Source of the DNA: Alphaproteobacteria bacterium SO-S41
GTDB lineage: Bacteria > Pseudomonadota > Alphaproteobacteria > Micropepsales > Micropepsaceae
Reading direction: 5' to 3'
Length of the DNA: 64,000 nt
Assembly: GCA_019670725.1 (NCBI GenBank)
Contig: AP024629.1
Location: 2,170,001 to 2,234,000, forward strand
Below the pieces are notes generated by a model. That model was not told where the DNA came from and searched no databases. It saw only the letters and a program-made list of their open reading frames with translations. Shown here in pieces: positions 1-64,000 of this stretch. How positions within the stretch are numbered: the stretch's first letter is position 1; each line of letters starts with the position of its first letter. The translations under genes were made by a program, and so were the position numbers.

Positions 1-571
1 GGCCGTCGCTTTCGCGCTGGGTGGGGCCGCCGAGGATCTCGACGGGGATGTCGAGATCGGCGGCGAGGCGGCGGATGACCTGGAGCTGCTGGTAGTCCTT
101 CTCGCCGAAGATCGCGAAATCGGGGAGGACCTGGAGCAGCAGCTTCGCCACCACGATGCCGACGCCGCCGAAGAAATGCGGGCGGAAGTCGGTTTCCAGC
201 CCGGCTGACGGGCCGCCGACGGCGAGGGAGGTCGCGAAGCCCTCGGGGTACATTTCCTTGGCGTCGGGCATGTAGACGAGGTCGCAGACATCTTCGGTCG
301 CGAGCTGGAGCACGTCGGCCTGTTCGGTGCGGGGATAGCGGCCGAAATCCTCGTGCGGGGCGAACTGGGTGGGGTTCACGAAGATCGAATAGACGACCGC
401 CGCGCCGCGCGAGCGGGCGAGTTCGCCGAGCGAGATATGGCCCTCGTGGAGAGCCCCCATGGTCGGCACGAAGCCGATGGAGCGGCCGGCGGCCCGGAGG
501 CCGGCAATCTCGAGCCGGAGCGAGGAGATGTCGCGGACGACGGGGATCGGGGCGGCGTGATCGTGACTCAT
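1..571 (-). CDS. panC: Pantothenate synthetase (pantoate--beta-alanine ligase), 5' part
   Basis: Joins pantoate and beta-alanine with ATP to make pantothenate in the cytoplasm, the last step before the CoA branch. The visible 190 codons start at ATG 571-569 ([12 protein letters not shown]) and run off the left edge of the window. Family motifs read in order: [10 protein letters not shown] (the HIGH-type nucleotide site), SIFVNPTQF, a conserved [12 protein letters not shown] stretch, [13 protein letters not shown] and GEKDYQQL. The C-terminal third lies outside the window. It is divergent from putA with an 83-bp gap. No break is seen in the visible part. Confidence 0.95.
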
Positions 572-654
572 GGGCGGGTTCCCTGCGGCGCGATCTCTTA
601 GCGAAGCGGCGCGGGCTCCGCTACAATGGAACGGCCTTTTGAGGACTCAGTTGC

Positions 655-3600
655 ATGACGCTCGCGGCAGCCCGCGCCCGCCTGTCTCCGCTGTATCTGG
701 CGGACGAACAGTCCCTGACAGCCGATCTCATCCACCAGGCGCGCTTCTCGCCCGACGAGGCGGTGCGGATCGACCGCACCGCGCGGGATCTCGTGACCAA
801 GATCCGGGCGCGGCGGCGCGACGGCGGGATCGACGCCTTCCTGCAGGAATATTCGCTGACCTCGGACGAGGGCGTCGCGCTGATGTGCTTGGCGGAGGCG
901 CTGCTGCGCGTGCCGGACGCCGATACCGCCGACAAGCTGATCAAGGACAAGATCGGCACGGCGGATTGGGAGCGGCATCGGGGGCAGTCGGATTCCTCTT
1001 TCGTGAATGCCTCGACCTGGGCGCTGATGCTGACCGGCAAGGTGCTGAAGCTGGAGGACACGGGCGTCGCGCGCTGGACCTCGGCGCTGCGCAAGGCCGT
1101 GACGCGTTCGGGCGAGCCGGTGATCCGACAGGCGATGAACTATGCCATGCGCGTGATGGGCGGGCAGTTCGTCCTGGGGCGGACGATCAAGGAGGCGCTG
1201 AACGAGGCGAAGAAGGGGACGGGGCCGCTCTATCGTTATTCGTTCGACATGCTGGGCGAGGCGGCGTTCACGCGCGAGGATGCGGGGCGGTATCGCACGG
1301 CATATGAGAACGCGCTGGATGCGGTGGCGAAGGGCGCGAAGCCCGGCACGTTGGCGGACCGGCCGAGCCTGTCGGTGAAGCTGTCGGCGCTGCATCCGCG
1401 CTATGAGATTTTCCGCAAGCACCAGGTGATGGACGAGCTGCTGCCCATCGTCGGCGGGCTGGCGGCGCGGGCGAAGGCGCATGGGATTGCGCTGACGATC
1501 GATGCGGAGGAAGCGGAGCGCCTGGAGCTGTCGCTCGATCTCTTCGAGGCGCTGGCGCGGGATACGACGCTCAGCGGCTGGGACGGGCTGGGGCTGGCGG
1601 TGCAGGCCTATCAGAAGCGCACCACGGCGACGCTGGACTGGCTGCGTGAACTGGCGGAGGCGACGGGGCGGCAATTGCCGGTGCGGCTCGTCAAGGGCGC
1701 CTATTGGGACAGCGAGATCAAGCGGGCGCAGGAGCAAGGCATTCCGGGCTATCCCGTCTTCACCCGCAAGCAGGCGACGGATGTCTCCTACATCGCCTGC
1801 ATGCGCCGGATGTTCGCGGCTGGGGCGGCGTTCTATCCGCAATTCGCGACGCATAACGCGCATACCGTCGCCGCGGCGCTGACGCTGGGCGAGGGGAAAG
1901 TGTTCGAGTTCCAGCGCCTGCACGGCATGGGCGCGCCGCTCTATGACACGATCGTTGCGGACGGCGCGAATGCACGGCCGTGCCGGGTGTATGCGCCGGT
2001 CGGGAGCCATGAGGATCTGCTCGCCTATCTCGTGCGGCGGCTGCTGGAGAACGGCGCGAATACCTCGTTCGTCAATCGCCTGGCCGACGACGAGGCGCCG
2101 ATCGCTGACATCATCGCCGATCCCGTCGCGGCGCTGGAGAAGATCGAGCCGAAGCCGCATCCGCGCATTCCGCTGCCGGCGGGGATTTTCAGTGGACGGA
2201 TGAATTCGCGGGGCGCGCTGATCGCTGACGAGCCGGTGCGCGATGCGCTGCTGGCGGAGATCAAGAAGGCGGTGGCGCCGCCGTTTGTCGCGCGGTCGCT
2301 GATCGATGGGAAAGAGCAGGGTGGCGCAGGGCGTCCCATCGTCAATCCAGCGCGGTTGTCGGATACCGTGGGTGAGGCGTTCGACGCGTCGGCGAAGGAT
2401 GTCGCGGCGGCGGTGGAGGCCGCTGGCAAGGCGCAGGGCGCATGGAATGACCGGGGCGGCGCGGCGCGGGCCGCCATTCTGGAGAAGACCGCCGATCTCT
2501 TCGAGCGCGACCGGGCGCTGCTGATCGGGCTCTGCATTCGCGAGGCCGGGAAGACGCTCGCCAACGGGATTTCGGATGTACGCGAGGCCATCGACTTCCT
2601 ACGCTACTACGCTGCCGGGGCGCGCAAGGATTTCGGGGCGCCGGATGTGCTGCCGGGGCCGACGGGTGAGCGGAATACGCTGTCGCTGCATGGGCGCGGC
2701 GTGTTCGCGGCGATCTCGCCGTGGAATTTCCCAGCGGCGATCTTCACGGGTCAGGTGGCGGCGGCGCTGGCGGCGGGCAATGCCGTCGTCGCCAAGCCGG
2801 CCGAGCAGACGCCGTTGATCGCGGCGGCGATCGTGAAGCTGTTCCATGAAGCGGGCGTGCCGGGCGGGGCGCTGAACCTTGTCATCGGTGACGGGCCGGG
2901 CGTGGGTGGGCCGTTGACCGCCGATCCGCGGATTGCGGGCGCGGTGTTTACGGGCTCAACGGATGTGGCGCGGCTGATCAACCGCACGCTCGCCGGGCGC
3001 GACGGGCCGATCGCGACGCTGATCGCGGAGACCGGCGGGCTGAATGCGATGATCGCGGACTCGACGGCTCTGCCGGAGCAGTTGGTGCGCGACGCACTGG
3101 CCGGCGCCTTCGACAGCGCGGGCCAGCGGTGCAGCGCGCTGCGCGTGCTGTTCGTGCAGGACGGGATTGCCAACCGCGTCATCAAGATGCTGGCGGGGGC
3201 GATGGACGAGCTGATCCTCGGCGATCCCATGAAGATCGAAACCGATATCGGTCCGGTGATCGATGCCGAGGCGCTGGGCATGCTGCGGGAGCATGCGTCG
3301 CGGATGGCGGCCGAAGGCAAGCTGATCGCCAAGGCACCGATGCGCGAGACCGACGGGCATTTCTTCGCGCCGCATGCGTTCGAGATCGACGACATCCAGC
3401 GGCTGAAGCGCGAGACGTTCGGGCCGATCCTGCATGTTGTGCGCTACAAGGCGGACAGGCTGAACGCCGTGTGCGACGCGATCAACGCGACGGGCTATGG
3501 CCTCACGCTGGGCATCCATACGCGCATCGCCTCGACGGCGGACGAGGTGAGCACGCGGGTGAAGGCGGGCAATATCTACGTCAACCGCAACCAGATCGGC

Positions 3601-3768
3601 GCGGTGGTCGAGGCGCAGCCGTTCGGGGGCGAGGGGCTGTCGGGGACTGGGCCCAAGGCGGGCGGGCCGCATTATCTCCATCGTTTTGCGCTGGAACGCA
3701 CCCTATCTGTGAATACCACCGCGGCAGGCGGCAACGCGTCGCTGCTGTCGCTGGGCGATACGGGTTGA
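655..3768 (+). CDS. putA: Bifunctional proline dehydrogenase / L-glutamate gamma-semialdehyde dehydrogenase
   Basis: Oxidises proline to glutamate in two coupled steps, an FAD-dependent PRODH barrel and an NAD-dependent aldehyde dehydrogenase. The protein has 1037 aa: the PRODH half covers roughly residues 1-480 (LVKGAYWDSEIK, FATHNAHT) and the dehydrogenase half roughly 510-1010. Its general base is Glu792 (AETGG) and its nucleophile Cys826 (GQRCSAL). The length fits the minimal alphaproteobacterial type without the N-terminal ribbon-helix-helix repressor domain of enteric PutA, so it should not regulate itself. ATG 655 is preceded by GAGGA at 641-645, and a possible -10 TACAAT lies at 622-627. 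The VWA gene begins 3 nt after the stop and is probably co-transcribed. Confidence 0.97.
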   Translation: MTLAAARARLSPLYLADEQSLTADLIHQARFSPDEAVRIDRTARDLVTKIRARRRDGGIDAFLQEYSLTSDEGVALMCLAEALLRVPDADTADKLIKDKIGTADWERHRGQSDSSFVNASTWALMLTGKVLKLEDTGVARWTSALRKAVTRSGEPVIRQAMNYAMRVMGGQFVLGRTIKEALNEAKKGTGPLYRYSFDMLGEAAFTREDAGRYRTAYENALDAVAKGAKPGTLADRPSLSVKLSALHPRYEIFRKHQVMDELLPIVGGLAARAKAHGIALTIDAEEAERLELSLDLFEALARDTTLSGWDGLGLAVQAYQKRTTATLDWLRELAEATGRQLPVRLVKGAYWDSEIKRAQEQGIPGYPVFTRKQATDVSYIACMRRMFAAGAAFYPQFATHNAHTVAAALTLGEGKVFEFQRLHGMGAPLYDTIVADGANARPCRVYAPVGSHEDLLAYLVRRLLENGANTSFVNRLADDEAPIADIIADPVAALEKIEPKPHPRIPLPAGIFSGRMNSRGALIADEPVRDALLAEIKKAVAPPFVARSLIDGKEQGGAGRPIVNPARLSDTVGEAFDASAKDVAAAVEAAGKAQGAWNDRGGAARAAILEKTADLFERDRALLIGLCIREAGKTLANGISDVREAIDFLRYYAAGARKDFGAPDVLPGPTGERNTLSLHGRGVFAAISPWNFPAAIFTGQVAAALAAGNAVVAKPAEQTPLIAAAIVKLFHEAGVPGGALNLVIGDGPGVGGPLTADPRIAGAVFTGSTDVARLINRTLAGRDGPIATLIAETGGLNAMIADSTALPEQLVRDALAGAFDSAGQRCSALRVLFVQDGIANRVIKMLAGAMDELILGDPMKIETDIGPVIDAEALGMLREHASRMAAEGKLIAKAPMRETDGHFFAPHAFEIDDIQRLKRETFGPILHVVRYKADRLNAVCDAINATGYGLTLGIHTRIASTADEVSTRVKAGNIYVNRNQIGAVVEAQPFGGEGLSGTGPKAGGPHYLHRFALERTLSVNTTAAGGNASLLSLGDTG

Positions 3769-3771
3769 GGC

Positions 3772-4473
3772 ATGAGCAAGACAGGCAAGGATCTCGGCAA
3801 GCCGGCCGCTTCGGGCGACGTCGCTGCGTTCCTTGAGCAATTGGCCAAGGTGCCGGCGCCGCTTACGGGCGGCACGGCGGGGCGGCTGATCTTCGCGCTC
3901 GATGCGACGATGAGCCGGCAGCCGACCTGGGACATTGCGAGCAAGCTGCAGGCCGAGATGTTCGACGCGGCGGCTGGCTTGAAGGTGCAGCTCGTTTCGT
4001 TCCGCGGGATCGGCGAGTTCGAGGTCAGGCCGTGGACCGACAAGAGCGCCGAGCTGAAGAAGGCGATGGCGGGCTATGGCTGTCGCGGCGGGTTCACGCA
4101 GATCGAGCGCACGCTGCGTCATGCCGCCGCCGAGGCCGGCAGGACGCCGGTGCAGGCATTTGTCTATGTCGGCGATGCCGCCGAGGAGATGGCGGACGCG
4201 GTGTGCGACGCGGCGGGGCGGCTGGGCCTCGCGGGCACGCCGGCCTTCATGTTCCAGGAGGGCGCCAACCGTAAGGCGGAGACGCTGTTCAAGGAGGTCG
4301 CGCGGCTGACCAAGGGCGCCTATGCGCGTTTCGACGCCTCGTCGGCCGATGCGCTGCGCGACCTGCTGCGGGCGGTCGCGGTGTTCGCTTCGGGCGGACG
4401 CAAGGCGCTGGCCGACCATGCGAAGCGGGCGGGCGGCGCAGCGCTGCTGCTGACGCGCCAGATGGGGAGCTGA
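3772..4473 (+). CDS. VWA-like domain protein of unknown function
   Basis: A 233-aa soluble protein with a von Willebrand factor A-like fold. A hydrophobic strand leads into a degenerate MIDAS of the form Asp-x-Thr-x-Ser (FALDATMSR, about residues 43-51), a Gly-Gly-Phe-Thr loop near residue 105 could supply the MIDAS threonine, and VYVGDAAEE near residue 130 the distal aspartate. There is no signal peptide or membrane segment. The gene sits 3 nt after putA and 2 nt before a membrane J-domain gene, so the three look like one transcript. A role as a metal-dependent adaptor working with the J-protein is an inference; no enzymatic motif is visible. The start codon is ATG, four bases after the putA stop. 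Confidence 0.75.
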
Positions 4474-4475
4474 GC

Positions 4476-5147
4476 GTGGTCTGGCTGATCGGCGGGATCG
4501 CGGCGCTGCTGGTAATCGTGACGCTGCTGCGGGCGATCGCGGATGCCGATCCCGCCAAGCTGGTGCGCTGGCTCAAATGGACGGGCATCGCGGTGGCGGG
4601 GATCGTCGGACTCACCTTTTTGGTGCGTCGATCGGTGGTGCCGGGCCTGCTCGCGCTTGGTCTCGGAGCCGCCATTCTCGCGACGTTGTTACGGTCGGGC
4701 AGGCCGGCAGTGGCGGGGTCCTCCGATGTCGAGACGGACTGGCTGCGCATGTCGCTCGATCACGCGACGGGCGAGACCGAAGGCGTCGTGCTGAAGGGCC
4801 GGCATGCAGGCGCGCGGCTGAGCGAGCTCGATGTCGAGGCGTTGCACGATCTGCTGGCCGAGATGCGCATCGCCGATCCGCAAGGTGCGCTGTTGCTGGA
4901 GGCCTATCTGCGGCGCGTTCATCCCGACATGGAGGATGGGGCGGGCGAGGCAGGCGCTGCGCCGTCAGCGGCCGCCATGGGGCGCGAGGAAGCGCTGGAG
5001 ATCCTGGGGCTCGGCGGCGATGCCGACGAGGACGCGATCCGCGAGGCGCATAAGCGGCTGATGCAGCAGGTGCATCCTGATAGAGGCGGGTCGGATTATC
5101 TCGCGGCGAAGATCAACCTGGCGCGGGACGTGTTGCTGAAGCGGTAG
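4476..5147 (+). CDS. Membrane-anchored J-domain (DnaJ-like) protein
   Basis: A 223-aa protein with two N-terminal hydrophobic segments (about residues 1-20 and 38-75) and a C-terminal J-domain (about residues 165-223) carrying the HPD tripeptide in [10 protein letters not shown]-domains stimulate the ATPase of Hsp70 (DnaK); this layout resembles the Tim14/DjlC group, where a membrane anchor presents a short J-domain. The middle part (about 85-150) is conserved-looking but unassigned. The start is GTG 4476, 2 nt after the VWA stop; no ATG start is available near the first hydrophobic segment. The pair may recruit DnaK to a membrane client, which is an inference. The J-domain ends at the C-terminus without Gly/Phe or zinc regions. 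Confidence 0.8.
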
Positions 5148-5164
5148 GCGTTCGCTTCGCACCT

Positions 5165-5283
5165 CATGTCATGCCCGCGCAGGCGGGCATCCAGCTGTGC
5201 ATGTCTCATGGATGCCCGCCTGCGCGGGCATGACAGATCGTGTGCGGGGAAGCCGTGGATGGTCCGCCTTCGCGGACCATGAC
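5165..5283. repeat. Cluster of REP-like palindromes
   Basis: The short space between the J-domain gene and the convergent carboxypeptidase gene holds three related palindromic units. Two inverted copies of a GC-rich hairpin with ATGCCCGC...GCGGGCAT stems lie at 5169-5190 and 5212-5232, and a third variant with GGTCCGC...GCGGACC stems lies near 5257-5280. The 29 bases at 5208-5236 recur exactly at 35657-35685 in this window. The paired inverted arrangement is that of BIME/REP elements; the hairpins may also end transcription from both sides. Confidence 0.8.
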
Positions 5284-5307
5284 AAGCGGGGAGGGCGGCA
5301 GGCGCGC

Positions 5308-6888
5308 TTAGTTCGCGGAGGCCGTGGACGTCGAGAAGGTCACGCACTGGAAGCCTTCGGCCTTCAGCGCCTTGCACGCGGACTGGGCGCCGGCGTTGGA
5401 GAAGTCGGTGAAGCGGGCGCGGTAGAAGGTGCGGCCCTTTTCGTTCGTGACTTCCATGACGGCTTCGTCGGCCTTGGCGAGCGCCTTCTTGGCGGCCTTG
5501 CGGGCGCGGCCGAGTTCGTCGGACGCCGAGCGGCGCGTGTCGTAGGCGCCGATCTGGACACCCCAGTCGCCGGCGGTCGCGGACTTACCCTTGGAGGGCT
5601 TTTCGTCGGGCGAGTAGCCGGCTTCGATCAGCACGGCGATGTCGTCGGAGTCCTTCGAGACCAGGGTCGAGAGGGGGAGGATGCGTTCCTCGCCGGGCTT
5701 CGCCTTCGCCTTGATGCGGGCGACAGGCTCGTCATCGGAGACATCGCCTTCGCCGGTTTCGGCAGTGGCCATCTCGACGCGCGCGGACTTGGCGGCGACG
5801 CGGGCGGGCTTGGCCGAGGGGATCGGCGCGTTATAGGCGACTTCGGCAATCTCGGCCTTGCGCGCGGGCTTCGCGGCGGGCGCGGGCTCGTCGTCGATCG
5901 GCTTCATCATGACGACGCGGCGCGGCTCTTCGACGGCGGCGGGGGCCGGCTTCGGCGCGGGCTTGGGCGTGATCATCGCGACTTCGACGGGGGCGGGCGC
6001 CTCGATCGGCGCGGCCTGCGCGACGGTCGTGCCGCCGCTGCCATAGGTGGCGACGAGGTTCGGGCGACGCTGCAGCTGGGCGAACCAGGCTTCCAGCATG
6101 GTCTTCATTTCCGCATCGCGCTCGGCCCAGCTGTCGCCGCCGAGGACGACGCCGATGAGGCGCTTGCCGTTGCGTTCGGCCGAGGTCGTGAGGTTGAAGC
6201 CCGACGCCTTGGTGTAGCCGGTCTTGATGCCGTTCGCGCCGTTGAGGCTGGTCAGCACGCGGTTATGGGTCTTCGTCGTCTTGCCGTTGAAGGTGAACGA
6301 GACGGTGCTGAAATACGGATAGAGCGTCGGGTGGTTGCGCATCAGCGCGCGCGCCAGGACGGCCATGTCGCGGGCGGTGGTGAGCTGCGAGTCGTTGGGC
6401 AGGCCCGACGCATTGCGGAAGGTGGTGCGCTTCATGCCGAGTTCGCGGGCGCGCTTGGTCATGATCTGGGCGAACTTCGATTCCGAACCGCCGATGTGCT
6501 CGGCGATGACGACGGCCGAGTCGTTGGCGGACTGGATGATCAGCGAATAGATCGCCTGCTCGACGGTGATCGTGCCGCCCTTCTTGAGGCCGAGCTTGGT
6601 CGGCTTCTGGCCGGCGGCATAGGCCGAGACGCTCATCTCGTCGGTCAGCTTCATGCGGCCCGAGTCGATCAGGTCGAAGACGATGTAGAGCGTCATCATC
6701 TTGGTGAGCGAGGCGGGGGAGCGGAGGGCGTCGCCGCTGCGCGCGTAGAGCACACGGCCCGACTCGGCATCCATGACGAGCGCCGCGTCGTTGCCGGTTC
6801 CCGCGTGGGCGGGAAGGGTGAACGCGATGAAGGCGCTGAAAAACAGCGTAAACGCCGATCGGACGAAACTCGCGCGCGCTCGCGTCAT
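5308..6888 (-). CDS. D-alanyl-D-alanine carboxypeptidase (PBP5/6 type) with SPOR domain
   Basis: A periplasmic penicillin-binding protein that trims the terminal D-Ala of peptidoglycan pentapeptides. The 526-aa product starts with a signal peptide (about residues 1-29, ending PAHAG). The serine-hydrolase motifs are complete: S60-L-T-K63, S120-A-N122 and K222-T-G224. After the catalytic domain comes a long Pro/Ala/Lys-rich linker (about 290-440), then a SPOR domain at the C-terminus (about 445-520), which in this family binds denuded glycan at the division septum. That combination suggests septal or polar wall remodelling. It is convergent with the J-domain gene across a REP cluster; the start is the ATG directly before the signal peptide. 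Confidence 0.93.
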   Translation of the reverse strand: MTRARASFVRSAFTLFFSAFIAFTLPAHAGTGNDAALVMDAESGRVLYARSGDALRSPASLTKMMTLYIVFDLIDSGRMKLTDEMSVSAYAAGQKPTKLGLKKGGTITVEQAIYSLIIQSANDSAVVIAEHIGGSESKFAQIMTKRARELGMKRTTFRNASGLPNDSQLTTARDMAVLARALMRNHPTLYPYFSTVSFTFNGKTTKTHNRVLTSLNGANGIKTGYTKASGFNLTTSAERNGKRLIGVVLGGDSWAERDAEMKTMLEAWFAQLQRRPNLVATYGSGGTTVAQAAPIEAPAPVEVAMITPKPAPKPAPAAVEEPRRVVMMKPIDDEPAPAAKPARKAEIAEVAYNAPIPSAKPARVAAKSARVEMATAETGEGDVSDDEPVARIKAKAKPGEERILPLSTLVSKDSDDIAVLIEAGYSPDEKPSKGKSATAGDWGVQIGAYDTRRSASDELGRARKAAKKALAKADEAVMEVTNEKGRTFYRARFTDFSNAGAQSACKALKAEGFQCVTFSTSTASAN

Positions 6889-7091
6889 CAGGAACCTGCC
6901 AAACGTGTGTTTAATGCGCCCAACCGCACGCCTTTCGGCAGTGCGGAACTCAGCAGCCAGCCTAGGTCACGGTTCTTTAGGCTTGGTAAACGCGCCGTCC
7001 CCAACTCAGCGCCGGCGCGCCTTAAGTCCCCGTGGCCTTGGCCCATCCCTCAGATTCGAACGCTAGGGAAGGCGCCCGACGGCGTCAACGA

Positions 7092-7122
7092 TTGACAGAC
7101 TCATCTCGCAGGCGCATATGAT
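7092..7122 (+). promoter_or_regulatory. Candidate promoter of the phasin gene
   Basis: A perfect -35 hexamer TTGACA at 7092-7097 is followed by TATGAT at 7117-7122 with a 19-bp spacer; CATATG at 7115-7120 would give 17 bp. Transcription would start near 7129, inside the palindrome described next. The rest of the 6889-7092 gap between the two divergent genes shows nothing else recognisable. No transcript data are available, so the exact -10 is uncertain. Confidence 0.55.
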
Positions 7123-7124
7123 CT

Positions 7125-7141
7125 ATGCTGCAGTGCAGCAT
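7125..7141. promoter_or_regulatory. PhaR-type operator upstream of phasin
   Basis: A 17-bp palindrome with perfect 8-bp arms (ATGCTGCA-G-TGCAGCAT). It contains CTGC-AGT-GCAG, which fits the TGC-rich site CTGC-N3/4-GCAG known for PhaR, the polyhydroxyalkanoate-responsive repressor of phasin genes. It overlaps the expected transcription start 52 bp before the phasin ATG, a position suited to repression. The phaR gene is not in this window. Confidence 0.7.
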
Positions 7142-7192
7142 AATTGTTTCATACCTGAAACAAAGGCGTGTACGCGCCAAAGGAGATCGTTC

Positions 7193-7639
7193 ATGGCGAA
7201 AGCGAAGACGGTTGAGACCGGCGCCGAGGAAGTCGAAGCGGTGCTGGAAAAGGGTGCGGACAAGGTCCGCGAGTCGTTCGAAAAGGCCGGCGAGGGCCTG
7301 AAGAAGCTCGCCAGCTTCCAAAAAGAATCGATGGAAGCATTCATGGAAGCCGCCGGCATCGCCGGGAAGGGCGCGGAAAAGATTCAGGCCGAGCTGACGG
7401 CCTATATCAAGACCTCGACCGAGGGCCTTTCCGAGGCGTCCAAGGCGATCATGTCGTCCAAGTCGATCCAGACCGCGATGGAATTGCAGTCCTCCTACGC
7501 CAAGTCGGCGTTCGAAGCCTATGTCGCGGAGATGAAGAAGGTCAGCGAACTCGTCACCGGTACGACGAAATCCGCGTTCGAACCGCTCCAGGCGCGCTCC
7601 AAGGCGTTCATGGAAATGATGCAGTTCAAGGTCGCCTGA
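7193..7639 (+). CDS. Phasin family protein (PHA granule coat)
   Basis: A small amphipathic, helix-rich protein of 148 aa that coats polyhydroxyalkanoate granules in the cytoplasm. It lacks cysteines and prolines are very rare. It is rich in Lys, Glu, Ala and Ser, with heptad-like helices over most of its length and the family-typical segment ELQSSYAKSAFEAYVAEMKK near residues 95-115. ATG 7193 is chosen because AAAGGAG lies just upstream and the family begins this way; an in-frame extension to 7118 would run through the promoter and operator. A PhaR-type site at 7125-7141 suggests induction when PHA is present. A strong terminator follows. PHA binding is inferred from family membership. Confidence 0.88.
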   Translation: MAKAKTVETGAEEVEAVLEKGADKVRESFEKAGEGLKKLASFQKESMEAFMEAAGIAGKGAEKIQAELTAYIKTSTEGLSEASKAIMSSKSIQTAMELQSSYAKSAFEAYVAEMKKVSELVTGTTKSAFEPLQARSKAFMEMMQFKVA

Positions 7640-7660
7640 GACCTGCCTCACCGCATGACG

Positions 7661-7690
7661 AAGGCCCGGTCATCCGGGCCTTTTTCTTTT
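7661..7690 (+). terminator. Rho-independent terminator after phasin
   Basis: A stem AAGGCCCGG / CCGGGCCTT with a four-base TCAT loop is followed by a T-rich tract (TTTTTCTTTT), 21 nt after the phasin stop. This is a textbook intrinsic terminator. Confidence 0.88.
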
Positions 7691-7874
7691 GTGGGCAAGG
7701 GCTTGGCCGATGTGCCTGATATTCGGAATCGGGCGGACCGCGTGACGGCCGTCGCCGGACTGCGCGCCGCCGCGCCGCGCCGCAGCTAAATTAACGCGCG
7801 CCGCTTTGATCCGGGCGGGAAATGCTTATCTAATCGCTCCAGCGCGCCCGACGCGCGTTTTCAGTACCCGGCGG

Positions 7875-8216
7875 ATGATGAGCGAAGGCGACGACGACAA
7901 AGGTGTGGGTGGAGGGCGCGGGCCCTCGACCGGACTCATCACCAAGACGAAGCCCAAGACCAAGAAGCCGTCGCTCTACAAGGTCCTGCTGCTCAACGAC
8001 GACTACACGCCGATGGAATTCGTCGTCCATGTTCTTGAACGTTTTTTCGCCAAGAACCGCGACGAGGCTGTGAACATCATGCTGCACGTCCATCAAAAGG
8101 GCGTCGGCATATGCGGGGTCTTTACGTACGAGGTTGCGGAGACCAAGGTTACCCAGGTGATCGACTTCGCGCGGCAGCATCAGCATCCGCTGCAATGCAC
8201 GATGGAGAAAGAGTAA
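7875..8216 (+). CDS. clpS: ATP-dependent Clp protease adaptor ClpS
   Basis: Adaptor that delivers N-degron substrates to ClpAP. The 113-aa product has the family core: [18 protein letters not shown] (ligand-pocket Asn-Asp-Asp), the H-V-H-x-K-G element, and the [12 protein letters not shown] strand leading to the Q-H-P-L-Q-C motif near the end. The basic, flexible N-terminal tail (about 25 aa) is the part that engages the ClpA pore. ATG 7875 or the adjacent ATG 7878 is likely; upstream extension to 7806 is low-complexity and unlikely. It precedes clpA by 9 nt, the usual operon order. The 185-bp gap from the phasin terminator holds its promoter, which I could not define. Confidence 0.95.
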
Positions 8217-8225
8217 GGAAACTCA

Positions 8226-10577
8226 GTGCCCACATTTTCACGCGCTCTCGAAGAATCCCTGCGCCGCGCGATTCGCATCGCGACCGAACGGACGCATGAA
8301 TACGCGACGCTTGAGCACCTGCTGCTGGCGCTCTCCGAGGACAAGGATGCCGGCGCCGTCATGCGCGCCTGCAACGCCGATCTCGAGCAGTTGAAGCGCT
8401 CGCTCACCAATTACATCGACAACGAATTGAAATCGCTGCGCTCTTCGGCCGGCGAGGACGCGAAGCCGACCACCGCCTTCCAGCGGGTCGTGCAGCGCGC
8501 GGTCATCCATGTGCAGTCGTCGGGCCGGGAGGAAGTGACCGGCGCGAATGTGCTGGTCGCGATCTTCGCCGAGCGCGAAAGCCACGCCGCCTATTTCCTG
8601 CAGGAGCAGGGCATGACGCGGCTGGATGCGGTCAACTATATCAGCCACGGCATCGCCAAGCGTCCCGGCGCGGGCGAATCGCGCACCGTGCGCGGCGCGG
8701 ATGAGGAAGAAGGCGAGGGCGGTGCCGGCCCCGGCGCGCCCGCGGGCAAGACGGACGCCAAGAGCGGCCAGGAAGCGCTCGACGCCTATTGCGTCAACCT
8801 CAACAAGAAGGCGCAGGGCGGCAAGATCGATCCGCTGATCGGGCGCGAGAGCGAAGTCGAGCGCACGATCCAGATTCTGTGCCGCCGTTCGAAGAACAAC
8901 CCGCTTTATGTCGGCGATCCCGGCGTCGGCAAAACGGCGATCGCCGAGGGCCTGGCGCGCAAGATCATCAACGGCGACGTGCCCGAGGTGCTGAAGGACG
9001 CGACGATCTTCTCGCTCGACATGGGCTCGCTGCTGGCCGGCACCCGCTATCGCGGCGACTTCGAGGAGCGGCTGAAGTCGGTCATCAAGGAGCTGGAGAA
9101 CTACAAGGGCGCGATCCTGTTCATCGACGAGATCCACACGGTGATCGGCGCCGGCGCGACCAGCGGCGGGGCGATGGACGCCTCGAACCTGCTGAAGCCC
9201 GCGCTCGCCTCCGGCACCATGCGCTGTATGGGCTCGACGACCTACAAGGAATACCGCCAGCACTTCGAGAAGGACCGCGCGCTGGTGCGCCGGTTCCAGA
9301 AGATCGACGTGAACGAGCCGACCGTGCCGGACACGATCAAGATCCTCAAAGGCCTGAAGCCGTATTTCGAGGAGTTCCACCGCGTCCGCTACACGGCCGA
9401 CGCCATCAAGGCGGCGGTCGAGCTGTCGGCGAAATACATCAACGACCGCAAGCTGCCGGACAAGGCGATCGACGTGATCGACGAGGTCGGTGCGGCGCAG
9501 ATGCTGGTCGCGGAATCGCGGCGCAAGAAGGTCATCGGCGTAAAAGAGGTCGAGGACGTGATCGCCAAAATCGCGCGCATCCCCTCCAAGACCGTGTCGA
9601 AGACCGACACCGAGTCGCTGCGCGAGCTGGAAAAGAACCTCCAGCGCGTCGTGTTCGGGCAGGACAATGCGATCACGCAGCTGTCGGCGGCGATCAAGCT
9701 GGCCCGTGCGGGCCTGCGCGAGCCGGAGAAGCCGATCGGCGCCTATCTGTTCTCCGGCCCCACGGGCGTCGGCAAGACCGAAGTGGCGCGCCAGCTCGCC
9801 AAGATCCTGGGCGTCGAGCTGCTGCGCTTCGACATGTCGGAATATATGGAGCGTCACGCGGTGAGCCGCCTGATCGGCGCGCCGCCCGGCTATGTCGGCT
9901 TCGACCAGGGCGGGTTGCTGACCGACGGCGTCGACCAGCATCCCCATGTCGTACTGCTGCTCGATGAAATCGAGAAGGCTCATCCCGACATCTACAACAT
10001 CCTGTTGCAGGTGATGGACCACGGCAAACTGACCGACCACAACGGCAAGAAGATCGACTTCCGCAACGTGATCCTGATCATGACCACGAATGCGGGCGCG
10101 TCGGACGCCGCCAAGGAATCGATCGGCTTCGGCCGCGGCAAGCGGGAAGGCGAGGACGAGGAAGCCATCAAGCGGCTGTTCACGCCGGAATTCCGCAACC
10201 GCCTCGACGCCGTCATTCCCTTCGCGCCGCTGACGCAGGCGATCATCGCGCAGGTCGTGACCAAGTTCGTGCTGCAGCTGGAAGCCCAGCTTTCGGACCG
10301 CAATGTGACGTTCGAACTGACCGAGGGCGCGATCGCCTGGCTCGCGAAGAACGGCTACGACGAGCACTTCGGCGCGCGGCCGCTGTCGCGCGTGATCCAG
10401 GACAGCATCAAGAAGCCGCTGGCGGAAGAGTTGCTGTTCGGCAAGCTGGTGAAGGGCGGCGTCGTGAAGGTCATTCACGACGAGGCCAGCGACAAGCTGA
10501 CCTTCGAGATCATCGAGCTGAAGGAACCCCCGGCCCGCGGCAAGAGCGAGTCGAAGGAACCGGAGCTGACGGAGTAG
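8226..10577 (+). CDS. clpA: ATP-dependent Clp protease ATP-binding subunit ClpA
   Basis: Hexameric AAA+ unfoldase that feeds proteins to ClpP. The 783-aa protein has an N-domain (about 1-150), a charged linker rich in Gly and Glu (about 155-180), and two AAA+ modules with Walker A motifs GDPGVGKT (about residue 230) and GPTGVGKT (about residue 513), each followed by a Walker B acidic pair (FIDEIH, LLDEIE). The loop SIGFG near residue 635 is the ClpP-docking IGF/L motif, so it should work with ClpP rather than alone. The start is GTG 8226, with AAGGA directly upstream and 9 nt after clpS. Both ATPase modules look intact. Confidence 0.97.
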
Positions 10578-10589
10578 TCCCGACCTTTT

Positions 10590-10735
10590 CTCCCCCGTTT
10601 ACGGGGGAGGGGGACCGCGAAGCGGTGGAGGGGGCGGATGCAGCGCGACGGCGCTTCACGCGATGACGCCCCCCTCTGCCATTGCATTCGCTTGCGCGAT
10701 TGCAATGGCTGTCTCCCCCCGCAAGCGGGCGGGAG
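10590..10735. repeat. Palindromic repeat cluster downstream of clpA
   Basis: The space between clpA and the convergent XRE gene holds three hairpins: a 20-bp palindrome at 10590-10609 (CTCCCCCG..CGGGGGAG), a CATTGCA...TGCAATG stem within about 10678-10707, and a CCCGC/GCGGG stem around 10716-10734. No gene is seen. This looks like an intergenic repeat element of a different type from that at 5.2 kb; it may also terminate clpA. Confidence 0.6.
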
Positions 10736-10749
10736 CAAGGGCGGCGGTG

Positions 10750-10965
10750 TCACCCGTTCCAGCCGAAGACATCCTCGACGCCGACACCGAAATAGCGGGC
10801 GATGCGGAAGGCGCTTTCGAGGCTGGGCGAGTAGCGATCCTGCTCAATGGCGATGATGGTCTGGCGGGTGACGCCGATCGCCTTGCCGAGCGCGGCCTGG
10901 GTGACGGCGCCGTGCGCTTCGCGCAGCTCGCGCACGCGGTTCGTGATGGGCGGTCGCTTGCCCAT
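10750..10965 (-). CDS. XRE-family helix-turn-helix regulator (short, YozG-like)
   Basis: A 71-aa protein that is little more than one XRE helix-turn-helix: VTQAALGKAIGVTRQTIIAIEQ (about 22-43) is the HTH, followed by the SPSLESAFRIARYFGVGVEDVF helices typical of these small dimeric regulators. It is the second gene of an operon: its ATG lies 3 nt after the stop of a membrane-protein gene. Small XRE proteins encoded with a membrane partner usually repress their own promoter; here two near-identical dyads sit at the operon promoter (11388-11407 and 11429-11448). The link between protein and site is an inference from position. Confidence 0.85.
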   Translation of the reverse strand: MGKRPPITNRVRELREAHGAVTQAALGKAIGVTRQTIIAIEQDRYSPSLESAFRIARYFGVGVEDVFGWNG

Positions 10966-10968
10966 CAG

Positions 10969-11376
10969 TCAGACTCCGCGCCGGTAGTACCAGATCTGCA
11001 GGCCGTATTCGGCGAGCTGGGCGACCATCAGGCTGATCAGCGCCGCGTGGAACATGTGGCTGGGCGGATGGCCCATCAGATAAGTGCCCATCGCGAGTAC
11101 GATGCCGACGGCCAGCACGCTGCCCGAGAGGTTGCCGGCGCGGTCGGCGATCCGCCGGTCGCGCTCGTCGGCCGCGGCGCCCGCATCGCGCGGTGCGAAG
11201 ATCGCGATCGCGATTTGTCCGAACACGGATAAAATCGTCAGCACCACGACATAGGCGATCACGATGGGCAGCGGCGGCACCGCACTCGGCAGCGGCGCGA
11301 CCAGCGCGGCATAGAGCGCCGCCGTGATGACGATGATCACCGCCATCACCCAGGCGGACTTTTCGCGAAAGGGCAT
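10969..11376 (-). CDS. Small four-helix membrane protein paired with the XRE regulator
   Basis: A 135-aa integral membrane protein with four hydrophobic segments (about residues 8-30, 34-60, 85-105 and 112-128) and a charged loop between helices 2 and 3 (PRDAGAAADERDRRI). The arrangement, a four-helix DUF2178-like membrane protein followed at once by a short XRE regulator, is seen in many bacteria, but the molecular role is unknown to me. ATG 11376 is chosen (MPFREKSAW); an ATG two codons upstream is also possible. The longer frame reaching 11505 would translate the operators and is rejected. Co-transcribed with the XRE gene. Confidence 0.75.
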   Translation of the reverse strand: MPFREKSAWVMAVIIVITAALYAALVAPLPSAVPPLPIVIAYVVVLTILSVFGQIAIAIFAPRDAGAAADERDRRIADRAGNLSGSVLAVGIVLAMGTYLMGHPPSHMFHAALISLMVAQLAEYGLQIWYYRRGV

Positions 11377-11387
11377 GCACATTCTCC

Positions 11388-11448
11388 ATGTCGAAAATCT
11401 TTGACATGGATAGGCGTACCGATCTGCGATGTCAAATATTTTCGACAT
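11388..11448 (-). promoter_or_regulatory. Promoter with two operator dyads for the membrane-protein/XRE operon
   Basis: Reading the minus strand, a -35 TTGACA (11435-11430) and a -10 TATCCA (11412-11407) are separated by exactly 17 bp. Two 20-bp dyads overlap them: site B at 11429-11448 covers the -35 and, on the minus strand, differs from site A (11388-11407) at one base (ATGTCGAAAATMTTTGACAT). Site A abuts the downstream side of the -10. Two matching operators bracketing a promoter indicate repression, most likely by the XRE protein of the same operon. Confidence 0.75.
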
Positions 11449-11492
11449 TATATACTTCGCAAACCCATGACGAATCGTGATACTCGTCGTGG

Positions 11493-12305
11493 ATGGGGTG
11501 GGCATCGTTTCACAACTTCATCAAATGGGCCGGGGCTGTGATCCCGGTTGTCGTCGTCAGCGTTCTCACGCTTCTTGCGGCCGTAGAGGGATCTGAGGGA
11601 AAGCGCCCCTCGGTCGCCGCATGGAACGATACCATTTGGAACATCATCATACCTTCTCCGCAGACATGGGCGGCGGTAGGCGTCATGGCGTTTCTTTGGG
11701 TTTTACTGTTCCTCTGGAGCGGTCGAATGGCGCGCCAGTATGAAACGGTCGTAGGGCCAACGCAGAAGGTCGAGCAGGTTGGCGAGGCTGAGGTCAAAAG
11801 AGAGGTTCCTCTAGCTCAGGCTGAAAAACTTCCGCCGCTGAAGCAGCATTATGAGACCGATTTCAAAGAGGGTCGTGGCACCCTGATAATGATGGAATCT
11901 TTCAATCAGGACATCACATTTCCCGATGGGAAGATCGTTCGGATTGAGTATGCCCGCCATCTCAACTACGCCGCACGTTCGATCTTCCTCGCCATATACA
12001 TACCTGCCGACACGCGAGCCGTGGCGATCTGCGAGTATGTCAAAGATCACATCGATGACTATACGAGGTCAGACCTAGACATCGAGATGGGTGGCTCAGG
12101 TAGCGAGCCTGAGCGCTCAAGCGACCTGATTTTTACAGGGCGTGTTTTCGTCTACCACGAAGGCCATATACCTCTCGCAGATCGAGGCGCACTGGATGCC
12201 GCTTATAGAGAGAAGAACCTGAGGCTTCAGTTTCGCAGCACGGATTATGTTCTCGCCGCTATGCAGGGCAAGAAACAGGCTACTGCTGCTTCGGCGTCTT
12301 CTTAG
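11493..12305 (+). CDS. Membrane protein of unknown function in the low-GC islet
   Basis: A 270-aa protein with two N-terminal membrane segments (about residues 11-30 and 59-77), then a soluble domain (about 80-260) with no motif I recognise. The tail is Ala/Ser-rich (KKQATAASASS). Codon use and base composition are clearly more AT-rich than the flanking chromosome. The start is ATG 11493 with no clear Shine-Dalgarno site, so it could lie elsewhere. Its 3' end overlaps by 26 bp the last gene of a convergent unknown operon. The predicted topology (two helices, large C-terminal soluble domain) is an inference from hydrophobicity; function unknown. Confidence 0.6.
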   Translation: MGWASFHNFIKWAGAVIPVVVVSVLTLLAAVEGSEGKRPSVAAWNDTIWNIIIPSPQTWAAVGVMAFLWVLLFLWSGRMARQYETVVGPTQKVEQVGEAEVKREVPLAQAEKLPPLKQHYETDFKEGRGTLIMMESFNQDITFPDGKIVRIEYARHLNYAARSIFLAIYIPADTRAVAICEYVKDHIDDYTRSDLDIEMGGSGSEPERSSDLIFTGRVFVYHEGHIPLADRGALDAAYREKNLRLQFRSTDYVLAAMQGKKQATAASASS

Positions 12306-12414
12306 CCACCCTCTTCACCGCCTTCTCAAACGCGGCTTCGGACTCGTCGCACTCAAGCTGCTTGGCGAGGGCTTTAAACTTCTCGGATTGCGTCGGGGTA
12401 TCTTGCTTGCTCAT
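12280..12414 (-). CDS. Small charged protein (ECDESEAAF family), 44 aa
   Basis: Starts at ATG 12414, overlapping the stop of the upstream gene by four bases (ATGA), so it is translationally coupled. The 44-aa product is highly charged and probably helical; its core is AKQLECDESEAAFEKAVKRVAKK. Small proteins of this type with an L-E-x-D-E-S-E-x-x-F core occur in many alphaproteobacteria with no known role. The 42 bases at 12326-12367 recur at 15619-15660 with a single mismatch, and a more decayed copy of the tail lies at 15306-15374. It is the third gene of a three-gene overlapping operon. Confidence 0.6.
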   Translation of the reverse strand: MSKQDTPTQSEKFKALAKQLECDESEAAFEKAVKRVAKKTPKQQ

Positions 12415-13148
12415 GCCGCTAACCGCTGAAGCTGACTGGCGAGACTGCCTGCCGGCAAAGTCGGGGCGCCAACGCCAAGCAGGGCGAGGTCCGCAGTCTT
12501 CCAAGGCGAAGTGTCATCATAGACTATCCGCTGGATGACGTTGGGATTGTGCGCTTGGCTGACATCCAAATGCGAGACTATCGCCGAATTAATCGCGTTG
12601 GCGTCTTGCACCACGGCGTCAATCACAAGCGTCTTGCCGTTGATCTCAAGGCCAAAGTCGAACAGGTGCTTTTTCAAACTAGCGCCCGTCGCATGGGCGC
12701 CGCGAGAGGCCTTAATCGACGGGACCAGACGAATGATCTCATTGACCCGTTCCTTGAAGTGAACAGCGGCCTGTTTGCGAGCGTGTGCACGCCTCAAGCG
12801 ATTGTCGGCTGCAATGCTCTGCTCGATGATCATTGGAACCCAACCCGTAAGTTCTTCCGGGCATACGCCAGACCGGAAAATCCAACCCGACTGGCTGACC
12901 TCAAGACCGTATGCCTTCGCCGCGTTTAGGTGCTTCCGTGCGTCGTCGCCTCCACCAGCGGATATGAACTCCCTGATCGCACCGCCGCCGTCTGACACGA
13001 CAAAGGAGCGTTCGCCGCCCTCGATATAGGCCTGCGCACCGGTGCCGCTTTGATATGAGAACAGCGAGGGTATCACGACGAAGCGGCCCGCCTCGTAAGG
13101 CTGGCTGGCTGGCCGCATCAAGTGTGTGATCATCTCCAGCATGGTCAA
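12411..13148 (-). CDS. Unknown protein, possibly DUF1828/DUF1829-like
   Basis: A 245-aa soluble protein. The N-terminal part (GRFVVIPSLFSYQSG, then IEGGERSFVVSDGGGAIREF) has the strand-and-turn pattern of DUF1828, and the C-terminal part (INGKTLVIDAVV ... IVYDDTSPWKTADLALL) resembles DUF1829, domains that commonly occur together. This is recognition by pattern only and is not certain. The start is TTG 13148, which overlaps the stop of the upstream gene (TTGA), or ATG 13142 two codons later. It is coupled by four-base overlaps to both neighbours. Base composition is lower in GC than the surrounding core genes. Function unknown; an accessory or defence role is conceivable but unproven. Confidence 0.55.
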   Translation of the reverse strand: MTMLEMITHLMRPASQPYEAGRFVVIPSLFSYQSGTGAQAYIEGGERSFVVSDGGGAIREFISAGGGDDARKHLNAAKAYGLEVSQSGWIFRSGVCPEELTGWVPMIIEQSIAADNRLRRAHARKQAAVHFKERVNEIIRLVPSIKASRGAHATGASLKKHLFDFGLEINGKTLVIDAVVQDANAINSAIVSHLDVSQAHNPNVIQRIVYDDTSPWKTADLALLGVGAPTLPAGSLASQLQRLAA

Positions 13149-13681
13149 ACCAAGTCGTCAGGTGGTCGAAGAGGCATTACAGAGTTGGAACATTCAATGT
13201 TCGCTTCTCCGCAGAAATACCGGAACGCGCTTTCGAAAGACTGAACGTTGCCGGGCAGGAGTCTCGCAAAGAAAAGGTCCGCAGGCAACGCGCGGTCTGT
13301 CGCTATGTGGCGGTTGTCATCCCAAAGGTGGGCGTGGCGTGTGCGTATCCACCCAACCCGAATATCGGGGGGCATCTGAATGCCCTTGTGGATGCGGTTC
13401 CAGTGTAGCGCGTCATCGGCGTAGCACATGCGTGCCACCGGGCCTTCTTGCCCAGGACCTGGCCTATACGAAATCACTTGAACCACGGCTCGCTCAAATC
13501 CGGTGCGAGGATACGCGTCGATCACAAGGCGCAGATCGCAGATGCCTTCGTCTGTAAGAAGTGGTGATACCCAACGGTGATTGCCATAGGGGCTAGGCTG
13601 CCAAGTGTCAGAGCCGACCACAACTTTGCGCGTAGCCATCAGAGCGTCTATTCGCGCGCGAGTTTGGAGCGGGAGATTCAA
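13145..13681 (-). CDS. Hypothetical protein heading a three-gene overlapping operon
   Basis: Up to 178 aa from TTG 13681; ATG 13639 (MATRKVVVGSD) would give 164 aa and may be the real start, since neither start has a clear ribosome site. The protein is soluble and rich in Trp, His, Arg and Asp. Notable segments are WQPSPYGNHRWVSPLLTDEG, RTRHAHLWDDNRHIATD and a Cys-containing tail (FRYFCGEANIECSNS). I do not recognise a family. Its stop overlaps the start of the next gene by four bases, so the three genes probably act together. It lies between the transposase and the unknown pair in the low-GC islet. Confidence 0.5.
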   Translation of the reverse strand: MNLPLQTRARIDALMATRKVVVGSDTWQPSPYGNHRWVSPLLTDEGICDLRLVIDAYPRTGFERAVVQVISYRPGPGQEGPVARMCYADDALHWNRIHKGIQMPPDIRVGWIRTRHAHLWDDNRHIATDRALPADLFFARLLPGNVQSFESAFRYFCGEANIECSNSVMPLRPPDDLV

Positions 13682-13793
13682 GTCAAAGACTCAGCCAGTC
13701 GGGTTCAGTAATAGAACCCGCCTTTCTACTGTCCTGCAACTTTCGCTCTACTTCGTCCGCCAACGCGCCCGGCGGTTCCGACCACTTACCCGT

Positions 13794-14732
13794 TCACGCG
13801 AGCCGCTTGTCAGGCCCCCGATAAGTGAGGCGCTTGCCGACGATGCCCTCAAGCGCCTTGATCGCGCGGGCTTCGTCGTCCACGCCCTTCGCGGCACGGT
13901 TGGAATAGCGGAAGTCGAACTCAGCCAGATAGCGGTGCAGGTGCTTCTTGCTGGCCTTCTGATAGACGCCGCGCATGCCGCGCTTGAAGATACCGAAATA
14001 GCCTTCAACCGTGTTGCTGTGGATGGTCGGATCGGCGGCGTTCACATACTCGCCAGCGGCATGGCTGGTCGTGCCGTGCTGGGCGAACTCGCCGCCGATG
14101 ACGCGGTAGTGGTGGGCTTCGTCCGTCATAAGGCGCGCTTCCTTCGCGATAGCTTCGCGCAGGATCGGCTCAATCGTACTGGCCTTCAGATCGTCCACGA
14201 CATGAGAGCGGGCAACGCCAGTCTCGCGGTCGAGAAGCGTCAGCACCTTGATCTTGTGGGCCGCGCCGCGACCGACCTTCTTGCCGGGCTCGCGACCGTA
14301 GAACGTCTCGTCCACTTCAACGGCACCGCCAGCGCCACCAAACGGCGCGAGAGCGCCGGAACGCATGGCCTCGCGGATACGGTGCTCAAGGAACCACGCC
14401 GTCTTGTAGGTAATCTCAAGCGTGCGGTGCAGCTGGTGGGCGCTGACGCCCTTCTTGCTGCTGCACATGAGGTAAATGGCCTGAAGCCACTTCGTCAGCG
14501 GCAGGTGGCTGTCCTCAAAGATCGTGCCAATGCGCACCGTGAACTGCTTACGGCAATCGCCGCACTTCTTAAGGCCCATACGGACCTTCTTTTCGGGGTT
14601 CGGTTTGATCGCGCCGATCCGGCCCATGCAGCCGCAGTGCGGACAGACAGGCGAGCCGTTCCAGATGATGCCTTCAACGAACGCGAAGGCGGCGGCTTCA
14701 TCGTGGAAATAGGGCTTGGACAGAACAGACAT
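13794..14732 (-). CDS. IS1595-family transposase (ISXO2-like)
   Basis: A 312-aa DDE-type transposase. An N-terminal zinc ribbon with C-P-H-C ... C-G-D-C (about residues 32-60) precedes the ISXO2-like catalytic domain (about 125-290). The first acid lies in VEVDETFYG, the second in LMTDEAHHY, and the closing SNTVEGYFGIFKRG supplies Asn/Glu, the DDE/N pattern of IS1595. ATG 14732 has AAGGAG 7 nt upstream. The frame is intact, but I could find no convincing terminal inverted repeats or target duplication, so it may be an immobile or captured copy. Its promoter contains a 46-bp dyad related to the XRE operators. Confidence 0.88.
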   Translation of the reverse strand: MSVLSKPYFHDEAAAFAFVEGIIWNGSPVCPHCGCMGRIGAIKPNPEKKVRMGLKKCGDCRKQFTVRIGTIFEDSHLPLTKWLQAIYLMCSSKKGVSAHQLHRTLEITYKTAWFLEHRIREAMRSGALAPFGGAGGAVEVDETFYGREPGKKVGRGAAHKIKVLTLLDRETGVARSHVVDDLKASTIEPILREAIAKEARLMTDEAHHYRVIGGEFAQHGTTSHAAGEYVNAADPTIHSNTVEGYFGIFKRGMRGVYQKASKKHLHRYLAEFDFRYSNRAAKGVDDEARAIKALEGIVGKRLTYRGPDKRLA

Positions 14733-14751
14733 CGGGCATCTCCTTGAGCCC

Positions 14752-14820
14752 GTTATGATTCATGTCCTTGGGTTTGTCAAATATATAATGTCGAATATTT
14801 TGGACATTATATATTTGGCA
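14752..14820 (-). promoter_or_regulatory. 46-bp dyad and promoter upstream of the transposase
   Basis: Two 18-base arms at 14775-14792 and 14803-14820 (TGTCAAATATATAATGTC against TGCCAAATATATAATGTC, 17/18 complementary) flank a 10-bp AT-rich centre. The inner ATGTC-N10-GACAT (14788-14807) matches the operators of the XRE operon. On the minus strand a -35 TTGACA (14780-14775) and a -10 CATAAC (14757-14752) with a 17-bp spacer point to the transposase, so the dyad would control it. Confidence 0.65.
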
Positions 14821-14887
14821 GACCGCGCGCTACCCTGCCTGACATTTCCGTTAGGTAAGCGGAAGGTTTGGGCGCTTACTCCAACGC

Positions 14888-15082
14888 ATGCAAGACAACC
14901 TAACCCGCGCAGAGCGGGCCGAAGGGCTGATCGATTTACATGGGGATCAGTCTTCCGCCGCGGCGATCCTCCAATGCAATGACACGCAGGAAGACGTGGA
15001 CATGATCGAAGCGTTCCGGGTCCTTATGGCCGTCTGGGACGCTGAAGACGCAGCGGAGCGCACGCCTCTTATCCATCGTTGA
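14888..15082 (+). CDS. Possible small protein, 64 aa
   Basis: An acidic, soluble reading frame (MQDNLTRAERAEGLIDLHG...) with the amino-acid balance of a real protein, but no clear ribosome site and no family I recognise. It lies between the transposase dyad and the decayed fragments. The real start could be elsewhere. Confidence 0.3.
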   Translation: MQDNLTRAERAEGLIDLHGDQSSAAAILQCNDTQEDVDMIEAFRVLMAVWDAEDAAERTPLIHR

Positions 15083-15094
15083 CACGCATCAAGT

Positions 15095-15346
15095 TTGAGC
15101 GCGTTAGCGTGGGCCGTGCCCTACATTGTGAAGAGTCGCTCGCGCGGCCCGCCAGACGCAATACTAAGCGTTTGGCGCGATACCGCATTGGAGGCACTCG
15201 TAACTGCCCGCATCCGCCAATCGGCAAATTTGCTTGTGACGATCTATGACGTTGAGGCGGAGCAGGACATCACGATCGGCACACTAATAGCCCGGATCGA
15301 GGCTCCTACGCCTTTGGTTTGGATCGATCCTTCACCGAAGCCTTGA
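15095..15346 (+). CDS. Possible small protein, 83 aa
   Basis: An open frame from TTG 15095 (or GTG 15116) in the same strand as the preceding 64-aa frame. It reads plausibly as protein (LVTIYDVEAEQDITIGTLIARIE) but has no recognised family, no Shine-Dalgarno site, and overlaps a gene fragment on the other strand. Weakly supported. Confidence 0.22.
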   Translation: MSALAWAVPYIVKSRSRGPPDAILSVWRDTALEALVTARIRQSANLLVTIYDVEAEQDITIGTLIARIEAPTPLVWIDPSPKP

Positions 15347-15374
15347 GCGCGATCTTCCTAAGCTTCTCGTCAAA
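15306..15374 (-). pseudogene. Decayed C-terminal fragment of an ECDESEAAF-type small gene
   Basis: On the minus strand this encodes FDEKLRKIALKASVKDR... up to a TAG, matching the FDEKLKKI segment of the fragment at 15561-15672. The 5' part is missing: upstream of the Phe codon the sequence turns into the ATATATTTGGCAGACC repeat shared with the transposase dyad, which marks a junction. It has no start codon of its own. Confidence 0.5.
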
Positions 15375-15390
15375 ATATATTTGGCAGACC
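15375..15390. repeat. 16-bp direct repeat shared with the transposase dyad
   Basis: ATATATTTGGCAGACC here is identical to 14809-14824, the outer right arm of the 46-bp dyad, and a diverged version lies at 11448-11463 beside the XRE operators. It abuts the truncated gene fragment, so it looks like the edge of an insertion or recombination event. Confidence 0.65.
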
Positions 15391-15405
15391 CGCCGCGACT
15401 AAAAC

Positions 15406-15564
15406 CTATTGTACGGCGCCACCGCCGGGGGGAATTGTGGGTCGCGTAAGGGGGTGGTCGGATGGTTCTGGCATTCGCTTTCCGAACATGAAGCGAAAAA
15501 GGGCGATGATGCCTACGAGCAGGGCCAACCCGCAGAACCAAACCCAAATGGTGTGTAGGCTCAT
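15406..15564 (-). CDS. Small single-pass membrane protein, 52 aa
   Basis: Starts at ATG 15564, whose bases overlap the TGA of the upstream fragment (ATGA). One membrane helix (about residues 6-27, IWVWFCGLALLVGIIALFRF) is followed by a short Pro-rich tail. Similar in style to the 59-aa membrane protein 110 bp upstream. No family recognised. The overlap with an upstream frame that lacks a start suggests the operon was intact in an ancestor. Confidence 0.45.
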   Translation of the reverse strand: MSLHTIWVWFCGLALLVGIIALFRFMFGKRMPEPSDHPLTRPTIPPGGGAVQ

Positions 15565-15672
15565 TTCGGCATCGCCTTCTTCGACTCTGGCTTCCTGAAG
15601 ATCTTCTTCAGCTTCTCGTCAAACGCGGCTTCGGACTCGTCGCACTCAAGCTGCCTGGCGTCTTTTATAGCC
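15561..15672 (-). pseudogene. Headless copy of the ECDESEAAF small gene
   Basis: Encodes DARQLECDESEAAFDEKLKK... to TGA 15563-15561. Bases 15619-15660 match 12326-12367 at 41 of 42 positions. In this frame I find no ATG, GTG or TTG start before it runs into the upstream gene, so it reads as a truncated copy. The match to the intact 44-aa gene 3.3 kb away implies recent duplication or exchange. Confidence 0.5.
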
Positions 15673-15852
15673 TCACCGCCGCCAGCCCTTCGGGGCCGCG
15701 GTGTCTTTCTTCGCCGCCGGCGGCGGGGTCTTCAGGGCGCGAAGGGCGTCGTTGGAGTCGTTGGTGGGTTGCACGCCGTCACTGGCTCTCATCAGGAGCA
15801 AGACGACGCGCAGTCCGAGGATCAAGATCCCGCCCAGAATACCCCAGGTCAT
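15673..15852 (-). CDS. Small membrane protein, 59 aa
   Basis: ATG 15852 follows a GAAAGGG ribosome site. One hydrophobic helix (MTWGILGGILILGLRVVLLLM, residues 1-21) is followed by a polar tail rich in Pro, Ala and Lys (TPPPAAKKDTAAPKG). The longer frame to 15978 is rejected because it ignores this ribosome site. Family unknown; the small membrane gene at 15406-15564 may be part of the same transcript. Confidence 0.5.
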   Translation of the reverse strand: MTWGILGGILILGLRVVLLLMRASDGVQPTNDSNDALRALKTPPPAAKKDTAAPKGWRR

Positions 15853-16051
15853 CGGCACACCCTTTCGATGGCTGAGGATCGCACAAATGCCGGGATTTGG
15901 GACTGCGGCGGACTGCCGCCGCGCGTGGCGCGCCTGCTGCAACGGCAAAGGCCCCGTCCTCCGGGGAGGGCGGGGCAAGTCGATGGAAACGGCAGATGGG
16001 GATCCGCCGATGAGGTGACGGGCGGCGGCGCGGTTTGTGACCGCTTGCGGT

Positions 16052-16474
16052 TCAGCCGGCGAGGGCCGCTTTCACGCGTTCGGCATTCGCCTTCAGCACG
16101 TCTGGCGCTTCCATGCCGCGGGCGTGGAATTTCAGGTCGATGCCGGCCCAGCGCGGGATGACGTGGAAGTGGAGGTGGAAGACGGTCTGGCCGGCTTCCG
16201 AGCCGTTGAGCTGGATCACCATGACGCCCGGCGCGCCGGTGGCGGCCTTCACCGCAGCGGCGATCTTCTGGGTCGTTGCGATGGTCGCCTGCAGCGCGTC
16301 GGTGGAGGTGTCGATGATGCCCGTGCCGGCGTTCTTGGGGATGATCAGCGTGTGGCAGTCGGCCTGGGGCATGATGTCCATGAAGGCCAGCGTCGCGTCG
16401 TCCTCGTAGACTTTGTGACAGGGCAATTCGCCGCGCAGGATTCTGGCGAAGATGTTGCCGGGGTCGTATGTCAT
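16052..16474 (-). CDS. HIT-family (histidine triad) nucleotide hydrolase
   Basis: A 140-aa HINT-like protein; such enzymes hydrolyse adenosine phosphoramidates and related acyl-adenylates in the cytoplasm. The triad HLHFHVIP (about residues 103-110) is complete, and the N-terminal FARILRGELPCHKVYEDD is the usual opening of the Hint branch. ATG 16474 gives the family length. It is divergent from the BtuF-like gene, whose likely TTG start is 33 bp away. A cellular substrate cannot be deduced. Confidence 0.92.
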   Translation of the reverse strand: MTYDPGNIFARILRGELPCHKVYEDDATLAFMDIMPQADCHTLIIPKNAGTGIIDTSTDALQATIATTQKIAAAVKAATGAPGVMVIQLNGSEAGQTVFHLHFHVIPRWAGIDLKFHARGMEAPDVLKANAERVKAALAG

Positions 16475-16506
16475 GCCGTGTCCTTCAAAGCATCGAGGCT
16501 GAACCG

Positions 16507-17397
16507 TTGCGCATCGTATCCCTGATCCCCAGTGCGACGGAAATCGTATGTGCGCTGGGCGCGCGGATCGATCTCGTGGGCCGCAGCCATGAATGCGACT
16601 TTCCCGCCGATGTGACGGGCCTGCCGGCGCTAACGCGGCCGCGTCTGCCGCTGAGCGGCGGCAGCCGGGCGATCGACGAGGCGGTGACGCGCGCGCTGAC
16701 CGACGGGATCGCGATTTATGAGGTGGATCTGGAGCTGCTCGCCGAGCTGCGGCCCGACGTGATCGTGACGCAGGACCAGTGCGAGGTCTGTGCGGCCAGC
16801 CTGGCGCAGGTGGAGGAGGCGGTGTGCGCCGTGCTGCCGTCGCGGCCGACCATCGTATCGCTGAAGCCGGCCTCGCTGTCGGATGCCTATGAGGATGTGC
16901 GCCGGGTGGGTGCCGCGATCGGGCGCGATGCGGCGTCGGTGGTGGCTGCGATGCAGCTTTGGATCGAGCGGCCGGCGCGGACGGTGACGCCGCCGCGGGT
17001 CGCGTTCCTGGAATGGGTCGATCCGCTGATGGGACCGGGCCTGTGGACGCCGGAGACGATCGCGGTGGCGGGTGGCGTCTCGGTGCTGGGCGAGGCGGGA
17101 AAGCACACGGTGAAGCGGGCGCCGGAAGCGCTGGCCGCGGCGGCGCCGGACATCATCGTCGTCGCGCCGTGCGGCTATCCGATCGAGGAGAGCCTGAAGG
17201 AGTTGGACCTGCTGACGGGCCTGCCGGGCTGGGCGGACATCCCGGCGGTAAAAGCGGGCAGGGTCGCGATCGCCGACGGCAATGCCTATTTCAACCGGCC
17301 GGGGCCGCGGCTGGCCGACAGCGTCGAGATCCTGCGCGATATCTATGCGGGCCGGCCGAGCGACGGCATCCGCTTCGTGTGGCTGAAGGATCTGTAG
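16507..17397 (+). CDS. Cobalamin-binding (BtuF-like) periplasmic-binding fold protein
   Basis: A 296-aa member of the class III substrate-binding fold. From TTG 16507 the protein opens MRIVSLIPSATEIVCALG, the exact family start, with GAGG about 8 nt upstream; an ATG at 16468 would overlap the HIT gene start and is less likely. The VTQDQCEVCA motif (about 86-95) is typical of the bacterial cobalamin-binding group. There is no signal peptide and no BtuC/BtuD neighbour, so a role in import is uncertain; corrinoid binding is inferred from the family. Confidence 0.82.
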   Translation: MRIVSLIPSATEIVCALGARIDLVGRSHECDFPADVTGLPALTRPRLPLSGGSRAIDEAVTRALTDGIAIYEVDLELLAELRPDVIVTQDQCEVCAASLAQVEEAVCAVLPSRPTIVSLKPASLSDAYEDVRRVGAAIGRDAASVVAAMQLWIERPARTVTPPRVAFLEWVDPLMGPGLWTPETIAVAGGVSVLGEAGKHTVKRAPEALAAAAPDIIVVAPCGYPIEESLKELDLLTGLPGWADIPAVKAGRVAIADGNAYFNRPGPRLADSVEILRDIYAGRPSDGIRFVWLKDL

Positions 17398-18585
17398 CTA
17401 CCAGCTGGCGGCGCGGCCGCGGGTGAGCAGGTTCGTCATCGCGTCCGTTCGGCTGGTGGCGTCGAGGCGTGCGATCAGCCGTTCCAGCAGTGTCTTCACC
17501 GACGAGAGTCCGACGCCGAGCCGCGCCGCCGCGCCGTCCAGCGTTTCGCCGCGGGTCAGGGCGACGGCGAGTTCCAGTTCGCGCGCCGAGGCGCCGGCGC
17601 TGAGTGCGCCCCGCGCGGCCAGCAACGCAGCGGGCACGCGGCGGCGCAGTGTCGCGATCGTGCCGCCCGGCTCGCCGGCCAGAGGCGAGAAGCGCGCCGA
17701 GAAGCGGCCGAGCGCGTTTTCGGTCAGCACGATCTCCTCCAGCGGCGTGGCGCCGCGTGGCCTGGTGTTGCCGCGCGTGACGCGGCGCATATGGACGAAG
17801 GGATCGCCGGCGACGTCGTAGGCGGGGCCTTGCTCGATGGTCGTCGCGAGCTGCTCGATCTTCGCCGTTATCGCCTCGACGGCGTCGGGACCGCCGCCGC
17901 CCATGTCGCTGAGCAGTTCGGCGACGCCGAAGCTCATCGGTCCGGCCTTTCCGTCGGCGTCCAGCACGAGCTGCGATTCCGGTACGGGGGAGTCGTAGGC
18001 ATCCTCACCCGGCGCGCCGTCGAGCGCGGCGGCGATGATGGGAACCGAGGCTTCGGCGAAGGCGATCTCGGCATTGGTGAAGATCGGCTCGCCCGTGCCG
18101 CGGGCCATGACGGCAACGGCGGTCAGCTTGCCCGAGGGCGCGAAGAAGACGGTCTGGATGCCTTGCTGGATGCCGCGGGCGCGCCACATGTCGCCCCAGG
18201 GACCTTCGTCGATGCAGCCCTCGCCCCACAGGGTCGCGGCGAAGACGCGGCGGTTCTCGCGCTGGGTCATGATGGTCTGGAGCGAGGGCGTGTCCTTCGG
18301 GCCGGGCCAGATGCCCAGCTTCAGCGAGGCGCGCAGCTCGCGCACCGTGCCTTCCGCCCCCAGCCAGACGGTGAAGTCGTGCGGCCGCGCCATGGCGACA
18401 TCGGGCGGCGTGACGAAGACGGCGGGATAGCTGACCGTCTGCAGCGTGCGCGAGAGCAGGATGCACATTTCGGGCACGACCAGCTCGGGCGCGAGGCCGA
18501 GTCCGCCGAGGGCATGCAGGCGCGCGAGAACGCGGGCGAAGCTGACTTTGCCGAGGGGAGGCGGAGGCGGGCGCATCGCCGCCAT
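17398..18585 (-). CDS. LuxR-type transcriptional regulator with uncharacterised N-terminal domain
   Basis: A 395-aa protein whose last about 65 residues form a LuxR/GerE-like helix-turn-helix (SARELELAVALTRGETLDGAAARLGVGLSSVKTLLERLIARL). The N-terminal about 200 residues resemble a sensory domain but match no domain I can name, and the middle part (about 205-300) is also unassigned. The gene ends at the convergent stop of the BtuF-like gene. It starts at ATG 18585 or ATG 18576, 63 nt after the FemAB-like gene, so the two may share a transcript. Target unknown. Confidence 0.72.
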   Translation of the reverse strand: MAAMRPPPPPLGKVSFARVLARLHALGGLGLAPELVVPEMCILLSRTLQTVSYPAVFVTPPDVAMARPHDFTVWLGAEGTVRELRASLKLGIWPGPKDTPSLQTIMTQRENRRVFAATLWGEGCIDEGPWGDMWRARGIQQGIQTVFFAPSGKLTAVAVMARGTGEPIFTNAEIAFAEASVPIIAAALDGAPGEDAYDSPVPESQLVLDADGKAGPMSFGVAELLSDMGGGGPDAVEAITAKIEQLATTIEQGPAYDVAGDPFVHMRRVTRGNTRPRGATPLEEIVLTENALGRFSARFSPLAGEPGGTIATLRRRVPAALLAARGALSAGASARELELAVALTRGETLDGAAARLGVGLSSVKTLLERLIARLDATSRTDAMTNLLTRGRAASW

Positions 18586-18648
18586 CCTCGCCGGGCGGGC
18601 CTGGAGTGAAACCGGACATTTCGGCGCACCCCGGGAATTGTCCCGCGC

Positions 18649-19788
18649 CTAGCCCTTCTTGAAGGGACCGTGCGTCGCCAGCGCTTCGATGTCGTCGGCA
18701 ACGGCCTCGCGCTCGCGGTCCAGATAGTCGCTGACGGCGCGTCTGAGGCCGGGATGAGTGATGTAGTGCGAACTGAAGGTCGGGGTCGGGGCGTAGCCGC
18801 GCAGCAGCTTGTGTTCGCCCTGCGCGCCGGCCTCGACCTTCTTCAGGCCGCGCGCGATGGCGAAGTCGATCGCCTGATAGTAGCAGCACTCGAAATGCAG
18901 GAAGGGGTGGTGCTCGATCGCGCCCCAATTGCGGCCGAACAGCGTGTCGCCGCCGATGAAGTTGAGCGCGCCGGCGATGTACTTGCCCTCGCGCTTCGCC
19001 ATTACCAGCAGCGTGTGCTCGGCGAAGGTCTGGTTGATCAGCGAAAAGAACTTCCGCGTGAGATAGGGCGAGCCCCATTTGCGGCTGCCGGTGTCCATGT
19101 AGAACTGGAAGAAGGCGTCCCAGTGGTGCTCGGCGAGAGCGGGGCCGGTGACCCATTCAATCTCGATGCCATTCTCCAGCGCACGCTTGCGCTCCTTGCG
19201 CAAGTTCTTGCGCTTGTCGGACGAGAGGCGGGCGAGGAAATCGTCGAAAGACGCGTAGCCGTCATTCACCCAATGGAACTGCTTGTCCATCCGCTGCAGC
19301 CAGCCGGCGCTGCCCGCGAGCGCCCATTCGGCCTCGGTCTGGAAGGTGATGTGGACGGAGGAGAGATGGTTGGCGCGGGCGACCTCGGCGGCGGCTTCGA
19401 GCAGCATGCGCCGCGCGCCGTCGGTCGCGGCGAGAAGGCGCGGGCCGGTGGCGGGTGTGAACGGCGCGGTGATCTGGAGCTTGGGGTAGTATTCGCCGCC
19501 GGCGCGTTGAAACGCATCCGCCCAGCCATGGTCGAAGACGTATTCGCCCTGCGAGTGCGATTTCACATAGGCGGGCGCGACGCCGATGACGGCGCCGGCG
19601 TCCTCCAGCACGATATGGGCGGGCTGCCAGCCGGTGCGGACGGTTGCGGAGCGCGAGTCCTCCAGCGCCTTCAGGAAGGCGTGGGCGACGAACGGGTTGA
19701 ACGCTTGGTCTGGCGGGTTGGCGAGACCGTCCCAGACGGCGGCCGGCAGATCGGAGATCGACTTCAGAACCCGCGCGACTGGCGTCAT
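18649..19788 (-). CDS. FemAB-like / GNAT acyltransferase (DUF482)
   Basis: A 379-aa protein of the PF04339 group, proposed to add amino acids or acyl groups in cell-envelope or peptidoglycan-related reactions, with a GNAT fold. Characteristic segments are NPFVAHAFLKALEDS near the start, YVFDHGWADAFQRAGGEYYPKLQ (about 83-105) and GALNFIGGDTLFGRNWGA (about 270-287). It has no signal peptide. Its ATG overlaps the stop of ridA by four bases, so the two are co-translated; the LuxR gene follows. The reaction is not established. Confidence 0.8.
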   Translation of the reverse strand: MTPVARVLKSISDLPAAVWDGLANPPDQAFNPFVAHAFLKALEDSRSATVRTGWQPAHIVLEDAGAVIGVAPAYVKSHSQGEYVFDHGWADAFQRAGGEYYPKLQITAPFTPATGPRLLAATDGARRMLLEAAAEVARANHLSSVHITFQTEAEWALAGSAGWLQRMDKQFHWVNDGYASFDDFLARLSSDKRKNLRKERKRALENGIEIEWVTGPALAEHHWDAFFQFYMDTGSRKWGSPYLTRKFFSLINQTFAEHTLLVMAKREGKYIAGALNFIGGDTLFGRNWGAIEHHPFLHFECCYYQAIDFAIARGLKKVEAGAQGEHKLLRGYAPTPTFSSHYITHPGLRRAVSDYLDREREAVADDIEALATHGPFKKG

Positions 19789-20252
19789 TCGACCTCGAAG
19801 ATCGCTTCGACCTCGACGGCGACATTGCGCGGCAGCGAGCCGGCGCCGACCGCGGCGCGGGCGTGCTTGCCGGCATCACCGAAGACAGCCTGGAAGAGAT
19901 CCGAGGCGCCGTTGATGACTTCCGGGTGGTCCTTGAAGCCGGGGACGGCGTTGACGAAGCCGACGACCTTCACGACGCGCGTGACCTTGTCGAGGTCGCC
20001 GCCGCAGGCCGCCTTCGCCTGGGCGATCAGGTTGATGGCGCAGAGCCGCGCGGCGGCCTTGCCGTCTTCCAGCGAAATCTCGGCGCCGACCGTGCCGACA
20101 TATTCCAGGCCCTTCGCACCCATCGTCACCTGGCCGGAGACGAAGACCAGATTACCGGTGCGGACATAGGGGACGTAGCTCGCGACCGGGGCGGGGGGCG
20201 TCGGCAATTCGATGCCGAGATCCTTCAGTTTCGCGTCGATCCGTCCGGTCAT
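19785..20252 (-). CDS. RidA family protein (enamine/imine deaminase)
   Basis: A 155-aa member of the YjgF/YER057c/UK114 family, which clears reactive enamine intermediates made by PLP enzymes. The body ...YVPYVRTGNLVFVSGQV... and the distal FVNAVPGFKDHPEVINGASDLFQAVFG segment are typical. This copy belongs to the longer subgroup with an N-terminal extension (TGRIDAKLKDLGIELP). The C-terminus (GSLPRNVAVEVEAIFEV) carries the conserved family ending, in which an arginine after Leu-Pro normally binds the substrate carboxylate. It overlaps the FemAB-like gene and lies divergent from agmatine deiminase. Confidence 0.92.
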   Translation of the reverse strand: MTGRIDAKLKDLGIELPTPPAPVASYVPYVRTGNLVFVSGQVTMGAKGLEYVGTVGAEISLEDGKAAARLCAINLIAQAKAACGGDLDKVTRVVKVVGFVNAVPGFKDHPEVINGASDLFQAVFGDAGKHARAAVGAGSLPRNVAVEVEAIFEVE

Positions 20253-20329
20253 CTCTTCCTCGTTTGCCGCGTGGGCCTAAGCCGCCTAAATCTAGCGCCG
20301 CTATATGCCCCAAGTCAGCCGTGAGCACC

Positions 20330-21373
20330 ATGCGCCGCCTCGATGCCGAAGATGACGTGCCTGTCCGCGACCAGTTCTACATGCCGGCCGAGTGGGCGCC
20401 GCATGCGCGGACCTGGATGCAGTGGCCCTGCCGCGTCGCGCCCTGGGGAACGCCGGAGGCGATGGCGCTGGCCCGTCAGGCCTATGGCCAGGTGGCGCGG
20501 ACCATCGCGAAGTTCGAGCCGGTGACGATGGTGGTGCGGCCGCAGGACAAGCAGGAGGCCCAGCTTATCCTCGGCAGCAAGATCCAGCTGTTCGAGGCGC
20601 CGATCGACGATAGCTGGGCGCGCGATTCCGGGCCGACCTTTCTGGTGGACGGGAAAGGCGGGCGGGCCGGCATCCAGTGGCGGTTCAACGCCTGGGGCAC
20701 CAAGTACACGCCGTTCGAGAACGACGCCTCGGTCGCAACCAAGATCCTGAAGTCGATGGACCTCAAGACCTATGAGGGGCCGCTGACGGTGGAGGGCGGG
20801 GCTTTGCATGTCGACGGCGCGGGCACGCTGCTGGTCACCGAGCAGTGCCTGCTCAACGAGAACCGCAATCCGGAACTGACACGTCAGCAGATCGAGGCGC
20901 GGCTGGCGCTCTATCTCGGCGTCATCCGCATCATCTGGCTGGGCGACGGGCTGAAAGAAGACGAGACGGACGGGCATATCGACAATGTCGCGTGCTTCGC
21001 GCCGGGCGGGCGGGTGATGCTGGCCATGCCGCACGACAAGTCCGACCCCAATTACGGCGCGATGTCGGACAATCTCGTGCGCCTGCACGATGCGACGAAT
21101 GCGGACGGCAAGAAGCCGGATGTCGTGGAACTGCCGCTGCCTTACGAGATCAAGACCCGGCATGACGGGTCGCGGCTGGAGATGTCCTATGTCAACTACT
21201 ACCTCGCGAACGGCGCGGTGATCATGCCGGCCTTCGACGACAAGGCGGACGAGGTGGCGAAGCGCATTCTCGCCGACGTCTTCCCGGACCGCGAGATCGT
21301 CCAGCTCGACGCCATGGCGATCATTGAGGGCGGCGGGGGCATTCACTGCATCACCCAGCAGCAGCCAGCTTAG
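20330..21373 (+). CDS. aguA: Agmatine deiminase
   Basis: Converts agmatine to N-carbamoylputrescine and ammonia, the first step of the arginine decarboxylase route to putrescine. The 347-aa protein of the guanidine-modifying superfamily shows W-A-R-D-S-G-P (substrate guanidine site), EGGALHVDG, TDGHIDN (catalytic His) and near the C-terminus GGGGIHC, the catalytic Cys. ATG 20330 is chosen; GTG 20321 in frame is possible and no strong ribosome site separates them. The next enzyme, N-carbamoylputrescine amidase (AguB), is not in the window. Confidence 0.93.
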   Translation: MRRLDAEDDVPVRDQFYMPAEWAPHARTWMQWPCRVAPWGTPEAMALARQAYGQVARTIAKFEPVTMVVRPQDKQEAQLILGSKIQLFEAPIDDSWARDSGPTFLVDGKGGRAGIQWRFNAWGTKYTPFENDASVATKILKSMDLKTYEGPLTVEGGALHVDGAGTLLVTEQCLLNENRNPELTRQQIEARLALYLGVIRIIWLGDGLKEDETDGHIDNVACFAPGGRVMLAMPHDKSDPNYGAMSDNLVRLHDATNADGKKPDVVELPLPYEIKTRHDGSRLEMSYVNYYLANGAVIMPAFDDKADEVAKRILADVFPDREIVQLDAMAIIEGGGGIHCITQQQPA

Positions 21374-21473
21374 GGTCCCGTTGACCGTATGGTGAAGGAC
21401 CGGCTTCCCATGCCGCCCCGATAAGGCCATGTTCGGGGACGAGGCTGGCCCTGCCTGAATGGAATCGAAGCCG

Positions 21474-22304
21474 ATGCGCGTTTTCCCCGCCGTCCTGGTC
21501 GCCCTCAGCCTAGCCGTACCGGCCGGGGCGCAGGTGATCGCCGCGCCGGGGCCGGGCCGGGTCGTCGAGGGCTTCATGTCGCACCGGGCGACCTATGACC
21601 TCCGGCTGAAGAAGGCGCGCTGGGCGGCGAATGTCGCCGCGCTCAACGGCCGGCTGGTCAGCGAGTTCGATGATGTCTGCGCCGGCTTCACGTTCAACCA
21701 GCGGCTGGTGACCGACTATATCGACGCCGAGGGCAAGACGACCTCGAGCAATTTCTGGATCTCGACCTATGAGAGCGCCGACGGCAGCTCGTATCGCTTC
21801 AGCCTGAACAATTTCGTCGACGGCGTCTCGACGGAGAAGACGCAGGGCGCGGCGACGCGCGGCAGTGACGGGGCGGGGCAGGTCGCCTTCACGCTGCCGG
21901 ACGGCAAGAACGTGACACTGCCCGCCGGCATCACCTTCCCGACCGAGTTCATGGGTCGGCTCGTCTCATCCGCGCGGGCGGGCAAGCACGCGGCTTCGAC
22001 CAAGATGTTCGAGGGCGATGCCGAAGGCAAAGTCTATGACGCGTTCGCGGCCATCGGCACGGAGCGCAAGGCGAGCGAAGCGGACCTCGCGGTGCCCGGC
22101 GGCGCGGCGCTGAAAGACCTAAAGGCCTGGCCGGTGACGGTCAGCTACTATGCGCCAGGCAAGAACGACGATCTGCCGGAATACGAGACCTCGTTCACGC
22201 TGTTCGAGAACGGCGTGACGTCAGGCGTGACGCTGGACTATGGCGACTTCACGCTGTTCGGTACGCTGCGCAAGATCGAGCCGCTGCAAGTCCCGAAGTG
22301 CTGA
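21474..22304 (+). CDS. eipB: EipB-like periplasmic envelope-integrity protein (DUF1849)
   Basis: A 276-aa secreted protein of the DUF1849 family, whose Brucella member EipB folds as a beta-spiral and supports envelope integrity. The signal peptide is at residues 1-19 (cleavage after AGA). A cysteine at residue 69 (DDVCAGF) and the last residue, Cys276 (VPKC), are the two cysteines that form the family's conserved disulfide. ATG 21474 starts the signal peptide; the longer frame from 21459 adds five polar residues. It stands alone after agmatine deiminase. Confidence 0.87.
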   Translation: MRVFPAVLVALSLAVPAGAQVIAAPGPGRVVEGFMSHRATYDLRLKKARWAANVAALNGRLVSEFDDVCAGFTFNQRLVTDYIDAEGKTTSSNFWISTYESADGSSYRFSLNNFVDGVSTEKTQGAATRGSDGAGQVAFTLPDGKNVTLPAGITFPTEFMGRLVSSARAGKHAASTKMFEGDAEGKVYDAFAAIGTERKASEADLAVPGGAALKDLKAWPVTVSYYAPGKNDDLPEYETSFTLFENGVTSGVTLDYGDFTLFGTLRKIEPLQVPKC

Positions 22305-22386
22305 ACCGGGCGCGCTCGCCCCGTTTGGGGGATGCGCGCCTCCCCGGATAAGGCAAGTCTCGGTGCATCTCTTGGGGGTGTATCGA

Positions 22387-22956
22387 ATGTCGAACGGGTT
22401 TATGGCGCGCATCTGGCGCCGGCGTCTGTCCTATGCCGCAGCCGCCGCCTTCGGGCTGGTAGGCGTCGCTGAGGCCGCCTCAAAATCCCGGATGGGGCCG
22501 AAGGGGTTTGGTGCCGCCATGGCCATCATGGGGCTGATGGGCGTCGCCCTGATCATCTGGGGACGCTTTCACAAGGCCAAGGTAGAGAAGGTGAAGACGT
22601 GGCCCCGGGCCTCGGGCAAGATACTGTCCTCCGGCGTCCGTACCGAAACTGTGCGGCGTCGCAGGAGCGGCTCGACGATCCATTATTTCGATGTCCGCTA
22701 CGCCTATGCGGTGCAAGGCACCGACTATGAGAGCGACAATTTTCACGTCGGCACCGACAACATCTCGGCGGGCGACATCCCGCGCGTCCAAGCGGCCTAT
22801 CCCGCCGGCGCAGCCGTGCAGGTCTACTACAATCCGGCAAACCCCAAGGAGAGTGCGCTCGAAGGCGGCTCGGGAAACCAGGCCCTGTTCATTCTGGGAG
22901 CGATCATTGCCGTGATCGGGTTCGCCGTGGGGGGATACTTCCTGACCAAAGGCTGA
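22387..22956 (+). CDS. DUF3592 membrane protein
   Basis: A 189-aa protein with membrane segments at about 15-30, 40-57 and 165-183. Between the last two lies a soluble DUF3592-like beta domain (WPRASGKILSSGVRTETV ... YFDVRYAYAVQGTDYESD ... VQVYYNPANPKESALE), which has the Y-x-P-x-N-P-x-x-S pattern of the family. ATG 22387 follows GGGGGTG by eight bases; ATG 22402 is an alternative. It is convergent with dinB. Function unknown. Confidence 0.78.
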   Translation: MSNGFMARIWRRRLSYAAAAAFGLVGVAEAASKSRMGPKGFGAAMAIMGLMGVALIIWGRFHKAKVEKVKTWPRASGKILSSGVRTETVRRRRSGSTIHYFDVRYAYAVQGTDYESDNFHVGTDNISAGDIPRVQAAYPAGAAVQVYYNPANPKESALEGGSGNQALFILGAIIAVIGFAVGGYFLTKG

Positions 22957-22965
22957 GCGGCGGGC

Positions 22966-24222
22966 CTAGAACGCGCGGCCTTTGCCGATGATGGCCTTGC
23001 CGAACTTGGCGCGCACGGCGTCGATGGCGCGTTCGGCGTCGGCCGACTTCTTCTCGTCGGCCTTGAAGAGGTCGAAGGCGTCGCAGGCTTCGGCTGGGGC
23101 GAGGCCGGAGATGCCGACGCCGATCAGGCGGTATTTGGTGCGGCCGTCGGCGGTGTTGGTCAGCAGCCGGTGCGCGGCCTGGTAGATCGCCTCGGCGAGC
23201 TGCGTGGGGCCATGCAGCGTCGTGCGGCGTGTGATGATCGCGAAGTCGGTGCCGCGCAATTTCATGGTGATGGTCGCGCCGCCGAATTCGGCTTTCTTGG
23301 CGCGCTCGGACACCCGCTCGCACATCGACCAGAGGATGCGGTCGAGTTCCTGGACGTCGGCGATGTCCTCGTTGAACGTCGTCTCGGCCGAGATGCCGCG
23401 CGCTTCGCCTTCAGGATCGACGGTGCGGGAGTCGATGCCGCGGGCCAGGCGCCAGATATGCCGGCCCATATTGCCGTAGCGCTTCAGCATGTCGTTCTCG
23501 TCCATCCCCTGGACCTGGCGCAGCTCGACAATGCCGTCGGCCGCCAGCGTCGCCATGAACGCCTTGCCGACGCCGTAGATGACGCCGGGCGAGTGGGGCG
23601 CAAGCACCTCTATCGCCTCCTCGCGGCCGATGACGGCGAAGCCGCGGGGCTTGTCCATTTCCGAGCCGAACTTGGCGAGGAACTTGTTGTGGCTGAGGCC
23701 GATGGAGACGGTGATGCCGAGCGTCTCCTCGATCTGCTTGGCGAGGCGGGCGAGCGTCGCGGCGGGGGAGCGCTTGTGCAGGCGGTCGGTGCCGGAGAGG
23801 TCCATGAAGGCTTCGTCGAGCGAGAGCGATTCCACCAGCGGCGTTGTCTCGCGCATCAGCCGCTTCACCTCGCGGCCGACGCCGACATATTTCTGCATGT
23901 CGGGCTTCAGCACGACGGCCTGCGGGCAGGCCTTCAGCGCCTTGTACATCGGCATGGCGGAGCGGACGCCATAGGTGCGGGCGATGTAGCAACAGGTGGA
24001 GACGACGCCCCGCTTGCCGCCGCCGACGATCAGCGGCTTGTCGGCGAGCGAGGGATCGTCGCGCTTTTCGATGGAGGCATAGAAGGCGTCGCAGTCGAGA
24101 TGGGCGATGGAGAGCTCGTCCAGCTCGCGGTGGCGGCGCAGGCGCGGGCTTTTGCAGACCGGGCAGCGCTTCACGTCGTCAGAGGCGCTGCGATCCAGAC
24201 AGTCGAGGCAGATCGCGGGCAT
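22966..24222 (-). CDS. dinB: DNA polymerase IV (Y-family) with N-terminal zinc ribbon
   Basis: A translesion DNA polymerase. The core has HLDCDAFYASIE (first catalytic Asp and steric-gate Phe/Tyr), LSLDEAFMDLSGT (second Asp and Glu) and KFLAKFGSE (palm/thumb), with little-finger residues to about 355. Before the core is a 40-aa extension with C5-x2-C8 and C20-x2-C23, a likely zinc ribbon seen in some alphaproteobacterial DinB copies. The C-terminus lacks an obvious beta-clamp-binding QL-x-LF peptide. No LexA box was seen, so SOS control is uncertain. The start ATG 24222 gives the intact ribbon. Confidence 0.94.
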   Translation of the reverse strand: MPAICLDCLDRSASDDVKRCPVCKSPRLRRHRELDELSIAHLDCDAFYASIEKRDDPSLADKPLIVGGGKRGVVSTCCYIARTYGVRSAMPMYKALKACPQAVVLKPDMQKYVGVGREVKRLMRETTPLVESLSLDEAFMDLSGTDRLHKRSPAATLARLAKQIEETLGITVSIGLSHNKFLAKFGSEMDKPRGFAVIGREEAIEVLAPHSPGVIYGVGKAFMATLAADGIVELRQVQGMDENDMLKRYGNMGRHIWRLARGIDSRTVDPEGEARGISAETTFNEDIADVQELDRILWSMCERVSERAKKAEFGGATITMKLRGTDFAIITRRTTLHGPTQLAEAIYQAAHRLLTNTADGRTKYRLIGVGISGLAPAEACDAFDLFKADEKKSADAERAIDAVRAKFGKAIIGKGRAF

Positions 24223-24228
24223 GGCGGG

Positions 24229-25131
24229 TTAGGCCGGCCAGAGCCAGGCGGCGCCGCGGACACCGCTGGAGTCGCCATGCCGCGCCTTGACGACCGGGGT
24301 CGAGACGCCGTCGGAGAAAGCGTAGCGGGAGAGCGCCGCGGGGATCAGCGTGTAGAGCGCGGCGATGTTGGAGAGGCCGCCGCCGAGCACGATGACATCG
24401 GGGTCGATGACATTGACGATGGTCGCGAGGGATTTGCCGATGCGCTGGCCGAGCGTCTCGAGCTCGGCCTGGGCGCAGGCGCTGGAGTTCGCGGCGGCGG
24501 TGATGATCTCCTCGGCCGTCAGGCGCTCGCCATTGGTGCGCTCAAAATCGGCGGCGAAGCCGGGGCCGGAGACCCAGGTCTCGATGCAGCCGGTCTTGCC
24601 GCAATAGCAGGCGGGGCCGTCACGTTCGGCTGGCGTCGGCCAGGGCAGGGGATTGTGCCCCCATTCGCCGCCGATGCCGTTGATCCCGTCGAGAATACGC
24701 CCATCGACGACAACCCCGCCGCCGACCCCGGTGCCGAGAATCACGCCGAAGACGACGCGCTTGCCGGCTGCGGCGCCGTCGGAGGCTTCGGAGAGCGCGA
24801 AGCAATTGGCGTCGTTGGCGACGCGCACATCGCGCTTGAGATGGGCGGCGAGATCGTCCGTAAACGGACGGCCGTTGAGGCAGGTCGAATTCGCGTTCTT
24901 GATGAGGCCGGTGCGGCGGCTGATCGAACCCGGCATGCCGACGCCGACCGGCGAGGCCGTCGCGCCGTCGAGGCTGCTGGTGAGGTGCGCGATGACGTTG
25001 CCGATGGTGCGGATCGTGCCGTCATAGTCACCCTGGGGCGTCGGCAGGCGGTGGCGCGCGGCGATCGCGCCGCCGGCGTCCATCAGGATGCCTTCGATCT
25101 TGGTGCCGCCGAGGTCGATCCCGATGCGCAT
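24229..25131 (-). CDS. ROK-family sugar kinase (fructokinase/glucokinase-like)
   Basis: A 300-aa ATP-dependent sugar kinase. It opens MRIGIDLGGTKIEG (ATP phosphate 1), has NDANCFALSEA (catalytic Asp region) and the ROK zinc site G-x-G...GEWGHN...C-Y-C-G-K-T-G-C-I-E. This set matches the fructokinase Mak branch, but substrate cannot be fixed from sequence. It is 6 nt before dinB and 8 nt after the HAD gene on the same strand, so it may belong to one transcript. ATG 25131 is the standard start. Confidence 0.9.
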   Translation of the reverse strand: MRIGIDLGGTKIEGILMDAGGAIAARHRLPTPQGDYDGTIRTIGNVIAHLTSSLDGATASPVGVGMPGSISRRTGLIKNANSTCLNGRPFTDDLAAHLKRDVRVANDANCFALSEASDGAAAGKRVVFGVILGTGVGGGVVVDGRILDGINGIGGEWGHNPLPWPTPAERDGPACYCGKTGCIETWVSGPGFAADFERTNGERLTAEEIITAAANSSACAQAELETLGQRIGKSLATIVNVIDPDVIVLGGGLSNIAALYTLIPAALSRYAFSDGVSTPVVKARHGDSSGVRGAAWLWPA

Positions 25132-25139
25132 GGCCCAGT

Positions 25140-25793
25140 CTAGCGCGGGCGGCCGTTCAGCGTCGCCAGGATATGATCGGCGGCCTCGGTCCAGTCGGAG
25201 GTGAAGAGATCGGCATGGGGCGAGCGCGTCGCCATGCGGAACAGCCGCTCGTCGGCGACGAAGTGGATCTGGTGCGTGCCGGGCGCGAGCGTCGCGACGG
25301 AAGCGTGGTGGTGCGGGATGTCGTCGACGAAGAAGACTGGCGCCCCTAGATCGCGGGCGAGCGCCGCGACCATCGGGCCCTTGAGGCCGCTATTGTTGAT
25401 CACCGGGAAGTCGATGCCGTGCGCCAGCAGGTTGGCGCGGCGGCCCGTCACGTTCTCGGCGATGATGTTGGTGAGGACGACGATCTGCGCCTCGTCCGAA
25501 ATCCGAGCGAGCGCCTCGGCGGCGCCGGCGACGGGATCGAGATCGAGGCCGGCCGTGGCGTGGAAGGTCTTGATGACCTGCGAGACGCCGGGCTGATCGA
25601 CGGCATCGCCGCTGCCGGCGCGGCGGATCGAGCCGGTGAGGGCGTAGGTCTTCAGGTCGAGATAGAGGTCCTGGCTCGGCAGGAAGCGCTCCAGCCCGGC
25701 GAGGAAGCGGAGCAGCACCTCGTCGGCGTCCGAAATGACCAGCGGGCGGCCCGGTGTAAGGGCCAGACCTTCGGGGAAAGCAGGGTCGCTCAC
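25140..25793 (-). CDS. HAD-superfamily hydrolase-like protein
   Basis: A 217-aa protein. Motif I is [10 protein letters not shown], an Asp-x-Asp pair fitting the HAD nucleophile; VVLTNI (motif II Thr), [10 protein letters not shown] (motif III Lys) and FFVDDIPHH (motif IV) follow in order, so all four HAD elements are recognisable. GTG 25793 overlaps the stop of the DUF3572 gene (GTGA). The longer ATG start at 25826 lies inside DUF3572 and is rejected. Substrate unknown. The DUF3572-HAD-ROK-DinB row is one compact minus-strand operon. Confidence 0.78.
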
Positions 25794-26071
25794 ATTGCAA
25801 TTCCCATATGGTGGGCGGCGGCCCACAGGTCTTCCGGGCGATAACCATTGGCTTCGGCGAAAGCGCGCGCGGTCGGCTCGTGCCCCAGGACGTATTCCAG
25901 CACGGCGCGATGGGTGTCGGGCTGGTCGGCGCCGGCCCGCAGACGGTCCGGCGAAAGGCCGGAAAGGCTCAGAAAACGGCCCAATTCCGCCTCGTCGCCC
26001 ACGACGAAGGCCAAGGCATCAAGGGCAATCACGGCGGCGGAGCGCTTTGTTGGTTTCATTTCAGCCCGCAT
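25790..26071 (-). CDS. DUF3572 family protein
   Basis: A 93-aa soluble helical protein with the family segments [27 protein letters not shown] and [16 protein letters not shown]3572 occurs in alphaproteobacteria, usually beside divK, which is the position here. ATG 26071 or ATG 26059 (MKPTK) are candidate starts. It is divergent from divK, so the 105-bp gap must carry both promoters. Function unknown; the strict neighbourhood suggests a cell-cycle link, which is inference. Confidence 0.85.
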
Positions 26072-26175
26072 TAACCCGTTTCGCCTATGGTGGCGATTAC
26101 AGAGAAATGGCCCGTACCGCGTGGGTGCCGCAAGAGCACCGCCGGAGATTGGTCGAAAATGAACCGGTGGGTAAT

Positions 26176-26562
26176 ATGGCTCTTGCGATGGCGAGCAGCG
26201 ACAAGACGGTCCTGATCGTCGAGGACAACGAGTTGAACATGAAGCTGTTCAACGACCTTCTCGACGCCCACGGTTACAAGACGCTCCAGACCCGCGACGG
26301 GATGGAAGCGCTGGACATGGCGCGCGAATTCAAACCCGACCTGATCCTCATGGACATCCAGCTGCCGGAAGTCTCCGGCCTGGAAGTGACCAAGTGGCTG
26401 AAGGCGGATGACGACCTGCAGTCGATCCCGGTGGTCGCGGTCACGGCCTTCGCCATGAAGGGCGATGAGGAGAAGATCCGCGAAGGGGGCTGCGAGGCCT
26501 ATATCTCCAAGCCGATTTCGGTCGCCACGTTCCTGGACACCGTCCGCAAATTCATCGGCTGA
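26176..26562 (+). CDS. divK: Cell-division response regulator DivK
   Basis: A single-domain receiver that controls asymmetric division through the DivJ/PleC kinases and, via DivL, CtrA activity. From ATG 26176 it has 128 aa: acidic pocket VEDN (residues 16-19), phosphoacceptor Asp60 ([10 protein letters not shown]), switch Thr/Ser in AVTAFAM and Lys in YISKPIS. No output domain follows, as expected. ATG 26188 (four codons later) is a plausible alternative. The pleD start lies 10 nt after its stop, the classic alphaproteobacterial pairing. Confidence 0.95.
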
Positions 26563-26572
26563 GGACGCATAC

Positions 26573-27949
26573 GTGACAGCCCGCGTCCTCGTCGTCGATG
26601 ACATCGCCGCCAACGTCAAGCTGCTGGAAGCGAAGCTGGCGGCCGAGTATTTCGACGTTTTCAGTGCGTCCAACGGTCCCGACGGCCTGAAGCTCGCCGC
26701 CGAGCACAAGCCTGACATCATCCTGCTCGACGTGATGATGCCCGGCATGGACGGCTTCGAAGTCTGCCGTCGCCTGAAGAATTCGCCCGACACGGCGCAT
26801 ATCCCTGTCGTGATGGTCACCGCGCTCGACCAGCCCGCCGATCGCGTGCAGGGCCTCGATGCCGGCGCCGACGACTTCCTGACGAAGCCGGTCAATGACA
26901 TCGCGCTGTTCGCGCGCGTGAAGAGCCTCGTTCGCCTGAAGATGATGACCGACGAGCTGCGCATGCGCGAAGCCACCGGTCATAGCCTGGGCGTCGTCGA
27001 TGCGGCCGAGATGCTGCGTTCCAACGCGCCCGATCTCGGCGGCCGTATCCTGCTGGTCGAAGATCGCGAGACCAGCGCCAAGCGCACCAACGATGCGCTG
27101 AGCGCCGATCATGAGATGAAGGTGACGGCCGATCCGCTGGAAGCGCTGATGCTGGCGCGCGACGGCGATTTCGATCTCGTCATCCTGTCGCTGTCGCTGC
27201 AGAACACCGACGGCATGCGCCTGTGCTCGCAGCTGAAGACGCTGGAATCGACCCGCCACACGCCGATCCTGGCGCTGGTGGAGGAGGGCGACACCAAGCG
27301 CCTCGTCCGCGCGCTCGAGATCGGCATCAACGACTACCTGATCCGTCCGCTCGACAAGAACGAGCTGGTCGCGCGCGTGAAGACGCAGATCAAGCGCAAG
27401 CGCTATTCCGACCGGCTGCGGCAGAACCTCCAGCTCTCGCTGGAGATGGCGATCACCGACCAGCTGACCGGCCTCTATAACCGCCGCTACATGTCGCGCC
27501 ATCTCGACACGCAGCTAAAGGCGGCGCTGGACGCCAAGAAGCCGATGTCGTTCTTGATCATGGACATCGACTTCTTCAAGTCGATCAACGACACGCACGG
27601 CCACGCCATCGGCGATGAAATCCTGCGCGCCTTCGCGGCGCGGCTGAAGGCCAATGTCCGCGGCATCGATCTCGCCTGTCGGTATGGCGGCGAGGAGTTC
27701 GTGGTGATCATGCCGGAGACCGACGTGGCGTTCGCCTATGCGGTCGCCGAGCGGTTGCGCCAGAACGTCGCCGACGTGCCGTTCCCGATCTCGTCGTCGG
27801 ACAAGGCGCTGACCGTGACGGTCTCGATCGGCGTGACCTCGATCGAGCGGCCGGACGATACGGCGGACACGATCCTGAAGCGGGCCGACGCGGCGCTCTA
27901 TCGCGCCAAGCGCGACGGCCGCAACCGGGTGGTCTCGGAAGCCGCCTGA
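26573..27949 (+). CDS. pleD: Response regulator and diguanylate cyclase PleD
   Basis: Makes cyclic di-GMP from GTP at the cell pole to drive the motile-to-sessile transition. From GTG 26573 the 458-aa protein has Rec1 with phosphoacceptor Asp53, Rec2 (about 155-275) in which the acceptor position is replaced (LVILSLSL), so it is structural, and a C-terminal GGDEF domain with G372-G-E-E-F376. An RGID at 363-366, five residues before GGEEF, is the inhibitory I-site, so product inhibition is expected. It is translated just after divK, and a terminator follows. Confidence 0.96.
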   Translation: MTARVLVVDDIAANVKLLEAKLAAEYFDVFSASNGPDGLKLAAEHKPDIILLDVMMPGMDGFEVCRRLKNSPDTAHIPVVMVTALDQPADRVQGLDAGADDFLTKPVNDIALFARVKSLVRLKMMTDELRMREATGHSLGVVDAAEMLRSNAPDLGGRILLVEDRETSAKRTNDALSADHEMKVTADPLEALMLARDGDFDLVILSLSLQNTDGMRLCSQLKTLESTRHTPILALVEEGDTKRLVRALEIGINDYLIRPLDKNELVARVKTQIKRKRYSDRLRQNLQLSLEMAITDQLTGLYNRRYMSRHLDTQLKAALDAKKPMSFLIMDIDFFKSINDTHGHAIGDEILRAFAARLKANVRGIDLACRYGGEEFVVIMPETDVAFAYAVAERLRQNVADVPFPISSSDKALTVTVSIGVTSIERPDDTADTILKRADAALYRAKRDGRNRVVSEAA

Positions 27950-27970
27950 AACGACAGGCGCTGAAACGAC

Positions 27971-28000
27971 AAAAAGGCCGGAGCGATCCGGCCTTTTGCG
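27971..28000. terminator. Bidirectional terminator between pleD and rpmG
   Basis: A stem AAAGGCCGGA / TCCGGCCTTT with the loop GCGA lies 22 nt after the pleD stop. A-rich on the left and T-rich on the right, it can end both pleD (+) and the convergent rpmG (-). Confidence 0.85.
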
Positions 28001-28026
28001 TTTCAGAAGGGGCTTAACGCCCGATC

Positions 28027-28194
28027 TTACTTGATCTTGCCTTCGGTGAATTCCACGTGCTTGCGCAGCACGGGATCGTACTTCTTGACCTTGAACTTCT
28101 CGGTCATGGTGCGGGTGTTCTTCTTGGCGACATAGAAGAAGCCCGTGCCGCCGGAGCTGTTCAGGCGAATCTTGATGGTGGTCGGCTTGGCCAT
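28027..28194 (-). CDS. rpmG: 50S ribosomal protein L33
   Basis: The 55-aa L33 reads [20 protein letters not shown] and ends in [10 protein letters not shown]. It is of the cysteine-free type common in alphaproteobacteria, where the zinc ligands are absent. ATG 28194 follows GAGGA. It ends opposite pleD with a shared terminator. The position between pleD and Nudix/rnr genes matches the order in many alphaproteobacteria. Confidence 0.97.
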
Positions 28195-28265
28195 GGTCCT
28201 CAGACGGCCGCGCGCGGCCGCTCCTGTAAATCGAGCCGCGGAACCTACTCATCGCGCGCCTCAAG

Positions 28266-29417
28266 TCAAGCGCGACGCGCGACCAAGGCGATGATGCCGA
28301 AAACCCCGCAAATCAGGGCCACATACCAGCCAAGTCCGGCCTGGCCGACGAGATCCATCGAAAGCCCCGCGCCGCCTGGCCCCAGAATCGACCCGCCGGC
28401 ATAGGCGAGGGCAAAAGCGGAGCTGGCCGGCGCAAGGCGGGCGCCGGTGAAAATCTGCCCGACCAGGGTCAGGCCCACCGTATAGATGCCGATGATCGTG
28501 CCGCCCCAGATGAAGGCGACACCGGTCAGCAGAAGGGGATCGTGGGCGGCCAGCGGCAGAAGCAGGCCGAAGAGGCAGGCGAGCAGGGCGCATCCCGCCA
28601 GCACCGTTCGGCGATCCATCCAGTCCGACAGCCAGCCGATGGGCACCTGGAGCAGGACATTGCCGAGACCGAAGGCGCTGATGAGCAGGATCGCGTCCGA
28701 GGGGCTCCAGCCCTCGCGGACGGCGAAGACGGGCAGGAAGCTGCCGGCCGCGGTCTCGGCCCCTGAATGGGCGAATGCGGCGAGGAACGGGATCGGGGCG
28801 AGCAGGAACACGGCCCAGAGGCCGCTGGCGGGCGTGTGCTCGATATGCGGCGCCAGGGTGCGCGCAGCGAGAACCGGCCCCAGGCCCAGCAGGATGACCG
28901 CGCCGCCCAGAAAGAACGGCATCATGGAGCGGTCGGGGAAGAGCGAGGCGATGGCCGGTCCCGCGGCGAAGCCTGCCGTCATCAGCGCGCCGTAGAGGCC
29001 GATGAGACGGCCGCGGGAGCGCTCGGTCGCGAAACTGTTGATCCAGACCTCGCTGACGACGAAGAGGCCCTGGAGCGCACAATTGAGGATGAAGCGGAGC
29101 GGGAACCAGGCGGGGACGCCGGTCAGCGGAAAGGCCGCCATGCAGGTCGCCGCGACAAGGAAGCAGACGGCCAGCAGCCGGATCGGGCCGACGCGAGCGG
29201 CGATGGCGGGCACGAACGGTGCGGTCGCCAACAGCGCGATCGAGCCCGCGACGCCGTTGAGGCCGTTGAAGGCTGCCGAATAGCCCTGCCGTTCGATCTC
29301 CAGCGGGATGAGCGGCAGGGTCAGCCCCAGGGCCGCGGCCGTCGCCACGATGCAGGCATAGGCCGCGGCGAGGCCGAGCGCCCGCTGGCGCGGCGTGAGC
29401 GCGGCCGTATCGATCAT
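28266..29417 (-). CDS. MFS transporter (YcaD-like)
   Basis: A 383-aa major facilitator with about twelve hydrophobic segments and an inter-half loop around residues 190-205. Signature-like residues (S-E-V-W-I-N-S-F-A-T-E-R-S-R-G-R-L-I-G-L-Y near 120-140) match the YcaD/UMF2 group, uncharacterised drug or small-molecule exporters. Substrate unknown. Its ATG overlaps the Nudix gene stop by one base, so it is coupled to the two Nudix genes on the minus strand. Confidence 0.85.
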   Translation of the reverse strand: MIDTAALTPRQRALGLAAAYACIVATAAALGLTLPLIPLEIERQGYSAAFNGLNGVAGSIALLATAPFVPAIAARVGPIRLLAVCFLVAATCMAAFPLTGVPAWFPLRFILNCALQGLFVVSEVWINSFATERSRGRLIGLYGALMTAGFAAGPAIASLFPDRSMMPFFLGGAVILLGLGPVLAARTLAPHIEHTPASGLWAVFLLAPIPFLAAFAHSGAETAAGSFLPVFAVREGWSPSDAILLISAFGLGNVLLQVPIGWLSDWMDRRTVLAGCALLACLFGLLLPLAAHDPLLLTGVAFIWGGTIIGIYTVGLTLVGQIFTGARLAPASSAFALAYAGGSILGPGGAGLSMDLVGQAGLGWYVALICGVFGIIALVARRA

Positions 29418-30046
29418 TAGACCGGGCCGAACCAGCGGATGGCAGGACGGCCGTTGCGATAGGTGAAGAGCGGTGTGCGGGCCGCTTCCTGCCGCAATGC
29501 GGGCAGCTCGCCGAGAATGAATTCGGTGATGTCGAAAATCGGCAGCTTTTTCGCCTCGGCGAGCGGGAACCAGGCGAGGTCGGTGAGCTCGCCGGAGCCG
29601 GCGGGCGCATGGGTCAGCGCGGCGCCGTCGGCGAGGAAGAAGCGCGCGTGGAAGCGGATCGGGCTTTCGCGCGGGGTGATGGCGCGGGCCGAGAAACGGA
29701 GCGCCGCGTGGTCGGCGCGCAGGCGGTCGTGTTCCGCCGTGCTGGCGCCGATGAGATAGCCGGTCTCCTCCCAGGTCTCGCGGATCGCGGCGGAGGCGAG
29801 ACGCCGGGCGAGGCGCGCGTTGGCGGCGCCGGCGGTCGCGAGGCGGGCGGCTTCCGCGGGAAGGAGCGGCGCGATGGTCGCGAGGTTTTCATCCTCCGGT
29901 TCGGCGCGGCCGCCGGGGAAGACGAAGACATCCGGCGCGAAGGCGGCGCGGCGCGAGCGGCGGCCCATCAGCACGGCGGGCTCGCCGCTGGGCAGGGTCT
30001 GGGTGAGGATGACGGTGGCGGCGTCGCGGGGGCGGACAGGGGGCAT
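29417..30046 (-). CDS. Nudix hydrolase (NUDT8/19-like), copy 2
   Basis: A 209-aa Nudix enzyme that cleaves a nucleoside diphosphate linked to another group. The box is split: FVFPGG at about 41-46 is separated by an inserted loop from AAIRETWEETGYLIG (about 90-104), the pattern of NUDT8/NUDT19-type coenzyme A or related diphosphatases. ATG 30046 overlaps the stop of the first Nudix gene (TGATG). It shares the VRPRDAAT start with its neighbour, so the two are tandem duplicates. Substrate not known. Confidence 0.9.
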   Translation of the reverse strand: MPPVRPRDAATVILTQTLPSGEPAVLMGRRSRRAAFAPDVFVFPGGRAEPEDENLATIAPLLPAEAARLATAGAANARLARRLASAAIRETWEETGYLIGASTAEHDRLRADHAALRFSARAITPRESPIRFHARFFLADGAALTHAPAGSGELTDLAWFPLAEAKKLPIFDITEFILGELPALRQEAARTPLFTYRNGRPAIRWFGPV

Positions 30047-30750
30047 CAGATCGTGTCCCAAAGCGGCTTGCCGTTCTTCATGCGGAAGAACGGCACCGGC
30101 CGGTCGGCGTGGGGATCGTCGGCGCGCTTTTCGATCTCGTCGAGCACGATGCGGGTGATCGACGGCAGGTCGAGATTGCGCGCCTCGGCAATCGGAAACC
30201 ACGCGAGTTCGAGGAGCTCGCCGGATTCGGTGCGGGTGTGGCCTTGCGGCTCGGTCAGCGCTTTGGCTTCGGCGATGAAGAAGCGGGTGTCGAAGCGGCG
30301 GTCGCGATAGGGCGGGGTGATCGCGCGGGCGATATAGGTGAGCGAGCCGAGATCGGGCTCGACGCCCAGCGCGAGGAACTGCGACCACGCTTCGGCCCGG
30401 CTGCGCCGAGCGCGCTCTGCAGTGCGGCCGACGACGAGGCCGGCTTCCTCGAAGGTTTCGCGGATGGCCGCGCGGGCGAGGCCTCGGGCGCGGGCGGCGC
30501 CGCCATGCAAGGCGAGGCGGGCGAGGACTTCGGGTCGCAGGTCGCCGTCATGGGCGATGCGGAGGTCGCCGGCATCGAGACGCCCGCCGGGGAACACATA
30601 CTTCCCGGGCATAAAGCGATGGGCGGCGCTGCGCTTGCCCATGAGCACTTCAAGAACATTGGCATCGTGGCGGATCAGGATGAGCGTGGCGGCATCGCGG
30701 GGGCGGACGGCGCGACGTTTCTTTTTTTCATTGTCGGGAGCGTCGAACAT
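30046..30750 (-). CDS. Nudix hydrolase (NUDT8/19-like), copy 1
   Basis: The first of two tandem Nudix genes, 234 aa from ATG 30750 (MFDAPDNEKKK). The box is split in the same way: KYVFPGGRLDAGD and, after a long insert, AAIRETFEEAGLVVG. The start at 30804 would add a non-conserved stretch and is not preferred. It is followed by copy 2 and the MFS gene with overlapping stops and starts. Substrate unknown; CoA-type substrates are an inference. Confidence 0.9.
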   Translation of the reverse strand: MFDAPDNEKKKRRAVRPRDAATLILIRHDANVLEVLMGKRSAAHRFMPGKYVFPGGRLDAGDLRIAHDGDLRPEVLARLALHGGAARARGLARAAIRETFEEAGLVVGRTAERARRSRAEAWSQFLALGVEPDLGSLTYIARAITPPYRDRRFDTRFFIAEAKALTEPQGHTRTESGELLELAWFPIAEARNLDLPSITRIVLDEIEKRADDPHADRPVPFFRMKNGKPLWDTI

Positions 30751-30896
30751 CCCACTGGCGTAGCGGTTTGCATGCGCCGGGTCACGCGCGCCGAGTTGAC
30801 GCAAGGGGAAAGGGTGTCAGAGGCGGCAAACTGTAGCCGTCGCCGCTGCGCGCCATGGGCGGTCTGCTACGAGGGTGGGAGACTTGGAGACGCGCC

Positions 30897-32345
30897 ATGA
30901 TCGCCACCCGGATCAGCAGGACTTTATGCGTTGCGGCGCTGGCGCTCAGCGGCGCAGCGCAGGCGTTCGATACGAAACCGTGGCTGGAGGACCTGGCGCA
31001 GGCGCGGCAGGCATTCGGCGCGACCTATGCCAATTTCGAGTGGGCGGTGTTCGAGCGCGAGGCCGATCTGTCGGCGCTGTTTGATGAAACCAAAACGCGC
31101 ATTGAGGCGGCGTTGAACGAGGCCGACGCCAAGGCGGCGTTCTACCGCCTCGCGCGGCGGTTGGGCGATGGGCATGTCGTCTTTGACTGGCCGGCGGCGC
31201 AGGCGGTGGGGAGTGAATCGCCGGCGGCGGATCGTTGCGCGTCTTTCGGGTATCGGGCGGACATTCTGGGCACACCGCTGGCCGCTGAGGCGCCGGGCTA
31301 TACAGCGCTGGAGACGCCGCAATCGGCGATGTTCCCGGCGGGGCTGATCGTCGTCGATGGCCGCACGGTCGGCGTGGTGAAGATCGGTCTGTTCAGCCCG
31401 AGCGGGTTTCCCGAGCTCTGCGCTGCGGGACTGAAGGCGCTGAACATCGCGCCGGAGGCCGAATGCGACGATGCCTGTCGCTTTCGGCTCGACGACTGGG
31501 CGTCGGCCGAGATGACGGTCGCGCTGGCCGCGCAGCTCCGCGCCGTGAAGGCGTCGGGTGCGACGGCGCTTGTGGTGGACCTCGCGGACAATGGCGGCGG
31601 GTCGGAATGGGCGGAGGCGGCCGCGCGCATGGTGACGGCCAAGCGGCTGGAATCGGAGCGGATGGGCTTCGTGCGTGGTGCGCACTGGGTGACGAAGTTC
31701 GCGTCGCACGAGGCCGATATCCGCAGCTATGCCGCCGAGGCGAGCGGCCCGGCGGACAAGGCGTTTCTCACGAAGCTCGCCGACGAGCTTGCGGCGAAGG
31801 GCAAGGTGGCGGCGACGCCGTGCGACTCCGCGCCGTTCTGGAAAGGCGCGAAGCCGGAGTGTGCTTGGCTCGGCGAGGGTTTCTATGGTTCAGGCTTCGT
31901 TGCCTCCGCCGATCCCGCGGCGCTGAAGGACAAGCCATGGGCGAGCTATGTCTTCTCGCCCATGAAGTACCCCTATGAGGAAGGCGTGTGGGACGGGCCG
32001 TTGATCGTGCTGGTCGACGGCGGCACGGCCTCGGCTTCCGAGGAATTCACGGCGGTGCTGCAGGATAACGGCGCGGCATTCGTGATGGGGTCGCCGACGG
32101 CCGGCGCCGGGTGCGGCCATACCGATGGCGGGACGCCGACCGTGTTGAAGAACAGCGGCGCTACGCTGGAGGTGCCAGACTGTGTTCGCTTCCGCGTCGA
32201 TGGCAGCAACGAAGTGATGGGGATCGCACCGGACCGGTTGGTCGGTTTCCGCACGACGGACGGTCCGAAAAGGCTCGGCCAGCGCTTCATGGAGAAACTT
32301 CCGGAAGCGCTGGCCGCGGCAGATGCTTTGTTCGCGCGACGCTAG
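30897..32345 (+). CDS. Secreted S41-family (tail-specific-like) serine peptidase
   Basis: A 482-aa exported protein with a signal peptide at about 1-22 (LALSGAAQAFD). The C-terminal half has the S41 core: LVVDLADNGGGSEW, and LVDGGTASASEEF, whose second serine of SAS is the likely nucleophile; the catalytic lysine was not identified. There is no evident PDZ domain between the N-terminal helical part and the core. Five cysteines occur after the signal, fitting an oxidised periplasmic fold. ATG 30897 is chosen for the signal peptide. It converges on the hemerythrin gene, the stops overlapping by four bases. Confidence 0.82.
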   Translation: MIATRISRTLCVAALALSGAAQAFDTKPWLEDLAQARQAFGATYANFEWAVFEREADLSALFDETKTRIEAALNEADAKAAFYRLARRLGDGHVVFDWPAAQAVGSESPAADRCASFGYRADILGTPLAAEAPGYTALETPQSAMFPAGLIVVDGRTVGVVKIGLFSPSGFPELCAAGLKALNIAPEAECDDACRFRLDDWASAEMTVALAAQLRAVKASGATALVVDLADNGGGSEWAEAAARMVTAKRLESERMGFVRGAHWVTKFASHEADIRSYAAEASGPADKAFLTKLADELAAKGKVAATPCDSAPFWKGAKPECAWLGEGFYGSGFVASADPAALKDKPWASYVFSPMKYPYEEGVWDGPLIVLVDGGTASASEEFTAVLQDNGAAFVMGSPTAGAGCGHTDGGTPTVLKNSGATLEVPDCVRFRVDGSNEVMGIAPDRLVGFRTTDGPKRLGQRFMEKLPEALAAADALFARR

Positions 32346-32896
32346 GCGCGGATCTGCTTTTTCATCGCTTCGAATTCGAGGCCCATCGCATCGCGTTCGG
32401 CATGCTTGAAGTGCTCGCGCACCTTGCCGAAGACATCGCCTTCCTCTTCGCGGATGTGATGCGTCAGCATCTCCTTCAGGACCTTGATGGTCGCGGTCCA
32501 CTCAGGTGACAGCTTGTTGCCCAGCTTCGAGGCGCGCAGCAGCAGGGCGTCGGCGAGCTCGTGTTCGACATTGCCTTCGAAGCCGATGAGCTTGTCTTCG
32601 TTGGCACGCTTGGCGGTCAGGCGGTCGTAGACGACTTTTTCCTCAGCGCGGGCGTGCTTGGTCAGCAGGCGCTTGAAGTTGCGGAAGAGGGCTGAGCGGC
32701 GGGCGGCGGTCGTCGCCTTTATAATGTCGTCGAGCATCGTCTTGAAGATTTCGTGCTCGGCGTGGAGGCGGTCGAGAATGTCGGGCTGTTCCGGCTTCGC
32801 GAGGATGTTGAGGCCGAGACTTTCCGCAATGCGCGTCAGGGGGCCGGGCTGTTTGAGCTTTAGTGCCGGATCCAGCGCGGCGTGGGTGTAGGCCAT
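32342..32896 (-). CDS. Hemerythrin-domain (HHE cation-binding) protein
   Basis: A 184-aa protein with an HHE four-helix bundle (about residues 45-160) that binds a di-iron centre and senses oxygen, NO or stress. Ligand-type motifs are LHAEHEIFK, KHARAEEKVVYD, NVEHELAD and HHIREEEGDVF, spaced as H-x-x-H, H-x-x-x-E, H and H-x-x-x-E. ATG 32896 follows GGGAG by eight bases; the longer frame from 32917 is rejected. No partner gene is visible, so its role is uncertain. Confidence 0.83.
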   Translation of the reverse strand: MAYTHAALDPALKLKQPGPLTRIAESLGLNILAKPEQPDILDRLHAEHEIFKTMLDDIIKATTAARRSALFRNFKRLLTKHARAEEKVVYDRLTAKRANEDKLIGFEGNVEHELADALLLRASKLGNKLSPEWTATIKVLKEMLTHHIREEEGDVFGKVREHFKHAERDAMGLEFEAMKKQIRA

Positions 32897-32988
32897 CTCG
32901 ATACTCCCTCTCTCCAAGCGCCTGCGGGATCAGGCTGACGTTTGGGAAACGCGGGAGATTTGGGTTCGTTCCTTCGACGACCGTGCGG

Positions 32989-35100
32989 CTAGCGCCGCCG
33001 CTTCGCCCGGCGCTTTTCGCGGGCGACCTTTGGCGGGCCGTGGCGCTTGCCCTTGTTGGGCTTGGGGCCGTCGAAGCGCGCCTTGCCGCCCTTTTGCGGC
33101 GGCCGCATGGGCTGATGCTCCTCGATGGAGAAGCGCAGGCCCCCGGTCAGTGGCGCGGCCTCCAGCAGCTTCACCTTCACGGGGTCGCCGAGGGCGTAGG
33201 TCTCACCGCTGCGGCTGCCGACCAGCGCGCGGCGGCCCTCGTCGTGGCGGAAGAACTCGTTGCCGAGCGAGCGGATCGGCACGAGCCCGTCCGCGCCGGT
33301 CTCGTTCAGGCGAATGAAGAGGCCGAACGAAGTCACGCCCGAAATGCGGCCATCGAGAATGACGCCGATGCGGTCGGCCATGAAGGCGGCGAGATAGCGG
33401 TCGACCGCATCGCGCTCGGCGGTCATCGAGCGCCGTTCGTGCGCGGAGATCATCTCGCCGATCTCGCCGAGATTGGCGATCTCGCTGTCCTTCAGCCCAT
33501 CCTTGCCGAGATCGAGCGCGCGGATCAGGCCGCGATGGACGATGAGGTCGGCGTAACGGCGGATGGGCGAGGTAAAGTGCGCATAGCGCGGCAGGTTGAG
33601 GCCGAAATGGCCGATATTGTCGGGGCTGTAGCTCGCCTGGCTCTGGCTGCGCAGGACCATCTCGTTGATCAGCGGCGCGAACGGGCCTTCCTTCTGGTCC
33701 TTCAGGAAGCGGTTGAAGAGTCCGGGCTTCAACTTCTGGCCCTTGGCGAAGGGGATGGAGAGCGACTCCAGGAACTCGCCGAGCGACTCGATCTTCTCGC
33801 GGCTCGGCTCGTCGTGAATGCGGAACAGCGTGAGGATGCGCTTCTGCTCCAGCGTCTCGGCCGCGGCGACATTCGCCTGGATCATCATCTCCTCGATCAA
33901 CTGCATCGAGGAGAGCGACTGGCGCAGTTCGATCGAGGCGATCTTGCCGTCCGTGCCGATGCGCACGCGGCGTTCGGGGACATGGAGATCGAGCGGCTCG
34001 CGATCGTCGCGGCCGCGCTTCATCACGGCATAGGCGGCGTAGAGCGGCTTGATGAGGCTGTCGAGCAGGGGCGCGGTCTTTTCGTCGGGATGCCCGTCGA
34101 TCGCGTTCTGGACCTGGGTGTAGGTGAGGCGCGCGGCGGAGCGCATGAGGCCGCGGATGAAGTGATGCTTGGTCTTCTTGCCGTCGGCGTTGAAATGCAT
34201 CCGCACGGCCATGCAAGCGCGGTTCTCGCCTTCGCGCAGCGAGCAGAGATCGGCCGAGAGCGCCTCGGGCAGCATCGGCGCGACGCGGTCGGGGAAATAG
34301 GTCGAGTTGCCGCGCAGATAGGCCTCGCGGTCGAGCACCGATCCGACGGTGACATAGGCGGCGACATCGGCGATCGCGACGGTGACGATCCAGCCGCCGG
34401 GGTGATCGGGATCGGGCTCGGCATGAACCGCATCGTCATGGTCGCGGGCGTCGTCGGGGTCGATGGTGACGAGCGGCAGCTTGCGGAGATCGGTGCGGCC
34501 TTTCAGCGTTGGCGGCTTGGCGGCCTCGGCCTCCTTGATCGCGGCCTCGGGGAAGCCGTCTGGAATGCCGTGGGTGTAGATCGAGATCAGGCTGATCGCG
34601 CCGGGCGCATCGAGCGGGCCGACGACTTCGACGATCTTGGCCTTCTGCAAGCCGTCCTGGCGGCCGGACAGCGGCGTCGCGACCACGAGGTCATCGATCT
34701 TCGCGCCGCCCTCGTCGCCGCGCGCGACGAGGTAGGAGACGCGGGATTTCTTGTCGGTTGGCGTCAGCCGGCCCTGACCGCCCTGGCGCGTGTACTGGCC
34801 GAGGACACGGTTCAGCGGCTTGGCGAGAGGCTTCACGACCCGCGCGATGGCGCCGTCGCCGACGATCTGGATGCGGCCGAGGAAGCGGTCGCCGATGCCG
34901 AGCGCCGGTCCGGGGGCCTTGCCCTTGGAGGGAGCTACGTGGATGCGCGGCGGGTCGCCGGGACCATCCCACTTCACGGGCGTTGCGAGGAACTCGCCGT
35001 CGTCGTCGCGCGCGATGATCTCCAGCACCGCGGAGGCGGGCAGGGCGGGAACGGGATGTTTGCCGGTCTTCGGCTTACGCGGGCCGGGGATTCGGGGCAT
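32989..35100 (-). CDS. rnr: Ribonuclease R
   Basis: A processive 3'-5' exoribonuclease that degrades structured RNA, including rRNA and trans-translated messages. The 703-aa protein has cold-shock-like N-terminal domains, the RNB core with IDPDDARDHDDAVH (about 215-228) supplying the catalytic aspartates, and a C-terminal S1 domain (about 575-655) followed by a Lys/Arg-rich tail that helps unwind RNA. ATG 35100 is standard. It stands apart from topA by a VOC gene and REP repeats. smpB, its functional partner in trans-translation, lies at 57.7 kb. Confidence 0.96.
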   Translation of the reverse strand: MPRIPGPRKPKTGKHPVPALPASAVLEIIARDDDGEFLATPVKWDGPGDPPRIHVAPSKGKAPGPALGIGDRFLGRIQIVGDGAIARVVKPLAKPLNRVLGQYTRQGGQGRLTPTDKKSRVSYLVARGDEGGAKIDDLVVATPLSGRQDGLQKAKIVEVVGPLDAPGAISLISIYTHGIPDGFPEAAIKEAEAAKPPTLKGRTDLRKLPLVTIDPDDARDHDDAVHAEPDPDHPGGWIVTVAIADVAAYVTVGSVLDREAYLRGNSTYFPDRVAPMLPEALSADLCSLREGENRACMAVRMHFNADGKKTKHHFIRGLMRSAARLTYTQVQNAIDGHPDEKTAPLLDSLIKPLYAAYAVMKRGRDDREPLDLHVPERRVRIGTDGKIASIELRQSLSSMQLIEEMMIQANVAAAETLEQKRILTLFRIHDEPSREKIESLGEFLESLSIPFAKGQKLKPGLFNRFLKDQKEGPFAPLINEMVLRSQSQASYSPDNIGHFGLNLPRYAHFTSPIRRYADLIVHRGLIRALDLGKDGLKDSEIANLGEIGEMISAHERRSMTAERDAVDRYLAAFMADRIGVILDGRISGVTSFGLFIRLNETGADGLVPIRSLGNEFFRHDEGRRALVGSRSGETYALGDPVKVKLLEAAPLTGGLRFSIEEHQPMRPPQKGGKARFDGPKPNKGKRHGPPKVAREKRRAKRRR

Positions 35101-35214
35101 GGCTCAGATGATCAGCGATGGGGGCAGGGGGAAAGGGGGGGTGCGGCAATCGTGGGCCTGCACGCGCGCCTCGATTGAAATTAAGGTGACGAACGGTAGA
35201 TGGGGAGCCCTGCC

Positions 35215-35586
35215 GTGAACTTCATCCGCGTAACGCCGTTCATGCGCGTGCCTGATCTCGAGGCCGCGCTGGTCTTCTTCAACAAGACGTTGGGCTTCGA
35301 CGTCGGATTCCACGCCGGAACCTATGCCTATGTGTTCCGCGAAACCGTGGCCTTCCGGCTGATCGAGGAAGACGCGTCCTGCCTGCCGCCGCCGGACAGC
35401 GACGGGCGCTATGCCTATTACATCGATGTCGAGGACATCGCGGCGCTCTGGGCCGAGTTGAAGCCGGAACTGGACCTGCTGCCGCCCGGCGACGTGCAGC
35501 AGCCGTTCGACCAGCCCTATGGCCAGCGCGAGTTCATCGTCCGCATGCCCGACGGGATGCTGCTGGCGTTCGGCCAGGGGATTTAG
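35215..35586 (+). CDS. VOC-family (glyoxalase/bleomycin-resistance fold) protein
   Basis: A 123-aa two-repeat VOC protein. Repeat one runs from MNFIRVTPFMRVPDLEAALVFFNKTLGF and repeat two from YYIDVEDIAALWAEL; the C-terminal FIVRMPDGMLLAFGQ is typical. The metal ligand pattern is incomplete, so a binding rather than catalytic role is possible. GTG 35215 is preferred because GGGGAG (35202-35207) is spaced seven bases before it; ATG 35200 has none. It is inserted between rnr and topA, which are usually adjacent. Confidence 0.78.
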   Translation: MNFIRVTPFMRVPDLEAALVFFNKTLGFDVGFHAGTYAYVFRETVAFRLIEEDASCLPPPDSDGRYAYYIDVEDIAALWAELKPELDLLPPGDVQQPFDQPYGQREFIVRMPDGMLLAFGQGI

Positions 35587-35607
35587 GCCCAACAGGCGAA
35601 CGATCTG

Positions 35608-35685
35608 TCATTCCCGCGCAAGCGGGAATCCACGCCATAGCGCCGGAGCTTGAAGTATGGATGCCCGCCTGCGCGGGCATGACAG
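35608..35685. repeat. REP/BIME-like inverted palindromes
   Basis: Two head-to-head palindromes lie between the VOC gene and topA: one with ATTCCCGC...GCGGGAAT stems near 35612-35632, one with ATGCCCGC...GCGGGCAT stems near 35661-35680. Bases 35657-35685 repeat 5208-5236 exactly. Probably also stops transcription of the converging genes. Confidence 0.82.
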
Positions 35686-35691
35686 GTTAGC

Positions 35692-38397
35692 TTAGGCGTC
35701 GGCCTTGGCCTTCTTTGCAGGCGTTTTCTTCGTCGCAGGCCTCTTCGCGGCGGGCTTTTTAGAGGTGGCCTTGGCCGCAGGTTTAGCCGCCGCCTTCTTC
35801 GGTGCGGCTTTCGCCTTGCCCTTCTTGGCGGGGGCGCGGGCGGCCAGCAGCGGCAGCGCGAGCTCCAGCGTCATGGCCTCGGCTTCGACATCCTTGGGGA
35901 TGTTGGCGTTGACCTTGCCGTGCGTGACATAGGGGCCGAAGCGACCCTTCATCACGCGGACCGGCGCGCCGTCGTCGGGGTGGTTGCCGAGTTCCTTCAG
36001 CGCCTGGGCGCCGAAGCGGGCGCCGGGGCCTTTCGCCTTCTTCTCGGCGATGAGATCGACCGCGCGGTTGATGCCGACGGTGAAGACGTCCTCGATCGAT
36101 TCCAGATTGGCGTAGATGCCGGCATGCGAGAGATAGGGTCCGAAGCGGCCGATCGCGGCCATGATCGGCTTGCCGTCCTCGGGATGCTGGCCGACCTCGC
36201 GCGGCAGCGAGAGCAGACGCTGCGCTTCTTCCAGGGTCAGCGTCGCGGGGCTGTAGGGCTTGGGGATCGACGAGCGCTTGGGCTTCGGCGCGTCCTCGAC
36301 CTCGGGGGCCTTTTCGACCTTCGCGGCCTTCTCACCCTTCTTGGGCTTTGGGGCCTTGGGCACTTTCGGCGCGTCCTTGCCGCGCTGAACATAGGGACCG
36401 AAGCGGCCGATCTTCAGCCAGATCTCGTCGCCCGTGGCTTCGTCGAGGCCGAGCATGCGCTCGCCCGCCGCCGCACCGTCGCCGTCGCCGTTCTGGGCGA
36501 GGGGGCGGGTGAAGTTGCAGTCGGGATAGTTCGAGCAGCCGAGGAAGGCGCCGAAGCGGCCGAGGCGCAGGCCCAGGCGGCCGGTGCCGCAGGTCGGGCA
36601 GAGGCGCGGGTCGGAGCCGTCGTCCTTGGGCGGGAAGAGATGCGGGCTGAGCTGTTCATCGAGGACGTCGATGACCTCGGTGATACGCAGCTCCTTCGTC
36701 TCCGCGATGGCGGCGATGAAGTCGGTCCAGAAATCGCGCAGCAGCTTCTTGTAGTTGAGATCGCCGGCCGAGACCTCGTCGAGCTTCTCCTCGAGGTCTG
36801 CGGTGAAGTCGAACTCGACATATTTGGCGAAGAACTTTTTCAGGAAGACCGTGACGACGCGGCCCTTGTCGGTGGGCTGGAAGCGCTTCTTGTCGAGCGT
36901 CACGTAGTCGCGTTCGACGAGCACCGCGATGGTCGAGGCATAGGTCGACGGCCGGCCGATGCCGAGGTCTTCCATCTTCTTGACGAGCGAGGCTTCCGTG
37001 AAGCGCGGCGGCGGTTCGGTGAAATGCTGGTCGGTGCGCACGGCCTCCAGCTTCAGCGTCTCGCCCGCGACGAGGCGGGGGAGGCGGCGGGCATCCTCGT
37101 CGGCGACATCGTCGTCCGAGGCTTCCTGGTAGAGCGTCAGGAAGCCGTCGAAGAGCTGGACCGAGCCGGTGGCGCGCAGGTTGACATCGCCGCCGGCGAT
37201 TTCGGCCGTGGTGCGCTCGAACTCCGCGGCTTCCATCTGGCAGGCCATGGAGCGCTTCCAGATCAGCTCGTAGAGGCGGGCGAGATCGCCATCCAGATAA
37301 CGCGCGACATCCTGTGGCCGGCGGGCGGGATCGGCGGGACGGATGGCCTCGTGAGCCTCCTGCGCATTCTTTGCCTTCGACTTGTAGATGCGCGGGCTGC
37401 CGGGGAGGTAGCGCTGCCCGTAATCCTTCTGGACCTGCTCGCGCAGAGCCGCGACCGCTTCCGGCGCGAGATCGACGCCGTCGGTCCGCATATAGGTGAT
37501 GAGACCGACCGTCTCGCCGCCGAGGTCGACGCCTTCATAGAGACGCTGGGCGACCTGCATGGTGCGCTTGGCGTTGAAGCCGAGCTTGCGCGCGGCTTCC
37601 ATCTGCAGCGACGAGGTGATGAAGGGCGCGGGCGGGTTGCGGCGGACCGGCTTGGAATCGACCGAGGCGATCTTCAGCAGCGCGGATTCGATGGCGGACT
37701 TCGCACGGGCGGCGGCTTCAGCGCCCTTCAGCGACATCTGGCCGATCTTCTCGCCAGCGAGGCCGGTGAGGCGGGCGGTGAAGGGACCGCCGGCGGCGGT
37801 CAGGTCGGCGTCGACGGTCCAGTATTCCTCGGGACGGAACGCCTCGATCTCCATCTCGCGGTCGCAGATGATGCGCAGCGCGACGGACTGGACGCGGCCG
37901 GCCGAGCGCGAGCCCGGGAGCTTGCGCCAGAGGACCGGCGAGAGGTTGAAGCCGACGAGATAATCGAGGGCGCGGCGGGCGAGATAGGCGTCGACCAGCT
38001 CCTGGTCGATCGCCCGCGGGTGGGCCATGCCGTAGTCGACGCCGGTCTTGGTGATGGCGTTGAAGACGACGCGTTCGACATCGACGCCCTTGAGTACGCC
38101 CTTCTTCCTGAGGATTTCCAGCAGGTGCCAGGAAATCGCCTCGCCTTCGCGGTCGGGGTCGGTCGCGAGGATCAGTTTGTCGGTGCCTTTGACGGCCGCG
38201 GCGATTTCCGTGAGCCGTTTCTGCGCCTTGCCGTCGATCTCCCAATCCATCGCGAAATCCTCGTCCGGACGGACGGAGCCGTCCTTGGGAGGAAGGTCAC
38301 GGACGTGGCCGAAGCTCGCGAAAACCTGGAAATCGCGGCCTAAATACTTGTTGATCGTCTTGGCCTTGGCAGGCGACTCGACGATGACGACGGTCAT
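35692..38397 (-). CDS. topA: DNA topoisomerase I
   Basis: Relaxes negative supercoils through a transient single-strand break. The 901-aa protein has a TOPRIM domain with the D80-x-D82-x-E84 acidic cluster and catalytic Tyr302 (LITYMRTDG). After about residue 590 a four-cysteine zinc finger (C-P-T-C ... C-S-N-Y-P-D-C) is followed by several cysteine-free topoisomerase-C repeats (IGRFGPYVQRG, IGRFGPYLSHAG, KGRFGPYVTHG). The last 45 residues are a Lys/Ala/Pro tail resembling histone H1. ATG 38397 is standard. It follows dprA after a 63-aa gene. Confidence 0.97.
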   Translation of the reverse strand: MTVVIVESPAKAKTINKYLGRDFQVFASFGHVRDLPPKDGSVRPDEDFAMDWEIDGKAQKRLTEIAAAVKGTDKLILATDPDREGEAISWHLLEILRKKGVLKGVDVERVVFNAITKTGVDYGMAHPRAIDQELVDAYLARRALDYLVGFNLSPVLWRKLPGSRSAGRVQSVALRIICDREMEIEAFRPEEYWTVDADLTAAGGPFTARLTGLAGEKIGQMSLKGAEAAARAKSAIESALLKIASVDSKPVRRNPPAPFITSSLQMEAARKLGFNAKRTMQVAQRLYEGVDLGGETVGLITYMRTDGVDLAPEAVAALREQVQKDYGQRYLPGSPRIYKSKAKNAQEAHEAIRPADPARRPQDVARYLDGDLARLYELIWKRSMACQMEAAEFERTTAEIAGGDVNLRATGSVQLFDGFLTLYQEASDDDVADEDARRLPRLVAGETLKLEAVRTDQHFTEPPPRFTEASLVKKMEDLGIGRPSTYASTIAVLVERDYVTLDKKRFQPTDKGRVVTVFLKKFFAKYVEFDFTADLEEKLDEVSAGDLNYKKLLRDFWTDFIAAIAETKELRITEVIDVLDEQLSPHLFPPKDDGSDPRLCPTCGTGRLGLRLGRFGAFLGCSNYPDCNFTRPLAQNGDGDGAAAGERMLGLDEATGDEIWLKIGRFGPYVQRGKDAPKVPKAPKPKKGEKAAKVEKAPEVEDAPKPKRSSIPKPYSPATLTLEEAQRLLSLPREVGQHPEDGKPIMAAIGRFGPYLSHAGIYANLESIEDVFTVGINRAVDLIAEKKAKGPGARFGAQALKELGNHPDDGAPVRVMKGRFGPYVTHGKVNANIPKDVEAEAMTLELALPLLAARAPAKKGKAKAAPKKAAAKPAAKATSKKPAAKRPATKKTPAKKAKADA

Positions 38398-38582
38398 GGG
38401 CAGGGCACTGATGTTAGGACAAAGGGCCTATCTGGGCGGCCGGACCATGCTCAGCGGCGGATGGTTTTGTCAACCGCGGGCGTTTTGCGGCCCAATATGC
38501 AACTTAAAGATGTGTATTTTATGTATACAATTAAGAATAGAACAGCTGGAATTACTCATTGATCGCTTTTGGGGAGTTGATC

Positions 38583-38774
38583 ATGGCCGTCGATAAAGCG
38601 CCAGAAGACTTATCCGCAACTTCAAGTAGAGAGATGGCCTCGACTACCGCAGAATACTTAGATGACTTACTAAGTTCGCTGACATCGATGGCGCGGCGCA
38701 GCGGGCATGGAATGTTGGCCTATCTGCTAGAAATGGCGGCGCTCGAGGCGGCGCGGCTGGCCAAGAAATCCTAG
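38583..38774 (+). CDS. Small conserved-looking protein, 63 aa
   Basis: From ATG 38583, with GGGGAG about nine bases upstream, a 63-aa soluble helical protein is encoded: an acidic Ser/Thr-rich start, then EYLDDLLSSLTSMARRSGHGMLAYLLEMAALEAARLA. It lies in an AT-rich patch (38500-38580) that contrasts with its surroundings and probably carries its promoter. Its stop overlaps the convergent dprA stop by four bases. Similar small helical proteins occur at this place in other alphaproteobacteria, as far as I recall; function unknown. Confidence 0.65.
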   Translation: MAVDKAPEDLSATSSREMASTTAEYLDDLLSSLTSMARRSGHGMLAYLLEMAALEAARLAKKS

Positions 38775-39853
38775 AGCAGCGCCACCTTTTGTCCGCTGCC
38801 ACGGTGAAGACGGCCAGCGAGTTCCAGTTCCAGCAGGATCGTCAGGACGATATTGGAGGAAGTGCCGGAGCGGCGAATCAGATCGTCGATCTCGACTGGT
38901 GTCGGGCCCAACAAATCGACGATCGCCGCGCGGGCGGCGTCGATGTCGGCTTCGGCGGGCGGTGCGCCGCCTTCGCCGCCGGGCTCGGAGAAGCCGCGCG
39001 GCATGGCACCCAGCACCGCGGCGACATCATCGGCCGATTCGGTGAGGACAGCGCCCTGGCGGATCAGGTCGTTGGCGCCGCGGCTGCGGGGGTCGAGCGG
39101 CGAGCCGGGGACGGCGAAGACCTCGCGGTTTTGCTCCAGCGCATGGCGCGCGGTGATAAGCGAGCCGGAGCCGATGGCGGCCTCGACCACGACGGTGCCA
39201 CGCGAGAGCCCTGAAATGATCCGGTTGCGGCGCGGAAAGTGGCTGGCGAGCGGCGCGAAGCCGGGCGGCATTTCGGAGACAACGGCACCCTCGGCGGCAA
39301 TGCGGGCGTGCAGCTTCGCGTTCTCCGGCGGGTAGATGACATCGACGCCGCCGGCGAGGACCGCGATCGTGCCATCCGCGACTGCGCCGCCATGGGCGGC
39401 TGTGTCGATGCCGCGCGCTAGGCCTGAGACGACGACGAAGCCGTGACGGCCGAGGCCGCCCGCGATGTCCTCCGCCAGCTTGCGGCCGCCGGCCGAGGCG
39501 TTGCGGGCGCCGACGATGGCGACAGCGTCGCGCTGGAAGATCGCGGGGTCGCCGAGGACGTAGATGAGCGGCGGGGGTGGATCGACGGCGGCGAGGAGTG
39601 TGGGGAAGACCGGTTCACCTAGCGCCAGCAAGCGGGCACCGATCTTCGCGGCGGCATCCAGTTCGCGGGCGGCATCGTCAGCAAGGCAGAGCTTCAACGG
39701 TGTGCGGCGGCCGCCATTGCGAGCGAGCGCGGGGAGGGCGTCGAGCGCTTTTCCAGCAGTGGTGTAGCGCGCGATCAGGCTCTGAAAGGTGCGGGCGCCG
39801 ACGCCTTCGCTGCGGGCGAGCCGAAGCCAGGCGAGGCGCTCGACGTCACGCAC
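38771..39853 (-). CDS. dprA: DNA-processing protein DprA
   Basis: Binds incoming single-stranded DNA during transformation and loads RecA. The 360-aa product has the Rossmann-like core with VAIVGARNASAGGRKLAEDIA, SGLARGIDTAAH (the family glycine loop), FPRRNRIISGLSRGTVVVEAA and SGSLITA, and a C-terminal winged-helix segment (about 300-355). ATG 39853 lies 15 nt after plsY. The order pyrB-pyrC'-plsY-dprA-topA is standard in alphaproteobacteria. Presence does not prove competence. Confidence 0.96.
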   Translation of the reverse strand: MRDVERLAWLRLARSEGVGARTFQSLIARYTTAGKALDALPALARNGGRRTPLKLCLADDAARELDAAAKIGARLLALGEPVFPTLLAAVDPPPPLIYVLGDPAIFQRDAVAIVGARNASAGGRKLAEDIAGGLGRHGFVVVSGLARGIDTAAHGGAVADGTIAVLAGGVDVIYPPENAKLHARIAAEGAVVSEMPPGFAPLASHFPRRNRIISGLSRGTVVVEAAIGSGSLITARHALEQNREVFAVPGSPLDPRSRGANDLIRQGAVLTESADDVAAVLGAMPRGFSEPGGEGGAPPAEADIDAARAAIVDLLGPTPVEIDDLIRRSGTSSNIVLTILLELELAGRLHRGSGQKVALL

Positions 39854-39868
39854 GCGCGTGCGGGGCCA

Positions 39869-40582
39869 TCACAACGACGGCCCGTTATTGTGGCCCATCA
39901 TTTCCGGCATGGCCGCCGGCGCTTTCTTCTGGCCAATCCGGGGTTCGGTGCCCTGGATCAACCGCATGATGTTCGACCAGTGCGACCAGATCACCATGAG
40001 GGCGAAGAAGACGCAGACGAAGGCAACGATGCGGTCGCCGAACGCGAAGGCGGCGATGGGGGCGGCGAAGACCGCGACGATCGAGCCGAGCGAGGAGAAG
40101 CGCGTGATGGCGGCGGTGGCGAGCCAGAGCGCCCCGGCGACGAGGCCGGTCGGCCAGTGCAGCGCGAAGACCGTGCCGAAGAAGGTGGCGATGCCCTTGC
40201 CGCCCTTGAAGCCGAGCCCGACGGGGAAGATATGGCCGACAAAGGCGCCGAGCGCGGCGGCGGCCATCATCGCCTCGCCGCCCCAATAGATCGGCAGGCC
40301 GAACCATTTGAAGAGAATGCCGCTGGCGATGAAGGCGGCGAAGGCGCCCTTGCCGGCGTCGAAGACGAGGGTCAGCAGCGCGATCTTCTTGTTGCCGGTG
40401 CGCAGCACATTGGTCGCGCCGATATTGCCCGAGCCGATGTCGCGGATGTCGCCGAGCCCGGCCCAGCGGGTGAAGATCTTGCCGAAGGGGATTGCGCCGA
40501 GAATATAGCCGCAGACGAACGCGCCCAGCAGATAGGGCCAGGCGGCGGACCAGTCGGCGATCGGCAGCTTGTCGAGAATCAT
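39869..40582 (-). CDS. plsY: Acyl-phosphate:glycerol-3-phosphate acyltransferase
   Basis: Transfers an acyl group from acyl-phosphate to glycerol 3-phosphate, the first step of phospholipid synthesis in the inner membrane. The 237-aa protein has about six membrane segments and the motifs GSGNIGATNVLRTG (about 51-64), GFKGGKGIATFFG and the loop residues FGDRIVAF. ATG 40582 overlaps the pyrC' stop by four bases. Confidence 0.96.
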   Translation of the reverse strand: MILDKLPIADWSAAWPYLLGAFVCGYILGAIPFGKIFTRWAGLGDIRDIGSGNIGATNVLRTGNKKIALLTLVFDAGKGAFAAFIASGILFKWFGLPIYWGGEAMMAAAALGAFVGHIFPVGLGFKGGKGIATFFGTVFALHWPTGLVAGALWLATAAITRFSSLGSIVAVFAAPIAAFAFGDRIVAFVCVFFALMVIWSHWSNIMRLIQGTEPRIGQKKAPAAMPEMMGHNNGPSL

Positions 40583-41868
40583 GCAGCGCTTTCGTGAGCG
40601 AGGACGCCGCCAACATAGCTGCGCCAGACCCGGCCCTGGAAGTTCAAACCCTCGAAGGGGGTGTTCTTGGAGCGCGACAGAAGGTCCTCGCGCCGGATGG
40701 TGCGCGGCGCGCCGGGGTCGAAGACGCAGAGATCGGCGCGCGCGCCGGGGCTGAGCGTGCCGGTGCCGTCGGTGAGGCGGAGGATGCGGGCGGGCGCGCT
40801 GGTGACCTTGGCGAGCGCGGCGGCGAGCGAGAGTTCGCCGTCATGGAAAAGCTGGAGCGCGACCGGCAGCAGGGTTTCGAGGCCCGCGCCGCCGAACGCC
40901 GCCTGGGCGAAGGGCTGGCGCTTGGTGTCGGGTGCCTGGGGGTCGTGGCTGGAGACGATGGCGTCGATCGTGCCGTCGATGACGCCCTGGACCATCGCGC
41001 GGCGGTCGTCGTCGGAGCGGAGCGGTGGGGAGAGCTTGCGGAAGGTGAGGTAGGTGCCGACGTCGATCTCGTTGAGCGCGAGATGCGCCGCCGAGACCGC
41101 GCAGGTGACGGGGAGGCCACGCGCCTTGGCGGCGGCGATGAGGTCGAGGCTCGCGGCGGTCGAGACCTGCGCGATGTGGAGGCGCGCGCCGGTGAGTTCG
41201 GCGAGGCGGAGGTCTCGCTCCACGATGATGGCTTCGGCCGCGGCGGGGATGCTGGGGAGACCGAGCCGGGTGGCGGTCTCGCCCTCGTTCATCGCGCCGC
41301 CTTCCGCGAGGAAGGGGTCCTCGCAATGGACGGCGACGAGGAGGTCGAAGGTCGCCGCATAGGAGAGCGCGCGGCGCATGACGCGGGTATTGCCGACGGT
41401 ACGGTCGCCGTCGGTGAAGGCGACGGCGCCGGCGTCGGCGAGCAGGCCCATTTCGGACATGGCCTCGCCGCGCAGGCCTTGGGTGAGCGCGCCCATGGGC
41501 AGGACGCGGACGGCGCATTTGGCGCGCGAGACGAACTGGATGAGCGCGGGATCGTCGAGCGGCGGCGTGGTGCCGGGCTGGAGCACGATGGTGGTGACGC
41601 CCCCCGCGGCGGCCGCGCGGCCGGCGGTGGCAATGGTTTCGCGATGCTCGTCGCCGGGCTCGCCGGTGGAAACTTTCAGGTCGACGAGGCCGGGGCAGAG
41701 GACGCGGCCTTCGCAGTCGACGATCTCGTATTTGCCCCCGGTCGGATCGTTGAAGGGCATGGGGCCGGCATCGACGATGCGGCCGTCTTCGATCAACAGC
41801 GCGCCCGGTTCGTCGCGGCCGGTCGCGGGATCGACCAGGCGGGCGTTGAGGAAGGCGATGCGGCTCAT
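40579..41868 (-). CDS. pyrC: Dihydroorotase-like protein PyrC', metal ligands missing
   Basis: A 429-aa amidohydrolase-fold protein next to pyrB. Active dihydroorotase has H-x-H in PG-x-VD-x-HVH-LREPG; here the stretch is [14 protein letters not shown], so both His (positions 65 and 67) become Lys and Ser and the following Arg becomes Gly. The usual HI-C-HVS is HIAQVS (His to Gln) and the catalytic Asp region reads VSSHDPQAP. It is therefore probably the inactive PyrC' that structurally supports aspartate transcarbamoylase, as described for Pseudomonas-type complexes. A true dihydroorotase must be encoded elsewhere. ATG 41868 overlaps the pyrB stop. Confidence 0.9.
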
Positions 41869-42833
41869 GCCCAGAGCGCCTTGTCGCGGGTGTTCAGGAT
41901 GTTGCGGCTCAGCGCGTCCAGCACCGCCATGCGGACAGCGACGCCCATCTCGACCTGCTCCTGGATGAGGCTGCGCTCGACATCGTCGGCGACGGCGCTG
42001 TCGATCTCAACGCCGCGATTCATTGGGCCGGGATGCATGACGAAGGCGCCGGGCTTGGCGAGCGCCAGCTTCTCGGCGTCGAGGCCGTAGAAGCGGTAGA
42101 ACTCGCGGGTGGACGGCAGGAAGGCGCCGGTCATGCGCTCCAGTTGGAGCCGCAGCATCATGACGACGTCGGCGCCCTTCAGCCCGTCTTCCATATGGTG
42201 ATGGATTTCGGGGCCGAGCCGGCCGACCGCACTTGGCAATAGTGTTTTGGGCGCAACAAGACGAACCCGGGCGCCCATCTTCTGCAGCAGCGCGATGTTC
42301 GAGCGGGCGACGCGGCTGTGCAGGATGTCGCCGCAGATGGCGACGGTCAGGCCCTCGATGCGGCCGAGGCGGCGGCGGATGGTGAGCGCGTCGAGCAGCG
42401 CCTGGGTCGGGTGCTCATGCGCGCCGTCGCCGGCATTGATGACACTGCAATCGACCTTGCGCGCCAGCAGCGAGACGGCGCCGCTGTCCTGGTGGCGCAC
42501 GACCAGCAGGTCGGGCCGCATGGCGTTGAGGGTCATCGCGGTGTCGATCAGCGTCTCGCCCTTCTTCACCGCGGAGTTGCCGACCGACATATTCATGACA
42601 TCGGCGCCAAGGCGCTTGCCGGCGAGTTCGAACGAGGACTGCGTACGGGTCGAGGACTCGAAGAAGAGGTTGATCAGCGTACGCCCGCGGAGGGTGTCGC
42701 GCTTCTTGGCGACCTCGCGGTTGAGACCGACATAGGTCTCGGCGAGGTCGAGCAGGGCGCTGCACTGAGTCCGGTCAATATCCTCGATGGCGAGGAGATG
42801 GCGGTTCGGCAGGATCGGACCGGCGACGGGCAT
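41865..42833 (-). CDS. pyrB: Aspartate carbamoyltransferase, catalytic chain
   Basis: Makes carbamoyl aspartate from carbamoyl phosphate and aspartate in pyrimidine synthesis. The 322-aa protein has [13 protein letters not shown] (carbamoyl phosphate site), the HP-x-Q-A-L motif ([14 protein letters not shown]), [11 protein letters not shown] and the HPGPMNRG motif. ATG 42833 gives the family length. It heads the pyrB-pyrC'-plsY-dprA run, each with tight or overlapping spacing. No regulatory chain gene (pyrI) is seen, as expected for the PyrC'-associated form. Confidence 0.97.
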
Positions 42834-42904
42834 GAGGCGCGCTTATAGGGGCGGGGCGGGCGGTTGCCAAGGAATGTACGTCGAACATTCTCTACCACTT
42901 GGAG

Positions 42905-43500
42905 TCAGCGACGCTTCACTCCCAATGGCCATCTCTCAAGGACAATGTGGCGTGTGAGGCCGTAGAGACTGTGTATGAGCACCAACTCGCCAATCTTCAG
43001 GCGGACGGGTTCGATCCTGCGACGTTCGACACTCTGGCGATGGTAAAAAAGCGTGATGTGCGGGTCGAAGTTATCGTCTTGAAGAACATCGAGACCGGCC
43101 TTCGTCATCGCGAGCCCGAGTTGCCACTGCGCCTCCATCAAACTTGCAACGCTTCGGCTGCCGCTAAGAACACAAGGGGCTTGCGACCTTGGGCTTAGAA
43201 AGCTGCCAAGCACGTCCAGCTCCGCAGAGAATTCCGGGAATTCAAAAAATGACCCTGCGAGACGCGCTTTCGCAACGATCGCTTTTGGCAGGCGCAGAGG
43301 ATAGCTGCCAATATAGCGGACGGTAATATGTAGTTGACTTTGACGGATCAGGCTTCCGCCAGATCGCATCAATCCGTACTGCTTGGCACCTCTCTCATGG
43401 ATGTCTGCGGCTACTTCGGCGACGGCACAAACGCAAAAAACAAGCGATTTTTCTTCGCAACTTGTTCTTCTGCAAGATCGGGAAACAACAGATCGCTCAT
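42905..43500 (-). pseudogene. Frameshifted 2H phosphoesterase (LigT/2'-5' RNA ligase-like)
   Basis: The HxT pair is present: LHITVRYIG and PHITLFYH, so the body is a 2H phosphoesterase. The natural start is ATG 43500 with AGGAGGAAC just upstream, giving MSDLLFPDLAEEQ..., but that frame ends at TAG 43413-43411 after 29 residues. The body is in another frame, joining at EVAADIHERG. One missing base near 43415-43420 (after ...FVPSP) restores one continuous family protein. Hence it is probably inactivated; a sequencing error is also possible. The gap on both sides is more AT-rich than the surroundings. Confidence 0.8.
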
Positions 43501-43576
43501 AAGAGTTCCTCCTGTATAGATCGGAACAAACCATGAACGATCTCGTTCGTCAATGAGACTTAGATATCAAAGAGCA

Positions 43577-44491
43577 TCACCCCAGCAGGATAATCGCCAG
43601 CGGGATCGTGACGACCGAAAGCAGGGTCAGCGCCGTGATCAGGGTCGCCATCAGGGTGGCGTCGCCGCCGAGTTGGCGGGCGAGGATATAGGCGGAGCTG
43701 GCGGGGGGCACGGCGGCGCAGACGATGGCGACGGTGCGGGCGTCACCGGTCACGCCCATGATGAGACAGGCGCCGGCCATCAACAGCGGCATCAGCAACA
43801 GTTTCAGCATGGAGGTGACGACGACCGGCAGGCCTGAGGCGCGGGCGCTGTGGAAGTCGAGCGCGGCGCCGACGGCGATAAGGCCGAGGGCGACGGTCGC
43901 ATCGCCCAGCATACCGAAGACGTCGAGCGCGACCTTGGGGACGGGGATTTTCAGCCAGGCGAAAAAGACGCCGGCGAGGCAGGCGATGATCAGGGGATTG
44001 CCGACCAGGGCCTTCACCACGGCGCGTCCGGCGGCGGGGCTGTCGCCGGAATAGCGGGTGATGACGAGGACGCTGAGCACGTTCACCGCAGGCACCATCG
44101 CTGCGAAAGCAACGGCGGCGAGGGCGACGCCGCGCTCGCCCAGCAGCGCCGCGACGACGCCGAGCACGACATAGGAGTTCCAGCGTACGGCGCCCTGGAA
44201 GATGGAGGAGAACGCCGCGCCGGTGATCGGCAGGACGGGACGCAGCGCGAGGGCAAAGACGCTGATCGCGCCGATGGCGATGACGAAGGCGCCGGCGAGG
44301 CGGAGCGTTTCGTCCTCGCCAAGATTGGCCGTGACGATCGTCCGGAACAGCAGCGGCGGGAACAGGACAAAGTAGACGAGGCGCTCAAGCGGCGGCCACA
44401 GCGCGTCGCCCGGGAAGTCGACGCGCTTCAGCACGACTCCCAAAGCGATCAGCAAGAAGACCGGCAGCAGGCCGAGCGCGACGTCCAGCAT
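43577..44491 (-). CDS. AEC-family (auxin efflux carrier-like) membrane transporter
   Basis: A 304-aa protein with about ten membrane helices in two similar halves, the layout of the AEC family, many of whose bacterial members export malonate or other organic acids. Hallmarks include FVLFPPLLFRTIV (about 42-54) and PASSAYILARQLGGD near 265-280. Substrate unknown. It lies 6 nt after an MFS carrier gene and may share its transcript. ATG 44491 is the natural start. Confidence 0.85.
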   Translation of the reverse strand: MLDVALGLLPVFLLIALGVVLKRVDFPGDALWPPLERLVYFVLFPPLLFRTIVTANLGEDETLRLAGAFVIAIGAISVFALALRPVLPITGAAFSSIFQGAVRWNSYVVLGVVAALLGERGVALAAVAFAAMVPAVNVLSVLVITRYSGDSPAAGRAVVKALVGNPLIIACLAGVFFAWLKIPVPKVALDVFGMLGDATVALGLIAVGAALDFHSARASGLPVVVTSMLKLLLMPLLMAGACLIMGVTGDARTVAIVCAAVPPASSAYILARQLGGDATLMATLITALTLLSVVTIPLAIILLG

Positions 44492-44497
44492 GAGGCG

Positions 44498-45796
44498 TCA
44501 GTGCTTGTGTTCGCCCTCGGCGGCGATCTGCTCCAGCGTCTTGCCGGCGGTCTCGGGGATGAACAGCATCGCGATCACCGTTGCGACCAGAATGGCCGGC
44601 AGCAGCGCCGCGATCGAAGTCGCGTGGCCGCCGAGCGGCCCGTAGAGGAAGGTCTGGAGCAGCAGCGCCGCGCCGCCGAAGATGATGTTGGTCGCGAGAC
44701 GGGCGCCGGACGCGGTCGAGCGCTGTTCGGTGGGGAAGAGTTCCGCGCTCCAGGCGCCGACGACAACTTCCATGGCGAAGAAGGCGAAGACGGCGATGCC
44801 CCAGCAGATCGTGATGACGACGAGATTGTGCGGTCCGAGATAGAGCAGCGCCATCGCCGCGACGAAACCGACCGAGGCGAAGAGGAAGACCGGCTTGCGG
44901 CCATGCTTGTCGGCATAGCGTCCGGCGATGAAATTGCCGAACAGGCCGAACAGGCCGCCGCCGACGAAGATCAGCGTGACATAGCCGGGCTCGAGATGAA
45001 GATCCGACTGCAGGAAGGTCGGCAGCAGTACGCTGGCACAGGTGACGCCGAAGGCGAGCGGCGCGGTGACAGCGATCAGCGCCCAGAACCGGCGGCCATG
45101 AGTGACGACGAGCGAATACATGTTGGCGAGCGCCACGTTGAGCCCGGACGGTCCGTCTTTGGGTTTCTCGGCCGCCTGTAATTCCTTGAACCGCCGTGTC
45201 TCCGGCATGCCGCGCCACGCCCAGGCGATGGCAAAGATCGGGATGGCGCCGAGCACGTAGAGGCCGCGCCAGCCAAACGGCAGGATATCGACGCCGGCAA
45301 AGACGAGGGCCGAGAGGCCGCCGCCGACGGCCGCGGATGCGGCGAGGAGGCCGAGCGCCCAGCCGCGGGCGCGGTCGTCCATCTCCTCGGCGATGACGAC
45401 GATGGAGATCATGTCTTGGGCGTAGCCGAACATACGCACGGCGCCCTGGAGCAGGATGAACTGTTCCTCGTTCTGCGCGAAGGCGGTGGCAAGCGTGGTG
45501 ACCGCTGAGCCGAGGATCGTCACCATGAGAATGGCGCGGCGGCCGAAGCGGTCGGCAAGCATGGCGAGGGGGAAGGCTAGCAGCACCCCGAGGCGTGCCC
45601 ACATGATGATCTCGCCCTCGTTGCCGAGTTCGAGGCCGAACTCGTGCGAGACCTTGGGCAGGACGAGGCCCAGCAGGTTGATGTCATAGCCGGCGATCAG
45701 GAACGCGAGTCCGACCAGGACCAGGACCTTGATCTGGCTGCCGGGCAGGGGGACCGGAGGGCGCAGGGAAAAACCCCCGGTGGGCATGCCAGCCAT
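44498..45796 (-). CDS. MFS transporter, sugar/organic-acid type (copy A)
   Basis: A 432-aa major facilitator with about twelve membrane segments. It shows the MFS loop motif LADRFGRR between helices 2 and 3, and FAGRYADKHGRK-type sequence in the second half. It is clearly paralogous to the carrier at 46329-47648: both carry FxYxxDM...V-V-x-A-E-E-x-x-x-R-x-R-G-W-A-x-G. The substrate is not evident. It lies between the AEC gene and ruvX, which starts 4 nt away. Confidence 0.85.
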   Translation of the reverse strand: MAGMPTGGFSLRPPVPLPGSQIKVLVLVGLAFLIAGYDINLLGLVLPKVSHEFGLELGNEGEIIMWARLGVLLAFPLAMLADRFGRRAILMVTILGSAVTTLATAFAQNEEQFILLQGAVRMFGYAQDMISIVVIAEEMDDRARGWALGLLAASAAVGGGLSALVFAGVDILPFGWRGLYVLGAIPIFAIAWAWRGMPETRRFKELQAAEKPKDGPSGLNVALANMYSLVVTHGRRFWALIAVTAPLAFGVTCASVLLPTFLQSDLHLEPGYVTLIFVGGGLFGLFGNFIAGRYADKHGRKPVFLFASVGFVAAMALLYLGPHNLVVITICWGIAVFAFFAMEVVVGAWSAELFPTEQRSTASGARLATNIIFGGAALLLQTFLYGPLGGHATSIAALLPAILVATVIAMLFIPETAGKTLEQIAAEGEHKH

Positions 45797-45799
45797 TGA

Positions 45800-46276
45800 T
45801 CAGCTCCGTGAAAGGATGCGGAGGCGATCGAGCGCCCCCTGAAGGATGTAGGCCGCCGCCATCTTGTCCACGACTTCGGCCCGGCGGCGGCGCGAGGTAT
45901 CCGCTTCGAGCAAAGTACGGGTGACGGCCGCGGTGGACCATCGCTCATCCCAGAGGGCGATGGGAAGGGGCGTCAGTGCGGAAATGTTGCGGGCAAAGGC
46001 GCGGACCGACTGGGTCGAGGCGCTGTCGCCGCCGTCCATGCTGAGCGGCAGGCCGATGACGAGGCCGAGCGATTTCTCGCGGGCGAGGATAGCGAGCAGC
46101 GCCTCGGCGGTCTTGGCGAAGGATTTGGCGCGGGCGACGCCCTGAAGCGGGCTCGCGATGCTGCGCAGCGTGTCGCTGACGGCGACGCCGATGGTCTTGG
46201 ACCCCATATCGAGTCCGATCAGCGATCCCGGCCCGCTCAGCCCCCCGGCGAGGTCTTCGACTGTCCCAATGCCCAT
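45800..46276 (-). CDS. ruvX: Putative pre-16S rRNA nuclease / Holliday junction resolvase RuvX
   Basis: A 158-aa RNase H-fold protein of the YqgF family. Catalytic acids lie in [15 protein letters not shown] (about 21-35, first Asp) and near the end in the [11 protein letters not shown] segment (last Asp), with GLPLSMDG and LWDERWSTA between. It precedes the MFS copy A gene by 4 nt. In many alphaproteobacteria ruvX stands next to gatC and pyrB; here MFS genes have been inserted on both sides. Confidence 0.94.
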
Positions 46277-46328
46277 CGTCCCGGCTTAACCCGAAGCGGC
46301 GGCCGGGACCAACCGAAATGAGCGCGGT

Positions 46329-47648
46329 TCAACTGAAGGGGGCGGCCGTCTCCATCGGGGTGAGGTCTTCAAGCGTCCGACCGGCGGTTTCGGGGAGGAA
46401 GTAGACCGCGATCAGCGCCAGCGGCACAGGGCAGAGGAGAATCAGGACGGCGTCGCCGAAGCCGACGAGCGGGGCGAGGATCGCGCCCTGGACCACGAGG
46501 CCGATGGCGCCTGCGAGAATCTGGGCGATGAAACGCAGCGCCGCGGCTGTGGCGCGATAGGCGGTCGGGAACAGCTCGGCGCAGAACGCCTCGCTCTGGA
46601 TGCTCACGGCGAGGTTTCCGAACACGCTGAGCAGGATGCCGACAGCGAGCAGCCATTCGGCTTCGGCCAGATAGAGGATCAGGCAACCCACCAGGGTGAA
46701 CATGATGCCGCACGAGATCGTCGGCCGCCGGCCGATCCGGTCGCTGAGGCGGCCGATCCACATGCTCGCGAGCACGCCGATCGCGCCTGTGCCGATGATG
46801 ACCATCGAGATCGCGCCCGGCGACCAGCCATGTGCTGTCTGGAGGAAGGTCGGCATGAGGACGAGCGCCGAGGCTACGCCGATCGCGACGGGGGCGATCG
46901 ATAGCGTCATCAAGGCAAGCCGGCCGGGCTGAAGCCGGATCAGGGTCACGAGCGGGCGCCAGGCGTCGAGCACGCCCTGGGGCTTTTCGCGCGCGGCCGC
47001 TTGTTCCTGGAACCGCTTAGTTTCCGGCAGGCGGCGGCGCAACCAGGCGAGCAGGAGGAGCGGGACTGCGCCCAGCACATATATAGAGCGCCAGCCGTAG
47101 GGCAGCAGATTCACCAGCGCGAAGACCAGGACCGCCACCCCGGCGCCGAGGGCGCCCAAAGCGCCCAACGTGCCGATCGCCCAGCCGCGGCTGCGCTCCT
47201 CGATCTCCTCCGCCAGCACCACGACGCAGAGCATGTCCTCGGTATAGGCGAAGATCCGCACCAGGAACTGGGCGATGAGGAAGGTCTGGTAGTCCGGGGC
47301 AAAGGCGGTCGCGAGGGTCGAGAGCGCCATGCCGAGCACGGTAAAAAGGAGCAGGCGGCGGCGGCCGATCACGTCGGCGGCGAGGCAGAGCAGCAGCGCG
47401 CCGAAGACGCCGAGCCGGAAGATCGCGACCGTCGGCCCCGTCATGTTCTCGGAAAGCCCGAAATCCGGGAGGATTTGCTTGGCGGCCAGCCCGAAAATCT
47501 GGAGATCGTAGGCGCCGAGCAGGGTCGCGACGCCGACCAGGCCCAGCAATTTCATGTGACTGGCGGGAATCGGGTGGGGTGGGCGGATGAATCCGGGGGC
47601 TTTCCGCCACGTATAGGTCGGCTCGGCCGGTTCGGCGGCGGTGTCCAC
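46329..47648 (-). CDS. MFS transporter, sugar/organic-acid type (copy B)
   Basis: About 439 aa from GTG 47648, which leaves a normal gap to the divergent gatC gene; the ATG at 47729 would begin 15 bp from gatC and add a non-conserved tail. Twelve membrane segments, the MFS loop motif CLAADVIGRRR, IGRLSDRIGRRP in the second half and a paralogue of copy A (see above). The C-terminal PETAGRTLEDL is typical of the sugar-porter group. Substrate unknown. Confidence 0.82.
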   Translation of the reverse strand: MDTAAEPAEPTYTWRKAPGFIRPPHPIPASHMKLLGLVGVATLLGAYDLQIFGLAAKQILPDFGLSENMTGPTVAIFRLGVFGALLLCLAADVIGRRRLLLFTVLGMALSTLATAFAPDYQTFLIAQFLVRIFAYTEDMLCVVVLAEEIEERSRGWAIGTLGALGALGAGVAVLVFALVNLLPYGWRSIYVLGAVPLLLLAWLRRRLPETKRFQEQAAAREKPQGVLDAWRPLVTLIRLQPGRLALMTLSIAPVAIGVASALVLMPTFLQTAHGWSPGAISMVIIGTGAIGVLASMWIGRLSDRIGRRPTISCGIMFTLVGCLILYLAEAEWLLAVGILLSVFGNLAVSIQSEAFCAELFPTAYRATAAALRFIAQILAGAIGLVVQGAILAPLVGFGDAVLILLCPVPLALIAVYFLPETAGRTLEDLTPMETAAPFS

Positions 47649-47743
47649 GTCGTCAGTTCCCCGGCATTGCGGCTGGCCCGGCTTGAAAGCCCGCCCCCTG
47701 ATTGGTAGCAGAACACCAGCTTCAGGCACGAAAGACCACAGCC

Positions 47744-48031
47744 ATGTCCGTCGATGAAAAGGCGGTGCGCCGGGCGGCGCGCCTCGCCCGTCTCGCCATT
47801 CCCGAAGAGCGGCTTGCCCCCATGGCGGCGGAGCTGACCGGCATCATGGAATGGGTCGAGCAACTGAACGAGCTCGACACCGATCATGTCGAGCCGATGA
47901 CCTCCGTCAGGCCCATGCGGCTGCATCGGCGGGCGGACGTCGTCACCGATGGCGGGTATGCCGCCGATGTCGTGAAGAATGCGCCAAGTTCGGAAGACAA
48001 TTTCTTCGTCGTGCCGAAGGTCGTGGAGTAG
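47744..48031 (+). CDS. gatC: Asp/Glu-tRNA(Asn/Gln) amidotransferase subunit C
   Basis: A 95-aa subunit that holds GatA and GatB together. It has the usual opening (VDEKAVRRAARLARLAI), the motif HVEPMTSVRPM, and ends with DNFFVVPKVVE. ATG 47744 is standard. The following gatA begins 3 nt after its stop. The ORF extension to 47702 is rejected because it overlaps the divergent promoter. Confidence 0.96.
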   Translation: MSVDEKAVRRAARLARLAIPEERLAPMAAELTGIMEWVEQLNELDTDHVEPMTSVRPMRLHRRADVVTDGGYAADVVKNAPSSEDNFFVVPKVVE

Positions 48032-48034
48032 GCG

Positions 48035-49509
48035 ATGAGCGAGCTGTTGAAAATGACCATGGCCGAGGCGCGCGACGGATTGCGCGCCAAGGCCTTCTCG
48101 TCGGCCGAGCTGACGGCCGCGGCGTCGAGCGCCGTTGCCGAGGCGCGGCCGTTGAATGCCTTCATCACCGAGACGCCCGAGCAGGCGGCCGAGATGGCAG
48201 CGGCATCGGATGCGAAGCTGGCGCGCGGCGAGGGCGGGGCGCTGGAAGGCATTCCGCTGGGGATCAAGGACCTGTTCTGCACCAAGGGTGTGCAGACGAC
48301 CGCGGGCAGCCGCATCCTGCAGGGCTTCAAGCCGGTTTATGAATCGACCATCACCGCCAAGCTGTGGGCGGCGGGCGGCGTGATGCTGGGCAAGCTGAAC
48401 CTTGACGAGTTCGCGATGGGGTCGTCGAACGAGACCAGCTATTACGGCCCGGCGATCAATCCGTGGCGGCGCGGCAATGACGACACCAAGCTGGTGCCTG
48501 GCGGTTCGTCGGGCGGTTCGTCGGCGGCGGTCGCGGCCGACTTGTGCTTCGGCGCGACGGCGACGGATACGGGCGGCTCGATCCGCCAGCCCGCCGCGGT
48601 GACCGGCACCGTCGGCATCAAGCCGACCTATGGCCGGTGCTCGCGCTGGGGCGTCGTGGCGTTCGCCTCGTCGCTGGACCAGGCGGGGCCGATCACGCGC
48701 ACGGTGAAAGATGCGGCGATCATGCTGCGCGAGATGTGCGGCTATGACCCCAAGGATTCGACCAGCGTCGACATGGCGGTGCCGGACTTCGAAGCGTCGT
48801 GCGGCGGCAGCGTGAAGGGCCTGCGCATCGGTGTGCCCAAGGAATACCGCATCGAGGGCGTGCCGGAGGAGGTCGATCACCTGTGGGATCAGGGCATCGC
48901 CTGGTTGAAGGAAGCGGGCGCCGAGATCGTCGAGGTCAGTCTGCCGCACACCAAGTATGCGCTGCCGGCCTATTACATCGTCGCGCCGGCGGAGGCGTCG
49001 TCGAACCTGTCGCGCTATGACGGCGTGAAATACGGGCTGCGCGTCGACAGCGACGACCTGACCACGATGTACGAGCAGACGCGCGCCGCCGGTTTCGGCC
49101 GCGAGGTGCAGCGGCGCATCCTGATCGGCACCTACGTGCTGAGCGCCGGGTATTACGACGCCTACTACATCAAGGCGCAGAAGGTGCGTACGCTGATCGC
49201 CAACGACTTCACCGCGGCGTTCGAGAAGTGCGACGTGCTGCTGACGCCGGCCTCGCCGTCGCCGGCCTTCGGCATCGGCGAGAAGTCGAACGATCCGATC
49301 TCGATGTATCTGAACGACGTCTACACGGTGACGGCGAACCTAGTGGGTCTGCCCGGCATCGCGGTGCCGGCGGGCCTCAGCAAGACCGGGCTGCCGCTCG
49401 GGCTGCAGCTCATCGGGCGCGCGTTCGATGAAGAGACCTTGTTCCGCACCGGCGCGGTGCTGGAGCGTGCGGCGAACTTTACCGGCAAGCCCGGCAAGTG
49501 GTGGGCGTG

Positions 49510-49510
<1 letters not shown>
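48035..49510 (+). CDS. gatA: Asp/Glu-tRNA(Asn/Gln) amidotransferase subunit A
   Basis: The glutaminase of the GatCAB complex, which amidates misacylated Asp-tRNA(Asn) or Glu-tRNA(Gln). The 491-aa amidase-signature protein has the catalytic Lys in [10 protein letters not shown], the first Ser in [11 protein letters not shown] and the nucleophilic Ser in [15 protein letters not shown] 48035 lies 3 nt after gatC. The stop TGA overlaps the gatB ATG in TGATG. Confidence 0.97.
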
Positions 49511-51021
<1,511 letters not shown>

Positions 51022-51287
51022 TTCGTGGGCGATTCGCCAATCGTGTCGCGAGAATCCGATTCGTTAATCGATATTAAGACTTGACAGGAGTGATCGTCCG
51101 TAGACGGATAGTCGCTCTGAAACCCTGATTTTTGCAGGTATCCGCGCGAGACGGGCATCTCGCGCCGAATCGCGCTGTCACAAATCGTTCGACAAAGCGT
51201 CGCGGCGGCTCATATTTGTATGCAGTCCGGCGCTGGTGAGTTCCTCCGCGTGCGGACGATGCGAAACCCAAGGGGAGTTACCCACTA

Positions 51288-51473
51288 ATGCCTGCAACAC
51301 CGAAGAAGGCGCCTGCCAAGAAGGCCGTCGCGAAGAAGGCCCCCGCGAAGAAGACCGTCGCGAAGAAGGCCGTTGTGAAGAAGGCGGCTGCGAAGCCCGC
51401 CGCGAAGAAGGCCGCGCCCAAGAAGGTCGCCGCCAAGAAGGCCCCCGCGAAGAAGACCGCGGCGAAGAAGTAA
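51288..51473 (+). CDS. Histone H1-like Lys/Ala-rich small protein
   Basis: A 61-aa protein almost wholly built of KKAPAKK, KKAVAKK and related Lys/Ala/Pro/Val repeats (about 40 percent Lys), the style of eukaryotic H1 tails and of bacterial Hc1/AlgP-like proteins. Such proteins are expected to bind DNA without a fixed fold. ATG 51288 follows AAGGGGAG by nine bases. It lies 13 nt before a glutathione S-transferase gene that carries a similar tail, so they may be co-transcribed. DNA binding is inferred. Confidence 0.75.
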   Translation: MPATPKKAPAKKAVAKKAPAKKTVAKKAVVKKAAAKPAAKKAAPKKVAAKKAPAKKTAAKK

Positions 51474-51486
51474 GGCGGGTCTCATT

Positions 51487-52374
51487 ATGGCCGCGGCGCC
51501 TTCGCGCAAGAAGTCATCGCGCGTTAGCGCCGCGGCCGCCCGTTCTTCCGTCAAGTCGGCGAAGACGCCGATTTCAAAAAAACCGGTAGCGAAAGCGAAA
51601 CCAGCTCCCGCACCGAAGGCCGCAGTCAAAGCGGCATCGAAGCCCGCACCGAAGTCCATTCCGGCGGCGCGTCCTCCCAAGCCGATCGAGTTCTATTACT
51701 GGCCGACGCCCAACGGGTGGAAGGTCTCGATCATGCTGGAAGAGTGCGGCATCCCGTACGAGACGAAGACGGTGAATATCGGGCGCGGCGAACAATTCCT
51801 GCCGGACTATCTGAAGATCTCTCCCAACAGCCGCATCCCCGCGATCGTCGATCAGGACGGGCCGGGCGGCAAGGCGATCTCGGTGTTCGAGTCCGGCGCC
51901 ATCCTGCAGTATCTCGGTCGCAAGACCGGCAAGTTCTATCCCGCCGACGAACGCGCGCGCGTCGAGGTCGACGAGTGGCTGTTCTGGCAGGTCGCCGGGC
52001 TGGGTCCGATGGTGGGGCAGGCGAACCACTTCCGCCAGTTCGCGCCGGAATCCATTCCCTATGCGATCGAGCGCTACACGCATGAAGTGGCGCGGCTCTA
52101 TGCGGTGATGGACCGCCGCCTGACGGGCCGTGACTATCTCGCCGGCAAGTACTCGGTCGCCGACATGGCCTGCTATGGCTGGATCGTCCCGCATCAGCAG
52201 CAGGGCATCAATCTCGCGAACTATCCGGGCGTGAAGGCGTGGTTCGAGCGGATGGGCGAACGGCCGGGCGTTCAGCGCGGCATCGCGGTCGGGCGCGACA
52301 TCAGGTCGGCGCCGATCGACCTGCGCTCCGCGCAGGATTCCCGCCGCGTGCTGATGAACCAGAAGCCGCGCTGA
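51487..52374 (+). CDS. Glutathione S-transferase (YghU/YfcG-like) with H1-like N-terminal tail
   Basis: A 295-aa protein. Residues 1-64 are a Lys/Ala/Pro/Ser tail (ARSSVKSAKTPISKKPVAKA) like the upstream H1-like gene; the thioredoxin-like GST domain then starts at PIEFYYWPTPNGWKVSIMLEE and a helical domain ends at about 270. The motif NGWKVSIMLEE and the SRIPAIVD strand are those of the Nu-class (YghU/YfcG). The tail is not part of normal GSTs and could target DNA. ATG 51487 is the sole start that gives the full tail; an internal start near the GST domain was not found. Confidence 0.85.
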   Translation: MAAAPSRKKSSRVSAAAARSSVKSAKTPISKKPVAKAKPAPAPKAAVKAASKPAPKSIPAARPPKPIEFYYWPTPNGWKVSIMLEECGIPYETKTVNIGRGEQFLPDYLKISPNSRIPAIVDQDGPGGKAISVFESGAILQYLGRKTGKFYPADERARVEVDEWLFWQVAGLGPMVGQANHFRQFAPESIPYAIERYTHEVARLYAVMDRRLTGRDYLAGKYSVADMACYGWIVPHQQQGINLANYPGVKAWFERMGERPGVQRGIAVGRDIRSAPIDLRSAQDSRRVLMNQKPR

Positions 52375-52594
52375 CGGCGCACGACGCAGAACGGCCGCAG
52401 GAATCCAAGCAAAACATTGGGATTCACGCGTTCTTCACCATGAGCGCCGATTAACCCTTCCCACATTTTTGCTTAACCGGCGATTCAGCCAAACCCGCCA
52501 CGATCCCTCCTGCAAGCCGATCAACGGCCTGCGGGGTGTCTTGAAGGGAAGAGGAGCCGAACGGCCCCTTCGCTTCAAATCAAAGGGGACTAAA

Positions 52595-52867
52595 ATGGCT
52601 CTTCTCGATTTCGAAGGTGTGCAGGCGCAGGAATGCGAAGCCCGTCGTGGCAAGCCTGATGCGTTCTATATCCTCGGTCTGGCGTATTCGACCGGGCAGG
52701 GCGTCGAGACCAATCTGGTCGAGGCCCACAAGTGGTTCAATCTGGCCGCCATGAAAGGCGTCATCGAAGCCCGCGAGAAGCGCGCCGAGATCAGCGTCGA
52801 GCTGGGGCCGGAAGGCATCGCCGAAGCGCAGCGTTCCGCCCGCGCCTGGCTGTCGCAGCTCCACTAA
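52595..52867 (+). CDS. Sel1-repeat small protein
   Basis: A 90-aa protein with one clear Sel1 unit (AFYILGLAYSTGQGVETNLVEAHKWFNLAAMKG, about 23-55), the alpha-alpha repeat used for protein binding. ATG 52595 follows AAAGGGG by eight bases; the ORF extension to 52469 is rejected. The 220-bp space upstream holds no gene and presumably its promoter. Role unknown. Confidence 0.82.
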   Translation: MALLDFEGVQAQECEARRGKPDAFYILGLAYSTGQGVETNLVEAHKWFNLAAMKGVIEAREKRAEISVELGPEGIAEAQRSARAWLSQLH

Positions 52868-52936
52868 GCCTAACCCCCCTGAAGACATTCCGCGCCGCCG
52901 CCTTATACTGGGCGGCGGAGGGCCCGGTCTTCAGGC

Positions 52937-53728
52937 ATGGCGAAACAGCGAACCGATAGCGGTGTGTTGCGTTTGGAAAAACGCGGCGCGCTCACCATCC
53001 TCACGATCGACCGGCCCGGCGCCAACAATGCGCTGGACGACGATGTCCGCGGCGCCTTGCTGCGGGCGTGCGATACGATCGCCAAAGACCCCGAAACCGG
53101 CGCCGTCCTGCTGACCGGCGCGGGGAGCGAGGCGTTCTCCACCGGCTACGACCTGCCGCAGCTGGCCGGCCTGACGCCCGCCGAGGCGGAGACCCTGGCG
53201 CGCGGCGCCCGCCTGGTCTGCGAACGGCTGGCCCAGCTCGACATTCCCACCATCGCCGCCATCAAGGGCGCCTGTATCGGCGCCGGGCTTGAGCTCGCGC
53301 TGCATTGCGACCTGCGTATCGCGCGGGGCGACGCGCGGTTCGGCTTTCCCGGCATCGGGCTCGGCCTGCCGCCGGGGTCAGCGGCGGTCGACCGGCTCGG
53401 CAAACTGATCGGCATGGGGCCGGCGACGGCGCTGTTCGTGACCGGCGGCGTCATCAGCGCGGAGCGGGCCTTCATGCTAGGCCTCGTCACCAATGTGGTC
53501 GCGGCCAAGGAGTTCGACTCCGCCGTGTTCGAATTTGCGAGTCATATCGCGGACTTGCCGCGGATTGCTGCCACGCAGCTGAAGCGCATGCTGAAGGCGG
53601 CGATGCTCGGCGGCGTCCCCGAAAGTCTCGGCGCCGAAGCGCTGCGGCGCGCCTTCGAAGAGGGCGAGGCAGGCATCCGCCTGCGCGGCATGTTCGGCGG
53701 CCCGACCCCCGGCGCGGCGATCCACTAA
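52937..53728 (+). CDS. Enoyl-CoA hydratase/isomerase (crotonase) family protein
   Basis: A 263-aa crotonase-fold protein. LTGAGSEAFSTGYDL provides the first oxyanion-hole loop and IKGACIGAGLELALHCDLRIA the second, typical of the family. Catalytic glutamates expected near residues 117 and 137 of the fold are not obvious (GLPPGSAA takes the second site), so the reaction may be isomerase, hydrolase or unknown. It is convergent with the alpha/beta hydrolase gene. ATG 52937 is standard. Confidence 0.8.
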   Translation: MAKQRTDSGVLRLEKRGALTILTIDRPGANNALDDDVRGALLRACDTIAKDPETGAVLLTGAGSEAFSTGYDLPQLAGLTPAEAETLARGARLVCERLAQLDIPTIAAIKGACIGAGLELALHCDLRIARGDARFGFPGIGLGLPPGSAAVDRLGKLIGMGPATALFVTGGVISAERAFMLGLVTNVVAAKEFDSAVFEFASHIADLPRIAATQLKRMLKAAMLGGVPESLGAEALRRAFEEGEAGIRLRGMFGGPTPGAAIH

Positions 53729-53734
53729 AGCTGG

Positions 53735-54595
53735 TTAGCCCACGCCCGAAAGGAACGCGTCGATCGCAGCAAGCGAGGCGGGTTCGTTGAGCAACGGGGC
53801 GTGGCCGCGGTCGGGGATTTCGGCGGACTTCAGGTCCGGTTTCACATCGTGCATCTTCGCGACGGTCGCGGCTGAGAGCAGGTCGGAATTGGCGCCGCGG
53901 ATGACCAGAACGGGAATCTGCGCGAAGGCGCCGAACAGCGTCCAGGGATCGATCTGCTGCGGCTGGGCCAGGCTGGCGCGGGTGGCGTCGCCGATCTTGG
54001 CATCATAGTCGAGCACTGGCTTGCCGTTCTCCTCGCGGAACACGGCGCGGGTCATCATCTCCCACTGGTCGTCGGCCATCTGGAACATCGCGCCGTTGAT
54101 CGCCTTCACGCCCGATACCGCGGCGTCCCAGCTTTCGGGCGTCGCGTTCTGGTTGCCGACATAGGCGGCGATGCGGGCGATGCCGCGCGGGTCGATCTCC
54201 GGCCCGACATCGTTGAGCACGACGCCCTTCAGCAGCGCCGGCTTCATCGCCGCGATGACGGTGGCGAGCAGGCCGCCGCGCGAGGTGCCGACGACCACGA
54301 CCTGCTCGAGCCCGAGCGCGGCGCAGAGGGCGAAGACATCGCCGGTTTCGACGGGGATCGAATAGTTCGACCAGTTGGCGTCATAGGCCGAGCGGCCGCG
54401 GCCGCGCATGTCGGCGGCGATCACCCGACGAGTCTGCGCCAGATGCGCCGCCAGCGCCTCGAAGTCGCGCGTGTTGCGGGTCAGGCCGGCGAGGCAGAGG
54501 ACCGGCGTAAGATCGCCGCCGGCCGTGTTGTAGTCCCGGTAGTAGAGTTGCAGTCCGTCAGGCGCGGCGGCGAAGCCTTCGCGGAAGGTGCTCAC
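53735..54595 (-). CDS. Alpha/beta hydrolase
   Basis: A 286-aa alpha/beta-fold hydrolase. The nucleophile elbow is GTSRGG (Ser near residue 102), the acid lies near VIRGANSDLLS and the His in DRGHAPLLNEP. GTG 54595 overlaps the stop of the transglycosylase gene (GTGA), so the upstream-frame extension to 54832 is rejected. Substrate unknown. Likely co-translated with the transglycosylase. Confidence 0.85.
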   Translation of the reverse strand: MSTFREGFAAAPDGLQLYYRDYNTAGGDLTPVLCLAGLTRNTRDFEALAAHLAQTRRVIAADMRGRGRSAYDANWSNYSIPVETGDVFALCAALGLEQVVVVGTSRGGLLATVIAAMKPALLKGVVLNDVGPEIDPRGIARIAAYVGNQNATPESWDAAVSGVKAINGAMFQMADDQWEMMTRAVFREENGKPVLDYDAKIGDATRASLAQPQQIDPWTLFGAFAQIPVLVIRGANSDLLSAATVAKMHDVKPDLKSAEIPDRGHAPLLNEPASLAAIDAFLSGVG

Positions 54596-56616
54596 CGCAG
54601 CGCCTCCGACGCCTGGGTGCGGCCGGGCTGGTAGTCGGTGCGGCCCGAACCGCGCAGGATGTCGGTCTCGATCAGCAGCGGCGAGGTGCCGCCGTTCAGC
54701 ATTGCGCGATAGACATTGGCGTTCTCGACGAGGCGCATCACGTAGTTGCGGGTCTCGCTGAAGGGGATGCGCTCGATCCAGTCGACGACATCGACATTCG
54801 GGCTGCGCGGATCGCCGAATTCCTTGATCCACTGGCGGGCGCGGCCGGGGCCGGCATTATAGGCGACGGCGACCAGCACGAACGAACCGTCGAACTGCTC
54901 CAGCAGGTCGTGCATATGCGCCATGCCCAGCGAGGCGTTGTACTGCCAGTCATAGAGGCGCGAGGCGTCCCACGGGATGCCGTGCTTCTGGGCGGTATAC
55001 TTCGCCGTGGCGGGCAGCATCTGCATGATGCCGCGAGCGTCGGCGCCGCTGCGCGCGGTCGGGTCGAACTCGCTTTCCTGGCGCATCAGCGCGAGGACGA
55101 AGGCGGGGTCGGGCGCCGTGCCGAGGCCGATATAGGGCGGCAGCTTCAGGACGGGGTAGGCGTAGTTGAAGACATGCAGGTCCTTCTGCATCGCCTTCTT
55201 GGCGACGCGGACGGCCATGGCGGGCTTGCCGAGCCGCACCAGCAGAGCAGCGGCGGCTTCGAAGTCGGCGCGCTTCTCCAGCCGGTCGCCGAGCGCGGCG
55301 ACGAAGCGGGGGAGGAGGCGGTTGCTGGCATCGACGCTGGCGAGCAGTTCCATCGCCTTGACGAGTTCGTCGCTGTCCAGCGAGACCGTGTTGCCCGAGC
55401 TTGTCATGTCAACGGTGATCGTCGGATTGGCGCCCAGCGCGGCCGTCGCAAGCTGGCCGTAGAAGGCCTCTGGGTTCTTGGCGGCCATGGCGTATTGCGC
55501 GTTGGCGGCTTCGGCATTGCCCGACGCTTCAAGCGCCCGTCCCGTCCAGTAATAGCCGCGCGACAGGCTGATCGGCGTGGTGACGCCGGGCGCGATGCGG
55601 TTGAAGTGCTCGTAGGCGACGTTCGGGTTGTTGAGGAAGCGCAGCGCCATCCAGCCGGCGATGAATTCCGAATCCTGGAAGTCGGCGCCGTCGGTCAGAC
55701 CGGCGCTGGCGGCGACGGCGTAGGCGTCCTGGAAACGGCGTTCCTTGATCGCCATGCGGATATTGTCGGACTTCTCGTCCCACCATTTGTCGAGCGGCAG
55801 GTCGATGGCGGGGTCGCGGATCGCCTTCGCCATGTAGCGGGCGCCGGTCGCGTATTGCTCGGACCGGCGATACCAGCGGCCCATGTCGAAGAGCAGGCCG
55901 AAATCGTTCTTAAGGTCGGCCGGCACCGCGTCGATGAACTTCTGTGCTCCCTTGGTGTTGGTGCGCAGCTTCAGCCGCGCGAGGCCGACCGCGCGATAGG
56001 CGGGATCGACGACGTCGAGCATCCGGGTCGCGGAGTCGAATTGGTCGTTCCACAGCAGCGTCGCGAGGCGGAGGCGGTTGGCGTCGGAGGGGAGGTAGGT
56101 GCTGTACTGCGCGCGGATCTCGGCCTCGCGCGAGGCGGAGAAATTGCCCTGGACGTAGCCGCGGCGGATCCAGATCGGGCCTTCGACCGTGTTGCCGGTT
56201 GCGAGTTCGGCGACGCCGAGCAGCAGCATGCCTTCGCCGGTCAGCGGTTCGCGGTTCTTGTAGAAGGCGATGACATCGGCGGCTGGCAGATTGGACGGCA
56301 TCGTGCGTTCGGCGTTACGCTGGAGTGCGTTTGACGAGGGCCAGTTGGGGTGCGCGTTGATGAAATTCGCGATATCGGCGAACGATGCGCCGCTTTCGCG
56401 TTCCACCAGATAGCGCCAGCGTACGATGGCGGCGACGGTCGGGTCCTTGGCGCGCTGGGCGAGCGAGAAGAGGTCAGACCAGCTCTTGCGCTCGCCGGCA
56501 TCGATGGCGGAGGCGAGAATGGCGCGGTCGGATTCGCTGACGGCGGCGGCGTGGGCCGGTGCAACGATGGCGACCGAAGCGACAGCGAAAGCGGCGAAGA
56601 GACGGCTCAGGGTCAT
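54592..56616 (-). CDS. Soluble lytic transglycosylase (Slt type)
   Basis: Cleaves peptidoglycan glycan strands forming 1,6-anhydro ends, in the periplasm. From ATG 56616 it has 674 aa, with a signal peptide (about 1-23, ending APAHA) and a long superhelical part. The C-terminal transglycosylase domain starts near residue 505, with the catalytic Glu in LMRQESEFDPTARS followed by GIMQMLPATAKY and AYNAGPGRARQWIKE. The longer frame to 56658 is rejected. It lies divergent from dapA, as in many alphaproteobacteria. Confidence 0.93.
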   Translation of the reverse strand: MTLSRLFAAFAVASVAIVAPAHAAAVSESDRAILASAIDAGERKSWSDLFSLAQRAKDPTVAAIVRWRYLVERESGASFADIANFINAHPNWPSSNALQRNAERTMPSNLPAADVIAFYKNREPLTGEGMLLLGVAELATGNTVEGPIWIRRGYVQGNFSASREAEIRAQYSTYLPSDANRLRLATLLWNDQFDSATRMLDVVDPAYRAVGLARLKLRTNTKGAQKFIDAVPADLKNDFGLLFDMGRWYRRSEQYATGARYMAKAIRDPAIDLPLDKWWDEKSDNIRMAIKERRFQDAYAVAASAGLTDGADFQDSEFIAGWMALRFLNNPNVAYEHFNRIAPGVTTPISLSRGYYWTGRALEASGNAEAANAQYAMAAKNPEAFYGQLATAALGANPTITVDMTSSGNTVSLDSDELVKAMELLASVDASNRLLPRFVAALGDRLEKRADFEAAAALLVRLGKPAMAVRVAKKAMQKDLHVFNYAYPVLKLPPYIGLGTAPDPAFVLALMRQESEFDPTARSGADARGIMQMLPATAKYTAQKHGIPWDASRLYDWQYNASLGMAHMHDLLEQFDGSFVLVAVAYNAGPGRARQWIKEFGDPRSPNVDVVDWIERIPFSETRNYVMRLVENANVYRAMLNGGTSPLLIETDILRGSGRTDYQPGRTQASEALR

Positions 56617-56778
56617 GATCGTCGGGCTCGTTTCGGTTACAAGACTGGTGGGGACCATGCCCCAAGGGCGATGGTTAACATAGTCGCAAGATCGCGGCTG
56701 TTTCTTGGCAAAGCGTTAACCTGCGCGTAGTTTCCGCGCCTTGGTATTGGAGCCGGGGATTCATCCCGGAATTGTGAC

Positions 56779-57669
56779 ATGGCTTTCGATCGTTCGCGCC
56801 TCAGGGGTTCCTTCACTGCGCTCATCACGCCGTTCAAAGGCGGGCAGGTGGACGAGGCCGCATTCAAGCGGGTGATCGGGCACCAGATCACCGAGGGGAC
56901 GCACGGGCTGGTGCCCTGCGGCACGACGGGCGAATCGCCGACGATCAGCCATGAAGAGCACCGCCGGTTGCTGGAGCTGACGGTCGAAGCGGCGAACGGC
57001 CGGGCCTTCGTCCTGGGGGGCGCGGGCTCGAACGCCACGTCAGAGGCGATCGAATTCGCCCAGCATGCCGAGAAGGTCGGCTGCGACGCCGCGATGTGCG
57101 TCGTGCCGTACTACAACAAGCCAAGCCAGGAAGGGCTCTATCGCCACTTCGCGACGATCGCCGAATCGGTCGCGATCCCGATCGTCCTCTACAACGTCCC
57201 CGGCCGGACCATCGCCGACATCCTGCCGGAGACCGTCGGGCGGCTGGCCAAGATCGCCAATATCGTCGGCATCAAGGACGCGGCCGGCAAGGTCGAGCGC
57301 GCCTCGCAGCAGCGGCTCGCGGCGGGGGCGGACTTCGTCCAGCTCTCGGGCGATGACCCGAACGCGGTCGGCTATAACGCGCAGGGCGGGGTGGGGTGCA
57401 TTTCCGTCACCTCCAACATCGCGCCCGGCCTCTGCGCCCGGCTGCAGAACGCCTCGCTGCAGGGCAATCTCGCGGCGGCCAACGAGATCAACGACAAGCT
57501 CATGGACCTGCACGGGCTGATGTTCGCCGAGCCGAGCCCGGCGCCGGCGAAGTACGGCGCGAGCCTGCTCGGCCTCTGCGCCGAGGATGTCCGCCTGCCG
57601 ATCATCCCGCTGACTGACGGGACCAAGGCCAAGATCAAGGCCGCCATGACGAGCGCGGGTCTGCTATAA
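56779..57669 (+). CDS. dapA: 4-Hydroxy-tetrahydrodipicolinate synthase
   Basis: Condenses pyruvate and aspartate semialdehyde in lysine and meso-diaminopimelate synthesis. The 296-aa protein has the substrate motif CGTTGESPTI, Tyr in VLYNVPGRTIAD and the Schiff-base Lys in IVGIKDAAG. ATG 56779 is standard. smpB starts 7 nt downstream, so the two are co-transcribed. Confidence 0.97.
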   Translation: MAFDRSRLRGSFTALITPFKGGQVDEAAFKRVIGHQITEGTHGLVPCGTTGESPTISHEEHRRLLELTVEAANGRAFVLGGAGSNATSEAIEFAQHAEKVGCDAAMCVVPYYNKPSQEGLYRHFATIAESVAIPIVLYNVPGRTIADILPETVGRLAKIANIVGIKDAAGKVERASQQRLAAGADFVQLSGDDPNAVGYNAQGGVGCISVTSNIAPGLCARLQNASLQGNLAAANEINDKLMDLHGLMFAEPSPAPAKYGASLLGLCAEDVRLPIIPLTDGTKAKIKAAMTSAGLL

Positions 57670-57675
57670 CAGCCC

Positions 57676-58149
57676 ATGGCAAAGAAGAAGGACGACGGCC
57701 AGAAGGTCGTCTCGGAGAACCGCCGCGCCCGTTATAACTATGCGATCGAGAGCAATCTCGAGGTCGGCATGGTGCTGACCGGGACCGAGGTGAAATCGCT
57801 CCGCAGCGGCAAGGCGACGATCGCGGAATCCTATGCGCAGGTGAAGGAGGGCAAGGTCCTCCTCATCAACGCGACGATCCCGGAATATGCCGGCGGCAAC
57901 CGGCTGAACCATGAGCCGACGCGTATCCGCGAACTGCTGCTGAAGAAGCGCGAGATCGCCAATCTTTACCGCGCCACCGAGCGCGAGGGCATGACGCTGA
58001 TCCCGCTGAAGATCTATTTCAACGAGCGCGGCATGGCGAAAATGGATCTCGGCATCGCCAAGGGCAAGAAGCTCCACGACAAGCGCGAGGACGACAAGAA
58101 AAAGGACTGGCAGCGCGACAAGGCGCGCCTGATGCGCCAGAAGGGCTGA
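57676..58149 (+). CDS. smpB: SsrA-binding protein SmpB
   Basis: Binds tmRNA and lets it enter stalled ribosomes in trans-translation. The 157-aa protein has [39 protein letters not shown]-like sequence and the basic tail [16 protein letters not shown] 57676 follows dapA by 6 nt. I looked for the tmRNA gene ssrA in the neighbouring space and did not find it. Confidence 0.97.
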
Positions 58150-58164
58150 GGCGCTGACGCCGTA

Positions 58165-58280
58165 TGCGTGGTTCGAGGCTCCGCGCCAGCGCGCTCCGCA
58201 CCTCATCATGACGAATAGTGTTATAGTCCCTATCTTCGTCATCCTGAGGTGCCCGCGCAGCGGGCCTCGAAGGACGCACG
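58165..58280. repeat. Long imperfect inverted repeat (alphaproteobacterial type)
   Basis: Between smpB and the oxidoreductase gene is an arrangement of GC-rich arms: GTTCGAGGCTCCGC...GCGCTCCGCACCTCATCATGACG on one side, and CGTCATCCTGAGGTGC...GCGGGCCTCGAAGGACG on the other. The arms CGAGGC and GCCTCG, and ACCTCA and TGAGGT, are inverted. It resembles the long intergenic repeats common in alphaproteobacteria and differs from the REP units at 5.2 and 35.6 kb. Confidence 0.65.
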
Positions 58281-58314
58281 GTCTTTCAACCGATCTTGTT
58301 CAGAGCCCTAGTTC

Positions 58315-58971
58315 ATGAGCGACGAGAACCCCGAGTTCCGCGACAAGCTGATCAAGTCCAAAGAGCGCTGGGCGCGCGAGGGCCGGCTGCTGACCGGCTC
58401 GCCGGACCTGCAGCACGCCAAGCGCCTGCCGCCCGGGCAGCGTGAGGTGAAGAACTGGCCGGTGCTCGATCTCGGCGCGCAGCCGAATATTCCCAAGGAC
58501 CAGTGGCGGCTCTTCATCAACGGCGAGGTCGACAATCCCGTCCGCCTGGACTGGGAGGGTTTCATGGCTCTGCCGCAGATCGACAGCGTCTCGGACATGC
58601 ACTGCGTCACGCAATGGAGCCGGTACGACAATCACTGGAAGGGCGTGTCGAGCCGCACGATCCTCGATCTCGTGATGCCGAAGATGGACGTGAAGCACGT
58701 CGTCTTCCACTCCTACGACACCTACACGACCAATGTGTCGCTGGAGGTTTTCGCCGATCCCGATGTGCTGCTGGCTCATACCTGGGAAGGCCTGCCGATC
58801 ACCCGCGAGCATGGCGGGCCGCTGCGCGTGCTGATCCCGCGCTGGTATCTGTGGAAGAGCGCCAAGTGGATCAAGCGCATCGAGTTCGTCACCAACGACA
58901 AGCCGGGCTTCTGGGAAACCCGCGGTTACCACAACGAAGGCGATCCTTGGTTGGAGCAGCGCTATTCGTGA
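58315..58971 (+). CDS. Sulfite-oxidase-like molybdopterin oxidoreductase
   Basis: A 218-aa protein of the sulfite oxidase fold that carries the molybdenum cofactor. The cofactor-ligating Cys97 lies in SDMHCVTQWSRYDNHW. There is no signal peptide and no heme domain, so it is a small soluble enzyme whose electron partner is not evident. The C-terminal half has HTWEGLPITREHGGPLRVLIPRWYLWKSAKWIKRIEF, the hallmark of the YuiH/YedY-related group. Substrate unknown. Confidence 0.88.
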   Translation: MSDENPEFRDKLIKSKERWAREGRLLTGSPDLQHAKRLPPGQREVKNWPVLDLGAQPNIPKDQWRLFINGEVDNPVRLDWEGFMALPQIDSVSDMHCVTQWSRYDNHWKGVSSRTILDLVMPKMDVKHVVFHSYDTYTTNVSLEVFADPDVLLAHTWEGLPITREHGGPLRVLIPRWYLWKSAKWIKRIEFVTNDKPGFWETRGYHNEGDPWLEQRYS

Positions 58972-60251
58972 AGGGTGAGCGATAGCCGCGCCAGTTCTTC
59001 CTCCAGCCGCGTGAAGCCGGTACGGCCGCCGCGGGTGATGAGCGGATCGGTCGAGGTGCCGGTGACGAAATAGACTGTGGCGCTGTGCTCTTGCGGGTCG
59101 ATCCAGATGCCGCCCAGCAACCCGTAAGCCTCTGCGCCGTGACCGAAGCGCGCCCTGCCACCGGCGAACAGATCGTCGCGACAGGCGGGCGAGGGCGATG
59201 CGCCGAGGAGGTGCAGTCCGGTGCCGTAGGCGCATTCGGAACCGCGGGCGCTGTCGCCATTGGCGCCGGCGGTATCCAGCGTCCAGACCGGCTTGGCGAA
59301 GGCGGCAACCGTGGTGGGCTGGACGAGCGGCTTGCCAGCCAGTGGTCCGCCGGCAAGCACGCGCGCGATCGTCACCAGTTCGCTCAGCGAAATGCGCAAG
59401 CCGCCTTGCGGGCTTAAGGGGCCGGCATTGGTGCCAGGCGGAAAGGCGTCGAGATCGCAGGCGACGCCATCGCCCAGCACGGGCGCGACGCAATCGGGCA
59501 GGGCGCCGTTGCGGTTGTCGACCTGCGGCAGGAAGGGACCGCCGGGGTGCCAGACCTCGTCGTCGCCGGCGGAGCGGTAGAGCACGGCGGCGCGGCTGGC
59601 TGGGCCGGCGGATGAACCGGACCAATTATAGGTCGCCTCCAGTCCAAGCGGCTGGAAGACGAGGCGTGCCATCAGCCGATCGAAGCGCTCGCCGGTTGCG
59701 TCCTCCATTGCCGTGCCGGCGATGACGAGGCCGAGATTGGCGTAGGTGTAGAACGTGCCGGGCGTGTGCGCGGTGTCCCAGTGCTCCGGCTTCGCCAGTT
59801 CGGCGCGGAGATTACCGCCCAGCGGCACGACGTAGTTGCCGCCGTCGCGCAGGCTGGAGACATGCGCGAAGAGTTGGCGCAGCGTGACGGGCGTGTCCGG
59901 AAAGGCGGGATTGCGCAGTCTGAAACCCAGATAGCGCGAGATGTCGGCGTCGAGATCGAGCTGGCCCTGCTCGACCAGCCGCATCGCGCCGATCGCCACG
60001 ACCAGCTTGGAAATCGACGCGATGCGCACGGGACTGTCGGCCGTGAAGGCGCGGTTGCAGGTGCGACCGTCGACGGCGAAGACAGCGCAGCCATCGGCAT
60101 AGGTTGCGACTGTGCCGTCCGGCGACACATTGGCCATCGCCACCGCCGCGATCCGCGTATCGAGCTTCGCCTCCAGTCTCTCCTTCAGCGTCGTAGGCGC
60201 ACAGGCGGCGAGCGCTAGGCTTAGCCCGATCGCCGCCGCGCGCCAGCTCAT
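58962..60251 (-). CDS. Lipoprotein serine hydrolase (class C beta-lactamase / PBP-like)
   Basis: A 429-aa protein with a lipobox (L14-A-A-C17) indicating a lipoprotein. The catalytic Ser79-I-S-Lys82 (ASISKL) and the Tyr-x-Asn box TYANLGL (about residue 165) are clear, and the third box was not identified with confidence. The beta-lactamase-like fold can be an esterase or peptidase; the function here is not known. Its start overlaps the stop of the alkylsulfatase gene by four bases, so it is coupled to it. The 3' end overlaps the oxidoreductase gene by 10 bp. Confidence 0.83.
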   Translation of the reverse strand: MSWRAAAIGLSLALAACAPTTLKERLEAKLDTRIAAVAMANVSPDGTVATYADGCAVFAVDGRTCNRAFTADSPVRIASISKLVVAIGAMRLVEQGQLDLDADISRYLGFRLRNPAFPDTPVTLRQLFAHVSSLRDGGNYVVPLGGNLRAELAKPEHWDTAHTPGTFYTYANLGLVIAGTAMEDATGERFDRLMARLVFQPLGLEATYNWSGSSAGPASRAAVLYRSAGDDEVWHPGGPFLPQVDNRNGALPDCVAPVLGDGVACDLDAFPPGTNAGPLSPQGGLRISLSELVTIARVLAGGPLAGKPLVQPTTVAAFAKPVWTLDTAGANGDSARGSECAYGTGLHLLGASPSPACRDDLFAGGRARFGHGAEAYGLLGGIWIDPQEHSATVYFVTGTSTDPLITRGGRTGFTRLEEELARLSLTLHE

Positions 60252-62257
60252 GGCGTGACGATGTTGAAGTTCGGGTCCAGCGGGTCGATCAGACCGGCCA
60301 GCTTGCCGTAGAGCGCGCCGTCCCCGTCGGACTCGATGCCGCGCGTTTCGACCGCGACGCCGGCGAACAGGGTCGCCATGAGGTCCAGCCGCTTGAGGCG
60401 CACCGTCGCGCCCGCCGCCGGATCGGTGACGCCTTCCTCGTGGATCAGCACGCCGTTCTCGACGGTGATGAGATGCGTCTCGTTCGTATCGGTCAGCACG
60501 AGGTTGATCTTGAAATCCTGCTGCAGCGCCCGGTCAGGATTGATGCGTACGGCGGCGAAGTCCAGCAGCATGGCGGTCGAGGTCGCCTGCAGGACGTCGG
60601 GGCTAAGGCCCGTCGGCGGCAGCTTCAGCGGCCCGTTGCGCAGCTCCTGCGCGCCGGTGAGATAGATGTTCCGCCACGTCCCGGCCTCCGCCTGATAGCC
60701 GAGCTGGGTGTAGATCGCCGCGAGCTGCTCGCGCGCCGCCGTGGTCTCGCCGCCCGCGAAGACAACATTGTTGAGGAGGGTCGCGGCCCAGCGGTAATCG
60801 CCCGCATCGGCGGCGGTCTTTGCCCGGGCCATCACGGCCTCCGCGCCGCCCATTGCCTCGACATATTTTACCGCGGACTCTTCCTGCGGCAGCGGCCAGA
60901 GGTTCGCAGGGTTGGCGTCGTACCAGCCCATATAACGTTGATAGACCGCCTTCGCGTTGTGGCTCATCGTGCCGTAATAGCCGCGATTGAACCACTGCTT
61001 GGCGAGCACGTCGGGCAGCTTCAGGACTTCCGCGATCTCCGCGCCGTTGAGGCCGGCATTCATCAGCCGCACGGACTGATCGTGCAGGTATTTGTAGGCG
61101 TCGCGATGGCTGGCGAGGAAGGTCGCGATGTTCGCCTGGCCGAAGCGAGGGATGCCATGCGCGGCGAACATGACGTCGCTCTTGTCGGCGTAGAGACGGA
61201 TCGCCTGTGTCAGGTAGTCGGCCCAGGCCTTGGCGTCGCGCACCAGCGCACCGCGCGCGGGCAGCAGGTTATGCATGGTGAGGTTCGCGTTCTCCGCCAT
61301 GAAGAGCGCGCGGAACTGCGGCAGGTAGAAGTTCATCTCCGACGGCGCTTCGGTGCCGGGGGTGATCTGGAACTCCAGCTTGACGTCGCCGACCGTGATG
61401 GTCTGGCCGGTCCTGGTGACGAGATCGGTCGGCGCGACCAAGGAGATCGTGCCGCGCGAAATGCCCGGCCCGAGGCCCGAAGTCATCTCGCCATCCGCGC
61501 CGCGGGGCAGGGTCAGGCCGAACTGGAAGCGGGCGCGGCGCGCCATGGCGGGGCCGGCGATGATGTTTTCGGAAACCGCATGCTCCATGAAGCCGTCGGG
61601 CGCGATCACCTTCACCTTGCCGCTGGCGACGTCTTCGCGCGTCGTGACGCCCAGCACGCCGCCGTAATGGTCGGCGTGGCTGTGCGAGTAGACGACGGCG
61701 ATGACGGGCTTCGCGCCGACCTTCTCGTTCACCAGATCGAGCGCCGCCTTCGCGACCTCCACGGTCGTCAGCGGATCGACCACGATCCAGCCCGCGCCAG
61801 CGTCGATGAAGCTGACTGTCGAAACATCGAAGCCGCGCACCTGATAGATGCGGTCGGACACCTTGAAGAGGCCGTTCTTGGTGAGGATCTGAGCCTGGCG
61901 CCACAGGCTGGGATTGGCGGTGTCGGGCGCCGGGCCGTTCAGGAAAGCATACGAATTCAGGTCGAAGACGACATCCCCGTTCTCCTTGCGGATCAACGGA
62001 TCGGCGCGGGTGGCGATGAAGCCGCGATCGGCGTCCGCGAAGTCCTGCTTGTCGTCGGCCTCGACGCGCGCCCTGGCGTCGGCCATCGCCTGCTGCGAGG
62101 CGGCGGAGGCGGTGGCGGCGGGCGGCTTGGGGATCGACGGCGCGCCCATCAGCAAAGGCGCGATCACCCCGCCAAAGGCATAGAGCCCGCCCGCCGCTAC
62201 CGCGCCGGTGAGCACAACGCCTGACAGCAAACCGAGAATGAACCTGCCGCGTGCCAT
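60248..62257 (-). CDS. Alkyl/aryl-sulfatase (SdsA1-like, metallo-beta-lactamase fold)
   Basis: Releases sulfate from alkyl sulfates such as SDS by inverting attack. The 669-aa protein starts with a membrane-type signal segment (about 7-30). The zinc site H192-x-H194-x-D196-H197 (SHSHADHYGG), then FMAENANLTMHN and the dimerisation helices (about 460-540), and a C-terminal SCP-like domain (about 555-665) give the complete SdsA1 layout. Divergent from a Crp/Fnr-type regulator with a shared 18-bp dyad. Natural substrate unknown. ATG 62257 is standard. Confidence 0.92.
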   Translation of the reverse strand: MARGRFILGLLSGVVLTGAVAAGGLYAFGGVIAPLLMGAPSIPKPPAATASAASQQAMADARARVEADDKQDFADADRGFIATRADPLIRKENGDVVFDLNSYAFLNGPAPDTANPSLWRQAQILTKNGLFKVSDRIYQVRGFDVSTVSFIDAGAGWIVVDPLTTVEVAKAALDLVNEKVGAKPVIAVVYSHSHADHYGGVLGVTTREDVASGKVKVIAPDGFMEHAVSENIIAGPAMARRARFQFGLTLPRGADGEMTSGLGPGISRGTISLVAPTDLVTRTGQTITVGDVKLEFQITPGTEAPSEMNFYLPQFRALFMAENANLTMHNLLPARGALVRDAKAWADYLTQAIRLYADKSDVMFAAHGIPRFGQANIATFLASHRDAYKYLHDQSVRLMNAGLNGAEIAEVLKLPDVLAKQWFNRGYYGTMSHNAKAVYQRYMGWYDANPANLWPLPQEESAVKYVEAMGGAEAVMARAKTAADAGDYRWAATLLNNVVFAGGETTAAREQLAAIYTQLGYQAEAGTWRNIYLTGAQELRNGPLKLPPTGLSPDVLQATSTAMLLDFAAVRINPDRALQQDFKINLVLTDTNETHLITVENGVLIHEEGVTDPAAGATVRLKRLDLMATLFAGVAVETRGIESDGDGALYGKLAGLIDPLDPNFNIVTP

Positions 62258-62326
62258 ATCGTCCCCCTGTCGCCGCGTGGGCGCGGCTTTGTATTGGCGG
62301 CAGTTTACGAGGCGGGTCGCATCTCT

Positions 62327-62344
62327 TTGTAACTTAGGTTACAA
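62327..62344. promoter_or_regulatory. Crp/Fnr-type operator dyad
   Basis: TTGTAACTTAGGTTACAA is an 18-bp dyad with perfect 7-bp arms (TTGTAAC / GTTACAA) and a 4-bp centre, the form of a Crp/Fnr-family site. It ends 3 bp before the likely ATG of the regulator gene and lies 70 bp upstream of the divergent alkylsulfatase start. That fits autorepression plus control of the sulfatase operon. The binding protein is inferred. Confidence 0.75.
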
Positions 62345-62347
62345 TTG

Positions 62348-63040
62348 ATGATGGCCCTCAGTGATCGCGATCAGGCCCGGCGCGTACTGGCGCAGGCCGG
62401 CTGGCTGGGCGGGCAGACCCCGGCGCTGGCCGAGGCGCTGCTGGCGCAAGGGCGTCTCGTCCGGCTGGCCGCTGGCCAATGGGCGCAGGCAGAGGGCGAT
62501 GAGGAAACCGGGCTGCTCGTGGTCGTCGAGGGCGCGGTGCAGCTCTATTGCCAGGCGCCGGGCGACCGCGAGGTGCTGGTGGGGCATGTCGAGGCGGGCG
62601 CGGCGCTCGGCCAGACCATGCGGTTCGGCGGCGGCCCGCGGATCGTGACCGCGATTGCGGTCGCGCCGAGCCTGGTGCTGGTGGTCGCCGACACTGCGCT
62701 GGAGCGGATCGGGCACGGCCAGCCGGACATCTGGCGGGCGGTCGCCAGTCTCGTCTATGCGCAGTTGCGCCTCACGGTACGCGCGGGCGCCGAGGTGGTG
62801 GCGCTGCCGCCACGGCAGCGGCTGGCCTCGCGGCTGCGCCTGCTGAGCCGGGCGACCGAGCGGCAGGGGGCGGTGACCCTGCATCTCAGCCAGCAGGCGC
62901 TCGCCGAGCTGATCGGGGTGACCCGCAAGACGGTGAATATCTGCCTCGCGGAATTCGCCTGGATGGGCCTCGTGGAGCTGGGATATGGCCGGATTACGGT
63001 CACCGATCCGCGTGGGCTCGATCGCGTCGCAGCGAGCTAG
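62348..63040 (+). CDS. Crp/Fnr-family transcriptional regulator
   Basis: About 230 aa from ATG 62348 or 62351 (MMALSDRDQ). An N-terminal cyclic-nucleotide-binding-like beta-roll (about 30-115) is followed by a long helix and a Crp-type winged HTH ([32 protein letters not shown], about 183-214). The cysteines of an Fnr iron-sulfur cluster are absent, and the cAMP-contact residues are not clearly present, so the signal is unknown. No ribosome site precedes the start, which is only 3 bp from a palindrome; the transcript may be leaderless. Confidence 0.82.
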
Positions 63041-63053
63041 AACCTCGCAAATA

Positions 63054-63081
63054 TTGACTTTTCGTCCCTCGGCCGTTAAAT
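63054..63081 (+). promoter_or_regulatory. Candidate promoter of the cold-shock gene
   Basis: TTGACT at 63054-63059 and TTAAAT at 63076-63081 with a 16-bp spacer lie about 180 bp before the ATG, leaving a long 5' leader as is usual for cspA-type genes. The leader from about 63088 to 63257 shows several short inverted repeats but no gene. Confidence 0.4.
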
Positions 63082-63257
63082 CAGTTTCAGCAATCGAGAT
63101 GAGGCCGGTTACGGCGATGCCTCGGAGCGGCTTCTCGAAGCGCGTCCCGGGCCGAACCAAACACCTCCAAGAGACTCAGTTGTACCGCCGCGGGATGGTC
63201 CCACGGCGACATCACTATCATGCCTGCGAATACAGGCATGCGGAGACGGATACAGAG

Positions 63258-63461
63258 ATGGCTACTGGTACGGTCAAGTGGTTCAACACCACGAAGGGTT
63301 TTGGTTTCATTCAGCCGGAAGACGGCGGCGCGGACGTGTTCGTGCACGTGAGTGCGGTCGAGAAGAGCGGCATGCGCAGCCTCGTTGAAGGTCAGCGCGT
63401 CTCGTTCGAGATCGTCAAAGAGCGCGGCAAGTCGGCGGCGGGCAACCTGAAGGCGGCGTAA
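63258..63461 (+). CDS. Cold-shock protein (CspA family)
   Basis: A 67-aa single-stranded nucleic-acid-binding RNA chaperone. RNP1 KGFGFIQP and RNP2 VFVHVSA are intact, as is the opening [17 protein letters not shown] 63258 follows a weak GGAG; the longer frames from 62985 are rejected. It is preceded by a long untranslated leader, typical of cold-regulated csp genes, and followed by a terminator. Confidence 0.95.
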
Positions 63462-63486
63462 GCCACTTCAACCGCTTGAGACACGC

Positions 63487-63520
63487 AACGGGTCGCACGC
63501 AAGTGCGGCCCGTTTGCTTT
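63487..63520 (+). terminator. Terminator after the cold-shock gene
   Basis: A strong stem AACGGGTCGCAC / GTGCGGCCCGTT, with one mismatched pair and a 4-base GCAA loop, begins about 25 nt after the stop and is followed by a T-rich stretch. Confidence 0.75.
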
Positions 63521-63593
63521 TGGTCAGGCCGCTACAAGTTTAGTTGAGTCGCGTACCCAGCATTCTATCCTCGTGCGATCGGGGTGATTGCAC

Positions 63594-64000
63594 ATGGTTG
63601 CAAAGCTGCTCATTGGGCGAGGCTCGACATGGGCGATCGCGACGCTGGTCGCTGCAGCCCTCGCCTCGGCGCAGACGGCGAGCGCCGGCGCGATCTGCGA
63701 GGGATCGCAATCGTCGGCGCATGTCGATGCGACAACGACGGACATTCTCGAGCGTCTCGAGGCAGGCACCGCCAATCCGGAAGAGGATGCACGACGGTCT
63801 GCCGATGATGGCGACTTTGGCTTCGTCTATTCGGGCGTGCGCGGCACCGCCGCGATAGGGGTTCGCTGCCACACGCCGTATGGCCGGGGCCTATCGGTCA
63901 GGGCGTCGGCGCTTTGGGGCGACTCCTTCGATGAGAAAAAAAGCCGCGCGTATTCCCGCTTTAATGACTACGCGGCGGCCTACAATCGCGCGATCGTCGA
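63594..64000 (+). CDS. Secreted protein of unknown function, partial
   Basis: An open frame that runs off the right end of the window. It begins with ATG 63594 and a signal peptide (about residues 1-32, TLVAAALASAQTASAGA). Two cysteines (ICEGS and VRCHTPYG) could form a disulfide. The visible 135 residues are hydrophilic and match no family I recognise. The terminator before it and its own start suggest an independent gene; no ribosome site is clear. Confidence 0.6.
   Translation, partial: MVAKLLIGRGSTWAIATLVAAALASAQTASAGAICEGSQSSAHVDATTTDILERLEAGTANPEEDARRSADDGDFGFVYSGVRGTAAIGVRCHTPYGRGLSVRASALWGDSFDEKKSRAYSRFNDYAAAYNRAIV

Follow-up and report, generated by a model that had tools for sequence, protein, structure and literature searches.

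The 46-bp near-perfect palindrome at positions 14775-14820 of the window (the whole 64,000-nucleotide stretch of the Alphaproteobacteria bacterium SO-S41 genome that was analysed) is very probably the place where the ends of two IS1595-type elements meet across the 8-bp target site duplication of one of them, element 1, at a repressor-operator target. Read from left to right, it comprises the right terminal inverted repeat (TIR) of element 1, then the 8-bp duplication, then the left end (TIR) of element 2, a makeup that the sequence explains securely. The palindrome is near-perfect because TIRs are inverted repeats and the two ends face each other across 8 bp.

Composition of the palindrome

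The 46-bp palindrome departs far from chance expectation. It reads TGTCAAATATATAATGTC-GAATATTTTG-GACATTATATATTTGGCA, and the sequence-only reading that reported it is confirmed in that the 18-nt arms are complementary at 17 of 18 positions; the dyad can be followed out to 25-nt arms with an 88% match. DNA folding of 14769-14826 gave z = -6.5, a value equalled by none of 200 shuffles in the shuffle control, and the pattern of the central 20-mer, with 0.00 matches expected in the window, has six there, on both strands of three sites. The same reading claimed a 16-bp direct repeat at 15375-15390 and a version with the dyad at 11429-11463; both are present, and an extra dyad that it overlooked lies at 11388-11407. 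Genome-wide (4.44 Mb), the TIR core ATTATATAYTTSRCARACC is confined to these four places, except for one site elsewhere with three mismatches.

A motif like GGCGAYRTTATACTTGACA was found upstream of most of about 30 transposase relatives from the same bacterial family, at the edge of otherwise unrelated flanks, and its recurrence pointed to a transposon end as the source of one palindrome arm. Comparison of the flanks, which had been proposed as a check, yielded the target duplication AATATTTT and the element boundaries, and matching far ends with an 8-bp repeat outside them were found in the window as well as in almost every relative with good coverage. The matching TIR pair and flanking 8-bp repeat in the window therefore identify the core of the palindrome as a target site duplication and its left arm as the right TIR. 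The first genome-wide reading, an XRE operator upstream of two genes, is thereby superseded; none of the other 99 genomes carries the pattern, because its arms are transposon ends. The palindrome was likewise rejected as a conserved transposase promoter, the relatives having only the TIR half in common.

Element 1 and its genes

Element 1 is a complete transposon of 3,351 bp (11443-14793, minus strand) bounded by TIRs that match at 17 of 20 positions and by an exact 8-bp duplication. The left TIR, CGACATTATATACTTCGCAAACCCA, occupies 11443-11467 on the plus strand and the right, transposase-side TIR, CGACATTATATATTTGACAAACCCA, occupies 14769-14793 on the minus strand, the paired ends reading CGACATTATATACTTCGCAAACCC from 11443 and CGACATTATATATTTGACAAACCC from 14793 on the minus strand. 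The two copies of AATATTTT lie immediately outside, the left one at 11435-11442, centred on the dyad axis of operator 1 (see below), and the right one at 14794-14801, where it forms the palindrome core. The tips begin with CG, compared with the family's usual GG. A search for further copies of the element ends across the 4.44-Mb genome found none; element 1 is single-copy in its genome, so its boundaries have no confirmation from a second copy.

The transposase gene (13794-14732, minus strand) encodes 312 aa with a zinc ribbon and an ISXO2-like DDE domain. The protein matched DDE_Tnp_IS1595, the ISXO2-like catalytic domain, with an E value of 6.3e-31, an N-terminal Zn_ribbon with an E value of 1.1e-9, and the NCBIfam model transpos_IS1595 with 201 bits (cut-off 75). 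Judged by the DDE domain, the zinc ribbon, the TIRs matching at 17 of 20 positions and the exact 8-bp duplication, element 1 can be assigned to the IS1595 family. TTGACA inside its right TIR is likely to serve the transposase gene as its -35 box, although this proposed promoter received no score in the promoter scan.

Element 1 also carries cargo. Three genes, encoding 270 aa with N-terminal hydrophobic stretches (11493-12305, plus strand), 245 aa (12411-13148, minus strand) and 178 aa (13145-13681, minus strand), had no credible Pfam or PADLOC match. A small ORF, SEKFKALAKQLECDESEAAFEKAVKRVAKK, lies at 12280-12420 on the minus strand, its open frame continuing to 12504, and relatives of this ORF (12280-12504) sit within 31 other elements; its product is possibly an accessory transposition or target-choice protein.

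Insertion into operator 1 of the XRE operon

To its left, element 1 is flanked by the promoter of a minus-strand operon that consists of a DUF2178-like membrane protein gene (10969-11376, a match below the Pfam cut-off) and an XRE/HTH_3 regulator gene encoding 71 aa (10750-10965). Two putative operators precede it on the same strand, operator 1, ATGTCGAAAATATTTGACAT, at 11429-11448, whose TTGACA is a likely -35 box, and operator 2, ATGTCAAAGATTTTCGACAT, at 11388-11407. The central 8 bp of operator 1 are exactly AATATTTT, and the version at 11429-11463 is the left end of element 1 fused to the invaded operator. An empty site was found in the same-genus genome G003, where the order is HIT gene, operator 1, operator 2, DUF2178-like gene, XRE gene and ClpA: the operator ATGTCGAATATATTTGACAT directly follows the HIT gene, the second operator lies 41 nt further and the orthologous operon comes next. 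The HIT-family gene of the window, directly upstream of operator 1 in G003, is at 16052-16474 on the minus strand, and about 4.6 kb of the window is missing from the G003 locus. Operator pairs are conserved upstream of the XRE orthologues in G003, G032 and G276; no consensus operator was found in the 900 bp upstream of the orthologue in G336. By this comparison, the dyad centre of operator 1, uninterrupted in G003, is identified as the target of element 1.

The insertion duplicated the 8 bp of AATATTTT on either side of 11443-14793. Because the element 1 tip ATGTCG stands in for the lost half-site, ATGTCGAAAATATTTGACAT is intact at the host promoter. The operator-like core of the palindrome, ATGTCGAATATTTTGGACAT (14788-14807), fits the operator consensus as well, with both halves supplied by transposon tips, and sits about 14 nt upstream of the presumed transposase -35 box and not over the promoter core. 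The element tips (ATGTCG and GGACAT) resemble the operator half-site, and insertion would therefore have rebuilt the host operator and created a further one next to the transposase. Both of these operators may be bound by the XRE protein, and that the transposase is regulated by the re-created one is a conjecture. A solitary operator-like dyad, TTGTCAAAAATATTAGACAT, was also observed far from the XRE operon, at C1:674861-674880 (L015 2001-2020), and is a possible further target of the XRE regulator.

Remnants of two further elements

The right arm of the palindrome belongs to the left TIR of element 2, GGACATTATATATTTGGCAGACC (14802-14824, plus strand), which matches the left TIR of element 1 at 19 of 23 positions and the right TIR at 20 of 23. 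It also matches a relative's TIR at 17 of 20 positions, a score unreached in 2,120 background draws, and its tip begins with GG. Element 2 is probably a remnant on the minus strand, extending from 14802 to 15374, that comprises the cargo-side end and is cut within the shared cargo ORF; FDEKLRKI, a C-terminal piece of that ORF, lies at its right edge (about 15332-15374, minus strand). The direct repeat at 15375-15390 is the TIR of element 3 without its tip, fused at 15374/15375 to the cargo piece of element 2. Element 3 would extend from 15375 to approximately 15660 on the minus strand, and a C-terminal piece of the shared cargo ORF, ECDESEAAFDEKLKKIF, lies within it at 15605-15660 (minus strand). 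We read these as two truncated elements of the same orientation stacked behind element 1, with exact limits that we infer. The remnants are separated from the HIT gene by about 390 bp (15661-16050) that contain a short ORF and are also absent from the empty site of G003.

In the proposed order of events, element 2 would already have been in place and the XRE promoter would have read ATGTCA-AATATTTT-GGACATTATATATTTGG when element 1 landed again on the same 8 bp. One copy of AATATTTT now separates the right TIR of element 1 from the left TIR of the truncated element 2. Element 3 and the truncations would follow from further insertion and deletion. A third copy of AATATTTT, expected beyond element 2, was not found, the window having just two occurrences of the sequence; that element 2 was there earlier is therefore argued from its TIR.

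Alternative explanations of the palindrome

We considered whether the palindrome is instead a genuine XRE operator, selected to control the transposase, with its likeness to a transposon end being secondary. This is unlikely, if not negligibly so: the core ATGTCGAATATTTTGGACAT does fit the XRE operator consensus just upstream of the transposase gene, but the arms, which match the TIR, reach well past the operator (ATTATATATTTG.CA.ACC), every base is accounted for by the 8-bp duplication together with the element's other end, and the TIRs of most related transposases have no such core. A transposon junction and an XRE operator are compatible, and the junction may double as an operator. The abutting ends also recall a joined-ends (IR-IR junction) intermediate of the IS30/IS3/IS21 kind, arising by circularisation or dimerisation of one element, and IS30 likewise inserts beside ends of its own as well as in near-palindromic hot spots (PMC9333248). 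We regard such an intermediate as very improbable here, where the spacer is not 2 bp but the 8-bp duplication of element 1, a second copy of AATATTTT lies at 11435-11442, and the two ends, which are not identical in sequence, come from different elements.

The fold (z = -6.5) would suit a transcription terminator or a cruciform-forming hairpin; no terminator-like site with a GC-rich stem and a T tract was found, however, and the stem is nearly all A-T and lies upstream of a gene rather than after one, which leaves this explanation with hardly any likelihood. Finally, the right arm could be a displaced host operator half with a chance likeness to a TIR and not a second element end, given that the duplication followed by GGACAT could be an old operator half (the duplication followed by CGACAT). 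The chance of this is very small, as the match continues for 17 more bases (TATATATTTGGCAGACC), the operator in G003 is followed by TCCGATTCC instead, and cargo-ORF pieces of the same element group lie beyond (15340-15374 and 15605-15660).

With the palindrome read as the junction of two transposon ends, the three roles offered for it in the sequence-only reading are partly supported. The end of a small mobile element was the right guess, except that two ends of two elements meet. The palindrome is not a site-specific recombination site, no recombinase and no crossover core being seen. A promoter cassette is apt in the limited sense that the TTGACA box of the transposase lies inside the TIR and that the centre resembles the operator of the neighbouring repressor; as the whole explanation, promoter cassette or operator was dropped once the TIR and duplication emerged. 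Absence of the unit outside this locus, which had been named as evidence against such a module, holds for the exact 46-mer in this genome, although other genomes have junctions built in the same way from different TIR and duplication sequences.

Recurrence of the junction among related elements

We called an element where a TIR pair matching at 13 or more of 20 positions was flanked by an exact 8-bp duplication, and 106 of 142 related transposase copies qualified, the sample being the nearest transposase relatives by sequence and not a random draw, and the duplication copies being identical by search design. Control searches with reversed, shuffled and swapped flanks returned 1, 2 and 2 of 142. 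Tips among the other relatives are mostly GG, with some CC or CG.

In about a dozen of the 106 elements, from Mesorhizobium and others, another TIR lies directly beyond the 8-bp duplication. L186 (Mesorhizobium kowhaii) has two complete elements and a third end, with CACATAAA as the spacer each time, in three copies, which is the pattern expected from repeated landing on a single 8-bp target; the window's palindrome is therefore one instance of a recurring structure. A separate observation concerns the Mesorhizobium elements L167, L168, L171, L180, L184, L186, L188, L190, L193, L206 and L207, which accumulate beside GTTCACGGTTTGAAC, several of them stacked end to end; the neighbour in L171 and L206 is an mmcB-like gene (a profile match for L171).

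Target choice across the 106 elements

Matches to binding sites of host proteins were frequent next to the insertions, with expected counts taken from the flanks within 1.5 kb as background and sites classified after inspection. GAACN7GAAC, which we take from its consensus and the neighbouring genes to be the alphaproteobacterial LexA box, lies within 26 nt of 18 of the 106 sites (0.36 expected). The gap is exactly 4 nt in 14 of these 18 (L135, L143, L148, L156, L162, L163, L164, L172, L175, L177, L191, L192, L200 and L203), with the same box face every time. GTTCN7GAAC accompanies 11 of the 106 sites, in Mesorhizobium (0.13 expected). A dif-like core, on the same grounds presumably the XerCD dif site, stands at one fixed offset from eight sites in eight different genomes (L103, L108, L113, L114, L115, L117, L118 and L120; 0.06 expected). 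L095 is at a recA promoter, and the neighbouring genes identified by profile include RecA, MmcB and YifB/ComM, consistent with SOS promoters. From genome to genome, similar promoters carry different duplications, an argument for independent events.

Eight of the 106 elements have an XRE homologue at most 1.1 kb away with its promoter towards the element. Five of these eight, and none of the 98 remaining elements, have tips that read [A/C/G]G[A/G]CATTAT or CGACATTAT (Fisher p 5.5e-7, with no correction for relatedness or for the post hoc choice of pattern). Target types are clustered on the transposase tree, with 31 changes compared with 53 in shuffles, none of 200 being as low. We rejected the idea that insertion in this group is invariably at a dyad centre, the mean dyad score being no different from background (p 0.12); strong dyads are nevertheless over-represented, at 10 of 106 sites versus 1.2% of the background. 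Elements L078, L080, L083, L084, L104, L106, L110 and L125 are inserted in the loop of hairpins of the CCTCCC-N-GGGAGG type or of other strong dyads, and L081, L096, L097, L098, L119, L157 and L205 lie 2-3 nt from a GGTATNNNNATACC palindrome, several of them beside rplM/rpsI.

The enrichment of regulator-binding sites (LexA, dif and XRE) among the targets is well supported statistically, and the group appears to have a general preference for targets beside the sites of DNA-binding proteins (LexA, XerCD at dif, XRE repressors). We propose tentatively, as a possibility somewhat short of probable, that this widespread IS1595-type group picks sites occupied by host DNA-binding proteins (LexA/SOS boxes at the fixed 4-nt offset, XerCD dif and XRE operators) and that the tips of XRE-targeting elements rebuild the displaced operator half, so that the promoter would stay regulated and the transposase would come under the same repressor.

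Discussion

IS1595-family transposases are related to those of eukaryotic Merlin elements, and an N-terminal zinc ribbon is present in all IS1595 groups except IS1016; GG tips, recorded for Merlin, are a frequent feature and not a strict criterion. The family is characterised by an ISXO2-like transposase domain, a zinc ribbon, TIRs and 8-bp target duplications (PMC8101967), all of which element 1 shares. Element 1 differs in its tips, CGACATTAT and not GG-, in its several cargo genes and in being stacked on another element at one 8-bp target within an operator. A preference for sites used by the DNA-binding protein of another system is known from the res-site hunting transposons Tn5053/Tn402, which are a different element class with 5-bp duplications and res sites. 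The dual targeting of IS30, whose transposase attacks the target strands 2 bp apart, similarly leads to insertion beside the ends of resident copies and into palindromes (PMC9333248), but IS30 belongs to another transposase family and its spacer is the 2-bp IR-IR junction, whereas the spacer here is the 8-bp target duplication. Selective insertion into a defined class of extragenic palindromes is also seen with ISPpu9, ISPa11, ISRm22 and others, which target REP palindromes (PMC1525189). Those insertion sequences are of a different transposase family from the IS1595-type elements described here, whose targets are regulator-binding sites (LexA box, dif, XRE operator) and hairpins, at fixed offsets. 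No earlier report of such targeting was found in the open-access literature searched.

A palindrome resembling a regulatory or recombination module is thus accounted for, base by base, as a transposon-transposon junction. The related elements give a testable rule, in which members of one IS family home on regulator-binding sites (SOS boxes at recA, mmcB and comM/yifB-type promoters, and chromosome dif) at fixed distances. If a host protein guides the elements, a bacterial IS family would be choosing its targets in a new way and would readily supply site-directed transposases, and transposon load would be tied to SOS and repressor circuits.

Follow-up and report, generated by a model that had tools for sequence, protein, structure and literature searches.

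The locus considered here lies in a window of 64,000 nucleotides, by which we mean the whole stretch of DNA that was analysed, and consists of a Crp/Fnr-family regulator gene, two divergently oriented enzyme genes and a short dyad between the two transcription units. The regulator gene (62351-63040, + strand) encodes 229 aa if it is read from the ATG at 62351; the ATG at 62348 is also possible. Both cNMP_binding (PF00027) and HTH_Crp_2 (PF13545) are found above the Pfam cut-off in the one chain, which places the protein in the Crp/Fnr superfamily, and its structure model (mean pLDDT 78.6) matches mycobacterial CRP in Foldseek at 7.4e-17. Its only cysteines are C67 and C198, none standing before residue 67, so the first-pass annotation was right to claim that the N-terminal cysteines of an Fnr-type 4Fe-4S cluster are absent.

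On the minus strand lies the gene for an alkylsulfatase of the metallo-beta-lactamase type (SdsA1 / sec-alkylsulfatase family; 60248-62257), which is the predicted activated target, and then a serine hydrolase gene (PF00144; 58962-60251) which overlaps the sulfatase end by 4 bp and is probably co-transcribed with it. In the sulfatase, Pfam finds Lactamase_B, Alkyl_sulf_dimr and Alkyl_sulf_C, that is, the metallo-beta-lactamase, dimerisation and C-terminal alkylsulfatase domains of a class III (SdsA1-type) alkylsulfatase, and the nearest solved structures are sec-alkylsulfatase and SdsA1. The divergent sulfatase-serine hydrolase pair that had been named earlier is hereby confirmed for both genes. 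As a partner the serine hydrolase is not constant: tblastn with this protein gave no match in the locus of one relative (G003) and matches of only 23-28% in two other loci.

A few neighbouring elements deserve to be recorded in their own right. A molybdopterin oxidoreductase-domain protein (PF00174, sulfite-oxidase type; 58315-58971, +) adjoins the sulfatase operon, and a gene like it is found at the same place in the G003 locus; a link to sulfur oxidation is possible. Downstream of the regulator, in the window (63252-63461, +) as in the G003 locus, stands a gene for a cold-shock-domain protein. Opposite the probable sulfatase leader there is a terminator-like stem followed by a T-rich stretch (62272-62287, +). 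MFS-type transporters recur beside the regulator or the sulfatase (L105:3910-5196, L049:6783-8048, and downstream of the regulator in L047), the assignment resting on a Pfam run for the L105 copy only; it is possible that they take up the substrate.

The dyad itself, TTGTAACTTAGGTTACAA, occupies 62327-62344, has its centre between 62335 and 62336 and belongs to neither strand. Its two 7-bp arms, TTGTAAC and GTTACAA, are perfect inverted repeats flanking TTAG. As had been claimed, it ends 3 bp before the ATG at 62348; the distance to the next ATG, at 62351, is 6 bp, and the spacing in relatives suggests that the latter may be the true start of the regulator. When the window was searched at up to three mismatches, the dyad was matched at one place, read on both strands, and 100 dinucleotide-preserving shuffles of the window gave no match. 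In its own 4.44-Mb genome, TTGTAACNNNNGTTACAA has a single place at up to two mismatches and its reversed control has none. The window shuffles, the genome search and the conservation upstream of relatives, described below, rule out a chance origin of the dyad, and we regard it as real.

For the comparison we collected relatives of the regulator at several levels. Counting the own genome, the window's family has them in 18 of 96 genomes at 1e-25; they occur in the class in 3 of 387 genomes at 1e-40 (two being the own genome and G003), and in a second family, f9, in 26 of 40 genomes at 1e-40. Named contigs gave 12 loci, mostly from Phenylobacterium MAGs together with Phenylobacterium sp. Root700; L043 was left out as a short match only, and L032 was taken to be the same contig as G003. 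A search at the level of the order found relatives in 15 of 86 genomes, none of them beyond those of the family search. The genomes compared differ in kinship, and the regulator tree has long branches for L068, L098, L048 and L094.

TTGTNAC-N4-GTNACAA is present, at no more than 3 mismatches in 12, upstream of 49 of the 55 regulator genes with a readable upstream (L066, L081 and L097 have no upstream sequence and are omitted); in 200 Markov shuffles the number was 1.5 of 55 on average and never above 4. The six misses carry 5 or 6 mismatches (L044, L058, L068 and L098) or 4 (L048 and L095). The conserved dyad can be written TGTNA-N6-TNACA, which is the half-site register of CRP.

The part of the protein expected to read these half-sites is likewise conserved. 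The recognition helix, T191-RKTVN in the window, keeps R192 in 58 of 58 relatives and K193 in 55 of 58. In E. coli CRP, R180 reads G2, and E181 together with R185 reads position 4 of TGTGA (PMC11253593). The regulator family has Lys at the place of E181 and a variable residue at the place of R185, and its operator is degenerate at that same position. The cAMP-CRP combination of a TGTGA-N6-TCACA operator with an R-E-T-V-x-R helix is hence not what is found here; the helix is RKTVN and the operator TGTNA. Further, in the three relatives with an ERK(T/S)VH helix and a readable upstream, the operator reads TTGTCCC or TTATCCC...GGTACAT, CCC replacing NAC. The rule that relates helix to operator is not strict, because L040, which has an SRKAAN helix, nevertheless has TTGTCCC as its left arm.

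Toward the divergent gene, the dyad keeps a fixed distance to a promoter-like element. We counted in 51 of the 55 rows, namely those with an operator within 4 mismatches. Measured from the dyad centre, TAnnnT starts at nt 29 in 37/51 and at nt 30 in 8/51, and at any other offset from 10 to 99 in at most 3/51; in 1000 mononucleotide shuffles the best offset never rose above 5/51. After thinning to below 60% identity, the counts are 23/36 at nt 29 and 7/36 at nt 30 (30/36 together). The element is missing from both offsets in six rows (L037, L039, L041, L045, L046 and L048). In the window it is TAAACT (62302-62307, - strand), nt 29-34 from the dyad centre, and we consider it the probable sulfatase -10. 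If so, the dyad centre would stand some 40-42 bp before the predicted sulfatase transcription start, in the position of a class II activator. CRP-like activators of class II bind at a site centred near -41.5, overlapping the -35 region, and we assume that the spacing of the regulator site is as for CRP. A consensus scan of 62200-62420 found no sigma-70 promoter with a -35, but neither did it find one in shuffles, hence this result carries little weight. The comparison supports the first-pass proposal that the dyad belongs to the promoter region of the sulfatase.

Toward the regulator the situation is different in kind, since here the promoter appears to lie within the operator. The probable -10 of the regulator, TACAAT (62340-62345, + strand), falls within the right dyad arm, 5 nt ahead of the ATG at 62351. 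In the window's family and the Phenylobacterium-type loci, TACNNT in the regulator-side arm ends 5-8 nt before the ATG in 11 of 12 cases measured, with 62351 taken as the ATG of the window. In L059 the nearest ATG (gap 0) runs into a stop, and an in-frame ATG follows 8 nt after the dyad. The regulator transcript is possibly leaderless, judging from these distances. Within the same two groups, every regulator-locus site (23 of 23) retains TTA in its regulator-side arm (GTTACA), but of six sites in the window's family with an outer arm that does not face the regulator, only one has it (Fisher 5.1e-5, uncorrected for kinship). In f9 the TTA is found in 6 of 25 only, and the ATG is mostly further from the dyad. 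Because the probable -10 of the regulator is inside the operator, autorepression, as proposed in the first-pass annotation, is likely: by comparison, the dyad overlaps the apparent core promoter of the regulator. It is not universal, as L044 and L058 have no operator beside the regulator.

The operator accompanies the sulfatase also where this target and the regulator are apart. We surveyed 59 of 60 sulfatase loci (L183 is without upstream sequence) from 78 matches, two of the other 18 being checked later; the survey leaves out G091:C371 (72%, regulator-less). Where the sulfatase has 63% identity or more to the L117 protein, an operator with at most 2 mismatches precedes it in 20 of 24 regulator-bearing genomes; for regulator-less genomes the count is 0 of 13. 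Fisher's test gives 6.7e-7, uncorrected for kinship, and since 10 of the 13 regulator-less genomes represent one genus, the contrast amounts to far fewer than 37 independent events. Sixteen of the 20 operator-bearing sulfatases also have a -10 at nt 29 or 30. Among sulfatases of 51-55% identity the operator at this threshold is found in 0 of 22; two have it at 3 mismatches, without a -10.

The placement of these 20 sulfatases varies: six are head-to-head with the regulator, one (G073) flanks it on the opposite side, and the remaining 13 stand on a different contig. In G073 the operator precedes the sulfatase and none is found beside the regulator; likewise in G001 the regulator is without an operator and the sulfatase, on another contig, has one. 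The four regulator-bearing genomes whose close sulfatase has no operator are G067, G100, G033 and G012. The best regulator match in G067 and G100 is only 1.5e-26 and 4.4e-38, respectively, and in G033 the second sulfatase lacks the operator as well.

A search for the exact pattern in 30 genomes gave 13 sites in 11 genomes. Eleven of them are at the regulator locus, and the two that are away from it both precede an alkylsulfatase with a -10 at nt 30. The exact pattern is absent from 6 regulator-less genomes, but also from 13 of 24 regulator-bearing ones, and its reversed control has 4 sites in the 30 genomes; for these two reasons the sulfatase test is the stronger. Since each of the 30 genomes has between 0 and 2 exact sites, a large regulon of such sites can be rejected.

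The sulfatase is not the only gene found behind this operator. The partners of 58 regulators comprise 41 TauD-family enzymes, 6 alkylsulfatases, 2 DUF1254 proteins (L095 and L096, confirmed on L096), one PF00884 sulfatase, one Rieske oxygenase and one P450, with 3 further cases of another or no such gene and 3 unlabelled; the labels come from Pfam on examples and otherwise from a profile or from sight of the protein. L098, whose partner is the P450, has no operator, and L046, the one with the Rieske oxygenase, has no -10 at nt 29 or 30. The PF00884 sulfatase faces a relative with an ERKTVH helix (L108:1603-4658) and contains CSPTRACLLTGR, which fits the FGly motif. Seven Sphingobium plasmid records carry a regulator relative of about 50% identity. 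All four of these loci that were examined have the operator at no more than 2 mismatches with a -10 at nt 30, and their divergent genes are atuA and a second gene, weakly Coq4-like on L195. On the regulator tree, the starred branches require that the partner switched between sulfatase and another gene at least twice. In families f1 and f9 the targets include both an alkylsulfatase and a TauD-family enzyme, and in L103 the two are neighbours on one strand. Many related genomes have the operator before a TauD-family dioxygenase at the regulator locus, some of them also before a distant alkylsulfatase, and in the window's lineage the sulfatase itself is at the regulator locus.

Regarding the TauD-family partners, two readings can be set aside. 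Taurine is an unlikely substrate, given that Asn stands at the place of His70, the TauD residue whose role underlies this argument, in 38 of 38. They are also not AtsK, as the two that were queried match TauD and phenoxypropionate dioxygenases better. When the L103 TauD was compared with 12 genomes, no match at 1e-60 was found in G000, G002, G003, G073, G082, G088, G089 or G100; G001 has a match of 44%, and the regulator-less G013, G016 and G022 have matches of 48-50%. The own genome has four TauD-family genes (30-40% to the L033 protein), and in the loci covered for them no operator was found at up to 3 mismatches. In two f9 loci a second TauD-like gene follows the first (L109:4736-5653, by a Pfam run, and L110:3704-4585).

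As regards the signal, the pocket places of the regulator were set by alignment to mycobacterial CRP and are named by the cAMP-pocket numbering of E. coli CRP (E72, R82, S83), with the Glu binding ribose and the Arg binding phosphate. The earlier suggestion that the cAMP contacts are missing holds in part: among 58 relatives none has Glu at the E72 place (Q in 31, Y in 25, F in 2) and 55 have L, V or I at the S83 place, yet 57 keep the Arg at the R82 place. Taken as a set, these residues are not those of a cAMP-binding CRP. In our opinion, loss of the ribose-binding Glu with retention of the phosphate-binding Arg suggests a ligand that is an anion other than a nucleotide. From the model we draw no ligand, because it is precisely in the pocket loop (89-96) that pLDDT falls below 50. 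As the signal, an anion that is not a nucleotide would fit best, possibly an alkyl sulfate. The idea of a sulfur-ester response is favoured by the content of the regulon, and an alkyl sulfate or sulfonate would fit the main targets, yet not all partners: AtuA, DUF1254 and the Rieske oxygenase have no evident sulfur link and count against a role confined to sulfur.

Taking this together, we consider it highly probable that the adjacent Crp/Fnr regulator uses the dyad as its operator, through which the sulfatase would undergo class II activation and the regulator autorepression. The comparison, computational throughout, supports this reading by the conservation of the operator, the fixed spacing, the co-occurrence with the target and the change of operator with a changed helix. 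We infer that the regulator binds, in which direction it acts, and that its probable signal is an anion of non-nucleotide type, e.g. an alkyl sulfate or sulfonate. A regulator dimer would bind the TGTNAC half-sites in CRP-like geometry. On the sulfatase side, acting as a class II activator, it would bring in RNA polymerase; on the regulator side the occupied arm would mask the -10-like element before the ATG and turn the regulator gene off, so that a single site could provide both activation of the enzyme and negative autoregulation. It is most likely that the sulfatase is activated, because of the class II spacing and of the operator before alkylsulfatases elsewhere in related genomes.

Could the bound regulator instead repress both genes, with an inducer releasing it? 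The dyad does cover the would-be -35 of the sulfatase, where occupancy could block polymerase. However, in 45/51 the -10 stands at just 29-30 nt from the dyad centre, a precision that a repressor would not need, and we regard repression of the sulfatase as unlikely. It is less probable still, and by a good measure, that the dyad is a site of some other palindrome-binding regulator common to these promoters, with the Crp/Fnr gene as merely one of its targets. Indeed a conserved dyad by itself names no protein, and the lack of an exact match in 6 regulator-less genomes is shared by 13 regulator-bearing ones. Against another protein speak the geometry of the dyad, which is that of CRP sites, the absence of an operator at up to 2 mismatches before close sulfatases in 13 regulator-less genomes, and the changed operator in the three relatives with a changed recognition helix.

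A third alternative departs from activation by the adjacent regulator in the signal alone and deserves to be taken seriously, even if we would not put it quite at even chances: the dyad has the same role, but what the regulator senses is not organosulfur; it would be a compound of more general type (an alkyl, terpenoid or carboxylate anion), to which the sulfatase, among several enzymes, has been recruited. It would accommodate the Sphingobium loci, where in four of four the operator with a -10 at nt 30 precedes AtuA and weakly Coq4-like genes, the relatives that face a Rieske oxygenase (L046) or DUF1254 (L095, L096), and the Asn at the His70 place in 38/38 TauD partners, which makes taurine itself unlikely. 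It accounts less well for alkylsulfatase and TauD-family targets together in f1 and f9, once adjacent (L103), and for the one relative (L108) that faces a PF00884 sulfatase. The opposite extension is more speculative, and we offer it tentatively, as somewhat doubtful: a Crp/Fnr organosulfate sensor which has lost the ribose contact and kept the anion-binding Arg, whose pocket reads alkyl sulfates or sulfonates, and whose operator-promoter cassette has repeatedly captured unrelated desulfating enzymes, namely the zinc alkylsulfatase, the TauD-type dioxygenase and, in one relative, the PF00884 sulfatase.

The activator that we propose for the sulfatase resembles known systems in parts. M. tuberculosis CRP and GlxR are the best sequence and fold matches to the regulator and have a like half-site register. 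Unlike in these, the helix Glu is replaced by Lys here and the equivalents of E72 and S83 are lost, and in place of a global regulon there are between 0 and 2 exact sites in each of the 30 genomes. The SdsB1/SdsA1 pair is likewise one of regulator and sulfatase, but SdsB1 is a LysR-type protein and thus of another family than Crp/Fnr. In Pseudomonas aeruginosa, SdsB1 is a known regulator of the SdsA1-type enzyme (PMC11940157). CprK, a fold match to the regulator, was solved with o-chlorophenolacetic acid and so provides a precedent for a non-nucleotide anion as ligand. Its targets differ from those of the sulfatase-linked regulator. A literature search confined to open-licence papers found no Crp/Fnr regulator of alkylsulfatases. 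The proposed mechanism belongs to a familiar type. What looks new, as far as the open-licence literature searched goes, is the subfamily with its operator and the set of its targets.

The analysis provides a regulator, an operator and a set of targets, all open to test, for the way in which Alphaproteobacteria degrade detergent-like sulfate esters. Because the Glu contact is lost and the operator is degenerate at the base pair concerned, the family is a natural test of the CRP recognition code. Further, unrelated enzymes are exchanged behind a conserved operator, and this offers hints to the function of TauD, DUF1254 and AtuA proteins, about which little is known.
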